Shown here: positions 1 through 42,129 of the stretch, one piece after another | How the letters are laid out: each line of letters opens with the position of its first letter | Position numbering within the stretch: position 1 is the first letter of the stretch | Assembly (NCBI RefSeq): GCF_004339665.1 | Contig: NZ_SMMU01000029.1 | Location: 1 to 42,129, forward strand | Source of the DNA: Azotobacter chroococcum | GTDB taxonomy: Bacteria > Pseudomonadota > Gammaproteobacteria > Pseudomonadales > Pseudomonadaceae | Reading direction: 5' to 3' | Length of the DNA: 42,129 nt | The notes under the pieces: model-generated | What the model was told of the DNA's origin: nothing | The model's input: the letters and a program-made list of their open reading frames with translations, nothing else | Database searches by the model: none | Translations under genes and position numbers: made by a program

Positions 1-665
1 AGGCGCAACAGGTACTGCATGGAGCCTGGGTATGTGATCGGTGCGCGTGTTACGCCGTCCGGCCCGGGGATAACGTCAGGCGACGTGATGTCGTAACCGC
101 CCGTCACGCTGTCGCCCTGGCAGACGATAGTGACGGGAAGCTGGTCGATCCGCATGCGCTTGTACGCGGCCCGCAGATTCTCGGCGTTTCGGCGTGCGTA
201 CTGGTCTGCGCGCAGGGCGGCGAGTTCAGCGGCGACGGTACTGGCCGCGCCGGTGATATCGAGCGCGCCGACCATGGCGGCCCCCGCCGCCTCGCTCAGG
301 TCCTGCCGCAGCACGGCATCACCCATTGCGACTAGAAACGGCGCGTCGGTCGCCCAGGTGCCGGTCAGCGTGTACGGCAGCTCGGTTGCCGCGGCAGCAC
401 GGTAATACTCGCCGGAGTAGCGGACGATCTGGTTGCGCGCGGTCAGCGTCAGTGCTGCGGCGTAGTCGCCGAGGAACTGGTAGCCGGACGCGAGCAGGAA
501 TGCCTGAAAGTCGGCCTCCATCCCCGCCCACGACTTGCGCGAAACGCCGAGCCGATCCGGGTAGGACTGCGCCGGCCCATTGACCAGCTTGTCCAGGTTT
601 CCAGCATTGTCGAACAGGTCACGCGGGTCATTACTGCCGATCGCGTTGCCAGTGTTATAGGCCAT
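1..665 (-). CDS. Tail fibre/spike protein with SGNH-hydrolase-like start, 3' end outside window
   Basis: The frame is open from an ATG at 663-665 to the left edge, giving about 221 residues of the N-terminus. It begins MAYNTGNAIGSNDPRDLFDN, a start I associate with Pseudomonas phage tail fibres. Near residue 195 it reaches IVCQGDSVTGG, which fits block I of SGNH/GDSL hydrolases (nucleophile Ser in GDS). I infer a virion-attached fibre whose C-terminal domain may deacylate host surface glycans; the remaining catalytic blocks would lie outside the window. It follows the tail-tip J-like gene in transcription order, as host-recognition genes usually do, and a terminator separates the two. Confidence 0.8.
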   Translation of the reverse strand, partial: MAYNTGNAIGSNDPRDLFDNAGNLDKLVNGPAQSYPDRLGVSRKSWAGMEADFQAFLLASGYQFLGDYAAALTLTARNQIVRYSGEYYRAAAATELPYTLTGTWATDAPFLVAMGDAVLRQDLSEAAGAAMVGALDITGAASTVAAELAALRADQYARRNAENLRAAYKRMRIDQLPVTIVCQGDSVTGGYDITSPDVIPGPDGVTRAPITYPGSMQYLLR

Positions 666-682
666 GAAAATCTCCGGGCATG

Positions 683-706
683 AAAAAGCCCGCTCAGTGG
701 CGGGCT
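683..706 (-). terminator. Intrinsic terminator after the tail-tip gene
   Basis: On the minus strand AGCCCGC (700-706) pairs with GCGGGCT (687-693) around a 6-nt loop and is followed by a U run (683-687). It lies between the J-like gene and the fibre gene. Confidence 0.8.
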
Positions 707-725
707 CGAGAATCGATGTTTTCGG

Positions 726-3404
726 CTAGGCCGGTGTGGCGTCGTCGTATGTGTAGATGCGCGGGTCGTACCCGACCGCCTCGACAGATGCGCCGTCGCC
801 GGACGGGCTGATCGATGTGACCAGCACCGGGTAGCTCCAGCGGGTAACGGGGCCGAACAGCAGGTGCGGCGGCTCGATGCTCCAGCTCGTGTCCGGCGTG
901 AAATCCAGCTCCGGAACAGTCAGCCGGTAGTCGTCGACGCTGGTTGCGGTATACGGGCCGGAGAGCGTTCCGTCGGGCCGGCGCAGGGCGACGACGTGCG
1001 AGCCGTCGCCCCACGTCAGAGGCTCCGAGGACTCCAGCAGATAGCCGCCGCTGACCGTCTCGACACTCATCAGTAGCGCGCTCTGGCCGTAGCCAGGCAC
1101 GTCGTCGCCGACAGCGCAGTAGCTCATGTAGCCAGAGTTCCAGGCGTCAAGCTCAGTGCCCCAGCTGTACTGCGTGCGGCGGTATTTCTGCTCCATCCTG
1201 CGGCGCATGCCGATCCGCCATGCTCTGGTGCGATCGGTCACGCCCTCGAGCTTCATCTTCTCGACGCGCCGGCCGATGTCGCCTGGGAGGCGGCACTCGA
1301 CCGTCTCGACCTGCCACGTCACGCCATCCGTGTACTCCACGTCCACGCCGTCAAAATCATCAGGCTGCGGCGCGCTGAACTGCCTGGACAGACCCTCGGT
1401 CATGTTCTGCGGCGTGTACATGTGCTCGAAAACAGAGCGCGGCTCATCGCGGGCCGGACGGATCAGGCCTCGATTTATGGTCAGCTCGGCGAAGCCAGCG
1501 GCTAGCGCGTCATTGAGCGTCTCTTTGACAGTGCTTGAGGCATCGACAATGGCGTCGAAATGGTCGCCGCGGTCCTGCCAGATGAGGTCGAGCCGGTCCA
1601 GTTCGTCGAAGTCGATATCGGCATCGGTATAGCCGATGGATTTTGCAACGTACGCGACCCATGGAGCGATCCCGCGCGTCGGCGTTTCGATATCCCAGGC
1701 GCCGCCGTTTCGCACGGGCAGCACACGGGTTGCGATCACCGATACCAGCTGCTCGGACTGCGATGCCAGCCTGTGTCCGCCGCGCAGGCGCAGAGCGATC
1801 GTCGTCGCACCGGCGTAGCTTGTCGGCCCCTGCAGTTTCGAGCGCAGCGAGTACCACTGCACAGTGTCCTGAGTATTGGGGTCGGTGCTCTTTGCCCCGA
1901 TCCTGCGGATGCGGACCTCCGGGCGCATGGCCGCCGGTAGCGTCAGTTCCTCGGTAAAACCCATCTGGTCGAGCGTCTTCGCCGAGTAGGTTTTCGTGAC
2001 GCTTGTCCATGCGCCGGCCGTGGCCATGTCCCTGTACTGCAGCTCGACAGTCACATCCTTGAATCGCAGCGAGCCTTTGCTGCTGATGCGAATCAGGCCG
2101 CCGGGGAAGAACACGTCCCACTCCAGCTGATTCGTCGTCTCGCCGGCCGGGCAGGCGGCGAACGGGCCGGCCCAGTCTCCCTCCTGCGTCGAGGCGTCCA
2201 GCGAGATGAGCGCATCGTAGCTGGTCAGCGGATCGAATCCCGGCCAGGTCGACGGATCGGTGCCGCCGGTGTCGGTCAGGCGCTCGACGCTGATAGCCGT
2301 AGTGCTCGCCGCTGTGAGCCTGTACCGCAGTCCGGCATAGCCGATTCCCATCAGCCGCGAGCCAGTCAGCAGGTCCAGCACCGGCGAGCCGTCTGGGTAG
2401 TTCAGCGTGATCTGATCCGGGCTTCCTGGCGTGTAGGACTCGATCTCGTACAGGCCCGCATTGTCGCCAACGATCTCGATCTGCATGCCGACGAAGGGCT
2501 GGAGCTGGTCGAAGTCGGCCTCGATGATGTCGCGCGATGCCCCGCCATCAATGACGGTGTAGGGATACTCGGCCTCGATTCGAGCGATCATTCCGGCCGC
2601 CCAGCCGTCCGGGAACTCTCCGGCACCGGCCGGAATGGTGATCGTGTCGCCGCTGAACAGATAGGCAGTTGCGGTCGGCACGGGCTCCACCTCGTAAGTG
2701 GCCCGCAGCTCAAGGCCGGCCGTGCCGCTCGACGTGCTGCCGACCTCGGTCGCAGAGTGCCACCACGTCGACACGGGATTTCCGCTCAGATCGGCGCCCG
2801 GCTGATAGATCGTGTACTCGGCATCCTCGCCAAGCGAGATGATCGGGGTATCGCCCACCTGGACTTCACTCGGCTCGATCTGGTACTTGCCCTTGCCGAT
2901 GCACAGCATCAGGTCAACCCACTGGGCTTTCGGGTCGGTCGCGTCGAAGTAGCGCCTGGGCGGAAGCAGGTAGTCCGGGTAGACCTTGCGCCGGCCCGCG
3001 ACCTCGCGGATCGGGGTGTTGATCTTGACTTGGTTGCCCTTGGCGTTCGCCTCGCCCAGCTTGTCGCCCTGCCCTGCGCTCTTGGGCAGCTTGGGCATTT
3101 TGGGCATGAACAGGCCCGTGACGAATTTCACCGCGGCCTGCAGCGTCACGGCAGCGATGACCAGCTCGCCGCCGGCCGGCTCGATGTAGATCGAAACCTT
3201 ATCCTCGGGGCGGAAGCGGAACTCCCCCCAGCAGGCGTGCGGCACGCGGCAGCCGTTGACGCTGATGCTGACCGGCGGTGCCTCGCGAGCCTCGAAGCTC
3301 GGCACCTTGGCGCGCAGCCACTGCTCCAACGTCATGCGCTCGGCGGTCTGGTGGACCTCAAGCGGCCCGCCGGCCAATTTCGACGGGTAGATTTCAATCG
3401 GCAT
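726..3404 (-). CDS. Tail tip attachment protein J-like, with N-terminal ubiquitin-like region
   Basis: This 892-residue protein sits at the distal end of the tail operon and is the probable central fibre or tip protein that contacts the receptor. Residues 1-78 (ISVNGCRVP...DKVSIYIEPAGG) resemble a small beta-grasp/MoaD-like fold of the kind found in lambda gpI-type tail assembly proteins. A hydrophobic stretch follows (about 80-100, ELVIAAVTLQAAVKFVTGLF), then a Lys/Pro-rich segment and long beta-rich repeats typical of J-like tail proteins. The start ATG overlaps the end of the NlpC/P60 gene by 11 bases, consistent with coupled translation; no strong ribosome binding site is visible. The tail-protein call rests on position, size and composition. 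The ubiquitin-like call is inference. Confidence 0.75.
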   Translation of the reverse strand: MPIEIYPSKLAGGPLEVHQTAERMTLEQWLRAKVPSFEAREAPPVSISVNGCRVPHACWGEFRFRPEDKVSIYIEPAGGELVIAAVTLQAAVKFVTGLFMPKMPKLPKSAGQGDKLGEANAKGNQVKINTPIREVAGRRKVYPDYLLPPRRYFDATDPKAQWVDLMLCIGKGKYQIEPSEVQVGDTPIISLGEDAEYTIYQPGADLSGNPVSTWWHSATEVGSTSSGTAGLELRATYEVEPVPTATAYLFSGDTITIPAGAGEFPDGWAAGMIARIEAEYPYTVIDGGASRDIIEADFDQLQPFVGMQIEIVGDNAGLYEIESYTPGSPDQITLNYPDGSPVLDLLTGSRLMGIGYAGLRYRLTAASTTAISVERLTDTGGTDPSTWPGFDPLTSYDALISLDASTQEGDWAGPFAACPAGETTNQLEWDVFFPGGLIRISSKGSLRFKDVTVELQYRDMATAGAWTSVTKTYSAKTLDQMGFTEELTLPAAMRPEVRIRRIGAKSTDPNTQDTVQWYSLRSKLQGPTSYAGATTIALRLRGGHRLASQSEQLVSVIATRVLPVRNGGAWDIETPTRGIAPWVAYVAKSIGYTDADIDFDELDRLDLIWQDRGDHFDAIVDASSTVKETLNDALAAGFAELTINRGLIRPARDEPRSVFEHMYTPQNMTEGLSRQFSAPQPDDFDGVDVEYTDGVTWQVETVECRLPGDIGRRVEKMKLEGVTDRTRAWRIGMRRRMEQKYRRTQYSWGTELDAWNSGYMSYCAVGDDVPGYGQSALLMSVETVSGGYLLESSEPLTWGDGSHVVALRRPDGTLSGPYTATSVDDYRLTVPELDFTPDTSWSIEPPHLLFGPVTRWSYPVLVTSISPSGDGASVEAVGYDPRIYTYDDATPA

Positions 3405-3798
3405 TGGGCTTGTCTCGGTAGTAGATGACGCGCAGGTAGCGGCGCTCGAAGTCGGTGATGCGGAGCCAGCGGCAGCCTGTGCGCTGGTTCGTCTCGAGCA
3501 CGGCGAGCCGGCCCTCGGCCTCGATCACCACGCCGACGTGAATGCAGAGCTGCCCGCGGAACACGGCGGCGATGGCCCCCGGATCCGGCGCGCACTGCTC
3601 CATCAGATCGGCCTGCAACTGGTAATCCCGCTGAGCGCCCGGGCTGGCCTTCTCGTGCCGCCCGTACTCCGGCAGCAGCGGCAAGCCGTAGACCTCGTGG
3701 CGCACCGCCCGGGCGAGCCCCCAGCAATTCAGCGCGTCCGGCCCCATTGCGCCGTCTCGGTAGGGCGTTGCCAGGTATCGATCGATCCAGCTACTCAA
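3394..3798 (-). CDS. NlpC/P60-family tail assembly peptidase
   Basis: This 134-residue protein has the NlpC/P60 arrangement: catalytic Cys in DALNCWGLAR (about residue 25) and His in CIHVGVV (about residue 87). The family cleaves peptidoglycan stem peptides; in siphophages it corresponds to the C-terminal half of lambda gpK and is a tail-tip component that may open the wall during DNA entry. No JAB metalloprotease domain is present, so this is a reduced gpK. The start appears to be TTG at 3796-3798, overlapping the end of the Bro-N gene; the first in-frame Met would fall only seven residues before the catalytic Cys. It reads directly into the J-like gene. Confidence 0.82.
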   Translation of the reverse strand: MSSWIDRYLATPYRDGAMGPDALNCWGLARAVRHEVYGLPLLPEYGRHEKASPGAQRDYQLQADLMEQCAPDPGAIAAVFRGQLCIHVGVVIEAEGRLAVLETNQRTGCRWLRITDFERRYLRVIYYRDKPNAD

Positions 3799-4282
3799 GG
3801 GCGAGTACCAGCTGCCGGCGCTCGCTCCAATAGTTGAGGCTGGCCTGCAGCGGCGCCTTGATCTGCTTCCAGCGGCTCAGGCCCTTGCCGCACTCGCTGG
3901 CGGCCTCCTGGCTTTGCATCAGTTCATCGCGCGCCCGCCGGTACTGCTGCATGACGTACTCGCCGCCCTTGTGCAGGGCGTCCAGGATGTCGAGCACCCA
4001 GCGACGGAACTCCTTGGCCGCCTTGGTGCGGGCGAACATGGCCAAAAGGTGGGCGCCGCGCAGGGAGAAGATGCGGGTCTTCTGCATGCCGCCGGCGGAC
4101 GGCAGATCGATCACCGCCGTCATCGAATCGGTGAACTCGTCGGCGTTGCGCTCATAGAGCTGCTGGACCTTGTAGGGATTGGCGTAGCCAAGGGCTGCCC
4201 CAATCTGGGGCAGCCTTGCCCACAGCTCGCCGTCGCGGGTGATCATCTCAATATGGCAGTCGCCGAAAGTCAGTTCGCGCAT
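3791..4282 (-). CDS. Bro-N domain protein (antirepressor-like), inserted in the tail-tip operon
   Basis: From the ATG at 4280-4282 the protein has 163 residues and begins MRELTFGDCHIEMI. The N-terminal part (GELWARLPQIGAALGYANP ... KTRIFSLRGAHLLAMFARTKAAKEFRRWVLDIL) matches the Bro-N/antirepressor fold, a DNA-binding domain common in phage Ant and KilA proteins. A longer in-frame extension upstream is unlikely because it runs through a structured leader and terminators. The gene sits between the DUF1833-like and NlpC genes with its own leader RNA (4314-4372) and preceding terminators, so it is an added cassette. Its target and function are unknown. Confidence 0.78.
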   Translation of the reverse strand: MRELTFGDCHIEMITRDGELWARLPQIGAALGYANPYKVQQLYERNADEFTDSMTAVIDLPSAGGMQKTRIFSLRGAHLLAMFARTKAAKEFRRWVLDILDALHKGGEYVMQQYRRARDELMQSQEAASECGKGLSRWKQIKAPLQASLNYWSERRQLVLALE

Positions 4283-4313
4283 CAAGTAGTCCTCGCTCAC
4301 CGGGAAATAAGGT

Positions 4314-4372
4314 GCGCGGTCGGGCGGGTGGATGAGCGAACACCCGCATTCAGGAGCGACCCTAGACCGCGC
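4314..4372 (-). ncRNA. Structured leader RNA, copy A (upstream of the Bro-N gene)
   Basis: On the minus strand GCGCGGTC (4365-4372) pairs with GACCGCGC (4314-4321). Inside it GCGGGTG (4341-4347) pairs with CACCCGC (4324-4330) around a 10-nt loop, TTCGCTCATC. A homologous element (15311-15368) precedes the KilA-N gene with compensatory changes in both stems, so the RNA form appears to be conserved. It starts 31 nt upstream of the ATG. It may be a cis-regulatory leader or a promoter-proximal RNA; I recognise no known family. Confidence 0.65.
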
Positions 4373-4377
4373 AAAAC

Positions 4378-4435
4378 AAAAAGCCCCGGCGGTTGCCGAG
4401 GCCAAGAAATGGAAAACCCCGCTCGATGGCGGGGT
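4378..4435 (-). terminator. Two tandem intrinsic terminators before the Bro-N cassette
   Basis: The first is a GCGGGGT/ACCCCGC hairpin (4416-4435) with a U run at 4413-4416. The second is an imperfect GC-rich hairpin (about 4383-4403) with five U (4378-4382). They lie downstream of the DUF1833-like gene and immediately upstream of leader copy A. Confidence 0.75.
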
Positions 4436-4455
4436 CTGGTTTGCTTGCTCTCGCG

Positions 4456-4941
4456 TTACAGGTAGCGCAGGCCCGGGGCGAACTGGAGCGTGTAGAGGTC
4501 ACGCGGCCAGCCGACGCCGATCAGGTCGAAATAGCCGGCCTGGATCTGCACCTGCGTCCCGGTGATCGTCCCACCCATCACGGTCATGCGCAGAGGAGGC
4601 TCTGCCGGTGCGCTCAGATCGCTGGACAGGTAGGTCCGATAGATCAGCGTCACCCGCTCCTCGGCCTCCAGCGCGGCGTCGATCTTGGCCTGGGCCTCGC
4701 CGGAGACGTTGTCGATGGCGAAGGTCAGCGTCTGCGACCCGCTGCTGCCCTTCTTCGGCAGTGCCACGTCGATGCCGGCGGCGATAAAGGCCAGCGTGCG
4801 CGCGTCCTCGGTCGTGCACACCTGGTCCTCGAACCCCGCACAGATCAGGATCGGCTCGGCCCAGGCCGCGCAGGTCAGCTCGATGGTCGGGATGATCACC
4901 TCGGGCCCGCCGGATGCGTAAACTCTGGCGAGGATAGTCAT
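4456..4941 (-). CDS. DUF1833-like minor tail protein
   Basis: This 161-residue protein begins MTILARVYASGGPEVIIPTI; its pattern of short beta strands and a central FAIDNVSGEAQAKIDAALE segment fit the DUF1833 family of siphophage tail-tip proteins. The start at 4939-4941 is favoured because AGGAG lies 8 nt upstream and the ATG overlaps the stop of the preceding gene (ATGA). It lies between the tape measure side and the NlpC/J genes, where lambda has its M/L-type distal tail proteins. The exact structural role is not visible from sequence. Confidence 0.7.
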   Translation of the reverse strand: MTILARVYASGGPEVIIPTIELTCAAWAEPILICAGFEDQVCTTEDARTLAFIAAGIDVALPKKGSSGSQTLTFAIDNVSGEAQAKIDAALEAEERVTLIYRTYLSSDLSAPAEPPLRMTVMGGTITGTQVQIQAGYFDLIGVGWPRDLYTLQFAPGLRYL

Positions 4942-5393
4942 TGCAGCCACTCCTGATTGAGCGCTCGGTCGAAGATGTCGGCGTAGCGAATGAAGTCTGG
5001 CGCGATGGTGATCCAGCCTGGCGGCAGGATCGGCCGCTCGAGCAGCTCCAGCTCAGCCGTGAACCGCCACAGGCTGACGCCGACCAGCGTCGGGCCGCGG
5101 TAGATGTCGGTGAAGCGGCAGGCGAAGTTCTGCAGGCCGCCCATAGGCGTCTTGAGTGGCATTTCGAACCACTCGGAGCCCGATACAAGCACCTCCTCGA
5201 ACCATGCCTCGAACATGCGCGCCTGCAGGTCCGTCATCAGCCACTGGACCGAGGCGACAGTCGGAACAGACGTAAACCTGCGCCGCTGCCTGGCCCTGCC
5301 GCTCTGCAGATCCGAGCGGACCATCGGCGATATGGCTTGATAGCCGAACGAGTCGCGCAGCGGGATCGGCAGGTAGTCTGGATACTCGATCAT
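4938..5393 (-). CDS. Minor tail protein (distal tail, lambda gpM-position)
   Basis: This 151-residue protein begins MIEYPDYLPIPLRDSFGYQ and has aromatic-rich segments such as MFEAWFEEVLVSGSEWFEMP. The ATG lies immediately before the end of the tape measure gene, and the stop overlaps the next start by 4 bases, so the three genes form a tight translation chain. In siphophages the gene directly after the tape measure encodes a distal tail or tail-completion protein, and that is the basis of the call. I recognise no catalytic motif. Confidence 0.65.
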   Translation of the reverse strand: MIEYPDYLPIPLRDSFGYQAISPMVRSDLQSGRARQRRRFTSVPTVASVQWLMTDLQARMFEAWFEEVLVSGSEWFEMPLKTPMGGLQNFACRFTDIYRGPTLVGVSLWRFTAELELLERPILPPGWITIAPDFIRYADIFDRALNQEWLQ

Positions 5394-8057
5394 TTATCGC
5401 CCCTGTCTCTGCATGCCATACGAGCGCTCCATCACCGTCCCGAGTCTCGAATCACCGGCAGCGATGCCGCCAACGAGCCTGTCCTCGACGGCCCTGATGA
5501 CAACCTCAAGCTCTCCGCTCCGGTTCCGCTGAGTCTCCACCCGGCTGTTGCTGTAGTTGTTCACCACGACGTTCATCCCGCCTGCACCCTGCTGCTGCCC
5601 GCTCAGGTACTGCTTCAGGTCTTGGTTCGTGCGGCTATCCACGACGCGCTCCCCCTTGTCGAGCAGCCAGGTGCCCTCGCGCGGCACAGAGTCGATGCCG
5701 TCGTGGGCCATGCCAGCGACTGAGGCGATATCTGCCGCAAAGGTGGCTGCCGATGCCGCGGCCGTCGCGGCAGCAGCCGGAGCGGCGAACGGACCGACAA
5801 TCGGGGTTGCGGCCATTGAGGTGAAGGCGTTCAGTGCCGCCATGCTCACCTGAGCGGTCGCCCAGCGGATCAGCATCTGCAGGGCGGTACCCACGAAAGC
5901 CTTTTGCAGATCCTGGAAGGAAAGCTTTCCGGTGGTGACGAAGCCGAACAGCGCTTCCTCCATTCCACCGAATGCGGTGGCGAATAGCTGCTCGCTCTGC
6001 GCTGCGACTGACGTCTGCTCGTCAAGGTAGTTCTGCCAAGCACTGCTGAGCCCATTCGTCCAATCGGCCTCAGCCTCTTTCTTGCGCTGAGCCCCCTCTT
6101 GGATGATGGCAATCTCCTGCTCCTCGGCGGCCCGAAGAGCGTCTATTCGCGTCTTGAACTGATCTTCGGGCAGGCCGTTGGCGGTGCCCTGTTGACGGGC
6201 CAGTTCCTCGCGGCTCTTGGCGTACTCCCGCTGAATGGCGTTGACCTGCTCCAGCTCCTGCCTGGCACGGTCGCCCAGGCCAACGCCCTGAACGGCGATG
6301 TCGACTGCGTTCTGGCGGTTACCGACGCGCTCCTGCAGCGTGGCCATCCATTGGGCCTGCTCGGCCAGCCTGTCCCTGGCCTTGATCTGCTCCTCAAGGG
6401 CGGCATTTTCGGCAAGCTGGGCGGTGATTGCACCCTGGTTGGCCAGCAGGCTCTTCTGGTCTGCAGTGAGGATCTTTTTCTCTTTCAGGTCGGCCAGTTG
6501 CTGCGCCCACTCGACCTGGGCGCGCTGGGCTGCGGTCAGCTTGTCGTTTCCGGCTAGCTGGGCCTGCAGGCTGGCTTCCTGCTCGCGCAGTTGCTGGAGC
6601 ATGCGGGTGGCGGCGTCGTCGGTGAAGGCGCGCTGGCGGCGCGGAGCAGGATCACTGAACTGCTTTTCCGCAGCCTCTCGAAGCTGTCGGATCTGCGCCT
6701 CCGAGTAGATGACGCCAGTCTCGGCGGCAGCCTTCACTTGCTCGTCGATTTCCCTATAGCGCTGCTTTAGCTTGTCGGCATTGCTGGCTGATCGATCAAG
6801 CGCGGCGTTCAGTTTCTGCTGGGAATCAACCGAATCCCTGTTGATACCTGCCAGCTCTCCTTGCCATGCAGCTTCGGTGTCGCGCTGCTCCTTCAGTAGC
6901 AAAAGCCTAGTGCGCTCTTGCTCTAGGCCTGACATGGTTTCCGATGCGCCTCTTGAGGCCTGCATCCCGGTGCGGGATTGGGCGGTCTTGATGCGCTCCT
7001 CAACAGCGGCCAACTGCTCTTCAAGCGTGTCCGGCCGCCCAACATTAAGCATGGCATCCCATGCCTCGGCGGCAGCGCTGGTGACTGATCGCCATCCGCG
7101 CTGGAGTAGACCGAGACTGCCCTCTACCTGGGCTGCTCGCTGCTGGACCGCCGCGGCGTAGGTGTCGGTCGCCAGCTTGGCCGCCTCAGTGGTGCGGCCT
7201 TGTTCTTCCAGGGCGCGGATCTGCTCGTAGACGCTACCGGTCAGGAAGTTGTACTGCTCGTTGAGCGTGGCCGCTGCCTTGGATGGCTCGTCCGCCAACT
7301 TGGCGAACTCCTTGACGGTTTCCGATACGGCCCGCCCGGTAGCGCGCTCCATGTCGATGGCCGATTGGGCGATCAGCTGAATCTGGTCGGAGGCGAACTT
7401 TCCGGTAGCGGCGACCTCGGTAAGCGCTGCGGCCGCCTGCCGCTGCGTGCCGCCCATCTCATCCATGGCCTGAGCCATGTTGGCCAGCTGATCTGCGCTG
7501 GTGCCGGCCGCATTGCCGGTCATGGCCAAAGCCTGCTGGTAGGCCTGCGCCTCGTTCTGCCCTTGCTGGTAGGCCAGAAGCAGCGCGCCAAGGGTTGCCG
7601 CCACGCCACCAAAGGCGAGATTCAGCGGTCCCAGCGTGGAGACAACAGCCCGAGCAGCGTTGCCGATTCCGCCAAACGAATCGCGGACCTGCCCGCCCTG
7701 CTGAATTGCAACCATCCAGATTGGCATGCCGCTTGCTATGCTGACAGCCACGTCAGTGAGCTGCATGGGCAGCATCCGCATTGCCTGCTCATACTGTCCG
7801 GCGGATAGTCCGGCACGCTGCATGATGTCGGCCTGCCGCCGGGATGCCGCAGATACTCGGTCAAGGCCGCCAGCAGCCGCAGCCGCCGCAGCACCTGCCC
7901 GGCCGGCGCTCTCTCCGACTGAGCGCATGGAGTCCCGCACGTCACCAGCGGCAGACTCCGCGCGACCTCCTGCCTGAGCCAAGTCGTTGAGCGCCGACTC
8001 AGCCCTAGCCACATCACGCGTGTTGATCTCGATGGACAGGCTAGCGATGTCGACCAT
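5394..8057 (-). CDS. Tail tape measure protein
   Basis: This 887-residue protein begins MVDIASLSIEINTRDVARAE and is the longest tail gene apart from the tip. It has the expected plan: an N-terminal helical region (1-130), hydrophobic segments (about 150-215), long coiled coils rich in Ala, Gln and Glu (300-700), and a hydrophobic Ala-rich C-terminal part as in lambda gpH. It fixes tail length and probably helps DNA cross the inner membrane. The start at 8055-8057 is chosen because GGAGG lies 5-9 nt upstream; the longer in-frame extension crosses a terminator and the end of another gene. Confidence 0.93.
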   Translation of the reverse strand: MVDIASLSIEINTRDVARAESALNDLAQAGGRAESAAGDVRDSMRSVGESAGRAGAAAAAAAGGLDRVSAASRRQADIMQRAGLSAGQYEQAMRMLPMQLTDVAVSIASGMPIWMVAIQQGGQVRDSFGGIGNAARAVVSTLGPLNLAFGGVAATLGALLLAYQQGQNEAQAYQQALAMTGNAAGTSADQLANMAQAMDEMGGTQRQAAAALTEVAATGKFASDQIQLIAQSAIDMERATGRAVSETVKEFAKLADEPSKAAATLNEQYNFLTGSVYEQIRALEEQGRTTEAAKLATDTYAAAVQQRAAQVEGSLGLLQRGWRSVTSAAAEAWDAMLNVGRPDTLEEQLAAVEERIKTAQSRTGMQASRGASETMSGLEQERTRLLLLKEQRDTEAAWQGELAGINRDSVDSQQKLNAALDRSASNADKLKQRYREIDEQVKAAAETGVIYSEAQIRQLREAAEKQFSDPAPRRQRAFTDDAATRMLQQLREQEASLQAQLAGNDKLTAAQRAQVEWAQQLADLKEKKILTADQKSLLANQGAITAQLAENAALEEQIKARDRLAEQAQWMATLQERVGNRQNAVDIAVQGVGLGDRARQELEQVNAIQREYAKSREELARQQGTANGLPEDQFKTRIDALRAAEEQEIAIIQEGAQRKKEAEADWTNGLSSAWQNYLDEQTSVAAQSEQLFATAFGGMEEALFGFVTTGKLSFQDLQKAFVGTALQMLIRWATAQVSMAALNAFTSMAATPIVGPFAAPAAAATAAASAATFAADIASVAGMAHDGIDSVPREGTWLLDKGERVVDSRTNQDLKQYLSGQQQGAGGMNVVVNNYSNSRVETQRNRSGELEVVIRAVEDRLVGGIAAGDSRLGTVMERSYGMQRQGR

Positions 8058-8074
8058 TGGTTTCCTCCGGGCAT

Positions 8075-8099
8075 GAAAAAGCCCGCTCAGCGGCGGGCT
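8075..8099 (-). terminator. Intrinsic terminator between lipoprotein and tape measure genes
   Basis: A 7-bp stem (AGCCCGC 8080-8086 and GCGGGCT 8093-8099) with a 6-nt loop is followed on the minus strand by a U run (8076-8080). It is nearly identical to the terminator at 683-706. Confidence 0.8.
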
Positions 8100-8119
8100 T
8101 CTGTTGTTGCTTGTACGCC

Positions 8120-8431
8120 TTACTTCTTCAGGCGCGAATTCACTTCGGCAAACTGGCAGTCGAGTGTCGCGCTTGCCCCTATGTTCACAGTGACGCCTGC
8201 TGCGACTGCGAACGGCTGGAACCCTGTATAGCCACCCATCCTGTTTTTCGCGTTGACCTCGCCGCAAACGGTCGTTATGCCGTCCACGCGATAGACCTGC
8301 TCATTGCGGAACTGCGCCGAATCCCCATCGTACAGCTTGCGCTTCAGCTCGCTCCTGGCCTTGCTAATGTCGCCATCCGTGCAGCCGCACAGCGCAGCAG
8401 CAAGCATGCTGATGGTTATGATCTTGCGCAT
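8120..8431 (-). CDS. Small putative lipoprotein (moron)
   Basis: This 103-residue protein has a short signal, MRKIITISMLAAALCGC, with a probable lipobox LCGC and Cys at about residue 17; the Cys at -2 is unusual. The mature part begins TDGDISKARSELKRKLYDGD and contains two further Cys. I infer export and lipidation, as for phage-encoded envelope proteins that alter adsorption or superinfection. GGGAGGG lies just upstream of the ATG. Terminators on both sides (8478-8502, 8075-8099) isolate it as a moron. It does not resemble a known exclusion protein that I can name. Confidence 0.7.
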   Translation of the reverse strand: MRKIITISMLAAALCGCTDGDISKARSELKRKLYDGDSAQFRNEQVYRVDGITTVCGEVNAKNRMGGYTGFQPFAVAAGVTVNIGASATLDCQFAEVNSRLKK

Positions 8432-8477
8432 GGTTCCCTCCCCAGTCGAAAGCCGGGAGAGTACCAAACCGCCAGCA

Positions 8478-8502
8478 CAAAAGCCCAGCGCTAGGCTGGG
8501 CC
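8478..8502 (-). terminator. Intrinsic terminator directly behind the mini-CRISPR
   Basis: On the minus strand GCCCAGC (from 8501) pairs with GCTGGGC (to 8483), followed by UUUU. It begins 1-2 nt after the degenerate second CRISPR repeat, so a transcript of the array would end here. Confidence 0.8.
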
Positions 8503-8503
8503 C

Positions 8504-8593
8504 TTGATCATCCCCGCTCACGCGGGGAACAGGCAACGAAATCACCAACTTTGTCCTGCACATCCGGTTCATCCCCGCTCACGCGGGGAACAC
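8504..8593 (-). CRISPR. Two-repeat type I-E mini-CRISPR array with one 32-nt spacer
   Basis: A 29-nt repeat at 8565-8593 reads GTGTTCCCCGCGTGAG... to ...GGGGATGAACCG on the minus strand, the standard type I-E repeat with a CCCCGC/GCGGGG hairpin and GUGA loop. A second copy at 8504-8532 differs at 4 positions, all near its ends, as terminal repeats often do. The distance from one repeat start to the next is exactly 61 bp, the I-E unit of 29 + 32. The spacer is 8533-8564. No cas genes are in the window. The array lies 28 nt behind the Rha-type gene on the same strand and is closed by a terminator, so it is probably transcribed with the antirepressor-like operon and processed by host Cas6e. Confidence 0.88.
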
Positions 8594-8621
8594 ACTTCGG
8601 TGGCCGTCCTTGGCCGGTGGA

Positions 8622-9350
8622 TTAAGCCACCTGCGGCCCAGGCTCGTCGAGCCCAAGAACCCCAAGAACGTCTCTATTCCACAGGATCTGATAACCTGCA
8701 TGCCCGCGCCGCTCGAACGGCATTGCCTCAGCCCACCTACGGCCGGCCTCGGTTAGCTCCCAGTCGCCACGATCATTCTTGAGTTGCAGGCCTGCTCCGG
8801 CCAGAGCAAGGTTTGCGGCCTTGCCAGACATCCCTACCAGTTTTCCGAGGGCTGTGGCATTCAGGTCGCATACCGGATCGTTCTTGGCCGGAAGCGCCTT
8901 GCGGGCCTCCGTTACATCAAGCCCGGTATTCACCTCGATCATGCCCAGGGTGCAAGCCATGGCAATGCCCGGCTTTATGCCCGGAACCTGCTTGATGGCC
9001 TCGCCGATAAGCAGTAGAGCCGAGACAGTATCTTGCATGTCTGCAGCGATCGCAGGCACATGATCTGGAACCTTCTGCTCAAGCTCATGGATGCGGCGGA
9101 TGACCTTATGGCGAAGTGGGATGCTGTAGCCGGTCACCAGCGTCTCGGTCAGCTCGCGGTCAAGATGGAACTGTTTCGTGTAGCCGCGCGCGTCTTTGTC
9201 CTCGCCGACATGGCTCAAATCTGAGCCATCTTTTTCCAAAGCATCCAGCATTTCGCGTATGTCGCGAAGGACGTTCTTATGCTCCTTCCCGGTCAGCTTA
9301 GCGATCTCGCGGGAAGACATGGTTACAGGCTTGGTCATCAGCGCGCTCAT
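8622..9350 (-). CDS. Rha-family antirepressor-like protein
   Basis: This 242-residue protein has an N-terminal Rha (pRha) region of about 100 residues: MSSREIAKLTGKEHKNVLRD ... FHLDRELTETLVTGYSIPLRHKVIRRIHELE, with the typical 'SREIA..TGK.H.NV' DNA-binding motif. A separate C-terminal domain (about 130-242, LNATALGKLVGMSGKAANLA) looks like the C-terminal winged helix of phage antirepressors. The ATG overlaps the stop of the BRO gene (ATGA), so the two are co-translated. Such proteins inactivate repressors or bind DNA; the target here is unknown. The mini-CRISPR follows downstream. Confidence 0.8.
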   Translation of the reverse strand: MSALMTKPVTMSSREIAKLTGKEHKNVLRDIREMLDALEKDGSDLSHVGEDKDARGYTKQFHLDRELTETLVTGYSIPLRHKVIRRIHELEQKVPDHVPAIAADMQDTVSALLLIGEAIKQVPGIKPGIAMACTLGMIEVNTGLDVTEARKALPAKNDPVCDLNATALGKLVGMSGKAANLALAGAGLQLKNDRGDWELTEAGRRWAEAMPFERRGHAGYQILWNRDVLGVLGLDEPGPQVA

Positions 9351-10225
9351 GCTGCCACCCCACGACTCTCGGAATACCGATTCAGCCCAAGGCGGCGCTG
9401 CACGGCGTCGAACTCAGTGGCCAGCTTCTTGAGCTTGATGACGCCTGTGTAGCCGTCCAGGAAGTGGCCGATCATATCGCTTCCGATACGGCTGCCGAGG
9501 CCGCCCAGGTGCACGTGCAGATTGGATCGCTTGAAGATTTCGTAGAGGCGCTCGAAATGGTGCGCCACGAACCAGACGTCGTAGAGCTGCATATCAGTCA
9601 GCAGGTGGCCAGATTCAGGCTCCTTGCCCATCCACTCACCCTCGATGGCATAGGCGGCGATGAAGTTGCAAGCGTCTGCCAGTTGGTCGGCCGGGATGAG
9701 CGATGTCTTCTGCACGTTGAATCGGGTGCGAAGGCGGCTTTTCATCGTGTGCTTGAAGCTGCGCTGCAGGGCCGGGTCAATCCGGGATCCCTTCTGCTCA
9801 ATCACCCGATCAAGGACGATCTCGCCCGTGCTGCCGATGACATCACCAACCAAGGTCGTCATGGTGCCTTTGGCGTCCTCATAGCGGCCATGCTTGCGGA
9901 TGGCCGGGAGGACCTCGGCAGTGACCCACTTGCGGAATGCATGCGGCTTGCTGCCCTTCTTCACTGCGTCGCGGCAGCGAAGGATCAAGGTGTACAGGCC
10001 AGATTCGTTGACGATATTGGCCTCTCCCTGACGACCTATGTTGAACATAGACCGTTCATCGTCATCCAGGGCCTGCAAGGCCTGCGTGGTGTTTGCCACA
10101 TCAATGATGCGGCATACATCGGATGCCACGAACCACGGATCGCCATTGATCGGGATGGCGCGGACGCTCTCCCCGCGAAAGTCAAAGGGGATGATCTGGG
10201 TTGCTGCTGTGCTATTCTTGCTCAT
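9347..10225 (-). CDS. BRO-family antirepressor-like protein
   Basis: From ATG 10223-10225 the protein has 292 residues. Residues about 10-115 form a Bro-N domain (PINGDPWFVASDVCRIIDVANTTQ ... KPHAFRKWVTAEVLPAIRKHG). Beyond it is a long helical C-terminal region (SRLRTRFNVQKTSLIPADQL ... LKKLATEFDAVQRRLGL). AGGA lies 10 nt upstream of this ATG; another ATG nine bases upstream is too close to that site. It lies downstream of an Arc-like repressor with a stem-loop in the leader, the arrangement of an immI-type antirepressor gene held silent by Arc/Mnt proteins. Confidence 0.8.
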   Translation of the reverse strand: MSKNSTAATQIIPFDFRGESVRAIPINGDPWFVASDVCRIIDVANTTQALQALDDDERSMFNIGRQGEANIVNESGLYTLILRCRDAVKKGSKPHAFRKWVTAEVLPAIRKHGRYEDAKGTMTTLVGDVIGSTGEIVLDRVIEQKGSRIDPALQRSFKHTMKSRLRTRFNVQKTSLIPADQLADACNFIAAYAIEGEWMGKEPESGHLLTDMQLYDVWFVAHHFERLYEIFKRSNLHVHLGGLGSRIGSDMIGHFLDGYTGVIKLKKLATEFDAVQRRLGLNRYSESRGVAA

Positions 10226-10261
10226 GACGTTCATTTCCTGTGCGGTTTTGACGTTGTCTTC

Positions 10262-10298
10262 CGAAGCCCCGGCGTCTCGTACACGCTGGGGCTTTTTC
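10262..10298. other. Stem-loop in the leader of the BRO gene
   Basis: AAGCCCCGGCGT (10264-10275) pairs with ACGCTGGGGCTT (10283-10294) with one mismatch. The U run (10293-10297) is on the plus-strand side, so it resembles a plus-strand terminator. Read on the minus strand it is a stable hairpin between the Arc stop and the BRO start and may modulate translation of the antirepressor. Confidence 0.55.
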
Positions 10299-10301
10299 AT
10301 T

Positions 10302-10466
10302 TCAGGCCGCTGCCTGCTTGCTTTGCTCATCGCTCTCCACCGACTGCTTAAGCCTGAAGATCACCTCTGCCGTACGGCTTCGGCAGTTTGCTTTTGCCTT
10401 CTCATCAAGGATTTCCAGCAGCTCCTCTGGGATCCTCATGTTTACCTGCGGGTCTTTTCTACTCAT
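10302..10466 (-). CDS. Arc/Mnt-type ribbon-helix-helix repressor
   Basis: This 54-residue protein begins MSRKDPQVNMRIPEELLEIL, the Arc/Mnt signature in which the short N-terminal strand (QVNMRIP) binds DNA as a dimer; it continues ANCRSRTAEVIFRLKQ. The start at 10464-10466 matches the family length, and the longer in-frame extension runs through operator repeats. It is divergent from a second Arc-like gene at 10588. It probably represses the downstream BRO and Rha genes and its own promoter. Confidence 0.85.
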   Translation of the reverse strand: MSRKDPQVNMRIPEELLEILDEKAKANCRSRTAEVIFRLKQSVESDEQSKQAAA

Positions 10467-10478
10467 TGCGCCTCCAAA

Positions 10479-10545
10479 TGCATCACCGTGATGCAGCAAA
10501 ATCCTATAACCGTGATGCATTGCTGTCAATAGCACGGTGATGCAT
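10479..10545. promoter_or_regulatory. Triple operator between divergent Arc-like genes
   Basis: GTGATGCA occurs three times, at 10488-10495, 10512-10519 and 10537-10544, about 24-25 bp apart (one face of the helix). The first lies inside a perfect 17-bp palindrome, TGCATCACCGTGATGCA (10479-10495). The position between two divergent ribbon-helix-helix genes makes these the likely Arc binding sites controlling both promoters. Confidence 0.75.
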
Positions 10546-10587
10546 GCTTTTGTAAACCGAAATCGCCTGTCATTTGGATAGATGTCC

Positions 10588-10944
10588 ATGAGCCGCACTG
10601 ACCCTCAGTTCAATCTCCGCATCCCGCAGTTCCTGCGGGATCGGGTCACGGCAGCTGCTCAGGCAAACAAGCGATCGGCGACTGCCGAGATCCTTGCTCG
10701 CCTGGAAGAAAGCTTCCACCTCGAGGATCTATCCAAAATTAGCGAAATGAATCAGGAAGACCTTGAAGTGATTGAAGCCATGAAGGCCGGCGATGAGCCC
10801 GAAAAGCTCTATACCGCCGACGACATTAAGCAGGCGATTACGCAGGTCTTTCAGCGGTTAGAGACAACCGGGCGCGAAAAAGGCAAACGACCAACTTGGA
10901 ACGGACACGGGCCAAAGCCAGCGAAGCGTTACCGCCAGGAATAA
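10588..10944 (+). CDS. Arc-like ribbon-helix-helix regulator with acidic/basic C-terminal tail
   Basis: This 118-residue protein begins MSRTDPQFNLRIPQFLRDRV, clearly related to the Arc-like protein at 10302-10466, followed by NKRSATAEILARLEESF. A C-terminal extension of about 60 residues, ending in a basic tail (KPAKRYRQE), is not part of the usual Arc fold. An ATG six bases upstream (10582) is a possible alternative start; GGAT lies 8 nt before the chosen one. It faces the BRO/Rha operon divergently and reads toward the VRR-NUC gene. I infer the Mnt-like partner of an immI-type switch. Confidence 0.8.
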   Translation: MSRTDPQFNLRIPQFLRDRVTAAAQANKRSATAEILARLEESFHLEDLSKISEMNQEDLEVIEAMKAGDEPEKLYTADDIKQAITQVFQRLETTGREKGKRPTWNGHGPKPAKRYRQE

Positions 10945-10971
10945 TCCACCAGATATTGCCAAGGACCGGTC

Positions 10972-12006
10972 ATGTCCCTGCTTGAGCGTTTCATGGGGCT
11001 ACTCTCACGCAGCCCGATAGCCGTAACAGGCGCCACGCCTAACCAAGATCACGACCGCCCAAGGGTAAAACAGACATCCACAGACCTAAGCGATCCGAAA
11101 TTTCTGCTGACTACAGAAGATAAGTTCGCGATTCGAATGGCCATAGTGAGGGACGGGGTAGAGTCAATTGAGAACGTGACCAAAGGCGAGAAGCTTCTCT
11201 ACCTACGTGACACCATGCAATTTTTTGGAGAGAACGAGCTATATCTGAGATCGCTTTTTTCTCCAGATTCTGTGCCCAGAAAGCCTATCAATCCATTCTC
11301 CCCCGAGGCATACGCTCCAGTCTCTGAGCTTCCTTGCCCATCAAGCGGATGGCCTATCAAGGAAGAAAAGATTTCCATACCACTTGAAGGATCTCCAGAG
11401 CAGGTTGCCCTAACCCTGCTGTCACAGAACGGTTGGACCGGAATCCATTCGGAAGGGCAGACAATCCGGTGCATCTTTCGGGCCCTGCTTCTTCCATACC
11501 TTATAGAGCATAACCCCTATAAGGCAGTCGACCCTCTCAGCACCCCCTTATGCCATGCGATTCATTACTTGATCCCCATGACGGCTGCCGGCCTTGATCG
11601 AATGCTTGCCAATAGCAAGGAGGTCCCTCGTGCTCCCATTGAGGAAATGCATCGACTCATCGATTACAGGCTTTCTCTTCCGTCCTGCGTGATTCAAGGT
11701 GACTTTGACATCGTCGCCAAGTCGCATGGCGAAGTGTGGCCAAAAACTCCCCATTCAGGTCTTCATATCGATCAATACCTGTCAGCTATCCCAGGAGAGT
11801 TCTGGCATTCGCTTCTTGAAATTTATGCCAGACAAGACGGCAGCCTTAGCAATGGATGGCCAGACCTTGAAATTACCAATGGGAAAGAGGTCATGCTTGT
11901 CGAAGTCAAAGTCAAAGATCGGCTAACTCCGCATCAGCGGCTTACTATTCCTGTGCTCATGGCGCTTGGCCTAAAGTGCCGGATCGTTAGACTGATCAAG
12001 ACCTAA
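10972..12006 (+). CDS. VRR-NUC-like nuclease with unknown N-terminal region
   Basis: This 344-residue protein carries a C-terminal PD-(D/E)XK nuclease of VRR-NUC type: SNGWPDLEITNGKEVMLVEV, then KVKDRLTPHQ and LGLKCRIVRL. The catalytic Asp (PDL), Glu (VEV), Lys (KVK) and Gln (HQ) are in order. Residues 1-280 match nothing I can name. The AT content is higher than in neighbouring structural genes, suggesting separate transfer. It follows the plus-strand Arc-like gene by 27 nt and may be co-transcribed from the lysogen-state promoter. It is a candidate phage-borne nuclease for attack on competitors or host DNA; the role is inference. Confidence 0.72.
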   Translation: MSLLERFMGLLSRSPIAVTGATPNQDHDRPRVKQTSTDLSDPKFLLTTEDKFAIRMAIVRDGVESIENVTKGEKLLYLRDTMQFFGENELYLRSLFSPDSVPRKPINPFSPEAYAPVSELPCPSSGWPIKEEKISIPLEGSPEQVALTLLSQNGWTGIHSEGQTIRCIFRALLLPYLIEHNPYKAVDPLSTPLCHAIHYLIPMTAAGLDRMLANSKEVPRAPIEEMHRLIDYRLSLPSCVIQGDFDIVAKSHGEVWPKTPHSGLHIDQYLSAIPGEFWHSLLEIYARQDGSLSNGWPDLEITNGKEVMLVEVKVKDRLTPHQRLTIPVLMALGLKCRIVRLIKT

Positions 12007-12068
12007 TCCGCCCGCCCGCCCGGCCCCGCCTTGCCAGACCAAGGAATAACCCATCCAAAGGACTCGCT

Positions 12069-12287
12069 ATGTCAATCAAGAGCCTGTCGAAAGCCCTCCC
12101 CAAAGACCCAGACAATCCCGGCTGGGTGCTCGGGTGGGCCGTGGTAAGGAATGCCCCCTGGAGCTTCATCGACATCTACGCGTCGAAAGAAGTGGCAGAG
12201 ATCGAGGCTGCTCGTCTAGGAGAAGGCTATTCGGCCAAGTACGGATCGCACCGCCTTGGCAGCGACGACTTTGTCAGCTTTGGCTAG
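12069..12287 (+). CDS. Small hypothetical protein
   Basis: This 72-residue protein begins MSIKSLSKALPKDPDNPGWV and contains WAVVRNAPWSFIDIYASKEVAEIEAA. AAAGGA lies just upstream of the ATG. It sits 62 nt behind the VRR-NUC gene on the same strand, so it may belong to the same transcript. I see no known domain, signal peptide or membrane segment. Confidence 0.55.
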   Translation: MSIKSLSKALPKDPDNPGWVLGWAVVRNAPWSFIDIYASKEVAEIEAARLGEGYSAKYGSHRLGSDDFVSFG

Positions 12288-12562
12288 GCATGATGCTGGG
12301 GCGAATCTGTCATCTTCCCTAAACGCTGATGACTGATCGGCCTGAACGTGAACTCGAAATCTCCTGATGCTGCCTCGGCAGTGAGGCCAGGACGCCCGCT
12401 GTAGAACTTTCGGTAGCCAGGCCCCTCCATTGATACCCTGCCACGGAATGCTAGCCGATCGATCTCTATGCCATCTTCAAATATGGATATCTCTGCTTGC
12501 TTGCCGCCGCTTTCCAAGCCAAGGGAATGGATTGTCAGCTCATACCAACAGTCTTGATTCAT
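12284..12562 (-). CDS. Small hypothetical protein, convergent with the preceding gene
   Basis: The predicted 92-residue protein begins MNQDCWYELTIHSLGLESGG and has alternating beta-type segments (AEISIFEDGIEIDRLAFRGR, GDFEFTFRP). AGGTGA lies close upstream of the ATG. Its end overlaps the convergent gene at 12287 by 4 bases. Amino acid composition is protein-like, but I recognise no family and there is no operon partner. Confidence 0.45.
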   Translation of the reverse strand: MNQDCWYELTIHSLGLESGGKQAEISIFEDGIEIDRLAFRGRVSMEGPGYRKFYSGRPGLTAEAASGDFEFTFRPISHQRLGKMTDSPQHHA

Positions 12563-12666
12563 GCTTTCACCTACCTGACTCTCGGTTGAAATCTACCCGG
12601 CCCCGCCTTGCGCGGGGCTACGCCAAAACGCCATGGCCAAAACCCATCGCTAGGCCATGCGCAAGC

Positions 12667-12694
12667 TTGCCGTGTGCATCATTTTTGATACACT
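12667..12694 (+). promoter_or_regulatory. Promoter of the higBA-like pair
   Basis: TTGCCG (12667-12672) and TACACT (12689-12694) are separated by 16 bp. The expected transcription start falls at or next to the ATG at 12701, so the toxin mRNA would be nearly leaderless. A GCCCCGC/GCGGGGC hairpin lies further upstream near 12600-12618. Confidence 0.55.
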
Positions 12695-12700
12695 GCCTGC

Positions 12701-13042
12701 ATGGCAGACAATCCCATCATCCTTGGCGTCAAATTCTTCCGCACTGAAGCGGGAAACGAGCCCGTCCGCGAATGGCTGGCTGACCTGCCCAAGGAGTCGC
12801 GCCGGTTGATCGGCATGGACATCAAGACCGTTCAACTCGGCTGGCCCATTGGTATGCCGGTAGTCCGCAAGCTAGAACCTGGGCTATGGGAGGTCAGGAC
12901 CGACCTTGGCGACACCATCGCCAGGGTGATCTTCACATTGGTCGATACCGAAATGGTGCTTCTGCACGGCTTCATCAAGAAAAGCCAGAAAACCCCTCCA
13001 GGCGACCTGAAGACCGCCAAACAGCGCAAATCAAGGTTATGA
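12701..13042 (+). CDS. HigB/Gp49-type toxin of the RelE superfamily
   Basis: This 113-residue protein begins MADNPIILGVKFFRTEAGNE and has the phage-derived Gp49-like (HigB) pattern: PVREWLADLPKESRRLIGMD, PVVRKLEPGLWEVRTDLGD, ARVIFTLVDTEMVLLHGFIKKSQKTP. This family cleaves mRNA on the ribosome and is held by an XRE antitoxin. The antitoxin gene follows after 11 nt, giving the toxin-first order typical of higBA. The pair is inserted, in opposite orientation, between the accessory block and the tail chaperone genes and may stabilise the prophage. Confidence 0.85.
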   Translation: MADNPIILGVKFFRTEAGNEPVREWLADLPKESRRLIGMDIKTVQLGWPIGMPVVRKLEPGLWEVRTDLGDTIARVIFTLVDTEMVLLHGFIKKSQKTPPGDLKTAKQRKSRL

Positions 13043-13053
13043 GGTGACCGCAC

Positions 13054-13356
13054 ATGAACAATCACATCGGCTCAGACTTCGATGACTTCCTGTCAGAACA
13101 AGGCCTTCTTGAGGAGGTTTCCGCTGCCGCCCTCAAGCGCGTCATCGCCTGGCAACTGTCCGAAGCCATGAAGGCCCAGAAAGTGACCAAAAAGGCTCTC
13201 GCAGCCCGCATGCACACCAGCCGCGCCGCAGTTGACCGCGCGCTCGATCAAGGCGACGCCAGCATGACCCTGGCGACCCTGGCCAATGCCGCCAGGGCGC
13301 TCGGACAGCGTGTCGAGGTTCGCCTGGTTCCCGAAGCAGAAGCCGCTCACGCCTGA
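13054..13356 (+). CDS. HigA-like XRE antitoxin
   Basis: This 100-residue protein has a helix-turn-helix of XRE type: QKVTKKALAARMHTSRAAVD, then RALDQGDASMTLATLANAAR and GQRVEVRLVP. It partners the HigB-like toxin directly upstream, with GAGGTGA before the ATG. It should neutralise the toxin and repress the shared promoter. Confidence 0.85.
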   Translation: MNNHIGSDFDDFLSEQGLLEEVSAAALKRVIAWQLSEAMKAQKVTKKALAARMHTSRAAVDRALDQGDASMTLATLANAARALGQRVEVRLVPEAEAAHA

Positions 13357-13364
13357 CCAAGTAC

Positions 13365-13388
13365 AGCCCCGGCCCAGCGCCGGGGGCT
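13365..13388. terminator. Hairpin between convergent higA and tail chaperone genes
   Basis: AGCCCCGG and CCGGGGGCT form a strong stem around CCCAGCG. There is no clear U run on either strand, so it is at best a weak bidirectional terminator. Confidence 0.4.
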
Positions 13389-13408
13389 ATCCATCGAGGC
13401 CCCGCCCC

Positions 13409-14040
13409 CTACTTCGCCTGCTCCCGCATCACCCTCAGCGCCTCGGCCTCCATGATCCGCACCGCGGCGAACACGTCCTGCCGGGCGCGCTTCTTCACGC
13501 CCTGCAGGCGCATGACCGGCTCCAGCGCGGAGTAGTCCAGTCCCACAGGCCCGGACATGCCGACGCGCCACTGGGTGTCCATGTCCAGAAACACGCTCAG
13601 GGCCGGCCAGTTGTCGGGCCACACCGCAAACTCGGCTTCCCCTGCAAAGTCCTCCCTGGAGAAGCCGAAGGCGGCCAGTTCCTTTTCACTAGGGCCGCCC
13701 TCGTAGAGCCTGCGTGCGGCCTCGGCTAGTTTCCCCGGCGGGCCTGAATCAGCTCGTCAACGTAGCGCGCGACGATGGCCGGCGCGGCGCCGCAGTAGTT
13801 CTGCACCAGGAGTTCGACGGACCCCTTACCAAACGGGTCGTCCAGCTCCCAGCCGGCGAGCACGTCCAGCAGAGAATCGACGTCGCTGCGGCCGGACGAT
13901 CCCTCCAGCCACTTCGCCATCTCGTCCCGGGTGCGGTGCTTGAACTCGAACTCCACCTGCACGGCCTCGCCGCCGTGCACCGGAATACTGACCTTCGCCT
14001 TGAAGGTCGGTGCGGGGACCAGCTTGAATTTCACAGCCAT
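13409..14040 (-). CDS. Tail assembly chaperone fusion (gpGT-like) made by -1 frameshift
   Basis: The upstream frame (13726-14040) ends with ...QARRGN and TAG. Moving -1 at GGGAAAC (13729-13735) continues without a stop to TAG at 13409-13411. The continuation reads LAEAARRLYEGG, then PSEKELAAFGFSREDF, AVWPDNWPALSVF and GLDYSALEPVMRLQG. The downstream part resembles DUF1799-type tail chaperones. As in lambda, a minority of ribosomes would make the long form, which helps load the tube protein onto the tape measure. It lies in the expected place between tube and tape measure genes, although an accessory block now separates it from the latter. Confidence 0.8.
13726..14040 (-). CDS. Tail assembly chaperone (gpG-like)
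   Basis: This 104-residue protein begins MAVKFKLVPAPTFKAKVSIP, with HRTRDEMAKWLEGSS and LLDVLAGWELDDPFGKGSVE, the typical pattern of a siphophage tail chaperone ('GW' after a short helical region). It lies directly behind the tail tube gene. It is the major, unshifted product of the chaperone locus. Confidence 0.85.
   Translation of the reverse strand: MAVKFKLVPAPTFKAKVSIPVHGGEAVQVEFEFKHRTRDEMAKWLEGSSGRSDVDSLLDVLAGWELDDPFGKGSVELLVQNYCGAAPAIVARYVDELIQARRGN
13729..13735 (-). other. Programmed -1 frameshift site GGGAAAC
   Basis: Read as G GGA AAC on the minus strand, this matches the X XXY YYZ slippery rule and lies immediately before the stop of the gpG-like frame. The lambda site is GGGAAAG. 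Confidence 0.8.
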
Positions 14041-14052
14041 GGGTAGAGCTCC

Positions 14053-14700
14053 TTAGGCGCTGTAGCGAGTCGGCTCGGCCTGTAGGGCCAGACTGATGGT
14101 GCGAGTCAGAACATTCCCGCGGGCCACGGTCGGCTGTCGCGAGAACGAAGTGAAGGCCCCATAGAAGATGGTGTCGTTGCCAGGCAGATTCAGGCGCGCA
14201 GCCTGTACCTGCTTACCATCGTCTGCCGCCCGCAGGACAGGCACATAAGCCTGGCTCGGATCGTCAGCCACGGTCAGTGTCATGAGGGCAGCCGAGCGCT
14301 CTGTGGGGACCTGGCGACCTTGGCGGTCCTCAAGGAACACAACGTCGATGTATTGCTGTTCATCGCCAGAAAAATCCAGGCCGGTGATTTGTGGGACCTG
14401 CACCCAAGTCTCGACCTTCTTCATGCTCCCAGCGCCTGAGCCGGCCGGATAGATGCTGGTATTGGTGGTGTCGATATCCTCCAGAGTAACGGTGGTGACA
14501 TCCGCAGCCTTGACGCGCACTACGCGACCATTCAGGGCGCTCCACGCGGACTCGAGTAGGACGATATCGCCAGCCGCGAGCGTACCGCTGGCGATAGTTG
14601 CGACCGCCTCTGCAGCGTTGCTGATAGCGCTGAAGGCGATGGGGCTACCGTAGGTGGCGGCGTGTTGGAATGTGCCGCCGTCAGGGAGCTTGTATCCCAT
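14053..14700 (-). CDS. Major tail tube protein
   Basis: This 215-residue protein begins MGYKLPDGGTFQHAATYGSP. It is rich in beta-strand segments (VETWVQVPQITGLDFSGDEQ, SAALMTLTVADDPSQA) and ends NVLTRTISLALQ. Size and position directly upstream of the chaperone pair fit the lambda gpV class. It forms the stacked rings of the tail. The ATG is at 14698-14700, with AGGAGA a few bases upstream. Confidence 0.85.
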   Translation of the reverse strand: MGYKLPDGGTFQHAATYGSPIAFSAISNAAEAVATIASGTLAAGDIVLLESAWSALNGRVVRVKAADVTTVTLEDIDTTNTSIYPAGSGAGSMKKVETWVQVPQITGLDFSGDEQQYIDVVFLEDRQGRQVPTERSAALMTLTVADDPSQAYVPVLRAADDGKQVQAARLNLPGNDTIFYGAFTSFSRQPTVARGNVLTRTISLALQAEPTRYSA

Positions 14701-14741
14701 GAATGTCTCCTATGCCGCCTCGGCGGCGTTTCGTGGGCAAT

Positions 14742-14762
14742 AAAAAACCCGCCGGAGCGGGT
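14742..14762 (-). terminator. Intrinsic terminator behind the KilA-N gene
   Basis: ACCCGC (14747-14752) pairs with GCGGGT (14757-14762), and the minus-strand RNA ends in a U6 run (14742-14747). It lies between the KilA-N stop and the tail tube start. Confidence 0.75.
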
Positions 14763-14781
14763 GTTTGGGTGTTCTGTGTGG

Positions 14782-15279
14782 TCAGGCGGCATCAAAGCCG
14801 AGCGTCAGCTGTAGCTGGTGACGCCAGTGGTCGACTTCGTGCTCGAGGCCCGGCTTGCGCCATCGCCACTTGGCTAGTTCCTTGGCATTAAGGCTGGCCA
14901 TCGACTGGCCATCGGAAAGTGCTTTGCAGGCCCGGTCGAATTGCTGCTTCTCGGTCAGCTCGCCGCGCAGCAATGCGTCGATGTGCAGGTCCGCCCACAC
15001 GGCGAAGTCAGGCGAAATCCAGCGGGCTAACGCCACAGCGAGCTTCGGATGCAGCCAGGTGCCGCCGCTGCGGCCGCGCTGGGCACGAATCAAATCCCTC
15101 GAATCTGAGGTATTTAAATGGCGAGCCAGCGCGGCGATGTAAGCCTCTGTCTCTTTGTTGCGCAGCCAGTTATCAAGCCGCAGGCCGTGACCTGCCGCGA
15201 TATCGGTTGCATTGATCCACCCGTCGCTGTTGAACCGCACCGGCTGGCCTTGGTAGTGAAACGGGATGACATTGCTCAT
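14782..15279 (-). CDS. KilA-N domain protein, inserted in the tail operon
   Basis: This 165-residue protein begins MSNVIPFHYQGQPVRFNSDG and contains WINATDIAAGHGLRLDNWLR, TWLHPKLAVALARWISPDFA and WADLHIDALLRGE, the full KilA-N DNA-binding domain. A C-terminal helical part follows (SLNAKELAKWRWRKPGLEHE). The start at 15277-15279 is chosen by domain length; the longer extension crosses a structured element. Like the Bro-N gene at 3791-4282 it sits between tail genes with terminators upstream and a related leader RNA. Function beyond DNA binding is unknown. Confidence 0.82.
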   Translation of the reverse strand: MSNVIPFHYQGQPVRFNSDGWINATDIAAGHGLRLDNWLRNKETEAYIAALARHLNTSDSRDLIRAQRGRSGGTWLHPKLAVALARWISPDFAVWADLHIDALLRGELTEKQQFDRACKALSDGQSMASLNAKELAKWRWRKPGLEHEVDHWRHQLQLTLGFDAA

Positions 15280-15310
15280 GGCGTTACCTCGCCCATCAGT
15301 CGAATAGGAG

Positions 15311-15368
15311 CGCAGCCGGGCCGGCGGATGAGCGGACACCGGTTTTCGATTGGCCGATCTAGGCTGCG
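15311..15368 (-). ncRNA. Structured leader RNA, copy B (upstream of the KilA-N gene)
   Basis: On the minus strand CGCAGCC (15362-15368) pairs with GGCTGCG (15311-15317). Inside it CCGGTG (15337-15342) pairs with CGCCGG (15321-15326), including one U-G pair, around the loop TCCGCTCATC. Compared with copy A (4314-4372) the stems carry at least three compensatory changes, while the loop and the CTAG following the first strand are conserved. Confidence 0.65.
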
Positions 15369-15393
15369 TTTTTGGTTGCCTTGCGGCGAAAAA

Positions 15394-15448
15394 GAAAACC
15401 CCGCTCAGGGCGGGGCTCAGAAAGACAAAAGCCCGCACAGGGCGGGCT
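15394..15448 (-). terminator. Two tandem intrinsic terminators before the KilA-N cassette
   Basis: A GCGGGCT/AGCCCGC hairpin (15430-15448) with U4 and a GCGGGG/CCCCGC hairpin (15399-15415) with UUUUC lie directly downstream of the acidic-protein gene and upstream of leader copy B. This repeats the layout at 4378-4435. Confidence 0.75.
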
Positions 15449-15465
15449 CTTAGGGAAAATGTTGG

Positions 15466-15663
15466 CTAGAGGTCATCCCAGCTTTCGATGTCCTCATCCC
15501 AGCCGTCTTCATCTTCTGGCTCTAGTTCTACCAGGGTTTCCAAGACTTCGTCCTCGAACGAATAGTCGAGGCCATCATCTTCAAGCTTCCTCAGAGACTT
15601 GTCGGCCTCGCTATCAAGGAGGCCTTGATGTTCAAGATCGAACTTGTCTTCATCTGTCCACAT
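15466..15663 (-). CDS. Small acidic protein
   Basis: This 65-residue, very acidic protein begins MWTDEDKFDLEHQGLLDSEA and ends DEDGWDEDIESWDDL. AGGAG lies 6 nt upstream of the ATG at 15661-15663. It is placed between the tail terminator and tail tube genes. The charge suggests a DNA mimic or a partner of a basic protein, but nothing more specific is visible and I recognise no family. Confidence 0.6.
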   Translation of the reverse strand: MWTDEDKFDLEHQGLLDSEADKSLRKLEDDGLDYSFEDEVLETLVELEPEDEDGWDEDIESWDDL

Positions 15664-15736
15664 GGTCGCTCCTATACAGCAGTGCTTATCCAACGGACAC
15701 TCTGTATTGAGGCAAGGCAGTCGACGCAGAGTTCTA

Positions 15737-16147
15737 TCAAGTGGCATCAGCCCGGTACCGGAACGACACCGGAATCATGTAGGTGACGTCGCCCGGAATT
15801 GCCGGCCCTTGGCTGCAGGGCGAGACGATCTGCACGGCGAAGGCGCCGGAGGTCAGGCGCAGGTTCTGGGGAAACTCGGCATCGATGTCGGCAGCCAACT
15901 GCTCGGCAGCGCCCGAGCCATTGCCGTTCGGCGCGACGATGCTGATCTGGAATACCCCGGTGTAGAGCCGGTGCGCTCCCTCCAGGTCCAGGCTGTCAGT
16001 ATCGGCCGGCAGCAGGAAGGCGCGCAGGTAGACGCCCGTCGCCGGCGGCGTGAACGGCACGTTCTGCCAGGCCACAGGCAGCGATCGTGCAGCGGCCCAG
16101 GCAGCGAGACGCTGCTCGTAGAGGCTGCGGATCAGCTTCTGGCTCAA
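15737..16147 (-). CDS. Tail terminator protein (DUF4128-like)
   Basis: This 136-residue protein begins MSQKLIRSLYEQRLAAWAAA and continues LPVAWQNVPFTPPATGVYLR, a pattern typical of DUF4128/gpU-like tail terminators, ending TYMIPVSFRYRA. It caps the tail tube and joins it to the head. Its ATG overlaps the stop of the preceding gene, keeping it in the connector gene chain. Confidence 0.75.
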   Translation of the reverse strand: MSQKLIRSLYEQRLAAWAAARSLPVAWQNVPFTPPATGVYLRAFLLPADTDSLDLEGAHRLYTGVFQISIVAPNGNGSGAAEQLAADIDAEFPQNLRLTSGAFAVQIVSPCSQGPAIPGDVTYMIPVSFRYRADAT

Positions 16148-16716
16148 CGGTCTAGCTCCTGAACGGCGCGATTGATGTCTTGCGGTGCATCAGCCATGGT
16201 GACGCGGACAACACCCCGTGGTGCCTGACTCGAATGGCCATACTCAAGCGGAATCGCATACGGGACGTTGTTTGTTATCCAGATTGAATTGATGCTGCTG
16301 TTGTAGGCAGCGATCACCGCAATGCCGGCCGCGAGCGTATCCCCTCCATTGGGATCAATGCGCCCAGTCTCTCCAGAGGCCGGCACGCCGAAGGTCACCT
16401 GCCAGTTGCCCCGGAAGCGTCCACCGACGTAGCCCTCAGGCGCTTTGATATCCATGCTGTCGTTGACTTTCAGGCCCGGCCTAAGCCGCCCAGCCTTCGT
16501 CAAATTCTCAGGATTTTTCCGCAGTTCGGCGTTGTAGCGGAACACCTCTTCGTTGTACTGCTTGGCAATCGAGTTAACAGCCCACAGATCGGGGTTCCCC
16601 ACCGGCGAGCGGTAAATGATCTTGGTCAGGATGCCGATGCCCACATTCTTGACCACTTCATCCGCATTCCCTTTGGCCTTCTCGATGAAGGCGCGCAGGT
16701 CGAGTTCGAAGGACAT
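16144..16716 (-). CDS. HK97 gp10-like head-tail/tail component
   Basis: This 190-residue protein begins MSFELDLRAFIEKAKGNADE and contains YRSPVGNPDLWAVN, GGRFRGNWQVTFG and NNVPYAIPLEYGHS, the motif set of the HK97-gp10/tail completion family (GxxRxxW ... PYA..xExG). It lies between the head completion gene and the tail terminator, as expected for a neck or tail completion protein. Confidence 0.78.
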   Translation of the reverse strand: MSFELDLRAFIEKAKGNADEVVKNVGIGILTKIIYRSPVGNPDLWAVNSIAKQYNEEVFRYNAELRKNPENLTKAGRLRPGLKVNDSMDIKAPEGYVGGRFRGNWQVTFGVPASGETGRIDPNGGDTLAAGIAVIAAYNSSINSIWITNNVPYAIPLEYGHSSQAPRGVVRVTMADAPQDINRAVQELDR

Positions 16717-16718
16717 GG

Positions 16719-17069
16719 TCAGGCCCTCAGTTGGACGCGCCAGGTGGCGTTTGCCGGATCGGTCTCAACGCGCACCGCCTGCATGCCGGCGATGGTGTCG
16801 CCCACGGCCGGCGCTCGCGTCACCTCGTTCTGTAGGACCGTCAGGCGCTTGTCAGTGGCCAAGATCAGCGTGCCGTCGACCTGGTCTAGCCGGTAGCCGG
16901 CGAACACGCCGCGGCCGCTGTAGGCGATCGGGGTGGCAGTCACCCCGCCGGTGGCCGGATCGTAGGCCGGCGGCCCCGGGTGCGACGCCGTGAAGGTGGT
17001 CACTGCATCGGCCAAATCGCCATCAAAGGCCTCGGCCAGATCGGCTTGAAGATCGTCACGCAGGCCCAT
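16719..17069 (-). CDS. Head closure/head-tail joining protein
   Basis: This 116-residue protein begins MGLRDDLQADLAEAFDGDLA and ends VRVETDPANATWRVQLRA. Short length, the Gly- and Pro-containing central strand (SGRGVFAGYRLDQVDG) and position between the adaptor and the gp10-like gene fit a head completion (stopper) protein. The call is positional; I see no diagnostic motif. Confidence 0.65.
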   Translation of the reverse strand: MGLRDDLQADLAEAFDGDLADAVTTFTASHPGPPAYDPATGGVTATPIAYSGRGVFAGYRLDQVDGTLILATDKRLTVLQNEVTRAPAVGDTIAGMQAVRVETDPANATWRVQLRA

Positions 17070-17070
17070 A

Positions 17071-17439
17071 TCAGCCCCTCACCAGCTTGATCTGCCCATA
17101 GGACAGGTACGGAGCCAGCAGGGCCATGGCGAAGGCCTCGCCCGCGGTCACGGCGCGCGCCCCGGCGACGTAGGTCTTGCTGCTGGACACCCCATCGGCC
17201 TCGACCGACTTGCTCAACACGCCGACCTCTGTCGCCGCATAGAGCTTGCCGGCCGCGGCCTCCCGGGCCACCTCGGCGCCGGCCTGCACCACCGCCGCCG
17301 GCACCTCGTCGAACTCCGGCAGCGGCTTGGCCGACAGCCAGGCGTTGGCCATCAGCACGGCGCGATCCTTGTCGCCAGTGCCTTCCCAGCCGGCGCCCAG
17401 CAGTTCGTCCACCTGCGAGACAGTGATGTAGTCGGTCAT
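17071..17439 (-). CDS. Head-tail adaptor protein
   Basis: This 122-residue protein begins MTDYITVSQVDELLGAGWEG and has a helical plan (RAVLMANAWLSAKPLP, VQAGAEVAREAAAGKLYAA, VTAGEAFAMALLAPYL). This matches connector adaptors that bind the portal ring, the gp6-like class often annotated as DnaT-like in siphophages. It follows the SGNH gene by 3 nt and precedes the closure gene. Confidence 0.65.
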   Translation of the reverse strand: MTDYITVSQVDELLGAGWEGTGDKDRAVLMANAWLSAKPLPEFDEVPAAVVQAGAEVAREAAAGKLYAATEVGVLSKSVEADGVSSSKTYVAGARAVTAGEAFAMALLAPYLSYGQIKLVRG

Positions 17440-17442
17440 CGG

Positions 17443-18966
17443 TCACCTCTTCCTGACGAATACGCTCAGGAGGTCGATGGTCAGGCTGGAGGCCACGCCA
17501 GAGGCCGTGAAATACGGGCGCAGGTCGATGGCCAGCGAGGCCGGCAGCGAATTGCCCACCGGATAGTCTGCGGCGCGCGGTACACCATAGAAGGCCTTGA
17601 CCACCTCGGCCGGCATCTGCCGATCTCCCGTCAGGGAGAGGCCGCCATGGCAGCGCAGGGCTGTCGTGCCGGGGTCCAGCATGAGCCCAGGCGATCCGAA
17701 ATTGACGTGGTTATCGTTGACGTAGACCTCGTAGCCCGACTCGACCACATCGCCAACCGCTAGCTTCGTATGCATACCTGTCTGCCGAAGCGAGGCATAG
17801 CTGTTGGCTGCCGTCGGCGTGCCGGTCACGACCATTCGGTAGGCTTTGCGCTTTACCCCATTGATCACCACCTCCACGAAGCTTCCTGTCACGGTCAGTC
17901 CGGTTGAAGCGCTGAGGGTGTAGTTCTGCGGGACGAGACCGGCAGCATTGGCGCCCAGTGTTCCGCCCGTCCCCTGAACCAACATCGGGTTGACGTTCAG
18001 GCAGCCGCGCGGGTTGAGCGCAGCATCGTACTGGTCACCATTGCTCGACGGGCACAGCTTGAAGCGCGGCAGGGCCATCTCCTCGCGGGCCACCCTGGCC
18101 AGTTCGTCGCCGGTAACGAAGCTGATACCGGGCGCGCTGTGCAGATCATCCTCATTGAGCATGTTGGGCAGCGGCCGGCAGTCGGTGTAGGCCGGATCGG
18201 CAGTCCGTGGCCACACATCAGCGATCCATACGTTCGGCCGTCCGCGCAGACCGCGAATCCATTCGGCGAAGGCGTACATCCGTTTCTGATTGTCGGGCGT
18301 AAGCAGGCCGCTGTTGGCTGCATCGCTGCCGCGCGGCCATTCGGCGACGGCCTGGACCTTATGGCCCTGCTTGATCAGCCACTCTAGGACGAGCAGATAG
18401 ACCCGCTGCATCTCGGGGAGAGGCACACCAGCATTTACGCTGTTGGTACCGATAAGCAGACATGCCACCCCGGGAGGAACTTGGCTCGGCCGCACACCGT
18501 AGGCATTCGGCACATCGTTCTGGATGCGAAACCAGAGGTCGCTGATCAGGTCGCCCGGCACCGCCTGGTCGAAATCGTGGGCCAGGCGGACGCATTGCGA
18601 CAGCGTCTCGTAGTACCACAGCCAGCCGCGCGCCAAAGGAGCGGGAACGTTCGTGTTACCCGTGTTCCAGTTGTGCCGGCCTCGGCTGTCTCCCCATACC
18701 GAAGCCCGGAGTTCCTGCACCTGCTGGGCCGAGACAGCCTGCTCGGCAGGAGCTAGCGCATAGGTGAGCTGCCCTCGCTCGCTCACGACGTCGTAGTTCC
18801 GCACATCGCGAAAGGGGCCGAACACCCGGGTTTCGCCGACGGCGATGCCGGTCGACTCATTGATCGGCGCAGCACCAGGCGTCGGCATGCGGTAGACGCG
18901 CCCCGACGAGACGCTGTCCGCCTGAACGGACAGAGCATTTCCCGGATATAGGGTGACAGTCGTCAT
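17443..18966 (-). CDS. SGNH/GDSL-hydrolase-like protein in the head gene cluster
   Basis: This 507-residue protein has three parts. Residues 1-75 are a beta-rich N-terminal region (MTTVTLYPGNALSVQADSVS). Residues 85-285 carry SGNH-like blocks: VWGDSRG with Ser 94, LLIGTNS at 172-176, and DDLH with Asp 273 and His 276. Residues 300-507 are a beta-rich C-terminal region. The family hydrolyses esters, often acetyl groups on polysaccharides. The gene starts with an ATGA overlap with a 55-codon gene and lies between the coat protein and connector genes, so the product is probably a virion head decoration or was recruited there. Catalytic activity is inferred. Confidence 0.68.
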   Translation of the reverse strand: MTTVTLYPGNALSVQADSVSSGRVYRMPTPGAAPINESTGIAVGETRVFGPFRDVRNYDVVSERGQLTYALAPAEQAVSAQQVQELRASVWGDSRGRHNWNTGNTNVPAPLARGWLWYYETLSQCVRLAHDFDQAVPGDLISDLWFRIQNDVPNAYGVRPSQVPPGVACLLIGTNSVNAGVPLPEMQRVYLLVLEWLIKQGHKVQAVAEWPRGSDAANSGLLTPDNQKRMYAFAEWIRGLRGRPNVWIADVWPRTADPAYTDCRPLPNMLNEDDLHSAPGISFVTGDELARVAREEMALPRFKLCPSSNGDQYDAALNPRGCLNVNPMLVQGTGGTLGANAAGLVPQNYTLSASTGLTVTGSFVEVVINGVKRKAYRMVVTGTPTAANSYASLRQTGMHTKLAVGDVVESGYEVYVNDNHVNFGSPGLMLDPGTTALRCHGGLSLTGDRQMPAEVVKAFYGVPRAADYPVGNSLPASLAIDLRPYFTASGVASSLTIDLLSVFVRKR

Positions 18967-19130
18967 TCTGCCCCCTCGCCTACCTCAGCCTTGACGGTGC
19001 GCCTGGAAGAAGGCCTGTCCTTGGAGACAGGCTCGAGCAGTTCATGGGCCTTCGGATCGAAGTCGTCCTCATTGATCAGCACGAACTCGCCCTGATCCTT
19101 GCCCCAAGGCTTCACTTTCACGGTGTTCAT
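18963..19130 (-). CDS. Small head-cluster protein (55 aa)
   Basis: The short gene reads MNTVKVKPWGKDQGEFVLIN ... EDDFDPKAHELLEP, ending KAEVGEGAE. GGAGGG lies 4-9 nt before the ATG (19128-19130) and the stop overlaps the SGNH gene start (ATGA), which strongly supports translation. Many siphophages encode a small protein after the coat gene. The highly charged, probably unstructured C-terminus fits a decoration or assembly factor; no family is recognised. Confidence 0.72.
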   Translation of the reverse strand: MNTVKVKPWGKDQGEFVLINEDDFDPKAHELLEPVSKDRPSSRRTVKAEVGEGAE

Positions 19131-19181
19131 GGTGCCCTCCTGTCAGGGGAAGACCGGGGCCGAAGCCCCGGAGGCAATCAA

Positions 19182-20336
19182 TCAACCCAGCAGCAGGCCG
19201 ATATGCTCGGGCTTCACGGCCGCGCAGCCCCACGATAACGCGATCTCGTACTGGATCTGGCGGTACTGCTTGTAGAGCGAGATCTCGAACGACAGGCCGC
19301 TGACAGGATCAGTCACAACCATGCGGTCGGAAGCGCTGTCACCGCCGTCTGGGAGTGCCGGTGCACGGGTGGCCAGGGCGATAGCTGAGCGGGCGAATGC
19401 CATGTTGCGGGTGCTCGCCGCAGTCACGGTGATAGCGGTAGCCGAGGCCGGGATGGCCTTGCGCAGGCCAGGTGCCGCGATGGTGATGGAACCGCCGTTG
19501 GATACATCGGCATCGCCAGTCACCACCAGGTACTTGTTCGAGTCGCCTGCGAAGGTGATCACGTCGCCGGCAATGACGGTGCCAGTACCGGCAGAGGCAA
19601 GAGTGATGGTGGTTGCGCCCACGGCATAGCCGGCGGCGTTGGTGGTGGCGGATGCGCCGGTGCCAGCGGAAACGGTCTTGACCTGCGCCGACTCGCGGAT
19701 AGCGAAGCCGTGCAGGTCCAGCAGCACGCCGCGGCGCAGCAGGTTGTCGTCGGCCGCCTCATTGGCGCGGGTCAGGTTGGCCAGGGTACGCATGTTGGCA
19801 CCGGCGCCGGTGTCGATCACCAGTTGCAGGTCGCCCATGGGGGCGCCGTTGTCGGCCAGTATCTTGCGCATCTGGGCGGTGTCGCCGAGGGAGCTGGCGA
19901 ACGGAGTAGTCCCTGCGGTTCCGTAGGCGCGGGAGGCCTTCAGGTGCAGGGCGGCCAGGTCGGCCTCCACCTCGTTGACCAGAGCACGCATACCCTGGGC
20001 GAACTGGTCGCGCAGGATGACGTTGTAGGCGGCGCCGTTGTTGTCCAGGGCGCGCTTCTCCTCACCATTCCAGCGCACCGGCACGCGGCGGGCCTTGGTG
20101 ATGGTCATGTCCACCTTGCCGATGGTCTGGTCGCCATCGTTCGGCGGGGTCACGGCCGGGGTGATGTCGCTGGCGGTGGCGGCCGGAGCGACTGGAGAGG
20201 TGACGGTCTGGCCGACGGCTGCGCGCTCGTAGGTCATGTCGGACGACACAGACGGAATGAAGCCAACCAGCTCGCGCGAGATGACATCCAGGGCGTTGTA
20301 GATGGTGGTCGTCAGGCCGGTGAGGGTATTGCTCAT
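19182..20336 (-). CDS. Major capsid protein, P22 coat (gp5)-like
   Basis: This 384-residue protein begins MSNTLTGLTTTIYNALDVIS and has the P22-coat family plan: N-terminal strand and helix, RVPVRWNGEEKRALDNNGAA, ALVNEVEADLAALHLKASRA, a Gly/Ala/Thr-rich insertion domain (about 225-310, with GDVITFAGDSNKYLVVTG) and VTDPVSGLSFEISLYKQYRQ near the end. It forms the HK97-fold shell. The preceding gene is the scaffold. The ATG has AGGAGAATC just upstream. Confidence 0.88.
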   Translation of the reverse strand: MSNTLTGLTTTIYNALDVISRELVGFIPSVSSDMTYERAAVGQTVTSPVAPAATASDITPAVTPPNDGDQTIGKVDMTITKARRVPVRWNGEEKRALDNNGAAYNVILRDQFAQGMRALVNEVEADLAALHLKASRAYGTAGTTPFASSLGDTAQMRKILADNGAPMGDLQLVIDTGAGANMRTLANLTRANEAADDNLLRRGVLLDLHGFAIRESAQVKTVSAGTGASATTNAAGYAVGATTITLASAGTGTVIAGDVITFAGDSNKYLVVTGDADVSNGGSITIAAPGLRKAIPASATAITVTAASTRNMAFARSAIALATRAPALPDGGDSASDRMVVTDPVSGLSFEISLYKQYRQIQYEIALSWGCAAVKPEHIGLLLG

Positions 20337-20350
20337 GGGATTCTCCTGAA

Positions 20351-21106
20351 TCAGTCAATCACCGCGCCGCCACTGCGGACATGCGCGGCCTTGCCGGCAG
20401 GGTCCAACTGATCGAATGCAGCACGGTTGAGGGTTTTCTTGCCGGGGTTGCCACCATTGCCTGCCGGCGCGCCGCCGCCATTGGCGCCGGATGCCTTGAG
20501 GATGTGGTCGCGATAGGGGTACTGCTCGACGAGGGTTTCCAGCGCTTCGTCGAAGTCGGCCAGTTCGCCAGGGCGCGCACGGCTGAATACCTTGTTGCCT
20601 TGCGCGTCATAGGCGACGGTCTTTCCGTCCTCGATCTTGAAGGCCTGTCCGAAACGGGCCTGCACGAGGTCTGCGGGAATGGCCAGCTTTTCAGCGATGA
20701 GCTTAGAACGGGCGAATGCCCCGCCGATCTTCTCGTCATAGAGCTGCTTCTCGAACGCCTGCGCCTTGGTGCTGACTTCTTCCAGCTGAGCCTGATAGGC
20801 CTTGCCGATCTCCGCCTTCACCTTCTCGATCTCGCCGGCATCCACCAGCTTCTTCTGATCGAGGTTGGCAACGATCTCCAGGGCCTTCTTGGCGGCAGCA
20901 CCATCCTCGATCCCCTCGAAAGCCTTCAGCGCCTTCTCGGCAGCCTCCTTGCCTTCGCGGTGGGTCCTGGCTTCAGAGTTCAGCCGAGTAATAGTGGCGA
21001 CGGTTGCGGGGGCGTCGAAAGCCACCTCCTTGCCATCGTCGTGCACATACACCGGCTTGCCATCCTGCAGCACCGCATGGCCTTGCTCGTCCAGTTTCAG
21101 TTTCAT
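20351..21106 (-). CDS. Scaffolding protein
   Basis: This 251-residue protein begins MKLKLDEQGHAVLQDGKPVY and has a long charged coiled coil (about 45-140, EARTHREGKEAAEKALKAFE ... KAEIGKAYQAQLEEVSTKAQ). A Gly-rich linker follows (ANGGGAPAGNGGN), then a short C-terminal segment (LNRAAFDQLDPAGKAAHV) of the kind that contacts coat protein. The start at 21104-21106 has GGAG 9 nt upstream; an in-frame extension of 27 residues is less likely. Position directly before the coat gene supports the call. Confidence 0.82.
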   Translation of the reverse strand: MKLKLDEQGHAVLQDGKPVYVHDDGKEVAFDAPATVATITRLNSEARTHREGKEAAEKALKAFEGIEDGAAAKKALEIVANLDQKKLVDAGEIEKVKAEIGKAYQAQLEEVSTKAQAFEKQLYDEKIGGAFARSKLIAEKLAIPADLVQARFGQAFKIEDGKTVAYDAQGNKVFSRARPGELADFDEALETLVEQYPYRDHILKASGANGGGAPAGNGGNPGKKTLNRAAFDQLDPAGKAAHVRSGGAVID

Positions 21107-21187
21107 CTCGTCGTTCTCCGGCCATCCGGCCATTTGCTGTTGAGCCATCCGGCCCAGTGACGCCCCGTCCATCCGAACTGCAGGCAT

Positions 21188-21244
21188 AAAAAAGCCCAGC
21201 GCGATGGCTGGGCCAAAAATGGAAAACCCGGCGCGTGGCCTGGT
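21188..21244 (-). terminator. Terminator (and a weaker second hairpin) before the scaffold gene
   Basis: GCTGGGC (21207-21213) pairs with GCCCAGC (21194-21200), followed by a U run (21188-21193). A weaker hairpin with UUUU lies at about 21222-21244. The main hairpin shares its sequence, including the loop, with those at 27330 and 27446. Confidence 0.75.
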
Positions 21245-21263
21245 CTTGAGGTCAATCAGTAAC

Positions 21264-21344
21264 TCAGCAGAGCACGACTCGCTCCCCGCGCAGGAAACAC
21301 AGCGCGCACAGCAGCTGCTTGGTTCCGCCAGTCGGCTTGGTCAC
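21264..21344 (-). CDS. Possible 26-residue Cys-containing peptide
   Basis: A GTG at 21342-21344 overlaps the MuF stop (GTGA) and opens a short frame: MTKPTGGTKQLLCALCFLRG, then ERVVLC. Coupled position and a CxxC support it; the lack of a good ribosome binding site and the size speak against it. Confidence 0.38.
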   Translation of the reverse strand: MTKPTGGTKQLLCALCFLRGERVVLC

Positions 21345-22447
21345 CTCGTGAATGCCTCGGCGTCTCGCTTGCGCAGCTCATCCAGGGTCAGCCACTGGCC
21401 GGTGGGCGAGTATAAATCCTCGAGCTTCAGGCCCCCCTCCCGCAGTAGCCGGCCACGTTCCGGGCCGAGTACCTGATCCTGCCGGGCCGCGCTCTGCCGC
21501 TGCAGCCACTGGCTGTAGGTTGTCTCGGCCGGCAACTGGCCGTCCATGCTGGCCCGCTCGCCCGGGCTCATCTCGTCGATGGGGATGCCAAGCTCACGCC
21601 ACGATTTGGTGACGGGCGTTGACGTGGCGCGGCAATTCCAGTGGATGCGGCCCGGACCGGCCAGCCATGGAATCTTGTGGCCGACGGGCTTGTGCGTGCC
21701 GACCGCGTACTGCAACCGGTCCCGAATGCGGCAGGGCTCACTGGTCTTGTTGTCCAAGGTGCTCACCCAGCGCTCGGCCTTGATGATGTCCTGGTTCGTC
21801 TCGACGAACTGCTCGCGTGCAACGGAAGCCGTGTGGCCGATGGCGGTCTGCACCACGGCCATCAGGTCGCGCCTGGGACGTTGCAGGATGCCGTCGGCGT
21901 ACTTCTCTGCCCGGGTACCACGGATGCGCCGCACGATCTGGCTGGCCGTCTCGCCCTCCAGGTAGCCAACACGCACCGCCTCGCGGATCTTGGTCATCCT
22001 GCCCGCCTCGATCTGGCTGGCCCAGTCGCGCAGTAAGCGCCCCTGAAAAGGCCTCGACATGGCCGCCGCGTAGACCTGCGCCGGCGTGACCGAGGCAATC
22101 GGGAATCGCACCTGCACAGGCTCGGGGATGACCTCCTCGAACAGGCTCAGCTGGTAGCCGGCCTCGTACTCGGCCAGGGCCTGTAGCTCGCCTTCCAGCG
22201 CCTGAGACACCGCGGCATAAGCCTGCGCGTTCAGCTCCTTGACCGATGCCAGCAGCGCATCCATACGCTCGACCGTGAACGACTCGGCCGGCATGCGCTC
22301 CAGCGCCTCGGCCAGCGCGGCCGCCAGGTCGGTATCCACGGCATTCAGCAGGGCGACCATGCGCTGCAAGACGCCGGCCGAGTATTGCTGCAGGTCTACG
22401 GCATGACCGACCGCTTCATCGGCAAGGATCTCATTGACAGTTGCCAT
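21341..22447 (-). CDS. MuF-like head morphogenesis protein
   Basis: This 368-residue protein begins MATVNEILADEAVGHAVDLQ. The C-terminal half carries the Mu gpF-type minor head domain: VVQTAIGHTASVAREQFVET, RWVSTLDNKTSEPCRIRDRL and GPGRIHWNCRATSTPVTKSW, with the Cys/His positions (EPC, HWNCR) of the family. It is expected inside the capsid near the portal. The ATG at 22445-22447 overlaps the portal stop (TGATG) with GGAG upstream. Confidence 0.88.
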   Translation of the reverse strand: MATVNEILADEAVGHAVDLQQYSAGVLQRMVALLNAVDTDLAAALAEALERMPAESFTVERMDALLASVKELNAQAYAAVSQALEGELQALAEYEAGYQLSLFEEVIPEPVQVRFPIASVTPAQVYAAAMSRPFQGRLLRDWASQIEAGRMTKIREAVRVGYLEGETASQIVRRIRGTRAEKYADGILQRPRRDLMAVVQTAIGHTASVAREQFVETNQDIIKAERWVSTLDNKTSEPCRIRDRLQYAVGTHKPVGHKIPWLAGPGRIHWNCRATSTPVTKSWRELGIPIDEMSPGERASMDGQLPAETTYSQWLQRQSAARQDQVLGPERGRLLREGGLKLEDLYSPTGQWLTLDELRKRDAEAFTR

Positions 22448-23799
22448 CAAAGCGCTCCCGGCGCAGGCCCTTGCTCAGCGATGCGCGCCTGCTCGTCCTG
22501 CCAGCTGTACTCATCGCTGATCACCCCGCGGCGCTGGAACTCGGCGAACAGGGTCTCGTCGCTCAACCGGCCGGCATTGGCCATGGCCAGCAGTTGCGGC
22601 AAGCTCACTTCAGGTGCGTAGTCGGTGTCGAAGTTGCCGCGCATCTCGACCGAGCCACCATTGGCCTCTCCGCGGTACTCGGCCATCAGCTGAAGCACAT
22701 TGGCCAGGCAGTCGGCGAACTGAGCCGCCATGCGAGCCAGCGGCGACAGGTCCTGTGCAGCCTCCTCCTCTGCCTGGGTGGCCGTCTTGGTCTGCTGCTT
22801 GTCCTTCTGGAGCAGCTTGGCCCCTGCCATCCGCATCTCGTCGATCAGGTCCAGCAGCGACTGCCGGCCGGCCTCTATCGCGGCGCCGGTGTGCTCGACG
22901 TACTTGGCATCACCACCTTCCGGCATGCGAGTAGCACTGCCGGCGCTGATCACCAGCTGGAATTGCTCATCGTTGGTGAAGATGAACAGCAGCGGTACCC
23001 GGGCGACGTGCAGCAGGTTGTCCTGGTCGCTCTGCGACTGCCAGTGCTTGACGTTCAGGTGGGCCAGCTCGAGCAGCGGCGGCTTGGCCGTCATCAGCCC
23101 GGTGCGCCCGGCGTAGAAGGTCACCCATGGGATGCGCGACAGGCTGTTGGTGCCCTCATCATGCAGCACCCAGGCACCGCCGTTATCAGGCCGGCGATAG
23201 ATACGCCAAGCGCCTAGCTCAAGCACGCGGATCTGCTGCACGCAGGCCACACCGAACTCGCCGTCCGGCTCCTCGACCGCCTCGATGTAGCGCACCTGCG
23301 TCAGCTGGCCGCCCTCGGATCGCCAGCCAAGCACCTGCTCGGGTTTGATCAGCACAGCATAAGGCCGCACGCCGGCGGCGATCTCGTCTGCCCGGGTGCG
23401 TAGCTCGCCAGTCTGCGGGTAGTCCACCAGCGCGTGGCACAGGCCATGGCTCAGGCCGGCCTTGAACCACTCCACCGCCCAGCTGTTGAGGTCATTGCCG
23501 GCCCGATCGATATCTAGGCACAGCGTCTTGATCTGCTCGGGCACATCGTCGCCCAACTGCAGGGGCTCGGCGAAGACGCGAGAGGTCATGTTGCCCACCG
23601 TCTCGGCATAGGCCGGCAGAAGCGTGGAGAGGCTCAGGCGCGTCTTGTAGGTATCGTCATCCTCGGCCGGGTACTGCGGCAGCAGCAGCTTGCCGGCGGC
23701 GCGCATGGCCTTTGTGCCACCCATCAGCGGCGCGACCACCGCCCAGTCCTCGCGCATGGCATCCACGGCGGGGATGGTTTGGCTCGGGTCGTTGCTCAT
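22447..23799 (-). CDS. Portal protein (DUF4055-like)
   Basis: This 450-residue protein begins MSNDPSQTIPAVDAMREDWA. It shows the DUF4055 portal pattern: LPQYPAEDDDTYKTRLSLST, PAYAETVGNMTSRVFAEPLQ, NVKHWQSQSDQDNLLHVARV, and a helical C-terminal stem rich in Gln and Glu. It forms the dodecameric DNA channel and terminase docking site. It lies between terminase and MuF genes, 3 nt after the terminase stop. Confidence 0.88.
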   Translation of the reverse strand: MSNDPSQTIPAVDAMREDWAVVAPLMGGTKAMRAAGKLLLPQYPAEDDDTYKTRLSLSTLLPAYAETVGNMTSRVFAEPLQLGDDVPEQIKTLCLDIDRAGNDLNSWAVEWFKAGLSHGLCHALVDYPQTGELRTRADEIAAGVRPYAVLIKPEQVLGWRSEGGQLTQVRYIEAVEEPDGEFGVACVQQIRVLELGAWRIYRRPDNGGAWVLHDEGTNSLSRIPWVTFYAGRTGLMTAKPPLLELAHLNVKHWQSQSDQDNLLHVARVPLLFIFTNDEQFQLVISAGSATRMPEGGDAKYVEHTGAAIEAGRQSLLDLIDEMRMAGAKLLQKDKQQTKTATQAEEEAAQDLSPLARMAAQFADCLANVLQLMAEYRGEANGGSVEMRGNFDTDYAPEVSLPQLLAMANAGRLSDETLFAEFQRRGVISDEYSWQDEQARIAEQGPAPGAL

Positions 23800-23802
23800 G
23801 AG

Positions 23803-25290
23803 TTACATCCGGAGAGGTTGAGTATGCGTTACGGGTTTGCGCCGCTTCATCGCCACCGCGAAGTAGCGGAAGGCGTCGGCGCCGTGGCTTGACCAGTCAT
23901 GGAGCGGCTTGTCTTTCCAGCAGCCGCGCTTGTCGTCCCATTCCTTGCGGTAGTTCTCCAGGCAGGCAATGCCATCCTCGCAGGTGGCCGCATCGAAGGC
24001 ACAATTCGGCAGGATCTCGCGCACCTGGTCGATGCCATCGTCTACGCCAAGCTTCGGGACGACACTGAACCGGATGCTGTATTTCTGGCCATCGATCTCG
24101 TAGCCCTCCCTGGCCAGCTCGCGGCGGGTCTTGCCATCGCTGCCGAACTCGCGGTTATCGATGTCGTGCGGGCCCCAGTGCTCGCCGTAGGCATAGCCCT
24201 TGTCCTTCAACACCTTCATGTAGTGCCGCAGGCCCTCACCACTGTTTTCGTAGTAGTCGACGACGTGGAACTCTTCTCCGACGAACCGAACGAACCAGAT
24301 CGCCGTCGAGTCGCCGACACCGATATCCCAGAAGGTGTGCACCGGCTGATGGCCGTTGTCTGGCAGCTCGCCGATGCGCTGTCCGGCATAGAGCTTGGCA
24401 AACTGCTTGGCGTAGTAGGCGCCCTCGACCGACTGCTGGAAGGCCTCGGCCGGTATCGACGGGTATTCCCGCTTCATGTCCTCGCCGAGGGTCTTCTCCT
24501 TGGCGTGATACCAGGCGCGCTGCTCGGGCGTCGTCTCGATGCTGTGCTTCGCCTCCAGTTCGGCGAAGTAATCCACCAGCCGACTCGGCAGCGGCCCGTT
24601 CGGCGTGATGGCGTATTCCGGGTTCTTCCACCAGCTGAAGAAGAAGAACTTCCAGTCCAGCTTGCCCAGCGGCTGTCTTGCCAGCTGTTGCTTCTCGGCA
24701 GTCTGGGAGTATTCGAAGAAGTACCCGGCGCGCCCTTCTGCCGTCGACTCGATGGTGACGAAGCAATCGGTGGCCACCGCCTCGAAGGCGCCGGTCACGA
24801 TCTCCCGCGCCTTGTGCGGGAACTTGGCGCAGATCTTCCCGAACTCTGAGACGTGCAGGTAGCGCAGCGTGCCGCCACGGAAGGAGGTGCTGACGTACAG
24901 CGAGCCGCCCTTGGCAAACACCAACTCGCCGGCCGCATCGTTGCGCGCCGGGTTGGCCAGTTTGATCTCAGCAGGCAGATGGTCGTAAGCGAACTTGATC
25001 TTCTCCCGGAACAGGCGCTTGGCGTCGTTCAGGGTGTGGGCGATCAGGGCGCACTTGGCCGACTCGAACAGCGCTGCGTCCAGTTGGATGATGCACTGCT
25101 CAGTGGTGAAACCGAGCTGGCGGGCCTTGAGGATGATATTCCGGGTGTGCAGGCCCTCGAAGTACTCCAGCTGCTCCGCCGTCATGCGGAAGCGGACCTT
25201 CTTGCCCTGCTTGTTCGTGATGAAGTAGAGGTTGTTCAGCCGCCATAGCTTGTCCCGAAGCAACTTCAGGTGCTCGACCTTCATCGCCAC
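23803..25290 (-). CDS. Terminase large subunit
   Basis: This 495-residue protein begins MAMKVEHLKLLRDKLWRLNN. The ATPase part carries a deviant Walker A (LKARQLGFTTEQ, about residue 56-67) and a Walker B-like LHVSEFGK (about 146-153). The nuclease part has WDIGVGDSTAIW (about 318-329), GPHDIDNREFG and DWSSHGADAFRY with catalytic acids. It cuts and packages phage DNA together with the small subunit. The start is GTG at 25288-25290, with AGG 8 nt upstream; an ATG two codons further in is possible. Confidence 0.92.
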   Translation of the reverse strand: MAMKVEHLKLLRDKLWRLNNLYFITNKQGKKVRFRMTAEQLEYFEGLHTRNIILKARQLGFTTEQCIIQLDAALFESAKCALIAHTLNDAKRLFREKIKFAYDHLPAEIKLANPARNDAAGELVFAKGGSLYVSTSFRGGTLRYLHVSEFGKICAKFPHKAREIVTGAFEAVATDCFVTIESTAEGRAGYFFEYSQTAEKQQLARQPLGKLDWKFFFFSWWKNPEYAITPNGPLPSRLVDYFAELEAKHSIETTPEQRAWYHAKEKTLGEDMKREYPSIPAEAFQQSVEGAYYAKQFAKLYAGQRIGELPDNGHQPVHTFWDIGVGDSTAIWFVRFVGEEFHVVDYYENSGEGLRHYMKVLKDKGYAYGEHWGPHDIDNREFGSDGKTRRELAREGYEIDGQKYSIRFSVVPKLGVDDGIDQVREILPNCAFDAATCEDGIACLENYRKEWDDKRGCWKDKPLHDWSSHGADAFRYFAVAMKRRKPVTHTQPLRM

Positions 25291-25293
25291 GGG

Positions 25294-25818
25294 TCACGCC
25301 TCGCTTGATAGCTCGTCCATCAGGGCGGACAGATCGCCTACCGTCTTGTCGCCTTCCTCGGTGTCGAGGTTGTAGGCCTGCCGCTCGCCCTTGATGACCT
25401 TCAGCTGGGCATCCACACCGGCATTCAGCGACCGGGCGAACTTGTCGTGGTTCTCTGCGGTGACATCCATCTCGGCTAGGGCAACGCACAGCTTGTTGGC
25501 GATGCCACGCCACTGCGCCAGGCCGGAACGGTGAGCTAGGACAACGGCAGCGGCAGCGTCGGAGGCCTCCTCGATGATCTCGGCGTCGGTTCGCACCTGT
25601 TCGTGCGAACTATCGCTGCGAACCTCTGCGCGAACCAGCTTGCTATTTGTGGTCTGCCTAACCTGCTCGGTAAGGTCTCGCTGCCAGCCGTGCTTCTTGG
25701 CGCGACTGCGGATTGCCGTGTCACTGATGCCATGCTGATCGGCGATAGTGCGGATGGACAACGAACCGGCCCGGAATGCCGCTTCAATGGCCTCCCAGTC
25801 GGGTTGCTTCGTGGTCAT
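25294..25818 (-). CDS. Terminase small subunit
   Basis: This 174-residue protein begins MTTKQPDWEAIEAAFRAGSL, followed by a helix-turn-helix (SIRTIADQHGISDTAIRSRA) and KKHGWQRDLTEQV, typical of small terminases that recognise the packaging site. The C-terminal half is helical and acidic. It directly precedes the large subunit. Confidence 0.88.
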   Translation of the reverse strand: MTTKQPDWEAIEAAFRAGSLSIRTIADQHGISDTAIRSRAKKHGWQRDLTEQVRQTTNSKLVRAEVRSDSSHEQVRTDAEIIEEASDAAAAVVLAHRSGLAQWRGIANKLCVALAEMDVTAENHDKFARSLNAGVDAQLKVIKGERQAYNLDTEEGDKTVGDLSALMDELSSEA

Positions 25819-25865
25819 TGCTTACTCCAATCAAGCTCTCCGTCTCTCACACGCAGCGCAGGCCA

Positions 25866-26183
25866 TCAGCCGGCGACCTTCCGCGCGGCCCACTTCTTGG
25901 CCAGGACGCGCACCTGCTCGATGCCGAGGATGCCAACGAAGCCGGCAGTGAACAGGGTCCACGCCACGCTCAGTCCGGCTTCCTTCACGGCAAGGCCGAC
26001 GATCATCACGAGCAGCGCGCCGACCGCCGCCTCGAGCAGCGAGCGCAGGATGCTTGGCTGATCGCCGTACAGCCTGATCCGGAGGTAGGAGAGGATGAAT
26101 GTCAGCATCATGGCCAGACCTTGCTCACGAAGGGCTAACACGACGCCGACCCAGAACTCGGGAGACTTCTCTGGCATGGGCAT
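25866..26183 (-). CDS. Holin (LydA/phage holin 3-like)
   Basis: This 105-residue membrane protein begins MPMPEKSPEFWVGVVLALRE. It has hydrophobic segments at about 22-33 (GLAMMLTFILSY), 48-64 (LLEAAVGALLVMIVGLA) and 72-90 (SVAWTLFTAGFVGILGI) and a basic C-terminus. It would time lysis by opening the inner membrane. The second Met (26177) is an alternative start. It sits upstream of the terminase genes, with no endolysin beside it in this window. Confidence 0.75.
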   Translation of the reverse strand: MPMPEKSPEFWVGVVLALREQGLAMMLTFILSYLRIRLYGDQPSILRSLLEAAVGALLVMIVGLAVKEAGLSVAWTLFTAGFVGILGIEQVRVLAKKWAARKVAG

Positions 26184-26267
26184 CTCGATATCCCCGCGCG
26201 GGGCAATAGGGCGCCACCCTCACCGCTGGGAGGGTGACAGGATTTGGCGGCATAAAAATAATCAAAA

Positions 26268-26316
26268 GTGTTGCATTAACATCATTTGTGTTGCATAATA
26301 ACCCCATCAACACAAA
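26268..26316 (+). promoter_or_regulatory. hicAB promoter and operator
   Basis: TTGCAT (26271-26276), a 17-bp gap and CATAAT (26294-26299) form a good promoter. GTGTTGCAT occurs at 26268-26276 and 26288-26296, 20 bp apart. TTTGTGTTG (26285-26293) is perfectly inverted as CAACACAAA (26308-26316). These are likely HicB binding sites. Confidence 0.7.
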
Positions 26317-26328
26317 CGAGACGAGGTG

Positions 26329-26511
26329 ATGAAGTACAGCGAGTTCAGGCGATGGTTGAAGGCCCAAGGGGTGACGTTCGAACCTGCCAAAGGCAGCCAC
26401 TGGAAAGTCACTGCACCGAACGGCAAAACGACGATCTTCGCGGACCACGGCAGTAAGGAAATGAAGGAGCCGACCCGCAAAGGAATCATCAAACAACTGG
26501 GGCTCGAATGA
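26329..26511 (+). CDS. hicA: HicA toxin
   Basis: This 60-residue protein begins MKYSEFRRWLKAQGVTFEPA and continues KGSHWKVTAPNGKTTIFADH, then GSKEMKEPTRKGIIKQLGL, the complete HicA double-stranded-RNA-binding fold with catalytic His in GSHW. HicA degrades mRNA. A GTG one codon upstream is possible. The gene is on the strand opposite to the surrounding late genes and has its own promoter. Confidence 0.9.
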   Translation: MKYSEFRRWLKAQGVTFEPAKGSHWKVTAPNGKTTIFADHGSKEMKEPTRKGIIKQLGLE

Positions 26512-26552
26512 GCCCCTTCGCCGCTCGCAGAATTCATCACCCAGGAGGATCC

Positions 26553-26978
26553 ATGTACAACTACGCAGTGACCCTGCACACCGACGACAACCCAGGCGTG
26601 GCGATCACCTGCCGCGACCTGCCCGAGGTCAACAGCTATGGCGATACCATCGAGGAGGCGCTCCGCGAAGCCATCGACGGCATCGAGTCTGCCCTGAGCA
26701 TCTACGTCGACCAGCGCCGGCCGATCCCGGCAGCCTCGGATCCCGAGCCTAGCGAGCGCGTCGTGCACCTGCCGGCCGTCACCGTCGCCAAGATCGCCCT
26801 CTGGAACGCCATGATGGAGCGCGGCATGCGCAAGGCTGATCTGTGCCGCCTGCTGGACGCCAAGCCGGTTGCCGTCGACCGCCTGGTGGACTTTCTGCAC
26901 ACCTCGAAGATGGAGCAGATCGAGCGGGCCTTGGCAGCTCTCGGCAAGCGCCTGTCTGTTTCCGTCGAGGCAGCCTGA
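26553..26978 (+). CDS. hicB: HicB antitoxin with C-terminal helix-turn-helix
   Basis: This 141-residue protein begins MYNYAVTLHTDDNPGVAITC, followed by RDLPEVNSYGDTIEEALREA, the HicB partial RNase-H fold. A DNA-binding C-terminus follows (RGMRKADLCRLLDAKPVAVD ... ALAALGKRLSVSV). AGGAGG lies 6 nt before the ATG, which decides the start. It neutralises HicA and represses the promoter. Confidence 0.9.
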   Translation: MYNYAVTLHTDDNPGVAITCRDLPEVNSYGDTIEEALREAIDGIESALSIYVDQRRPIPAASDPEPSERVVHLPAVTVAKIALWNAMMERGMRKADLCRLLDAKPVAVDRLVDFLHTSKMEQIERALAALGKRLSVSVEAA

Positions 26979-26981
26979 ACG

Positions 26982-27009
26982 AAAAAGCCCCGCTCGAAGT
27001 CGGGGCTCT
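26982..27009. terminator. Shared terminator between hicB and a convergent gene
   Basis: AGCCCCG (26986-26992) pairs with CGGGGCT (27001-27007). The best U run is on the minus strand (26982-26986), serving the gene at 27034-27192; for hicB the tail is only CUUAG. Confidence 0.7.
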
Positions 27010-27033
27010 TAGTGTGTTTTAAATCAACTCAGA

Positions 27034-27192
27034 TCAGGCAAGCGGCTCGCCATCATTGATGTCCGGGTCGGTTGGCAGGGTCTCGGGCTCTGTTGGATCT
27101 TCGAGCGGCTTTCCTGGCTCCGGCTCCCTCTTTGGAATCGGGCTGCCCGGATCTTCCTGCTTCTGAGGGTTGTCTTGCGACTGCATATTCAT
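27034..27192 (-). CDS. Small Pro/Glu/Asp-rich protein
   Basis: This 52-residue protein begins MNMQSQDNPQKQEDPGSPIP and is almost entirely Pro, Glu, Asp and Lys, so probably unstructured. AGAGG lies 5 nt before the ATG at 27190-27192, which decides the start. Terminators lie on both sides (26982-27009, 27330-27354). I recognise no family. Confidence 0.65.
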   Translation of the reverse strand: MNMQSQDNPQKQEDPGSPIPKREPEPGKPLEDPTEPETLPTDPDINDGEPLA

Positions 27193-27329
27193 ACGCACCT
27201 CTCTACCGGCCCGCAGATGAGCCTTGTAGGTGAGATGGGCTGGATGGGCATGGCGTTCGGCCGCGGGGCTTGCCGGTCGTCCAATAGGACAAGCGCTACC
27301 GCCGTCGACTTTTCCTGCCCCCAGCAACG

Positions 27330-27354
27330 AAAAAACCCAGCGCTATGGCTGGGC
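27330..27354 (-). terminator. Intrinsic terminator
   Basis: GCTGGG (27348-27353) pairs with CCCAGC (27336-27341) around GCTATG, followed by a U6 run on the minus strand (27330-27335). Between it and the next terminator (27446-27473) about 90 nt hold no convincing gene. Confidence 0.8.
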
Positions 27355-27445
27355 CTGGAATAGATTGGCGCAGGGTGACGAGCCCGGCTGTTGTTTCGCT
27401 TGTCGCTGGCAGTGACTTCTGCCGTCGCCTGGGTGCGCCGGAAAT

Positions 27446-27473
27446 GAAAAGCCCCAGCGCGACGGCTGGGGCC
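27446..27473 (-). terminator. Intrinsic terminator directly behind the tRNA gene
   Basis: GCTGGGGC (27465-27472) pairs with GCCCCAGC (27451-27458), followed by UUUUC. It begins about 6 nt after the tRNA CCA end. Confidence 0.8.
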
Positions 27474-27478
27474 TTGAT

Positions 27479-27553
<75 letters not shown>

Positions 27554-27626
27554 ACAACACTATGAAAATCCGTCATGGCGAACTTTCACATGATGGGAAA
27601 ATGGTATCGAAAACCTCGACAAAAAG

Positions 27627-28250
27627 TCAAGCAGCTTCCCGCTGTTTTTGCACCACGTTTGCAACAGGGGCCAGCGCCTTCGCGTCAAGTTCATTCACCT
27701 TGCTCAAAAAGGCCTCCCACGTATCAGCCCAATCCCTCGCCCACTGAGATACGTAGATCTTGACTCCACCGTAGTCCGACAGAAAGCCAGCGATCTTTGC
27801 TGGCCACCATTCTTCTTGGCCACTGACCATGCCACGCCATGAATACAGAGCAGCCAAGGCAAGCCAGTATGCCGTTTCCTGCCTGGACTTGTGCATCTTC
27901 GGCAGGTCTGTCGAAAAGTACAGGTAAGAGTGGGCACGGTTTTGGTCGATGCCCGTGGCGATCGGCGAGTACAGGAAATGCCCCAGATGCTGGAGAGGTG
28001 GGGCCAGGGTGGCGATAGCCGACTGCACAAGACCAGCGGCAAGCATGTGTTCGCAGCGTGCAATGGAATGATCGACGCCCCACCTAGTCTCATTAGCCGG
28101 CATCACTTGGCGGCCCTTCTCTATCCGCTTCGCCCGAATGCGATCCTTCTTCAGCTCAAGTTCTGCCCGCTGAGCGGCAGCTTCCAGTATGGACTTCTGG
28201 CTATGGTGGTAAGCGTCGCCCCACGCTTGCCGAGCGCTGATCAGTTTCAT
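27627..28250 (-). CDS. Conserved-looking phage protein, candidate late regulator
   Basis: This 207-residue protein begins MKLISARQAWGDAYHHSQKS, with a basic helix (AELELKKDRIRAKRIEKGRQ) and Trp-rich segments (EWWPAKIAGFL, SQWARDWADTWEAFL). I recognise no family and see no zinc-finger Cys. It is the last early gene, overlapping rusA by 4 bases (ATGA), and lies just before the tRNA and the late operon, the place where lambdoid phages encode the late antiterminator Q. The many terminators in the late operon make such a function plausible, but this is inference from position. Confidence 0.6.
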   Translation of the reverse strand: MKLISARQAWGDAYHHSQKSILEAAAQRAELELKKDRIRAKRIEKGRQVMPANETRWGVDHSIARCEHMLAAGLVQSAIATLAPPLQHLGHFLYSPIATGIDQNRAHSYLYFSTDLPKMHKSRQETAYWLALAALYSWRGMVSGQEEWWPAKIAGFLSDYGGVKIYVSQWARDWADTWEAFLSKVNELDAKALAPVANVVQKQREAA

Positions 28251-28609
28251 GCTACTTCCCCCTGTCGAATCTCAATTCCGCCTTGCTCTGCCCAGCGCTT
28301 CGTCACCCGCACGTCCCAGACGCCTTGATCCTCGGCTAGGCAGGCATCTAGGAGCGCCTTGGCGAGGTTGTCGACGTCGGGCTTCTGCTGATGCGGCTGC
28401 CCAGCCATCTCGGCCCGGCGCTTCTTGCTCCACGAGGTCGGCATCGGCAGATGGAACACGATGTGCGCCCCGCTCTCCGGGAGAGCCATGCCGGCGCCTC
28501 TCACCTGGTCGCAGAACTCCCGGTAGCGCAGGACAGCAGGCCGCTTGGCCCACTTGTCCCGCTGGGTCATGCGCGGCTTCGGTACTGGATCAATGCCGAT
28601 CACCGTCAA
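28247..28609 (-). CDS. rusA: RusA-family Holliday junction resolvase
   Basis: This 120-residue protein contains HQQKPDVDNLAKALLDACL, the RusA signature with the acidic DxDN cluster, and VTKRWAEQGGIEIRQ near the end. RusA cuts four-way DNA junctions made during phage recombination. The frame opens with TTG at 28609, but GTG at 28603 has a better ribosome binding site (AAGG) and is the likely start. It ends overlapping the next gene. Confidence 0.88.
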   Translation of the reverse strand: MTVIGIDPVPKPRMTQRDKWAKRPAVLRYREFCDQVRGAGMALPESGAHIVFHLPMPTSWSKKRRAEMAGQPHQQKPDVDNLAKALLDACLAEDQGVWDVRVTKRWAEQGGIEIRQGEVA

Positions 28610-28886
28610 TGCCCTTCCCCTTCATCAACCGGTTCAGCTTCTCCCGCGCTTCCCTCTCCAGCTCCGGCCTTGCCACCAATTCCCTTTCCGCCCACATCCG
28701 CCATCCGTTCCCCTTGTCCCTGCGCTGGGCGTGGATCTGGCAGGCCAGTTCCTGCGCGGCCTTCCAGCGCGCCAGGCAGGCTGCCTTGTGCGCCTCGATC
28801 TGCTGGCGGCTCTCCGCAGTCGATAAGGCCAAATTCCATGAGCCAGCGGCCTCCGAACGGCTCGTTGCTGTAGTGCTCTCCGTCAT
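28590..28886 (-). CDS. Helical phage protein (overlaps another frame)
   Basis: From ATG 28884-28886 this gives 98 residues: MTESTTATSRSEAAGSWNLA ... RQQIEAHKAACLARWKAAQE, GNGWRMWAERELVARPELER, REKLNRLMKGKG. Codon third positions are mostly G or C and the sequence is helical, so this frame looks coding at least from about 28,830 downward. The start is uncertain. It lies between the 28923 gene and rusA. No family recognised. Confidence 0.58.
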   Translation of the reverse strand: MTESTTATSRSEAAGSWNLALSTAESRQQIEAHKAACLARWKAAQELACQIHAQRRDKGNGWRMWAERELVARPELEREAREKLNRLMKGKGIDGDRH

Positions 28887-28926
28887 TTCCGTTCTGCCCA
28901 ATCACGTCGATGCGGGAAATTTTCAC
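28606..28926 (-). CDS. Alternative overlapping frame with coupled GTG start
   Basis: A GTG at 28924-28926 overlaps the stop of the preceding gene (GTGA) and opens MKISRIDVIGQNGNDGEHYS and NEPFGGRWLMEFGLIDCGEP. The first 40 residues look natural; the rest (GQGERMADVGGKGIGGKAGA) looks like a shadow of the 28590 frame. Either two genes overlap, or the two frames are parts of one gene joined by a shift. Confidence 0.35.
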   Translation of the reverse strand: MKISRIDVIGQNGNDGEHYSNEPFGGRWLMEFGLIDCGEPPADRGAQGSLPGALEGRAGTGLPDPRPAQGQGERMADVGGKGIGGKAGAGEGSAGEAEPVDEGEGH

Positions 28927-29201
28927 TGTGCACGCTCCGCATGGGCCGCCTCGCCCATCAGCCCGGCATAGGCGGCCAGATCCTCGTAGCTGTCCGCGCG
29001 GAACGAGCCCTGCTGGCTGCGCACCATCTTCAGCAGCCCCATGAAGAGCCAGCCTTGTTCCTCTGTCAGCTCATGCCCAGTGATCACCTTGAAGGCCTCC
29101 ACCGTCGCCTTCATGCTGCGCTCGCCCTCGGGCTTGTCGTAGGTGGCGGCACGGTCCTTCATGTGGCTGATGCCGGCTTCCAGGATCTCGTGGGCTTTCA
29201 T
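28923..29201 (-). CDS. DUF6378-like small phage protein
   Basis: This 92-residue protein begins MKAHEILEAGISHMKDRAAT and contains YDKPEGERSMKATVEAFKVI, GHELTEEQGWLFMGLLKMVR and DSYEDLAAYAGLMGEAAH, a pattern common in phage early operons. The family assignment is from memory of these motifs. AGGAG lies 5 nt upstream of the start at 29199-29201, and the ATG overlaps the stop of the zinc-ribbon gene. Confidence 0.72.
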   Translation of the reverse strand: MKAHEILEAGISHMKDRAATYDKPEGERSMKATVEAFKVITGHELTEEQGWLFMGLLKMVRSQQGSFRADSYEDLAAYAGLMGEAAHAERAQ

Positions 29202-29350
29202 TTGGCTCTCCTGTCGCGGTTGTTGGTGATCAGCGGCGGCTGGCCCGGCTTCAGGTTCCAGTCGAACTCGGCCTTGCAGTCGTTGCAGATGCGCAGGTTG
29301 AGGCTCCGCAGCTGGACCAGCGGGCCGGCGCACTTCGGGCAGGCCTTCAT
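29198..29350 (-). CDS. Small zinc-ribbon protein
   Basis: This 50-residue protein begins MKACPKCAGPLVQLRSLNLR and continues ICNDCKAEFDWNLK: two Cys pairs (CPKC and CNDC) that would bind one zinc. It overlaps both neighbours by 4 bases (ATGA), showing translational coupling. Small zinc ribbons of this kind occur in early phage operons, with unknown roles. Confidence 0.75.
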   Translation of the reverse strand: MKACPKCAGPLVQLRSLNLRICNDCKAEFDWNLKPGQPPLITNNRDRRAK

Positions 29351-29586
29351 CTGCCCACCCCGTGCGCCTTGGCCATGTCGGCGATCCATTCGAGCGTGTG
29401 CGGCTTGACCAGCCAGGCCCAGGCGTCAACAGTCGCCAGATCCTCTTCGCTTGCCTGGCCACCCCAAAGCCTCCCGCTCGGGGAGGCGTTACCAACCAGC
29501 AGCACGCAGTTATCGATCAGCACCACCATCCCCGGCTCCAGCCGCTCAGGGGCGCCCTTGGTCCACTCCAGGTTGCGGATGCTCAT
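29347..29586 (-). CDS. Hypothetical early protein
   Basis: This 79-residue protein begins MSIRNLEWTKGAPERLEPGM and contains VVLIDNCVLLVGNASPSGRL and TVDAWAWLVKPHTLEWIADM. It is part of the coupled early operon. I recognise no family; the beta-rich N-terminal half followed by a helix suggests a small folded domain. Confidence 0.65.
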   Translation of the reverse strand: MSIRNLEWTKGAPERLEPGMVVLIDNCVLLVGNASPSGRLWGGQASEEDLATVDAWAWLVKPHTLEWIADMAKAHGVGR

Positions 29587-29588
29587 GG

Positions 29589-30128
29589 TCAGAACCCCAG
29601 CAGCAGTTGAGCTCGGCGAGTGGCTTGCTCGACCGCCTTGATGTGCTCCTTGCGGATCTTCTTCCAGCGGGCCAGGGCCATGCCGCTCAGGCTGGCAACG
29701 CGCTTGTCGGCCTCCATGAGGGCGATGGCTTCGCCAAGGGCCTGCATGGCGCTCCTGGCGTGGCCGCCACCATGGAAGTGATCGTGCAGCACCTGGAAGC
29801 ACTCGCGCTGGTACTCGATTACCTTCGGCCGGATCTCCTTTTTGACGCGGGAGGCATCCACGCCGAATAGCCAGCCATTTAGATACTCGAGGGGAAGGCA
29901 AACGATCCCGCGACGCTGGTCATCTCCAGGCATCTGCATGTCCATGATGGACACGCAGGTCTTGAGCACCTCATGACGCCTGATTCGTTTGAGCTGCGCC
30001 TCCCATTGCAGCCCCAGGTATTCGCAGATGGGCCGCATCGCGACGAGATGCTCGCCAGACGGCCCGATCACCACGGAGAGCTCGTCGCCGTGGAAATTCA
30101 CAGTTTCAAGTTGGCTGGCAGCATTCAT
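29589..30128 (-). CDS. P22-type antirepressor (P22_AR_N domain)
   Basis: This 179-residue protein begins MNAASQLETVNFHGDELSVV and contains IGPSGEHLVAMRPICEYLGL, GIVCLPLEYLNGWLFGVDAS and IRPKVIEYQRECFQVLHDHF, the P22 Ant N-terminal domain nearly complete. P22 Ant binds c2 repressor and prevents DNA binding. A C-terminal part of about 50 residues follows (ALMEADKRVASLSGMALARW). As an early-right gene it would be made after induction and could also inactivate related repressors. Confidence 0.85.
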   Translation of the reverse strand: MNAASQLETVNFHGDELSVVIGPSGEHLVAMRPICEYLGLQWEAQLKRIRRHEVLKTCVSIMDMQMPGDDQRRGIVCLPLEYLNGWLFGVDASRVKKEIRPKVIEYQRECFQVLHDHFHGGGHARSAMQALGEAIALMEADKRVASLSGMALARWKKIRKEHIKAVEQATRRAQLLLGF

Positions 30129-30202
30129 TCGTTCTCACCCCTCGGTATCAGCCCCATCTCTTCCAGCAGCCTGCGGTTCCAGGCGACGTATTCAGCTTTC
30201 AC
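30125..30202 (-). CDS. 25-residue coupled peptide
   Basis: GTG at 30200-30202 starts MKAEYVAWNRRLLEEMGLIP and ends RGENE. GGAGG lies 7 nt upstream, the start overlaps the stop of the Ref-like gene, and its stop overlaps the antirepressor start. Complete packing into the operon supports it despite its size. Confidence 0.6.
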   Translation of the reverse strand: MKAEYVAWNRRLLEEMGLIPRGENE

Positions 30203-30495
30203 GCGGCATCCTCCCTTTCCAGCAGTCGGCGCACTTGAGCCAGCAGCTCCAGCTCCGTGCCGAATCTCGCCTCCCAGGCCCTCTGCCCGGCATGGATGGC
30301 GACCCCATGGCCGCCGTTCTGGTGATGAAGACTGCAAAGCGGGATGACCTCGAAATGGCTTGCGCGCTGACTCATTCCCTGGCCGGCGCGGATGTGATGG
30401 ATTGCGGCCGGCGAGCGCTGGCCGTATTCCTGGCGGCAGACGATGCAGCCGAGGCCGGCAACGCGGGACAGGTGGAGCTTCTCGGCCTTGGTCAT
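30199..30495 (-). CDS. Ref-like RecA-dependent nuclease
   Basis: This 98-residue protein begins MTKAEKLHLSRVAGLGCIVC and contains AIHHIRAGQGMSQRASHFEV, IPLCSLHHQNGGHGVAIHAG and QRAWEARFGTELELLAQVRR, matching phage P1 Ref with its zinc ligands (C..C, HH) and HNH-like active site. Ref cuts DNA at RecA-made displacement loops and stimulates recombination. It lies beside ninB and rusA in a recombination cluster. Confidence 0.85.
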   Translation of the reverse strand: MTKAEKLHLSRVAGLGCIVCRQEYGQRSPAAIHHIRAGQGMSQRASHFEVIPLCSLHHQNGGHGVAIHAGQRAWEARFGTELELLAQVRRLLEREDAA

Positions 30496-30932
30496 GCCGC
30501 CCTCCTCTCGCCGTAGATCGCCAGCATCAAATCCTCGGGGTGCGGCAGCAGCAGGCCCAGGTGCTCGGCGCAGTACTGGTCGAGCAACTCCAGATAGGTG
30601 GTCATCTGCGGGATGCTGAAGCCGCGAGTCTTGGCTCGGCCGACGCGGTAGCGGGTGCCGTCCGGTAGATGGACTGGGCGCACCTCGGCCGGCCATAGCT
30701 TGGCCACCAGGATCTCGTGCCACTCCTCTGCGCTGGCGATCTGCCCGAACGAATCGCGCAGGTGCCGCTGGATCAGCCCGTTCCACGACCAGAGAAGGCG
30801 GTTCTGGGCATCGCTGCGCTTGCTGCGGATCTCGGCAATGGAGACCTTGCGCGGCTTGGTCAGGTCCAGGCCCTGCAGGAAGGCGATGAGCCGGCGGCGG
30901 TCGTGCTCGGTGCGGATGATGTGGTCAGTCAT
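30492..30932 (-). CDS. ninB: NinB recombination protein
   Basis: This 146-residue protein begins MTDHIIRTEHDRRRLIAFLQ and contains KPRKVSIAEIRSKRSDAQNR, LLWSWNGLIQRHLRDSFGQI, SAEEWHEILVAKLWP and SIPQMTTYLELLDQYCAEHL, the NinB/Orf family, which in lambda acts as a recombination mediator binding single-stranded DNA and SSB. It overlaps the upstream HNH gene by 8 bases. Confidence 0.88.
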   Translation of the reverse strand: MTDHIIRTEHDRRRLIAFLQGLDLTKPRKVSIAEIRSKRSDAQNRLLWSWNGLIQRHLRDSFGQIASAEEWHEILVAKLWPAEVRPVHLPDGTRYRVGRAKTRGFSIPQMTTYLELLDQYCAEHLGLLLPHPEDLMLAIYGERRAA

Positions 30933-31458
30933 CTGCGCGCCCTCCCTTGCCCATCGCGGCGTCGATGGCTCGGCCATGATTCTCATGGAACCCGAATGAC
31001 TGCTCAGCAGCTTTTCTGGCAGCGACTGCGTCCTCAAGATTTTCGAAGTAGCCTATGTGCCGCTTTTTCCTATCTACCGTGATTTCAACTCGCCACTTAT
31101 TGCGCCGCTTGAACCAATGAATGCCGTTCACGCCTGAAGTGTTATTTCTGGCTAGGCGCTGATTTCTGCCATTTTCTACATGTGAAACATCGCGCAAGTT
31201 AGCAATGCGGTTATCTGTTCTAATTCCATTGATGTGATCGATCTGGCCGTCAGGCCATCTGCCATGCACATAGAGCCACGCAAGGCGATGCGCTTGGTAA
31301 GATTGGTTATCCACATAGATTCCGAGATACCCATCAGGACGAATACAGCCCGCTACCTGCCCAACCTTGACGTTATTGGTTGTCCGCACTTTGCGGATAA
31401 AAACCCCTGTCTCTGCGTTGTAGTCGAAAAGTTCGCGTAATCGTGACGACTCAAGCAT
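30925..31458 (-). CDS. HNH homing endonuclease with AP2-like domain
   Basis: This 177-residue protein has an HNH core (QAHRLAWLYVHGRWPDGQID, HINGIRTDNRIANLRDVSHV) and an AP2-like DNA-binding region (NTSGVNGIHWFKRRNKWRVE ... HIGYFENLEDAVAARKAAEQ). It ends SFGFHENHGRAIDAAMG. It is a free-standing mobile endonuclease inside the early operon. A related gene lies at 39935-40519 and shares the C-terminal GFHENHGRA motif. AT content is higher than in its neighbours. Confidence 0.88.
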   Translation of the reverse strand: MLESSRLRELFDYNAETGVFIRKVRTTNNVKVGQVAGCIRPDGYLGIYVDNQSYQAHRLAWLYVHGRWPDGQIDHINGIRTDNRIANLRDVSHVENGRNQRLARNNTSGVNGIHWFKRRNKWRVEITVDRKKRHIGYFENLEDAVAARKAAEQSFGFHENHGRAIDAAMGKGGRADD

Positions 31459-31729
31459 GCTTCGCCCCCTGTTCAGCCTTGATCCTCGTCAACTCATCAC
31501 GAAGCCGGTCGCGCTCCTGATGAAGCTTCAAGTTCGCTGACAGCAGACGGTCGTGGCTTTCGCAAAGCTCTTTGTTCTCGGCGATCAGCTCCAGGATGGC
31601 GGCGGGGTTGGCGGCCTTCATAAAGGCATTCGATATTTCCCCAGGTCGGCGCGACGCATCGACAAGCTCTTTCCACATTAGATTTTTAGCGACCTCAGCC
31701 AGCCGCTTCAGGTTCTCGATATCAGCCAC
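31451..31729 (-). CDS. Coiled-coil early protein
   Basis: This 92-residue protein begins MADIENLKRLAEVAKNLMWK and ends in a heptad-rich helix (AILELIAENKELCESHDRLL, ANLKLHQERDRLRDELTRIK). This resembles Ea22/Ead-like phage proteins, but only loosely. It overlaps both neighbours, so it is part of the coupled operon. No enzyme motif. Confidence 0.65.
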   Translation of the reverse strand: MADIENLKRLAEVAKNLMWKELVDASRRPGEISNAFMKAANPAAILELIAENKELCESHDRLLSANLKLHQERDRLRDELTRIKAEQGAKHA

Positions 31730-31889
31730 GCTCAGCCCTCCTCAGATCCTCGATGTCGACGCCTTTCTTGAGGCTCTGCATCAGCTCGCCGAACCGCATC
31801 TCGGATAGCTTCGGCCGCACGATGCGGACCTCCACGGGCTCGTCGTCGACGATGTGCGCCCGCCACAGGGCCTTGAGTTTCTTGTTCAT
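31722..31889 (-). CDS. Small basic early protein
   Basis: This 55-residue protein begins MNKKLKALWRAHIVDDEPVE and continues VRIVRPKLSEMRFGELMQSL. The start at 31887-31889 overlaps the stop of the upstream gene (ATGA). No known domain. Confidence 0.62.
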   Translation of the reverse strand: MNKKLKALWRAHIVDDEPVEVRIVRPKLSEMRFGELMQSLKKGVDIEDLRRAERG

Positions 31890-32281
31890 GCCAGCTCCCC
31901 CCACTCGACGTGCTTACCAGTCCTGCGCCAGATTTCGGATCGCTTGAGGTACAGCAGGTGCCGGCACTCCTCGCAGCAGTCGGTCGAGTTGTTCGGATTG
32001 CGGATCGACTTGGCGCTGCGGGTCGAGTAGTTGCCGCAGGAGCAGCGGACCACCCACCCCTTGACCTCTGCGGCTTGAGCGATAACCGTGAAACGCCCGA
32101 AGCGGACGCCGCTCAGGTCAGCCCATGACTGGCTGCCAAGCTCTTGCGAAGTCGGCTTGCGCATGGCCGGCGGCACGTCCTGGCAAATGGCGGAATACTT
32201 CTTTCGAGACTCGTAAACCTCGCCCCGCCCCATCACGCGGGCGGCTGTCGAGTTGACGGGGATTTCGTGGCCGACTTTCAT
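31886..32281 (-). CDS. Zinc-finger phage protein
   Basis: This 131-residue protein begins MKVGHEIPVNSTAARVMGRG and carries CSCGN and DCCEECRH separated by about 20 residues, a four-Cys zinc site. The region SWADLSGVRFGRFTVIAQAA resembles the conserved lead-in of small phage zinc proteins. It ends WRRTGKHVEWGELA. It lies in the replication operon between a coiled-coil protein and a small basic protein; role unknown. Confidence 0.65.
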   Translation of the reverse strand: MKVGHEIPVNSTAARVMGRGEVYESRKKYSAICQDVPPAMRKPTSQELGSQSWADLSGVRFGRFTVIAQAAEVKGWVVRCSCGNYSTRSAKSIRNPNNSTDCCEECRHLLYLKRSEIWRRTGKHVEWGELA

Positions 32282-32469
32282 GCCCTGGCCTCCTTCTTCA
32301 TCAGCGCCTCGACGGCGGCGGCGTGTTCGGCCTTGAGGGCCTCTAAAGATTCGATTTCGGCGCGGATCTGCTCGGCGCGCTGCCGGCGAGACTCGGCCTG
32401 CTTGCGCTTGGTCTCGTCGCGGAGTTCTCGCCAGCGGCGTTGCTGTTCTTGGTCGGGGAGGATCATCAC
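32278..32469 (-). CDS. Small coiled-coil protein behind the helicase
   Basis: This 63-residue, highly charged helical protein begins MMILPDQEQQRRWRELRDET and contains KQAESRRQRAEQIRAEIESL. The start is GTG 32469 or ATG 32466, both overlapping the helicase stop. No family recognised. Confidence 0.6.
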   Translation of the reverse strand: MMILPDQEQQRRWRELRDETKRKQAESRRQRAEQIRAEIESLEALKAEHAAAVEALMKKEARA

Positions 32470-33839
32470 TTGCCACCACGCGAATAACGGCCGGCCAAGC
32501 TGGTGACCTTGGGCTGCTGCTCTTCTGGCTCCTGCCAGCCGGCGGCCAGTTGCTCGAACCGGCTGAACTGGCCCAGGAAGGCAGTGCGGACGGTGCCGGT
32601 TTCGATGTCCCGGCCCTTGCCGATGATGATTTCGGCGATGCCCTTGAACTCGCTTTCCGGGTGGTAAACCTCATCGCGGTACACGAACAGGATGATGTCG
32701 GCGTCCTGCTCGATAGAGCCAGACTCGCGCAGGTCGGAGTTCACCGGGCGCTTGTTGGGGCGCTGCTCCAGAGAACGGTTGAGCTGGGAAAGGAGGATCA
32801 CCGGAATCTGCAGTTCACGAGCCATCAGCTTCGCGGCACGGGTCATTGCGCTGACGGCTTCGGTGCGGTTGCCAGACCGGTCTTCTTCATCCACCAACTG
32901 CAGGTAGTCGATGACCATCAGGTCTAGGCCGTAGCGGCGCTTATGGCGGCGAGCCATCGAGCGAATGCGGCTCATGGTCAGCCCAGGGCGTTCCGACATG
33001 GCAAGGCCGGAGGCATCGATCTTCCCGGCGGCCACCGTCAGGCGCAGGCCATTCTCCCCAGCCGCAGCGCGGCCACTCTTGATGTCCTGCAGCGGGATCT
33101 TGCCCTCGGCGGCGAGGAAGCGGTCCATCAGCTGGCCGTTGCTCATTTCCAGGCTGACCACCAGCACCTGCTTCTTCAGGCGAATGGCGGAATGCCCGGC
33201 GATGTTCATGGCCAAGGTCGTTTTGCCCATCGCCGGCCGGCCGGCCAGGATGATCAGCTGCTCAGGCTTGAGACCCTGCAGCTTCTCGTCCAAGTCAGGA
33301 ATGCCGGTGCTCAGGCCGTCCAGTTCGCCCCTCAACTCCTCCCGCCGCTCAAGGACCGGCAGGTGGCTGCGAAGCACGTCGCCCGCCATGATCACCTCGG
33401 CAGTCGCGGCATCGGCGTCGAGAGCCAGCACCTCGGCCTGCGCGGCGGCAACCTTGTCGGCGGCTGGTTGGTTGCCGTGGGCAATCTCGTTCAGGCGATC
33501 ACCGCAGAGGATCAGGGCGCGATCAAGGGAGCGTTCCTTCACGATCTCGGCATAGCGGGCGGCATTGGCCACGCTCGGCGTGTTGTGGACGATCTCGCCG
33601 GCGAAGGACAGGCCAGTGTGGCCGTCCGGTACGTTGGTCAGCGCATCGCCAACGGTCAGCACGTCGACAGGCTGGCCAGCGGAAACCAGCCCAAGGATGG
33701 CGCGGAACACGCCTGCATGCTCAGGCCAGTAGAAATCCTCGGCGGACAGGTCAGCGGACAGGACGTCGATCAGCTCGGGCCGCTTGATCATCGCGCCCAG
33801 GACGCCGTTCTCGGCTTCGAGGCTGTAGGGATCACGCAT
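32466..33839 (-). CDS. DnaB-like replicative helicase
   Basis: This 457-residue protein has the DnaB plan: N-terminal domain (SLEAENGVLGAMIKRPELID), linker, then the RecA-like motor with Walker A GRPAMGKTTLAMNIAG, Walker B LDLMVIDYLQLV, VILLSQLNRSLEQRP and DLRESGSIEQDADIILFVYR. It unwinds DNA at the phage fork. The phage brings its own helicase, replacing the lambda P strategy of recruiting host DnaB. It overlaps the O-like gene by 8 bases. Confidence 0.93.
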   Translation of the reverse strand: MRDPYSLEAENGVLGAMIKRPELIDVLSADLSAEDFYWPEHAGVFRAILGLVSAGQPVDVLTVGDALTNVPDGHTGLSFAGEIVHNTPSVANAARYAEIVKERSLDRALILCGDRLNEIAHGNQPAADKVAAAQAEVLALDADAATAEVIMAGDVLRSHLPVLERREELRGELDGLSTGIPDLDEKLQGLKPEQLIILAGRPAMGKTTLAMNIAGHSAIRLKKQVLVVSLEMSNGQLMDRFLAAEGKIPLQDIKSGRAAAGENGLRLTVAAGKIDASGLAMSERPGLTMSRIRSMARRHKRRYGLDLMVIDYLQLVDEEDRSGNRTEAVSAMTRAAKLMARELQIPVILLSQLNRSLEQRPNKRPVNSDLRESGSIEQDADIILFVYRDEVYHPESEFKGIAEIIIGKGRDIETGTVRTAFLGQFSRFEQLAAGWQEPEEQQPKVTSLAGRYSRGGK

Positions 33840-34641
33840 GGTAGTTGCCCTCCACGACCTTCACGAAGTTGCTGGCGTTGATCAGCCAGTCGAACGAAGC
33901 GCGGAAGGGCTTGGCACCCATGCGGCCGGCAACCTTGCCAGTCAGGAAGGCGGAGGCCTTCACCATGCCGAAGTACTCACGCCAGAAGTCCAGATCACGG
34001 TGGACGGCGTTCTCACGCCAGCGGCTCTGCAGGTGACGCTTGCGGGTGTCGTTCAGGATGGCGACGGCCGGCAGCTCGGGGAGGATTTCGTGGTATAGGT
34101 CGACAATGGCTTGGTGCGGGCAGGCAGGCATCGAGGACTTTTGGCGAACAGGCTTGGCCTCGGGAACTTCGGCCGGCTGCTGCTCGGGTTGACGCTCGGC
34201 GTCGACGACTCCCGTAAGGGAGTTAATGTCTTTACTGTCTTTAATGTGTGTCGGAAATGACACTAAGGACGTGTCGGATTTAACACTAAGTGTCGTTTCC
34301 GGCTTGGCCTTCTTGTCCTCGTGTTTCGGGTCAATCTTCCACTCCGAAACAGGGGAAATGCCGATGGGCGCCTTGCTGCCTCCGGCACGGTAAAGCACCC
34401 GCTGACGGATCAGCTCGCCAATGATCCGGGAGACGTTTTCCCGGGCAAGATTGGCCAGGCTGGCAATGGTTGCTGCCGGGATGCGCGCCGTCTCGGTGTT
34501 GTAGCCGGCAGTGAAGCGATGCACCGCCAGGGCGACACGCAGCTCGCGCCCGGACAGATCGGCGCCGATCAGCGCCTCGTACAGCTCGTTGTCCATCCGG
34601 GTAAACCCCCCGGTGTTGCGTAGTTGAACGATGTTGGTCAC
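33832..34641 (-). CDS. Replication initiator O-like protein
   Basis: This 269-residue protein begins MTNIVQLRNTGGFTRMDNEL, with the winged-helix N-terminal region of lambda O-type initiators (LSGRELRVALAVHRFTAGYN, IPAATIASLANLARENVSRI). A low-complexity linker carries the candidate origin repeats, and a C-terminal domain follows (SRWRENAVHRDLDFWREYFG, FRASFDWLINASNFVKVVEG). The start is GTG 34639-34641 with GAGG 6 nt upstream. It should bind the iterons inside its own gene and load the helicase encoded next. Confidence 0.85.
   Translation of the reverse strand: MTNIVQLRNTGGFTRMDNELYEALIGADLSGRELRVALAVHRFTAGYNTETARIPAATIASLANLARENVSRIIGELIRQRVLYRAGGSKAPIGISPVSEWKIDPKHEDKKAKPETTLSVKSDTSLVSFPTHIKDSKDINSLTGVVDAERQPEQQPAEVPEAKPVRQKSSMPACPHQAIVDLYHEILPELPAVAILNDTRKRHLQSRWRENAVHRDLDFWREYFGMVKASAFLTGKVAGRMGAKPFRASFDWLINASNFVKVVEGNYHA
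34222..34300. other. Candidate replication origin (iterons inside the O-like gene)
   Basis: Two 20-bp direct repeats (GTGTCGGAAATGACACTAAG at 34248 and a copy at 34271 differing at three positions) lie 23 bp apart, with a third GTGTCG at 34290. An AT-rich stretch with repeated TGTCTTTA lies beside them (34222-34247). In lambda the origin has the same position inside O. Confidence 0.55.
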
Positions 34642-34681
34642 AATTCACCTCGTTGATTGCTGTGCTTAGCTGCGTCAACAG

Positions 34682-34717
34682 AACCCCGGCTGCTGCCACG
34701 CTTGTCCGGGGTTTTTT
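34682..34717 (+). terminator. Hairpin with U run between the cII-like and O-like genes
   Basis: AACCCCGG (34682-34689) pairs with CCGGGGTT (34706-34713). The U6 run (34712-34717) is on the plus strand, so it would stop antisense or rightward transcripts; on the minus strand only a hairpin followed by UUCUGUU remains. Confidence 0.5.
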
Positions 34718-34738
34718 GTGCCTGCAGGAAAGTGCTCA

Positions 34739-35047
34739 TCAGTCCCACCCCAGCGGACCGGGACGCTTGCTCTCGTGGTCAAGGCAGCGCTTGGCCAATG
34801 CCCGAAGCGAGTCGATGTAGTCGGCCGGATGGCAGCGCGCGTCATCCGGAACCACCTGAAGACCCAGCAGCGCAAGAACCTTGCACCAGCGGGCGTATTC
34901 CCCGTCCCCCCAGCGACTGATCGTCGAAATGCTCAGGTCGGTTGCGTCTGCAATGGTTTTCTGCCCGATGGACGAAACCCTCTGCAAAATGAGGGATTCA
35001 TACTCGCGTGCCCTTGCTTCCTGCTCGGGGCTTAATGTCATCGTCAT
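34739..35047 (-). CDS. CII-like transcription activator
   Basis: This 102-residue protein begins MTMTLSPEQEARAREYESLI and has the CII helix-turn-helix (IGQKTIADATDLSISTISRW, GDGEYARWCKVLALLG). Length and position between cro and the O-like gene match lambda cII. CII-type tetramers activate lysogenic promoters. The third codon is also ATG and is a possible start. Confidence 0.82.
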   Translation of the reverse strand: MTMTLSPEQEARAREYESLILQRVSSIGQKTIADATDLSISTISRWGDGEYARWCKVLALLGLQVVPDDARCHPADYIDSLRALAKRCLDHESKRPGPLGWD

Positions 35048-35049
35048 GG

Positions 35050-35262
35050 TTATGCAGCCTTTGGTCTTGGGATGTCAGAGCAGAGCTCCCAGGCCTGGAT
35101 AGCTCCGCAGGTTTTTTCTTGAGCACGAAAGGCGATGGCCGCACTCATGCGGCATGCACCCGAAAGCCACTGCGATACAGCCGGCTGAGTAACACCGAGC
35201 TCCTTCGCTGTTTTCATCTGGTCTCCGAAGTGGGCAACCAGTCGTTGAATAGGGTTTTTCAT
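35050..35262 (-). CDS. cro: Cro-like repressor
   Basis: From ATG 35260-35262 this gives 70 residues: MKNPIQRLVAHFGDQMKTAK, then ELGVTQPAVSQWLSGACRMS, a Cro/YdaS-type helix-turn-helix. AAGGG lies 8 nt upstream, which favours this start over two codons further upstream. It is the first gene of the early-right operon and faces cI; it should bind the 14-bp operators at 35277-35338 and favour lytic growth. Confidence 0.85.
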   Translation of the reverse strand: MKNPIQRLVAHFGDQMKTAKELGVTQPAVSQWLSGACRMSAAIAFRAQEKTCGAIQAWELCSDIPRPKAA

Positions 35263-35276
35263 TTCCATCACCCTTG

Positions 35277-35343
35277 ATAAGCCTGCTTATATCGTAGGCA
35301 ATAAGGAGCCTTATTTGCAAGCCCATAAGCTCGCTTATACATT
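35277..35343. promoter_or_regulatory. Right operator: three 14-bp sites and divergent cro/cI promoters
   Basis: ATAAGCCTGCTTAT (35277-35290), ATAAGGAGCCTTAT (35301-35314) and ATAAGCTCGCTTAT (35325-35338) are inverted repeats spaced exactly 24 bp. The palindrome TTGCAA (35315-35320) can serve as -35 for both promoters: leftward to TACGAT (35291-35296, 18-bp spacer) for cro, and rightward to TACATT (35338-35343, 17-bp spacer) for cI. Two sites would block the cro promoter and one the cI promoter. Confidence 0.82.
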
Positions 35344-35350
35344 CCAGCGC

Positions 35351-36223
35351 ATGAATCTATCTCAGCGCATGAAGGCAGCCCGAAAGCACGCTGGGCTTAC
35401 CCAGCGGCAGCTTGCGGAAGCTGTAAATGTCGAGCAGCCCCTGATTTCTCAGCTTGAAACAGGGAAAACGCTCAAAAGTGCGCACATGGCCCAAATGGCA
35501 AAGGTGTGCGGAGTCAGCGCTATTTGGCTTGCCAGTGGCGAGGGAGAGATGCTTCCTGGCGATACAGGCCATGAGTTGAGCATCGAGACAGGCCTAATCG
35601 CGCCCGCACTCGAAAATCACAAGGAAGCTGCTGCGGCCAAGGTGATGGAGATGCTGCAGAGGCATGGCAAAGGACTGAGTGCAGAGGCTCAGCAGAAGAT
35701 CGTCGATGCCGTCGCTAACTCCCTGACCGAGGAAGAGCAGGCGGCCGGCCAGCCAAGCGACGTGATCATCGCCGACTTCCTGCCCCCCGCCCCGCCCGGT
35801 GACGCAATTCGCATCGCGCACTACGACGTTCGGACAGCTCTAGGCAGCGGACAACTGGTCCCGGACTACCCCGAGATAATGCCGGATCTGCTCGTCAGCA
35901 AGCAGCACTTGCAGGAGCTTGGCGTCATCTACAAAGACCCCTGCCACCTCAAGATGCTGACAGGCTACGGCCAGTCCATGGCGCCCACAATCCAGCACCT
36001 CGACCCGATGATCGTCGATGTGAGCATCCGCGAGTTCGAGGGTGACGGGATCTACTCATTCGTCTGGCAAGGCCATTTCTACACCAAGCGCCTACAGGTG
36101 GCCGACGCGGAGCATTTCGAGATGATTTCGGACAACCCGAATCACAAGGACCGACTGATCCGGATCGACGATACCTACATCCAGGCTCGCGTTCTGCTGG
36201 TCTGGAACGCCAAGAAGCTGTGA
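35351..36223 (+). CDS. cI: CI-type repressor with S24 peptidase domain
   Basis: This 290-residue protein begins MNLSQRMKAARKHAGLTQRQ, an XRE helix-turn-helix (LAEAVNVEQPLISQLETGKT), then a linker and an S24/LexA-like domain with Ser 209 (GYGQSMAPT) and Lys 246 (YTKRLQV). It keeps lysogeny by binding the 14-bp operators. Where many homologues have an Ala-Gly cleavage pair (DVRxSAG) this protein reads DVRTALGSG; another Ala-Gly lies at 132-133 in the linker. No ribosome binding site is visible and the predicted transcript starts at or near the ATG. Confidence 0.88.
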   Translation: MNLSQRMKAARKHAGLTQRQLAEAVNVEQPLISQLETGKTLKSAHMAQMAKVCGVSAIWLASGEGEMLPGDTGHELSIETGLIAPALENHKEAAAAKVMEMLQRHGKGLSAEAQQKIVDAVANSLTEEEQAAGQPSDVIIADFLPPAPPGDAIRIAHYDVRTALGSGQLVPDYPEIMPDLLVSKQHLQELGVIYKDPCHLKMLTGYGQSMAPTIQHLDPMIVDVSIREFEGDGIYSFVWQGHFYTKRLQVADAEHFEMISDNPNHKDRLIRIDDTYIQARVLLVWNAKKL

Positions 36224-36253
36224 GCAGCCAGCAGCCTGCCTGAGAGAGATTTG

Positions 36254-36775
36254 ATGACGAGAGGATTTATGCGCAGCCTTTTGCTTGCAGCTATTGGAAT
36301 GGCTTGCTTTTCAAGTTTCGCAATGGCCGGAGTGCTTAAAGACGAGGTGAACAGGTTCACTGGCGATAGGGATATCGCTTGGCGATCAATACCAGACGGA
36401 AGCGGAAAATTTGCGTTCGGCGCAGACGCAAGAATTCCAGCAAACGGCGGTAGAACAATGGTAGCTGCCTGGCTAATCACCTATGGCGATCGCGCTAGAT
36501 TTTCGAGTTGCCATCACACTCACTGGCTGATCGATGGCCGAAGAACTCAAGAAATAAAGACTCGATACCAGAGCGACCCAGGATCAGGAATTGAGTACTT
36601 CTACGTTGAGCCCCCGAAGGAGCTCATCCCCGTAATTGCAGCAGCAAAGAAGGTTGAGTTTCAGGTGTGCGGAGAGGAAGGCCAGATATCCGATGGTGAC
36701 ATGGAGGGCCTGCGCCAACTCCTGAAAACCCTCAGCGATGCAGGGGCTGGCTTGGCCGGAAACGACAAGCCATAG
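36254..36775 (+). CDS. Exported protein behind cI (lysogenic conversion candidate)
   Basis: This 173-residue protein begins MTRGFMRSLLLAAIGMACFS with a clear signal peptide, probably cut after AMA near residue 24. The mature part has two Cys (RFSSCHHTHW, FQVCGEEG) that could form a disulfide, and segments such as DIAWRSIPDGSGKFAFGADA. It follows cI by 30 nt on the same strand, so it is probably expressed in the lysogen, as envelope-acting prophage genes are. No family recognised. Confidence 0.7.
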   Translation: MTRGFMRSLLLAAIGMACFSSFAMAGVLKDEVNRFTGDRDIAWRSIPDGSGKFAFGADARIPANGGRTMVAAWLITYGDRARFSSCHHTHWLIDGRRTQEIKTRYQSDPGSGIEYFYVEPPKELIPVIAAAKKVEFQVCGEEGQISDGDMEGLRQLLKTLSDAGAGLAGNDKP

Positions 36776-36856
36776 CCGGCGCCGTCTGCCCGCCGGCAAG
36801 GTCGGGGTGTAGGGCACTCAGTACAACCACCAACGCAAGGAAGCCGAGCCAGCACG

Positions 36857-37366
36857 ATGGCCAGTCCGAAAACCATCCCCTACGATGAAGCCATCCATGC
36901 CGCCAGTCAGCCGAAGGTATGGGCCGGCGGCACCCGGATCGTCTGGCGATCAACCTCAGCCCGTAGGTTTCCTGCGCCCTACAGCTTCCGCGCCGCCCTA
37001 GAGGTCAATGGGAAGACGGCTGAAGGCTGGTTCGTCGACCTCTACTTCAAGCGCTCCCGTATTCCTGGCGCCAGAGACACGCTGTCCATGGCGCTGATTG
37101 CCAACAGCACCAGGATCATCGCTATCGACGACAACGGTCCGTCGGTGCACGTCAACGCAGTGGGCGCAGGACTACCTTTCTTCCAGCAGCAGATCGACCA
37201 TCCCCACCTGCACATACCAGTACCTGATGGCAGTGAGGGCTACGCCGAACCCCTAGTCAGCTCTACCGATCAGGCGCTGTGGCGGCTATTCTTGGCGAAA
37301 GCGAACATATCCGGGGCGCCGCCGTTCGAACTGCCTGAGCAAGGCCAAATGGGATTCAGCCTATGA
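36857..37366 (+). CDS. Hypothetical protein, first of a coupled pair with the DUF1828-like gene
   Basis: This 169-residue protein begins MASPKTIPYDEAIHAASQPK and contains FRAALEVNGKTAEGWFVDLY and HPHLHIPVPDGSEGYAEPLV. I am reminded of small phage- and defence-associated proteins with a C-terminal HxHxP motif (DUF6978-like), but this is weak. Its stop overlaps the start of the next gene (ATGA), so the two act as one unit. It lies in the cI transcript region expressed in lysogens. Confidence 0.65.
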   Translation: MASPKTIPYDEAIHAASQPKVWAGGTRIVWRSTSARRFPAPYSFRAALEVNGKTAEGWFVDLYFKRSRIPGARDTLSMALIANSTRIIAIDDNGPSVHVNAVGAGLPFFQQQIDHPHLHIPVPDGSEGYAEPLVSSTDQALWRLFLAKANISGAPPFELPEQGQMGFSL

Positions 37367-38115
37367 ACTGCACACTAATTGGGAGCCAGCTGGGCTTCAA
37401 ATGCAAACCGGTGGCGGACGGCGTAGTTTATCTGCAATCCCCTCTAGCGCTGGCCTTTGACGGCCTGCTCATTGGCGCCTACGTGCAAGAGCTCGGAGCT
37501 GGACGCGTACGCATCAGCGACAATGCCGACACCCTGTTCGCAGCCATGACTCACGGCGTAAAACCGACCGCCGAGAAGGGGCGCCGGCTGGCCGCTCTGG
37601 TCGCGGAGCGCGGCCTTGAGCTGTCCGACGACGGCGAAATTTTCAAGATCTGCGCTGAGGAACAGGTGGGGTTCTACCTTGCGCGCTTCATTGAGGCCGC
37701 CGAGCATGTTGGCTACGCCTGCAGCGCGATGCGCCCGACGCCGGCGTCGCGCTTTGACCGCATAATCGAATCGACGCTGAAGAGCGCATACCCGCAGCTC
37801 AAGATCGACTACCGCATCACCGGTGCCAGCGGGCACCAACTGACCTTGCCGTTCGCTATTGAGACGGATGGAGAAGCGCCGACGCTGATCCAGACCGTGC
37901 CCGCCAAAGATGGCAAGGTGGACTGGAGCCTCGTCTATCGCGCCGTGGGAAAGCTCTTGGACATCAAAAATGCACACCTTGGCACGCGACGGCGGGTCAT
38001 CCTGGAAGCCAGCGACGAAGAGGAAAACCGCAAGGCCGCAACAGCTCTGGCCGATGCCGCCTCGGTTATCGTCTACACCACCCCGGCGCACTTACTTTCT
38101 GCGCTCGCTGCCTGA
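37363..38115 (+). CDS. DUF1828/DUF1829-like protein
   Basis: This 250-residue protein begins MNCTLIGSQLGFKCKPVADG. The N-terminal half (VVYLQSPLALAFDGLLIGAY ... VRISDNADTLFAAMTHGVKP) fits DUF1828. The C-terminal half (YRITGASGHQLTLPFAIETD ... RRVILEASDEEENRKAATAL) fits DUF1829. The biochemical function is unknown. Fixed pairing with the upstream gene and likely lysogen-state expression suggest a toxin-antitoxin-like or superinfection exclusion unit; that is inference. A strong terminator follows. Confidence 0.72.
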   Translation: MNCTLIGSQLGFKCKPVADGVVYLQSPLALAFDGLLIGAYVQELGAGRVRISDNADTLFAAMTHGVKPTAEKGRRLAALVAERGLELSDDGEIFKICAEEQVGFYLARFIEAAEHVGYACSAMRPTPASRFDRIIESTLKSAYPQLKIDYRITGASGHQLTLPFAIETDGEAPTLIQTVPAKDGKVDWSLVYRAVGKLLDIKNAHLGTRRRVILEASDEEENRKAATALADAASVIVYTTPAHLLSALAA

Positions 38116-38121
38116 CCTTCT

Positions 38122-38145
38122 AGCCCCGCCCCGCGCGGGGCTTTT
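38122..38145 (+). terminator. Terminator of the cI-side operon
   Basis: AGCCCCGC (38122-38129) pairs with GCGGGGCT (38135-38142) and is followed by a U run (38142-38145). It ends the plus-strand operon running from cI. Confidence 0.8.
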
Positions 38146-38149
38146 CGTC

Positions 38150-38422
38150 TTACCCCTTCGCGCACTCCCTCAGCCGCACCCGTAGCCACTCCCTCTCCTG
38201 CTCGGCGATCCGCGCCCTCACCCGCCGCTGATATACCGCCAGGCGCTTCCTCCGCTCTCTGGGAGTGAGAGCGTCCCAGCCATCAAACAGCCCATCGTCG
38301 TCGACAGTATCCAGATCCGGGCCATGACCTTGCTGTCCAGCCCCAGGCCTGACTGCCAGGTATCCCCCCAAGACAAGCAGGCAGCAAGCGAGCACAAGAG
38401 AAAGGATTGAGTTGATCATCAT
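38150..38422 (-). CDS. Small membrane-anchored protein
   Basis: This 90-residue protein begins MMINSILSLVLACCLLVLGG with one hydrophobic segment of about 20 residues. An acidic stretch (DLDTVDDDGLFDGWDAL) and a basic coiled-coil tail (RERRKRLAVYQRRVRARIAE) follow. AGGAGG lies 6 nt before the ATG. It is convergent with the DUF1828-like gene. One membrane segment with a charged cytoplasmic tail is all that can be seen; possible roles include exclusion, but nothing specific. Confidence 0.65.
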   Translation of the reverse strand: MMINSILSLVLACCLLVLGGYLAVRPGAGQQGHGPDLDTVDDDGLFDGWDALTPRERRKRLAVYQRRVRARIAEQEREWLRVRLRECAKG

Positions 38423-38554
38423 CGGCGCCCTCCTTGGCAGAATCGATTAACCCAAGGTAGCAGTTGCTCGGGGCTGTGCCATAGCGAGCGCTGAAGATGC
38501 CGCCTGGTTCACGCACTGCGGCCGTCCGCAGCTACTCCCTTCCTACTCGCACCG

Positions 38555-38866
38555 TCAGAATTGGGCTTCGCCGCCGTCGACCATCTCGAACTCCCGATCA
38601 TCTGCCGGGGCATCATCGTCCGTTTGGCGCTCCCACTTCAGCGTTACGCTGCCGTCCTCATTTGCCGCTATCTCCAGGCCATCCGTCTCGGCCAGCAGCT
38701 CCATCACCCCTTCCCACGCCTCATCCGAATCTGTGTCCAGCCGGTGAATCGTTACCCGGCGCTCCAGCTGCGCCTTCGGCGCGTTGATCATCGACGAAAC
38801 CCGTAGCCCAAGCCTTTCCAGCGGTGTGAGTTCCTGGGGCTGCTGCTGGGCTTTCCTCTTGGCCAT
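38555..38866 (-). CDS. DUF1654-family protein
   Basis: This 103-residue protein begins MAKRKAQQQPQELTPLERLG and contains LRVSSMINAPKAQLERRVTI and HRLDTDSDEAWEGVMELLAE, the DUF1654 pattern ('ERLG.R...MI..P.AQ', 'TIHRLDxDS...W'), seen mainly in Pseudomonas chromosomes, plasmids and phages. GGAG precedes the ATG at 38864-38866. A LexA box lies 16-31 nt upstream, so the gene should be switched on by DNA damage. Function unknown. Confidence 0.8.
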   Translation of the reverse strand: MAKRKAQQQPQELTPLERLGLRVSSMINAPKAQLERRVTIHRLDTDSDEAWEGVMELLAETDGLEIAANEDGSVTLKWERQTDDDAPADDREFEMVDGGEAQF

Positions 38867-38881
38867 ACGCTGCTCCTTGTA

Positions 38882-38897
38882 CTGTATAAGTATACAG
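38882..38897. promoter_or_regulatory. LexA (SOS) box
   Basis: CTGTATAAGTATACAG is a near-perfect match to the SOS box (CTG-N10-CAG, Pseudomonas consensus CTGTATAAATATACAG), flanked by TA...TA. It overlaps the likely promoter of the DUF1654 gene and lies about 90 bp from the left operator. Confidence 0.85.
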
Positions 38898-38985
38898 TAT
38901 CCATTTACACACACAGCGCCAAGCCATTACTGCGAACTCGGTCACAACCGTTCCGATAGGGCTATTTTGCTGGTCGAGAAAAAAT

Positions 38986-39027
38986 ATAAGCAAACTTATT
39001 GACCATCCAGATAAGCCTGCTTATATT
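38986..39027 (+). promoter_or_regulatory. Left operator pair and pL promoter
   Basis: ATAAGCAAACTTAT (38986-38999) and ATAAGCCTGCTTAT (39011-39024) match the operators next to cI; the second is identical to 35277-35290. TTGACC (38999-39004), a 17-bp spacer and TATATT (39022-39027) form a near-consensus promoter. The first site touches the -35 and the second fills the spacer and enters the -10. Confidence 0.85.
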
Positions 39028-39088
39028 TACCCCATCGAAGCGCACCCCAGCGCAGAGACAGGCAGCGATGCCTCCGGTTCTCCGGGAA

Positions 39089-39136
39089 CGCTCTTTACAC
39101 AATCGAGAACGCCGAGCTGGCCGATGCATAGCCAGC
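39089..39136 (+). promoter_or_regulatory. nut-like antitermination site (boxA plus hairpin)
   Basis: CGCTCTTTA (39089-39097) is the boxA consensus, about 55 nt downstream of the pL start. Nineteen bases later GCTGGC (39116-39121) pairs with GCCAGC (39131-39136) around a 9-nt loop, in the place of boxB. No N-like arginine-rich protein is recognised in the window. The rest of the 39028-39385 stretch has no convincing gene; it reads as an untranslated leader. Confidence 0.6.
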
Positions 39137-39385
39137 GCACCTGCCGGGCAGCGGCAGGCAGTAGCCGGGCATATCCCGGTGCTGGGCACAGGACACTCAA
39201 GCGAGGGCACGCCGGCGAGGCGTGTTGAGGCGAGTAACGGGACAGCCGACAGAGGCACGCTCCCGGGTCCCCGTGAAAGCCTCAGCGGATAAGCGACCGC
39301 ATCCTGCGCAAGAAGACAGCAAAACCGAACGTTTCCTCGATGCCCTTGGCGACAGGGGCATCCGGGAAGCAACCGGAGACAGAAC

Positions 39386-39610
39386 ATGTACCAAGCAATC
39401 GCATCAGCAGAAGGCGGCAGGATCCGCGCCGAGTTCCGCGGCCATAACGCTCAGGCCCAGGCATTCGCCTGGGGCGAGCAGCAGAAGCACGAAGGCACCG
39501 AAGGGTTCGTCTGGGTCGATCTTGTCGACCACCACGGATCAATCCCGCACACCAGCCACTACCGTCTTGAGGTAGTTCGGCGCGGCTGGAACTTCATGGG
39601 ATCCCGCTGA
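39386..39610 (+). CDS. Hypothetical early-left protein
   Basis: This 74-residue protein begins MYQAIASAEGGRIRAEFRGH and contains AQAQAFAWGEQQKHEG and HTSHYRLEVVRRGWNFMGS. GGAG lies upstream of the ATG. It is the first gene of the pL transcript after a leader of about 350 nt. No family recognised. Confidence 0.62.
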   Translation: MYQAIASAEGGRIRAEFRGHNAQAQAFAWGEQQKHEGTEGFVWVDLVDHHGSIPHTSHYRLEVVRRGWNFMGSR

Positions 39611-39654
39611 ATAACAATCCAGCCCTGGCAACGGGGCGCCCACAGGAGAGAGAC

Positions 39655-39921
39655 ATGAATCTGATCGAAGCACTAAACGGCGGAAATGGCGCGCTTGACG
39701 CCTGGCTTGAGACTCAAAGCGAAGTCGAGGTCAGGGCGGCAATCAAGGCGCTTATTTCGCCGGAGGAGACGCTGCGGGACAAGTTCGCGGCGAAGGCGCT
39801 GGCTGCGCTCATAAATCACCCGAACAAGGATGGCGAGAACCGCGGTGCAAAAGCTGTCCCGATTCTCGCCAAGTTCGCCTACGAATACGCCGACGCCATG
39901 CTGGAAGCCAGAAACGCCTGA
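39655..39921 (+). CDS. Hypothetical early-left protein
   Basis: This 88-residue protein begins MNLIEALNGGNGALDAWLET and contains VEVRAAIKALISPEETLRDK and AVPILAKFAYEYADAMLEAR; it is helical throughout. The ribosome binding region AGGAGAGAGACATG is identical to that of the following HNH gene. No family recognised. Confidence 0.62.
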   Translation: MNLIEALNGGNGALDAWLETQSEVEVRAAIKALISPEETLRDKFAAKALAALINHPNKDGENRGAKAVPILAKFAYEYADAMLEARNA

Positions 39922-39934
39922 GCAGGAGAGAGAC

Positions 39935-40519
39935 ATGGAACAAGACAAGGTAAGGTCAAAGACAATCCCGAGCGTTGGATATTTTCATGAATGCTTTGAC
40001 TATGAGACTGATACTGGACTGATCTATTGGAAGCATCGACCTAGGAGTCACTTTAATAGTGACCGCGGCATGAAGCGATCCAACGCAGTTTGCGCCGGCA
40101 AGCAGGCCGGCTATATGAACAGGGGATATCTAACGGTGCGCGTAGATGGTCAGAACTACTTCGCACATAGAATCGCGTTCGCAATTTTTCATGGCCGCTG
40201 GCCAAGCCTCGTAGACCATATCGACGGCAATGGCATGAATAACGCCATCAGCAATCTACGCGAAGCAACTAACCAAGAGAACCAGCGCAATGCGTCCAAG
40301 CGGAAGGGTGCAAGCACTCCCCTTACTGGCGTTTTCTGGAACAAAGGTTCTAATCGTTGGCAAGCCTATATCCGTCTTGGAGGATCTCTGAAGTGGCTTG
40401 GATCTCATAAATCGATTTTCGAGGCCGCATGCGCACGGAAGTCGGCCGAATCGCGCTACGGATTCCACGAAAATCACGGCCGCGCCGCCATCCACGCCGC
40501 CGGCATCCGCACCAAGTAG
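39935..40519 (+). CDS. HNH homing endonuclease with AP2-like domain (second copy)
   Basis: This 194-residue protein has the HNH core (FAHRIAFAIFHGRWPSLVDH, IDGNGMNNAISNLREATNQE), an AP2-like region (STPLTGVFWNKGSNRWQAYI, LGSHKSIFEAACARKSAESR) and the ending YGFHENHGRAAIHAAG. It is related to 30925-31458 in domain order and C-terminal motif but diverged elsewhere. It probably spread as a selfish element within phages. AT content is higher than in its surroundings. Confidence 0.87.
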   Translation: MEQDKVRSKTIPSVGYFHECFDYETDTGLIYWKHRPRSHFNSDRGMKRSNAVCAGKQAGYMNRGYLTVRVDGQNYFAHRIAFAIFHGRWPSLVDHIDGNGMNNAISNLREATNQENQRNASKRKGASTPLTGVFWNKGSNRWQAYIRLGGSLKWLGSHKSIFEAACARKSAESRYGFHENHGRAAIHAAGIRTK

Positions 40520-40523
40520 CCCC

Positions 40524-40654
40524 GGGCGGCATCGGGGAGTGGTCTGAATGCGCAGGCTGATGCGCTACAACCGCCAGGCAGCTCGTAAGTCCGGGGGCGG
40601 GGCATGAAAGTCGCCGAGATCAGCGCCGGCCAGACCACTCCACCGATGCCGCCC
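40524..40654 (+). ncRNA. Tandem structured RNA, unit 1
   Basis: A 23-bp stem forms between 40524-40546 (GGGCGGCATCGG...GTCTG) and 40631-40654 (CAGACCACTCC...GCCC) with a single bulge, enclosing about 84 nt that contain TAAGTCCGG. It begins 5 nt after the HNH stop. Unit 2 (40752-40863) has the same plan with compensatory base changes. I recognise no known family; strand is assigned from the pL transcript. Confidence 0.62.
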
Positions 40655-40751
40655 GCATCTGACAGCCGGAATAGACGGCCCTAATGCCGGGGATGGTTGA
40701 GGACGTGCGCCGACACGTCGTAATCCGGTGAATCGGCCCGATCCGCTCTGC

Positions 40752-40863
40752 GGGGCGGTATCGGAGAGCGAGCTGAACTGCCGCGTATGTAGATGGCGTG
40801 GAAACCAGAAATGGATAAGTCCGGAGGTCAGGGCCCGGACAGCTCGCTCCCCGATGCTTCCCC
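40752..40863 (+). ncRNA. Tandem structured RNA, unit 2
   Basis: 40752-40775 (GGGGCGGTATCGG...GAGCTG) pairs with 40840-40863 (CAGCTCGCTCC...CCCC) with 20 Watson-Crick and 2 G-U pairs. The enclosed loop of about 64 nt shares TAAGTCCGG(A/G)GG with unit 1. In the inner stem GTGGTCTG/CAGACCAC of unit 1 becomes GCGAGCTG/CAGCTCGC here. Confidence 0.62.
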
Positions 40864-41234
40864 AGCATCCCCCTCTGATCTGCCCTGAGGGCAACTGACT
40901 CCAGCAGTCAGCGTTTAACCCGCGCCGGGCGGGGTGGCAGCTCCCGGCACAGACACTGCAACACCGTGGCCGTTCGGCATGCGGTGGCGTTAGCGCGGCT
41001 CCTACAAGCCGCAGGTCAGGTGCGGCAAACACCCGGACCAAAGCGCGCCCCCGTTCGAGTAAACGGCAAGCCAAGGCGCCGCATGAACGTGCGGTTCCCG
41101 CTTCGGGGTGTAGTCGCGCACCCAGCGACAGAGCGACCGCCTGGCCGGCGTAACCGGCCATACCTCCACTCCCCCGCCTCCATCGGAATGCACCTGCTAG
41201 CCGGGCGCATCCTCATGCACGCAGGAGACACACC
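40864..41234 (+). other. Hairpin-rich non-coding stretch
   Basis: I see no credible gene in these 370 bases. Perfect short hairpins occur at 40895-40911 (CTGACT/AGTCAG), 40995-41012 (GCGGCT/AGCCGC), 41051-41066 (CCGTT/AACGG) and 41143-41159 (GGCCGG/CCGGCC). It may be the continuation of the structured RNA region or simply an untranslated spacer in the pL transcript. Confidence 0.5.
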
Positions 41235-41471
41235 ATGGAAATCGCCATTGAGCACCACGGGCTCCGCCTAACCCTCGAGGTTTACAGCGAGGACGGCGTA
41301 GACCTTTTCACATTCGCAGGCGCCGAGTCGATCGATGCCCCTTACGACGTTCGCGAGGTCGGCAAGTTGCTGGAGCGCGACGCCTTCGAGATTGAGCGCC
41401 TGGGCCATGAAGAGCTGGACCGCGTTCGCAGCATCAACCGCTTTGACTTCGAAGAGTCGAGGGCTGCCTGA
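41235..41471 (+). CDS. Hypothetical early-left protein
   Basis: This 78-residue acidic protein begins MEIAIEHHGLRLTLEVYSED and contains FTFAGAESIDAPYDVREVGK and FEIERLGHEELDRVRSINRF. AGGAGA lies upstream. Its stop overlaps the next start (TGATG). No family recognised. Confidence 0.65.
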   Translation: MEIAIEHHGLRLTLEVYSEDGVDLFTFAGAESIDAPYDVREVGKLLERDAFEIERLGHEELDRVRSINRFDFEESRAA

Positions 41472-41701
41472 TGAGCGCATCGCAACGAGCATGGGACAAG
41501 GCTAAGGCCGAGAAGATGATCCGCCACGAGATCGAGTCAATCGGCAAATCGAAATGCCCGAGTGAATGGTTTGCCCAGGGGATGATCGAGCTCGCCTATG
41601 CCCTCGGCCTGCTCACCGATAACGATCACCTCTACTGGCGTACCTCGGCAAGCACCGCGGCGGATAAACGCTGGAAGCAGTTGCACAAGGGGGCAGCATG
41701 A
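41471..41701 (+). CDS. Hypothetical early-left protein
   Basis: This 76-residue protein begins MSASQRAWDKAKAEKMIRHE and contains SEWFAQGMIELAYALGLLTD. It is coupled to both neighbours by overlapping stop/start codons. It is helical, with no known domain. Confidence 0.65.
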   Translation: MSASQRAWDKAKAEKMIRHEIESIGKSKCPSEWFAQGMIELAYALGLLTDNDHLYWRTSASTAADKRWKQLHKGAA

Positions 41702-41820
41702 GCACTCGCGACCCCCGCGCCGCCCTAGCTTGGGTTATGGCCGGCCACTCGATCCGGATCAAGGCGCTCAACCTGCGCGACGTGCTGCGGCACGTTGAGG
41801 CTATGAGGCGCGCAGCATGA
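41698..41820 (+). CDS. Small coupled protein (40 aa)
   Basis: The short gene reads MSTRDPRAALAWVMAGHSIR then IKALNLRDVLRHVEAMRRAA. ATGA overlaps at both ends place it in the operon chain; composition is helical and basic. No family recognised. Confidence 0.58.
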   Translation: MSTRDPRAALAWVMAGHSIRIKALNLRDVLRHVEAMRRAA

Positions 41821-42038
41821 GCACTCAAGAGCAGATCGCCCTTCATAAGCAGATGACGATCGATGCCATCGGGAAAAAAGTAATCAAGAAAAGAAGCGGG
41901 TGCGCATACATCTTGGAGTCATTCGACGAGAAGACAGAGCGATGCGTGCTGGTTCCTGCCCACGTCGGAGGGCGCACGACAAAGAAGTGGTATGCCCACC
42001 TGTGGCTTGATTATCGATTGGCGGAAGACCAGGAATGA
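41817..42038 (+). CDS. Hypothetical early-left protein
   Basis: This 73-residue protein begins MSTQEQIALHKQMTIDAIGK and contains GCAYILESFDEKTERCVLVP and TTKKWYAHLWLDYRLAE. It overlaps both neighbours by 4 bases. No family recognised. Confidence 0.62.
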   Translation: MSTQEQIALHKQMTIDAIGKKVIKKRSGCAYILESFDEKTERCVLVPAHVGGRTTKKWYAHLWLDYRLAEDQE

Positions 42039-42129
42039 GCAGCTACCGCGCCAAGAAGCGCGCCTTCATCGCTCGCCTGATCCTGATCGACGTCTGCGTC
42101 GTCCTCACTATCGTCCTGATGATCGAGCA
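42035..42129 (+). CDS. Small membrane protein, 3' end outside window
   Basis: The open start reads MSSYRAKKRAFIARLILIDV followed by CVVLTIVLMIE: a basic N-terminus and one hydrophobic segment, typical of a short inner-membrane protein. The ATG overlaps the preceding stop (ATGA). Confidence 0.55.
   Translation, partial: MSSYRAKKRAFIARLILIDVCVVLTIVLMIE

Follow-up and report, generated by a model that had tools for sequence, protein, structure and literature searches.

A type I-E mini-CRISPR array behind an Arc-Ant-Rha antirepressor cassette in a prophage of Azotobacter chroococcum

What is a single CRISPR spacer, enclosed by two repeats at the end of a run of antirepressor genes, doing in a prophage? 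The question is raised by a stretch of 42,129 nucleotides from Azotobacter chroococcum, hereafter the window, which is contig C29 of the host genome (4.86 Mb, 99 contigs) and corresponds to the IMG/VR UViG 2802428852_000002. Profile scans found genes for the major head protein, portal, terminase and tail as well as one for a CI-like repressor, and the carrier is a siphophage-like prophage. The feature is of a known kind, that is, a phage-borne mini-CRISPR array, and this assignment is well supported; the original survey of such arrays in phages and prophages is reportedly that of Faure et al. in 2019. The unusual part is the placement behind antirepressor genes, which occurs twice, in differing form, in one genome. 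The array probably lends a crRNA to the Cascade of the host against competing phages.

The mini-CRISPR feature, which an earlier note had described from the sequence as two type I-E repeats 61 nt apart with a 32-nt spacer, is confirmed as real and exactly placed. In the crRNA sense, which is the minus strand, Repeat 1 (R1, 8565..8593) is a complete 29-nt type I-E repeat with an intact 8-nt 5' handle, ATGAACCG. The spacer (8533..8564, minus strand) and Repeat 2 (R2, 8504..8532, minus strand) follow. R2 differs from R1 at four of the 29 positions (1, 26, 28 and 29), all at its ends, so that its first base is changed and its handle is degenerate (ATGATCAA), and the stem-loop is untouched. An exact direct repeat of 24 nt thus occurs twice at a spacing of 61 nt, whereas 10 simulations of the window by a first-order Markov model gave, at spacings of 20-100, longest exact direct repeats of 10-15 nt and no occurrence of the I-E core pattern. 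The claim that the array stands behind an antirepressor operon on the same strand and is closed by a terminator is upheld as well: the Rha stop codon lies 28 nt before R1, and a GC-rich hairpin followed by TTTT, predicted from fold and pattern to be an intrinsic terminator (8478..8503, minus strand), starts immediately 3' of R2. The predicted fold contains separate hairpins for R1, for R2 and for the terminator, with additional pairing of the leader with the spacer around R1, and the fold of the array stretch beats 200 of 200 shuffles (z -3.6). With a single spacer flanked by CRISPR repeats and located in phage DNA, it counts as a mini-array, for which one or two spacers are expected. Since a motif from the leader of the host array on contig C13 was not found in the window and R1 is preceded by the end of rha, there is no host-like leader here, such as would mark an array competent for adaptation. 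The description of the array as lacking cas genes stands for the 28 window genes scanned, among which PHROGs, Pfam or PADLOC named no Cas protein.

The proteins in question are encoded elsewhere in the host genome. Contig C13 carries cas3, cse1, cse2, cas7, cas5, cas6e, cas1 and cas2, in that order; the seven genes from cse1 to cas2 exceed the cut-off of I-E-specific models, and cas3 exceeds that of the core and HD models, its match to the whole-protein model being below cut-off. In the array by this locus two repeats are full and a third is degenerate, and two more stretches are repeat-like. The earlier note had proposed a comparison with chromosomal I-E repeats of Pseudomonas; the present host is probably not Pseudomonas in the narrow sense, and comparison with its own C13 repeats gave agreement in the stem and the 8-nt handle, which are the same in R1, and disagreement in the loop, where three bases differ. 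R1 thus matches, in stem and handle, the repeat of a host system with a complete I-E cas locus. All four genomes of the genus examined have cas6e, and the host genome contains two nifH-family matches over cut-off, as suits Azotobacter. No spacer of the C13 array matches the window phage within 7 mismatches. In addition, the exact R1 repeat is present in two members of the family, G161 and G108, in which a search for cas6e found none. In G161 a seven-repeat array (L199:1256-1651) agrees with R1 in its loop and has what looks by eye like the leader of the host array; in a genome without detected cas6e it is perhaps an orphan array. A solitary I-E repeat also lies on host contig C54 (L017:10680-10708), in surroundings that look chromosomal by eye, and no second repeat was found beside it on that contig.

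The spacer can be read through as DVQDKVGDFV and a split codon. That it came from a gene of a related phage had been supposed, and this is supported by a protospacer preceded by AAG, a canonical I-E PAM, in a related siphophage contig of IMG/VR (L020); the peptide is a conserved tape-measure motif. The search of phage and plasmid sequences that had been suggested gave this result in one part only. Matching of the spacer by blastn to 50,697 phage records and 72,556 plasmid records reached best E-values of 0.3 and 0.2, respectively, that is, chance level, and these matches were rejected as better protospacers. The L020 site was found by scanning IMG/VR with a codon-degenerate spacer pattern, in which no PAM was required and changes were allowed only at ten wobble positions. 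This pattern had two matches, the window's own contig and L020, and the reversed pattern had none; about 10^-4 chance matches are expected, as estimated from about 50 bits in the fixed bases, an assumed ~10^11 bases and both strands. L020 is identical to the spacer at 28 of 32 positions, with mismatches at 6, 21, 24 and 27, all of which are synonymous, but necessarily so because the pattern varied the ten wobble positions only. The seed in type I-E comprises positions 1-5, 7 and 8, and every sixth position is tolerated; by this definition all four mismatches would fall outside the seed. The site is located in an open frame of 569 residues belonging to a tape-measure gene, the relatives of which are found in D3-like phages. 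A 131-nt stretch of L020 also aligns at 85% with the window phage (15284-15413), so the two draw on common modules.

The motif itself is widespread. KDVQDK.GDF is encoded by 66 IMG/VR loci, AAR being required in the pattern; among these L020 has the fewest mismatches to the spacer, two loci have 5 and the others 6-12. Of the 66 loci, 42 match the seed and 25 match it and also have AAG, numbers that reflect little beyond codon choice because the pattern left only seed position 3 free. A homologous segment is found in 65 phage records, many annotated as tape measure and including D3 and PMG1; the site of D3 has 12 mismatches to the spacer, and 12 prophage sites from family genomes have 8-12. The spacer has its target in a related virus, and no site was found in its carrier: the window contains no second spacer site within 10 mismatches, and its own tape-measure gene (5394..8057, minus strand), which PHROGs assigns to phrog_24, a family different from the best family of the target gene, has no site similar to the spacer. 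The degenerate pattern had no match in the genome_contigs collection, its AAG-bearing form at up to 2 mismatches found the array alone in the host genome, and in 398 family genomes there was no close spacer site besides the window's own array. A likeness of 20/32 in G161 was dismissed as chance.

The genes before the array were assigned by profile scans. An Arc-like repressor gene (10302..10466), an Ant/BRO-N antirepressor gene (9347..10330), the start codon of which is possibly further inside, and an overlapping Rha-family antirepressor-like gene (Pfam Phage_pRha, 8622..9350), the last of this Arc-Ant-Rha cassette, are all on the minus strand, and a second Arc/Mnt-like repressor gene (10582..10944) is divergent on the plus strand. 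Between the two Arc-like genes sit a promoter-like site, TTGACA-17-TAGGAT (10501..10529, minus strand), pointing to arc, ant, rha and the array, and, around it, repeated CACCGTGATGCA-type motifs (10479..10544), one of them a 15-nt palindrome, which are candidate operators by pattern. The promoter-like site is a consensus match only, with 10 of 12 consensus bases, and the region has three such sites against 1.2 expected in shuffles. With a predicted promoter of its own and a terminator the cassette seems self-contained and insert-like; a small gene of no assigned family and then the tape-measure gene lie downstream of the terminator. The immI module of phage P22 (mnt/arc/ant) has divergent Arc/Mnt-type repressor genes that control an antirepressor gene. 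The cassette is like it in its divergent repressor genes and antirepressor gene, in which Arc domains and BRO-N/Rha were identified, and unlike it in that ant is followed, ahead of the terminator, by rha and a putative crRNA unit; its operators and promoter are candidates at pattern level. Array transcription would probably be under Arc-type control, and gene order and the predicted promoter hint at a possible coupling of the array to the lytic switch.

Adjoining the cassette is a gene with a C-terminal VRR-NUC nuclease domain (10972-12006), for which PADLOC gave no match. Two more genes, at 3791-4300 and 14782-15438, encode regulators that are antirepressors or KilA-N-like (KilA-N by eye), so that the window phage has at least four such regulators when the Rha and Ant genes are counted.

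Is the arrangement peculiar to this phage? Relatives of the Rha gene occur at 66 viral loci including the window contig, and the window's alone has an array in the examined flanks; none was found in those of the 65 other viral loci, of 13 genome loci or of L019. L132, whose Rha is the nearest relative found (69% identity), retains the 3' flank of the gene, lacks the array and then continues into other sequence, and the array is consequently a gain or loss at the edge of a module. No relative with the same array but another spacer was found among the loci compared. The host genome has a second prophage-like locus, on contig C1, in which a two-spacer array (L016:7950-8098, minus strand) overlaps the end of a Rha/Ant frame, 467 residues long, around its stop. 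This array, fused to a different Rha/Ant gene in the same genome, may point to a recurrent module. A viral contig whose name points to another IMG genome than that of the host (L121, IMG/VR 2811995032_000003) contains 416 nt of the L016 locus at 99.8%, with the same spacers. A 28-base codon-degenerate pattern of L016 spacer 2 matched in IMG/VR only this array copy, and blastn of the L016 array against phages gave partial matches, none over more than 80% of the query. Among the loci compared, a site for L016 spacer 2 in the window has 7 mismatches and no PAM and was taken as chance. The reading frame that follows the L016 array is PAAR-like by eye.

A general rule that mini-arrays follow antirepressor genes was rejected. 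There are 37 distinct viral loci with such repeats besides the window, of which 19 were scanned for the upstream gene, L121 was covered through its twin L016 and the other 17 lay outside the scan. An antirepressor gene is upstream in L121/L016 only. None of the 19 scanned loci has one, although 10 of these have no family match; small transcription regulators precede the array in L091, L099 and L109, and 6 loci have other phage genes. Another two-repeat array (L127:3619-3709, IMG/VR 2811995032_000004) has in its vicinity a CI-like gene, which shares 76% identity over 149 nt with the CI-like gene of the window. On the viral contig L101 (R1 at 1816, minus sense) the first spacer of the array recurs, with one mismatch, at a distance of about 400 nt.

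Because the parts essential to a crRNA are intact, the phage target is flanked by a PAM and the host has the proteins, the reading in which the array lends a crRNA is favoured. In this reading a transcript of arc, ant and rha, from the presumed Arc-controlled antirepressor promoter or by read-through, would end 3' in R1, spacer and R2. Host Cas6e would cleave both stem-loops to release one crRNA, to which R1 contributes the handle and R2 the 3' hairpin; it is predicted to be about 61 nt long, 5' ATGAACCG-GATGTGCAGG, with the 3' end in the R2 hairpin. For crRNA production R2 requires only its stem-loop, and the stem-loop is what R2 has retained. With this crRNA the I-E Cascade and Cas3 of the host would attack the conserved tape-measure segment of competing siphophages. 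The anatomy, the host cas genes, the protospacer with its PAM and the lack of a detected self target are observed, and we infer that the array is transcribed and processed, that interference follows and that the phage benefits. More speculatively, and with rather low confidence, the crRNA may be coupled to the antirepressors, so that one repressible operon would yield, on a single transcript, proteins that inactivate the repressor of a rival prophage in the same cell and a guide that leads the host I-E system to the rival's tape-measure gene; if this is true, the rival would be induced and eliminated at a single stroke.

The earlier note had proposed two functions, targeting of rivals and an RNA anti-CRISPR, and the sequence cannot fully separate them; the former is the probable one, and the latter, in its pure form, is rather unlikely. 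As an RNA anti-CRISPR (Racr) the repeats would occupy host Cas6e and Cascade and shield the carrier phage, with the spacer as a passenger. Solitary phage repeats do work in this manner, including two I-E candidates tested against the P. aeruginosa I-E system, according to the parts of the Racr report at hand (PMC10651486). Expression timed by an antirepressor promoter would be apt for an anti-CRISPR, R2 by itself could be a solitary unit, and the window array, like a Racr, would be a phage-encoded repeat mimic acting on host Cas proteins. Against this, a decoy has no need of a 32-nt spacer with a PAM-flanked phage target, and the handle of R1 is perfect. Racrs are solitary, with no partner repeat within 100 bp, whereas here a second repeat stands at 61 nt and the spacer is phage-targeting; SRUFinder, the search used for Racr discovery, leaves out clustered repeats and mini-arrays (same excerpts of PMC10651486). 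A Racr-like role in parallel with crRNA lending is possible.

Much less probable is that the array is inert, the remnant of a host array that was caught by recombination and is now drifting, even though R2 is degenerate, the array is leaderless and the closest Rha relative does without it. R1 is undamaged, as is the stem-loop of each repeat, and the four changes of R2 lie where crRNA production should not need the original bases. Degeneration of the last handle is also seen in other viral arrays. From 45 IMG/VR loci with such repeats (the window included, some possibly host arrays), 24 distinct uncut arrays were taken, single repeats and other spacings being excluded; the last handle is degenerate in 7 of the 24, among them the window's, and inner handles in 0 of 59. 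Because an array entered this count only with its stems and one or more perfect handles, stem conservation is no result and inner handles are favoured. Two arrays cut by contig ends were excluded, one of which, L120, is also degenerate. Terminal decay is seen in arrays of family genomes as well (L200), which suits a relic of host origin, but the similarly placed array in the second prophage-like locus of the genome does not. The predicted rha transcript has the array at its 3' end, and this location would also allow a regulatory RNA, in which the crRNA or the hairpins control the antirepressor operon or a host gene. This is scarcely credible: the host search with the AAG-bearing pattern at up to 2 mismatches gave no site besides the array, and an Rfam scan of the array stretch found no family at E up to 1.

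Compared with known systems, the proposed crRNA-lending array has close parallels. Phage mini-arrays have a single spacer with a complete and a truncated repeat, or host-like repeats with targets in related viruses, in the passages available from four papers (PMC8616872, PMC7099407, PMC11656645, PMC6858448), and passages of two of them describe phage arrays without host leaders (PMC6858448, PMC7099407). The window array is like these in its one spacer, host-like repeats, absence of detected cas genes and leader, and target in a related phage with none found in the carrier. It is unlike them in that its repeat loop is three bases off the repeat of the resident host and that it ends an Arc-Ant-Rha cassette, a placement absent from the passages of PMC6858448, PMC7099407, PMC8616872 and PMC11656645. 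Prophage arrays of Clostridium difficile are located in structural modules and have spacers against other phages of the host (cited in the part of PMC4916379 at hand); the window array likewise lies among tail genes, but host and repeat are different. Cyanophage N-1 also bears an array with host-like repeats and without Cas proteins of its own, but with five repeats and a leader, reported transcription during infection and no known spacer targets (PMC4916379, in part). The Saccharolobus portogloboviruses SPV1 and SPV2 have Cas-less arrays of 1-2 spacers against competing viruses, but they are archaeal, with host-like leaders and reciprocal spacers in both viruses, which are not seen here (excerpts of PMC6858448). 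The word antirepressor, in that spelling, is absent from the texts of PMC10651486 and PMC11656645 and occurs three times in that of PMC4916379 as far as available, and a literature search pairing antirepressor with CRISPR arrays or Racr gave no such operon in titles and the beginnings of abstracts.

Mini-arrays of bacterial viruses are known mainly from surveys, and the competition experiment in the cited literature, as far as its passages go, is archaeal. The present host genome combines a complete-looking I-E system with two arrays that follow antirepressor genes, a PAM-bearing target and a predicted repressible promoter, and it makes testable the idea that temperate phages use the host CRISPR on rivals in time with the lytic switch.

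The window phage has further genes of accessory type. A Gp49-like gene with an HTH-like partner (12701-13356) and a HicA-like gene with its neighbour (26326-26978) each resemble a toxin-antitoxin module carried as a phage accessory.
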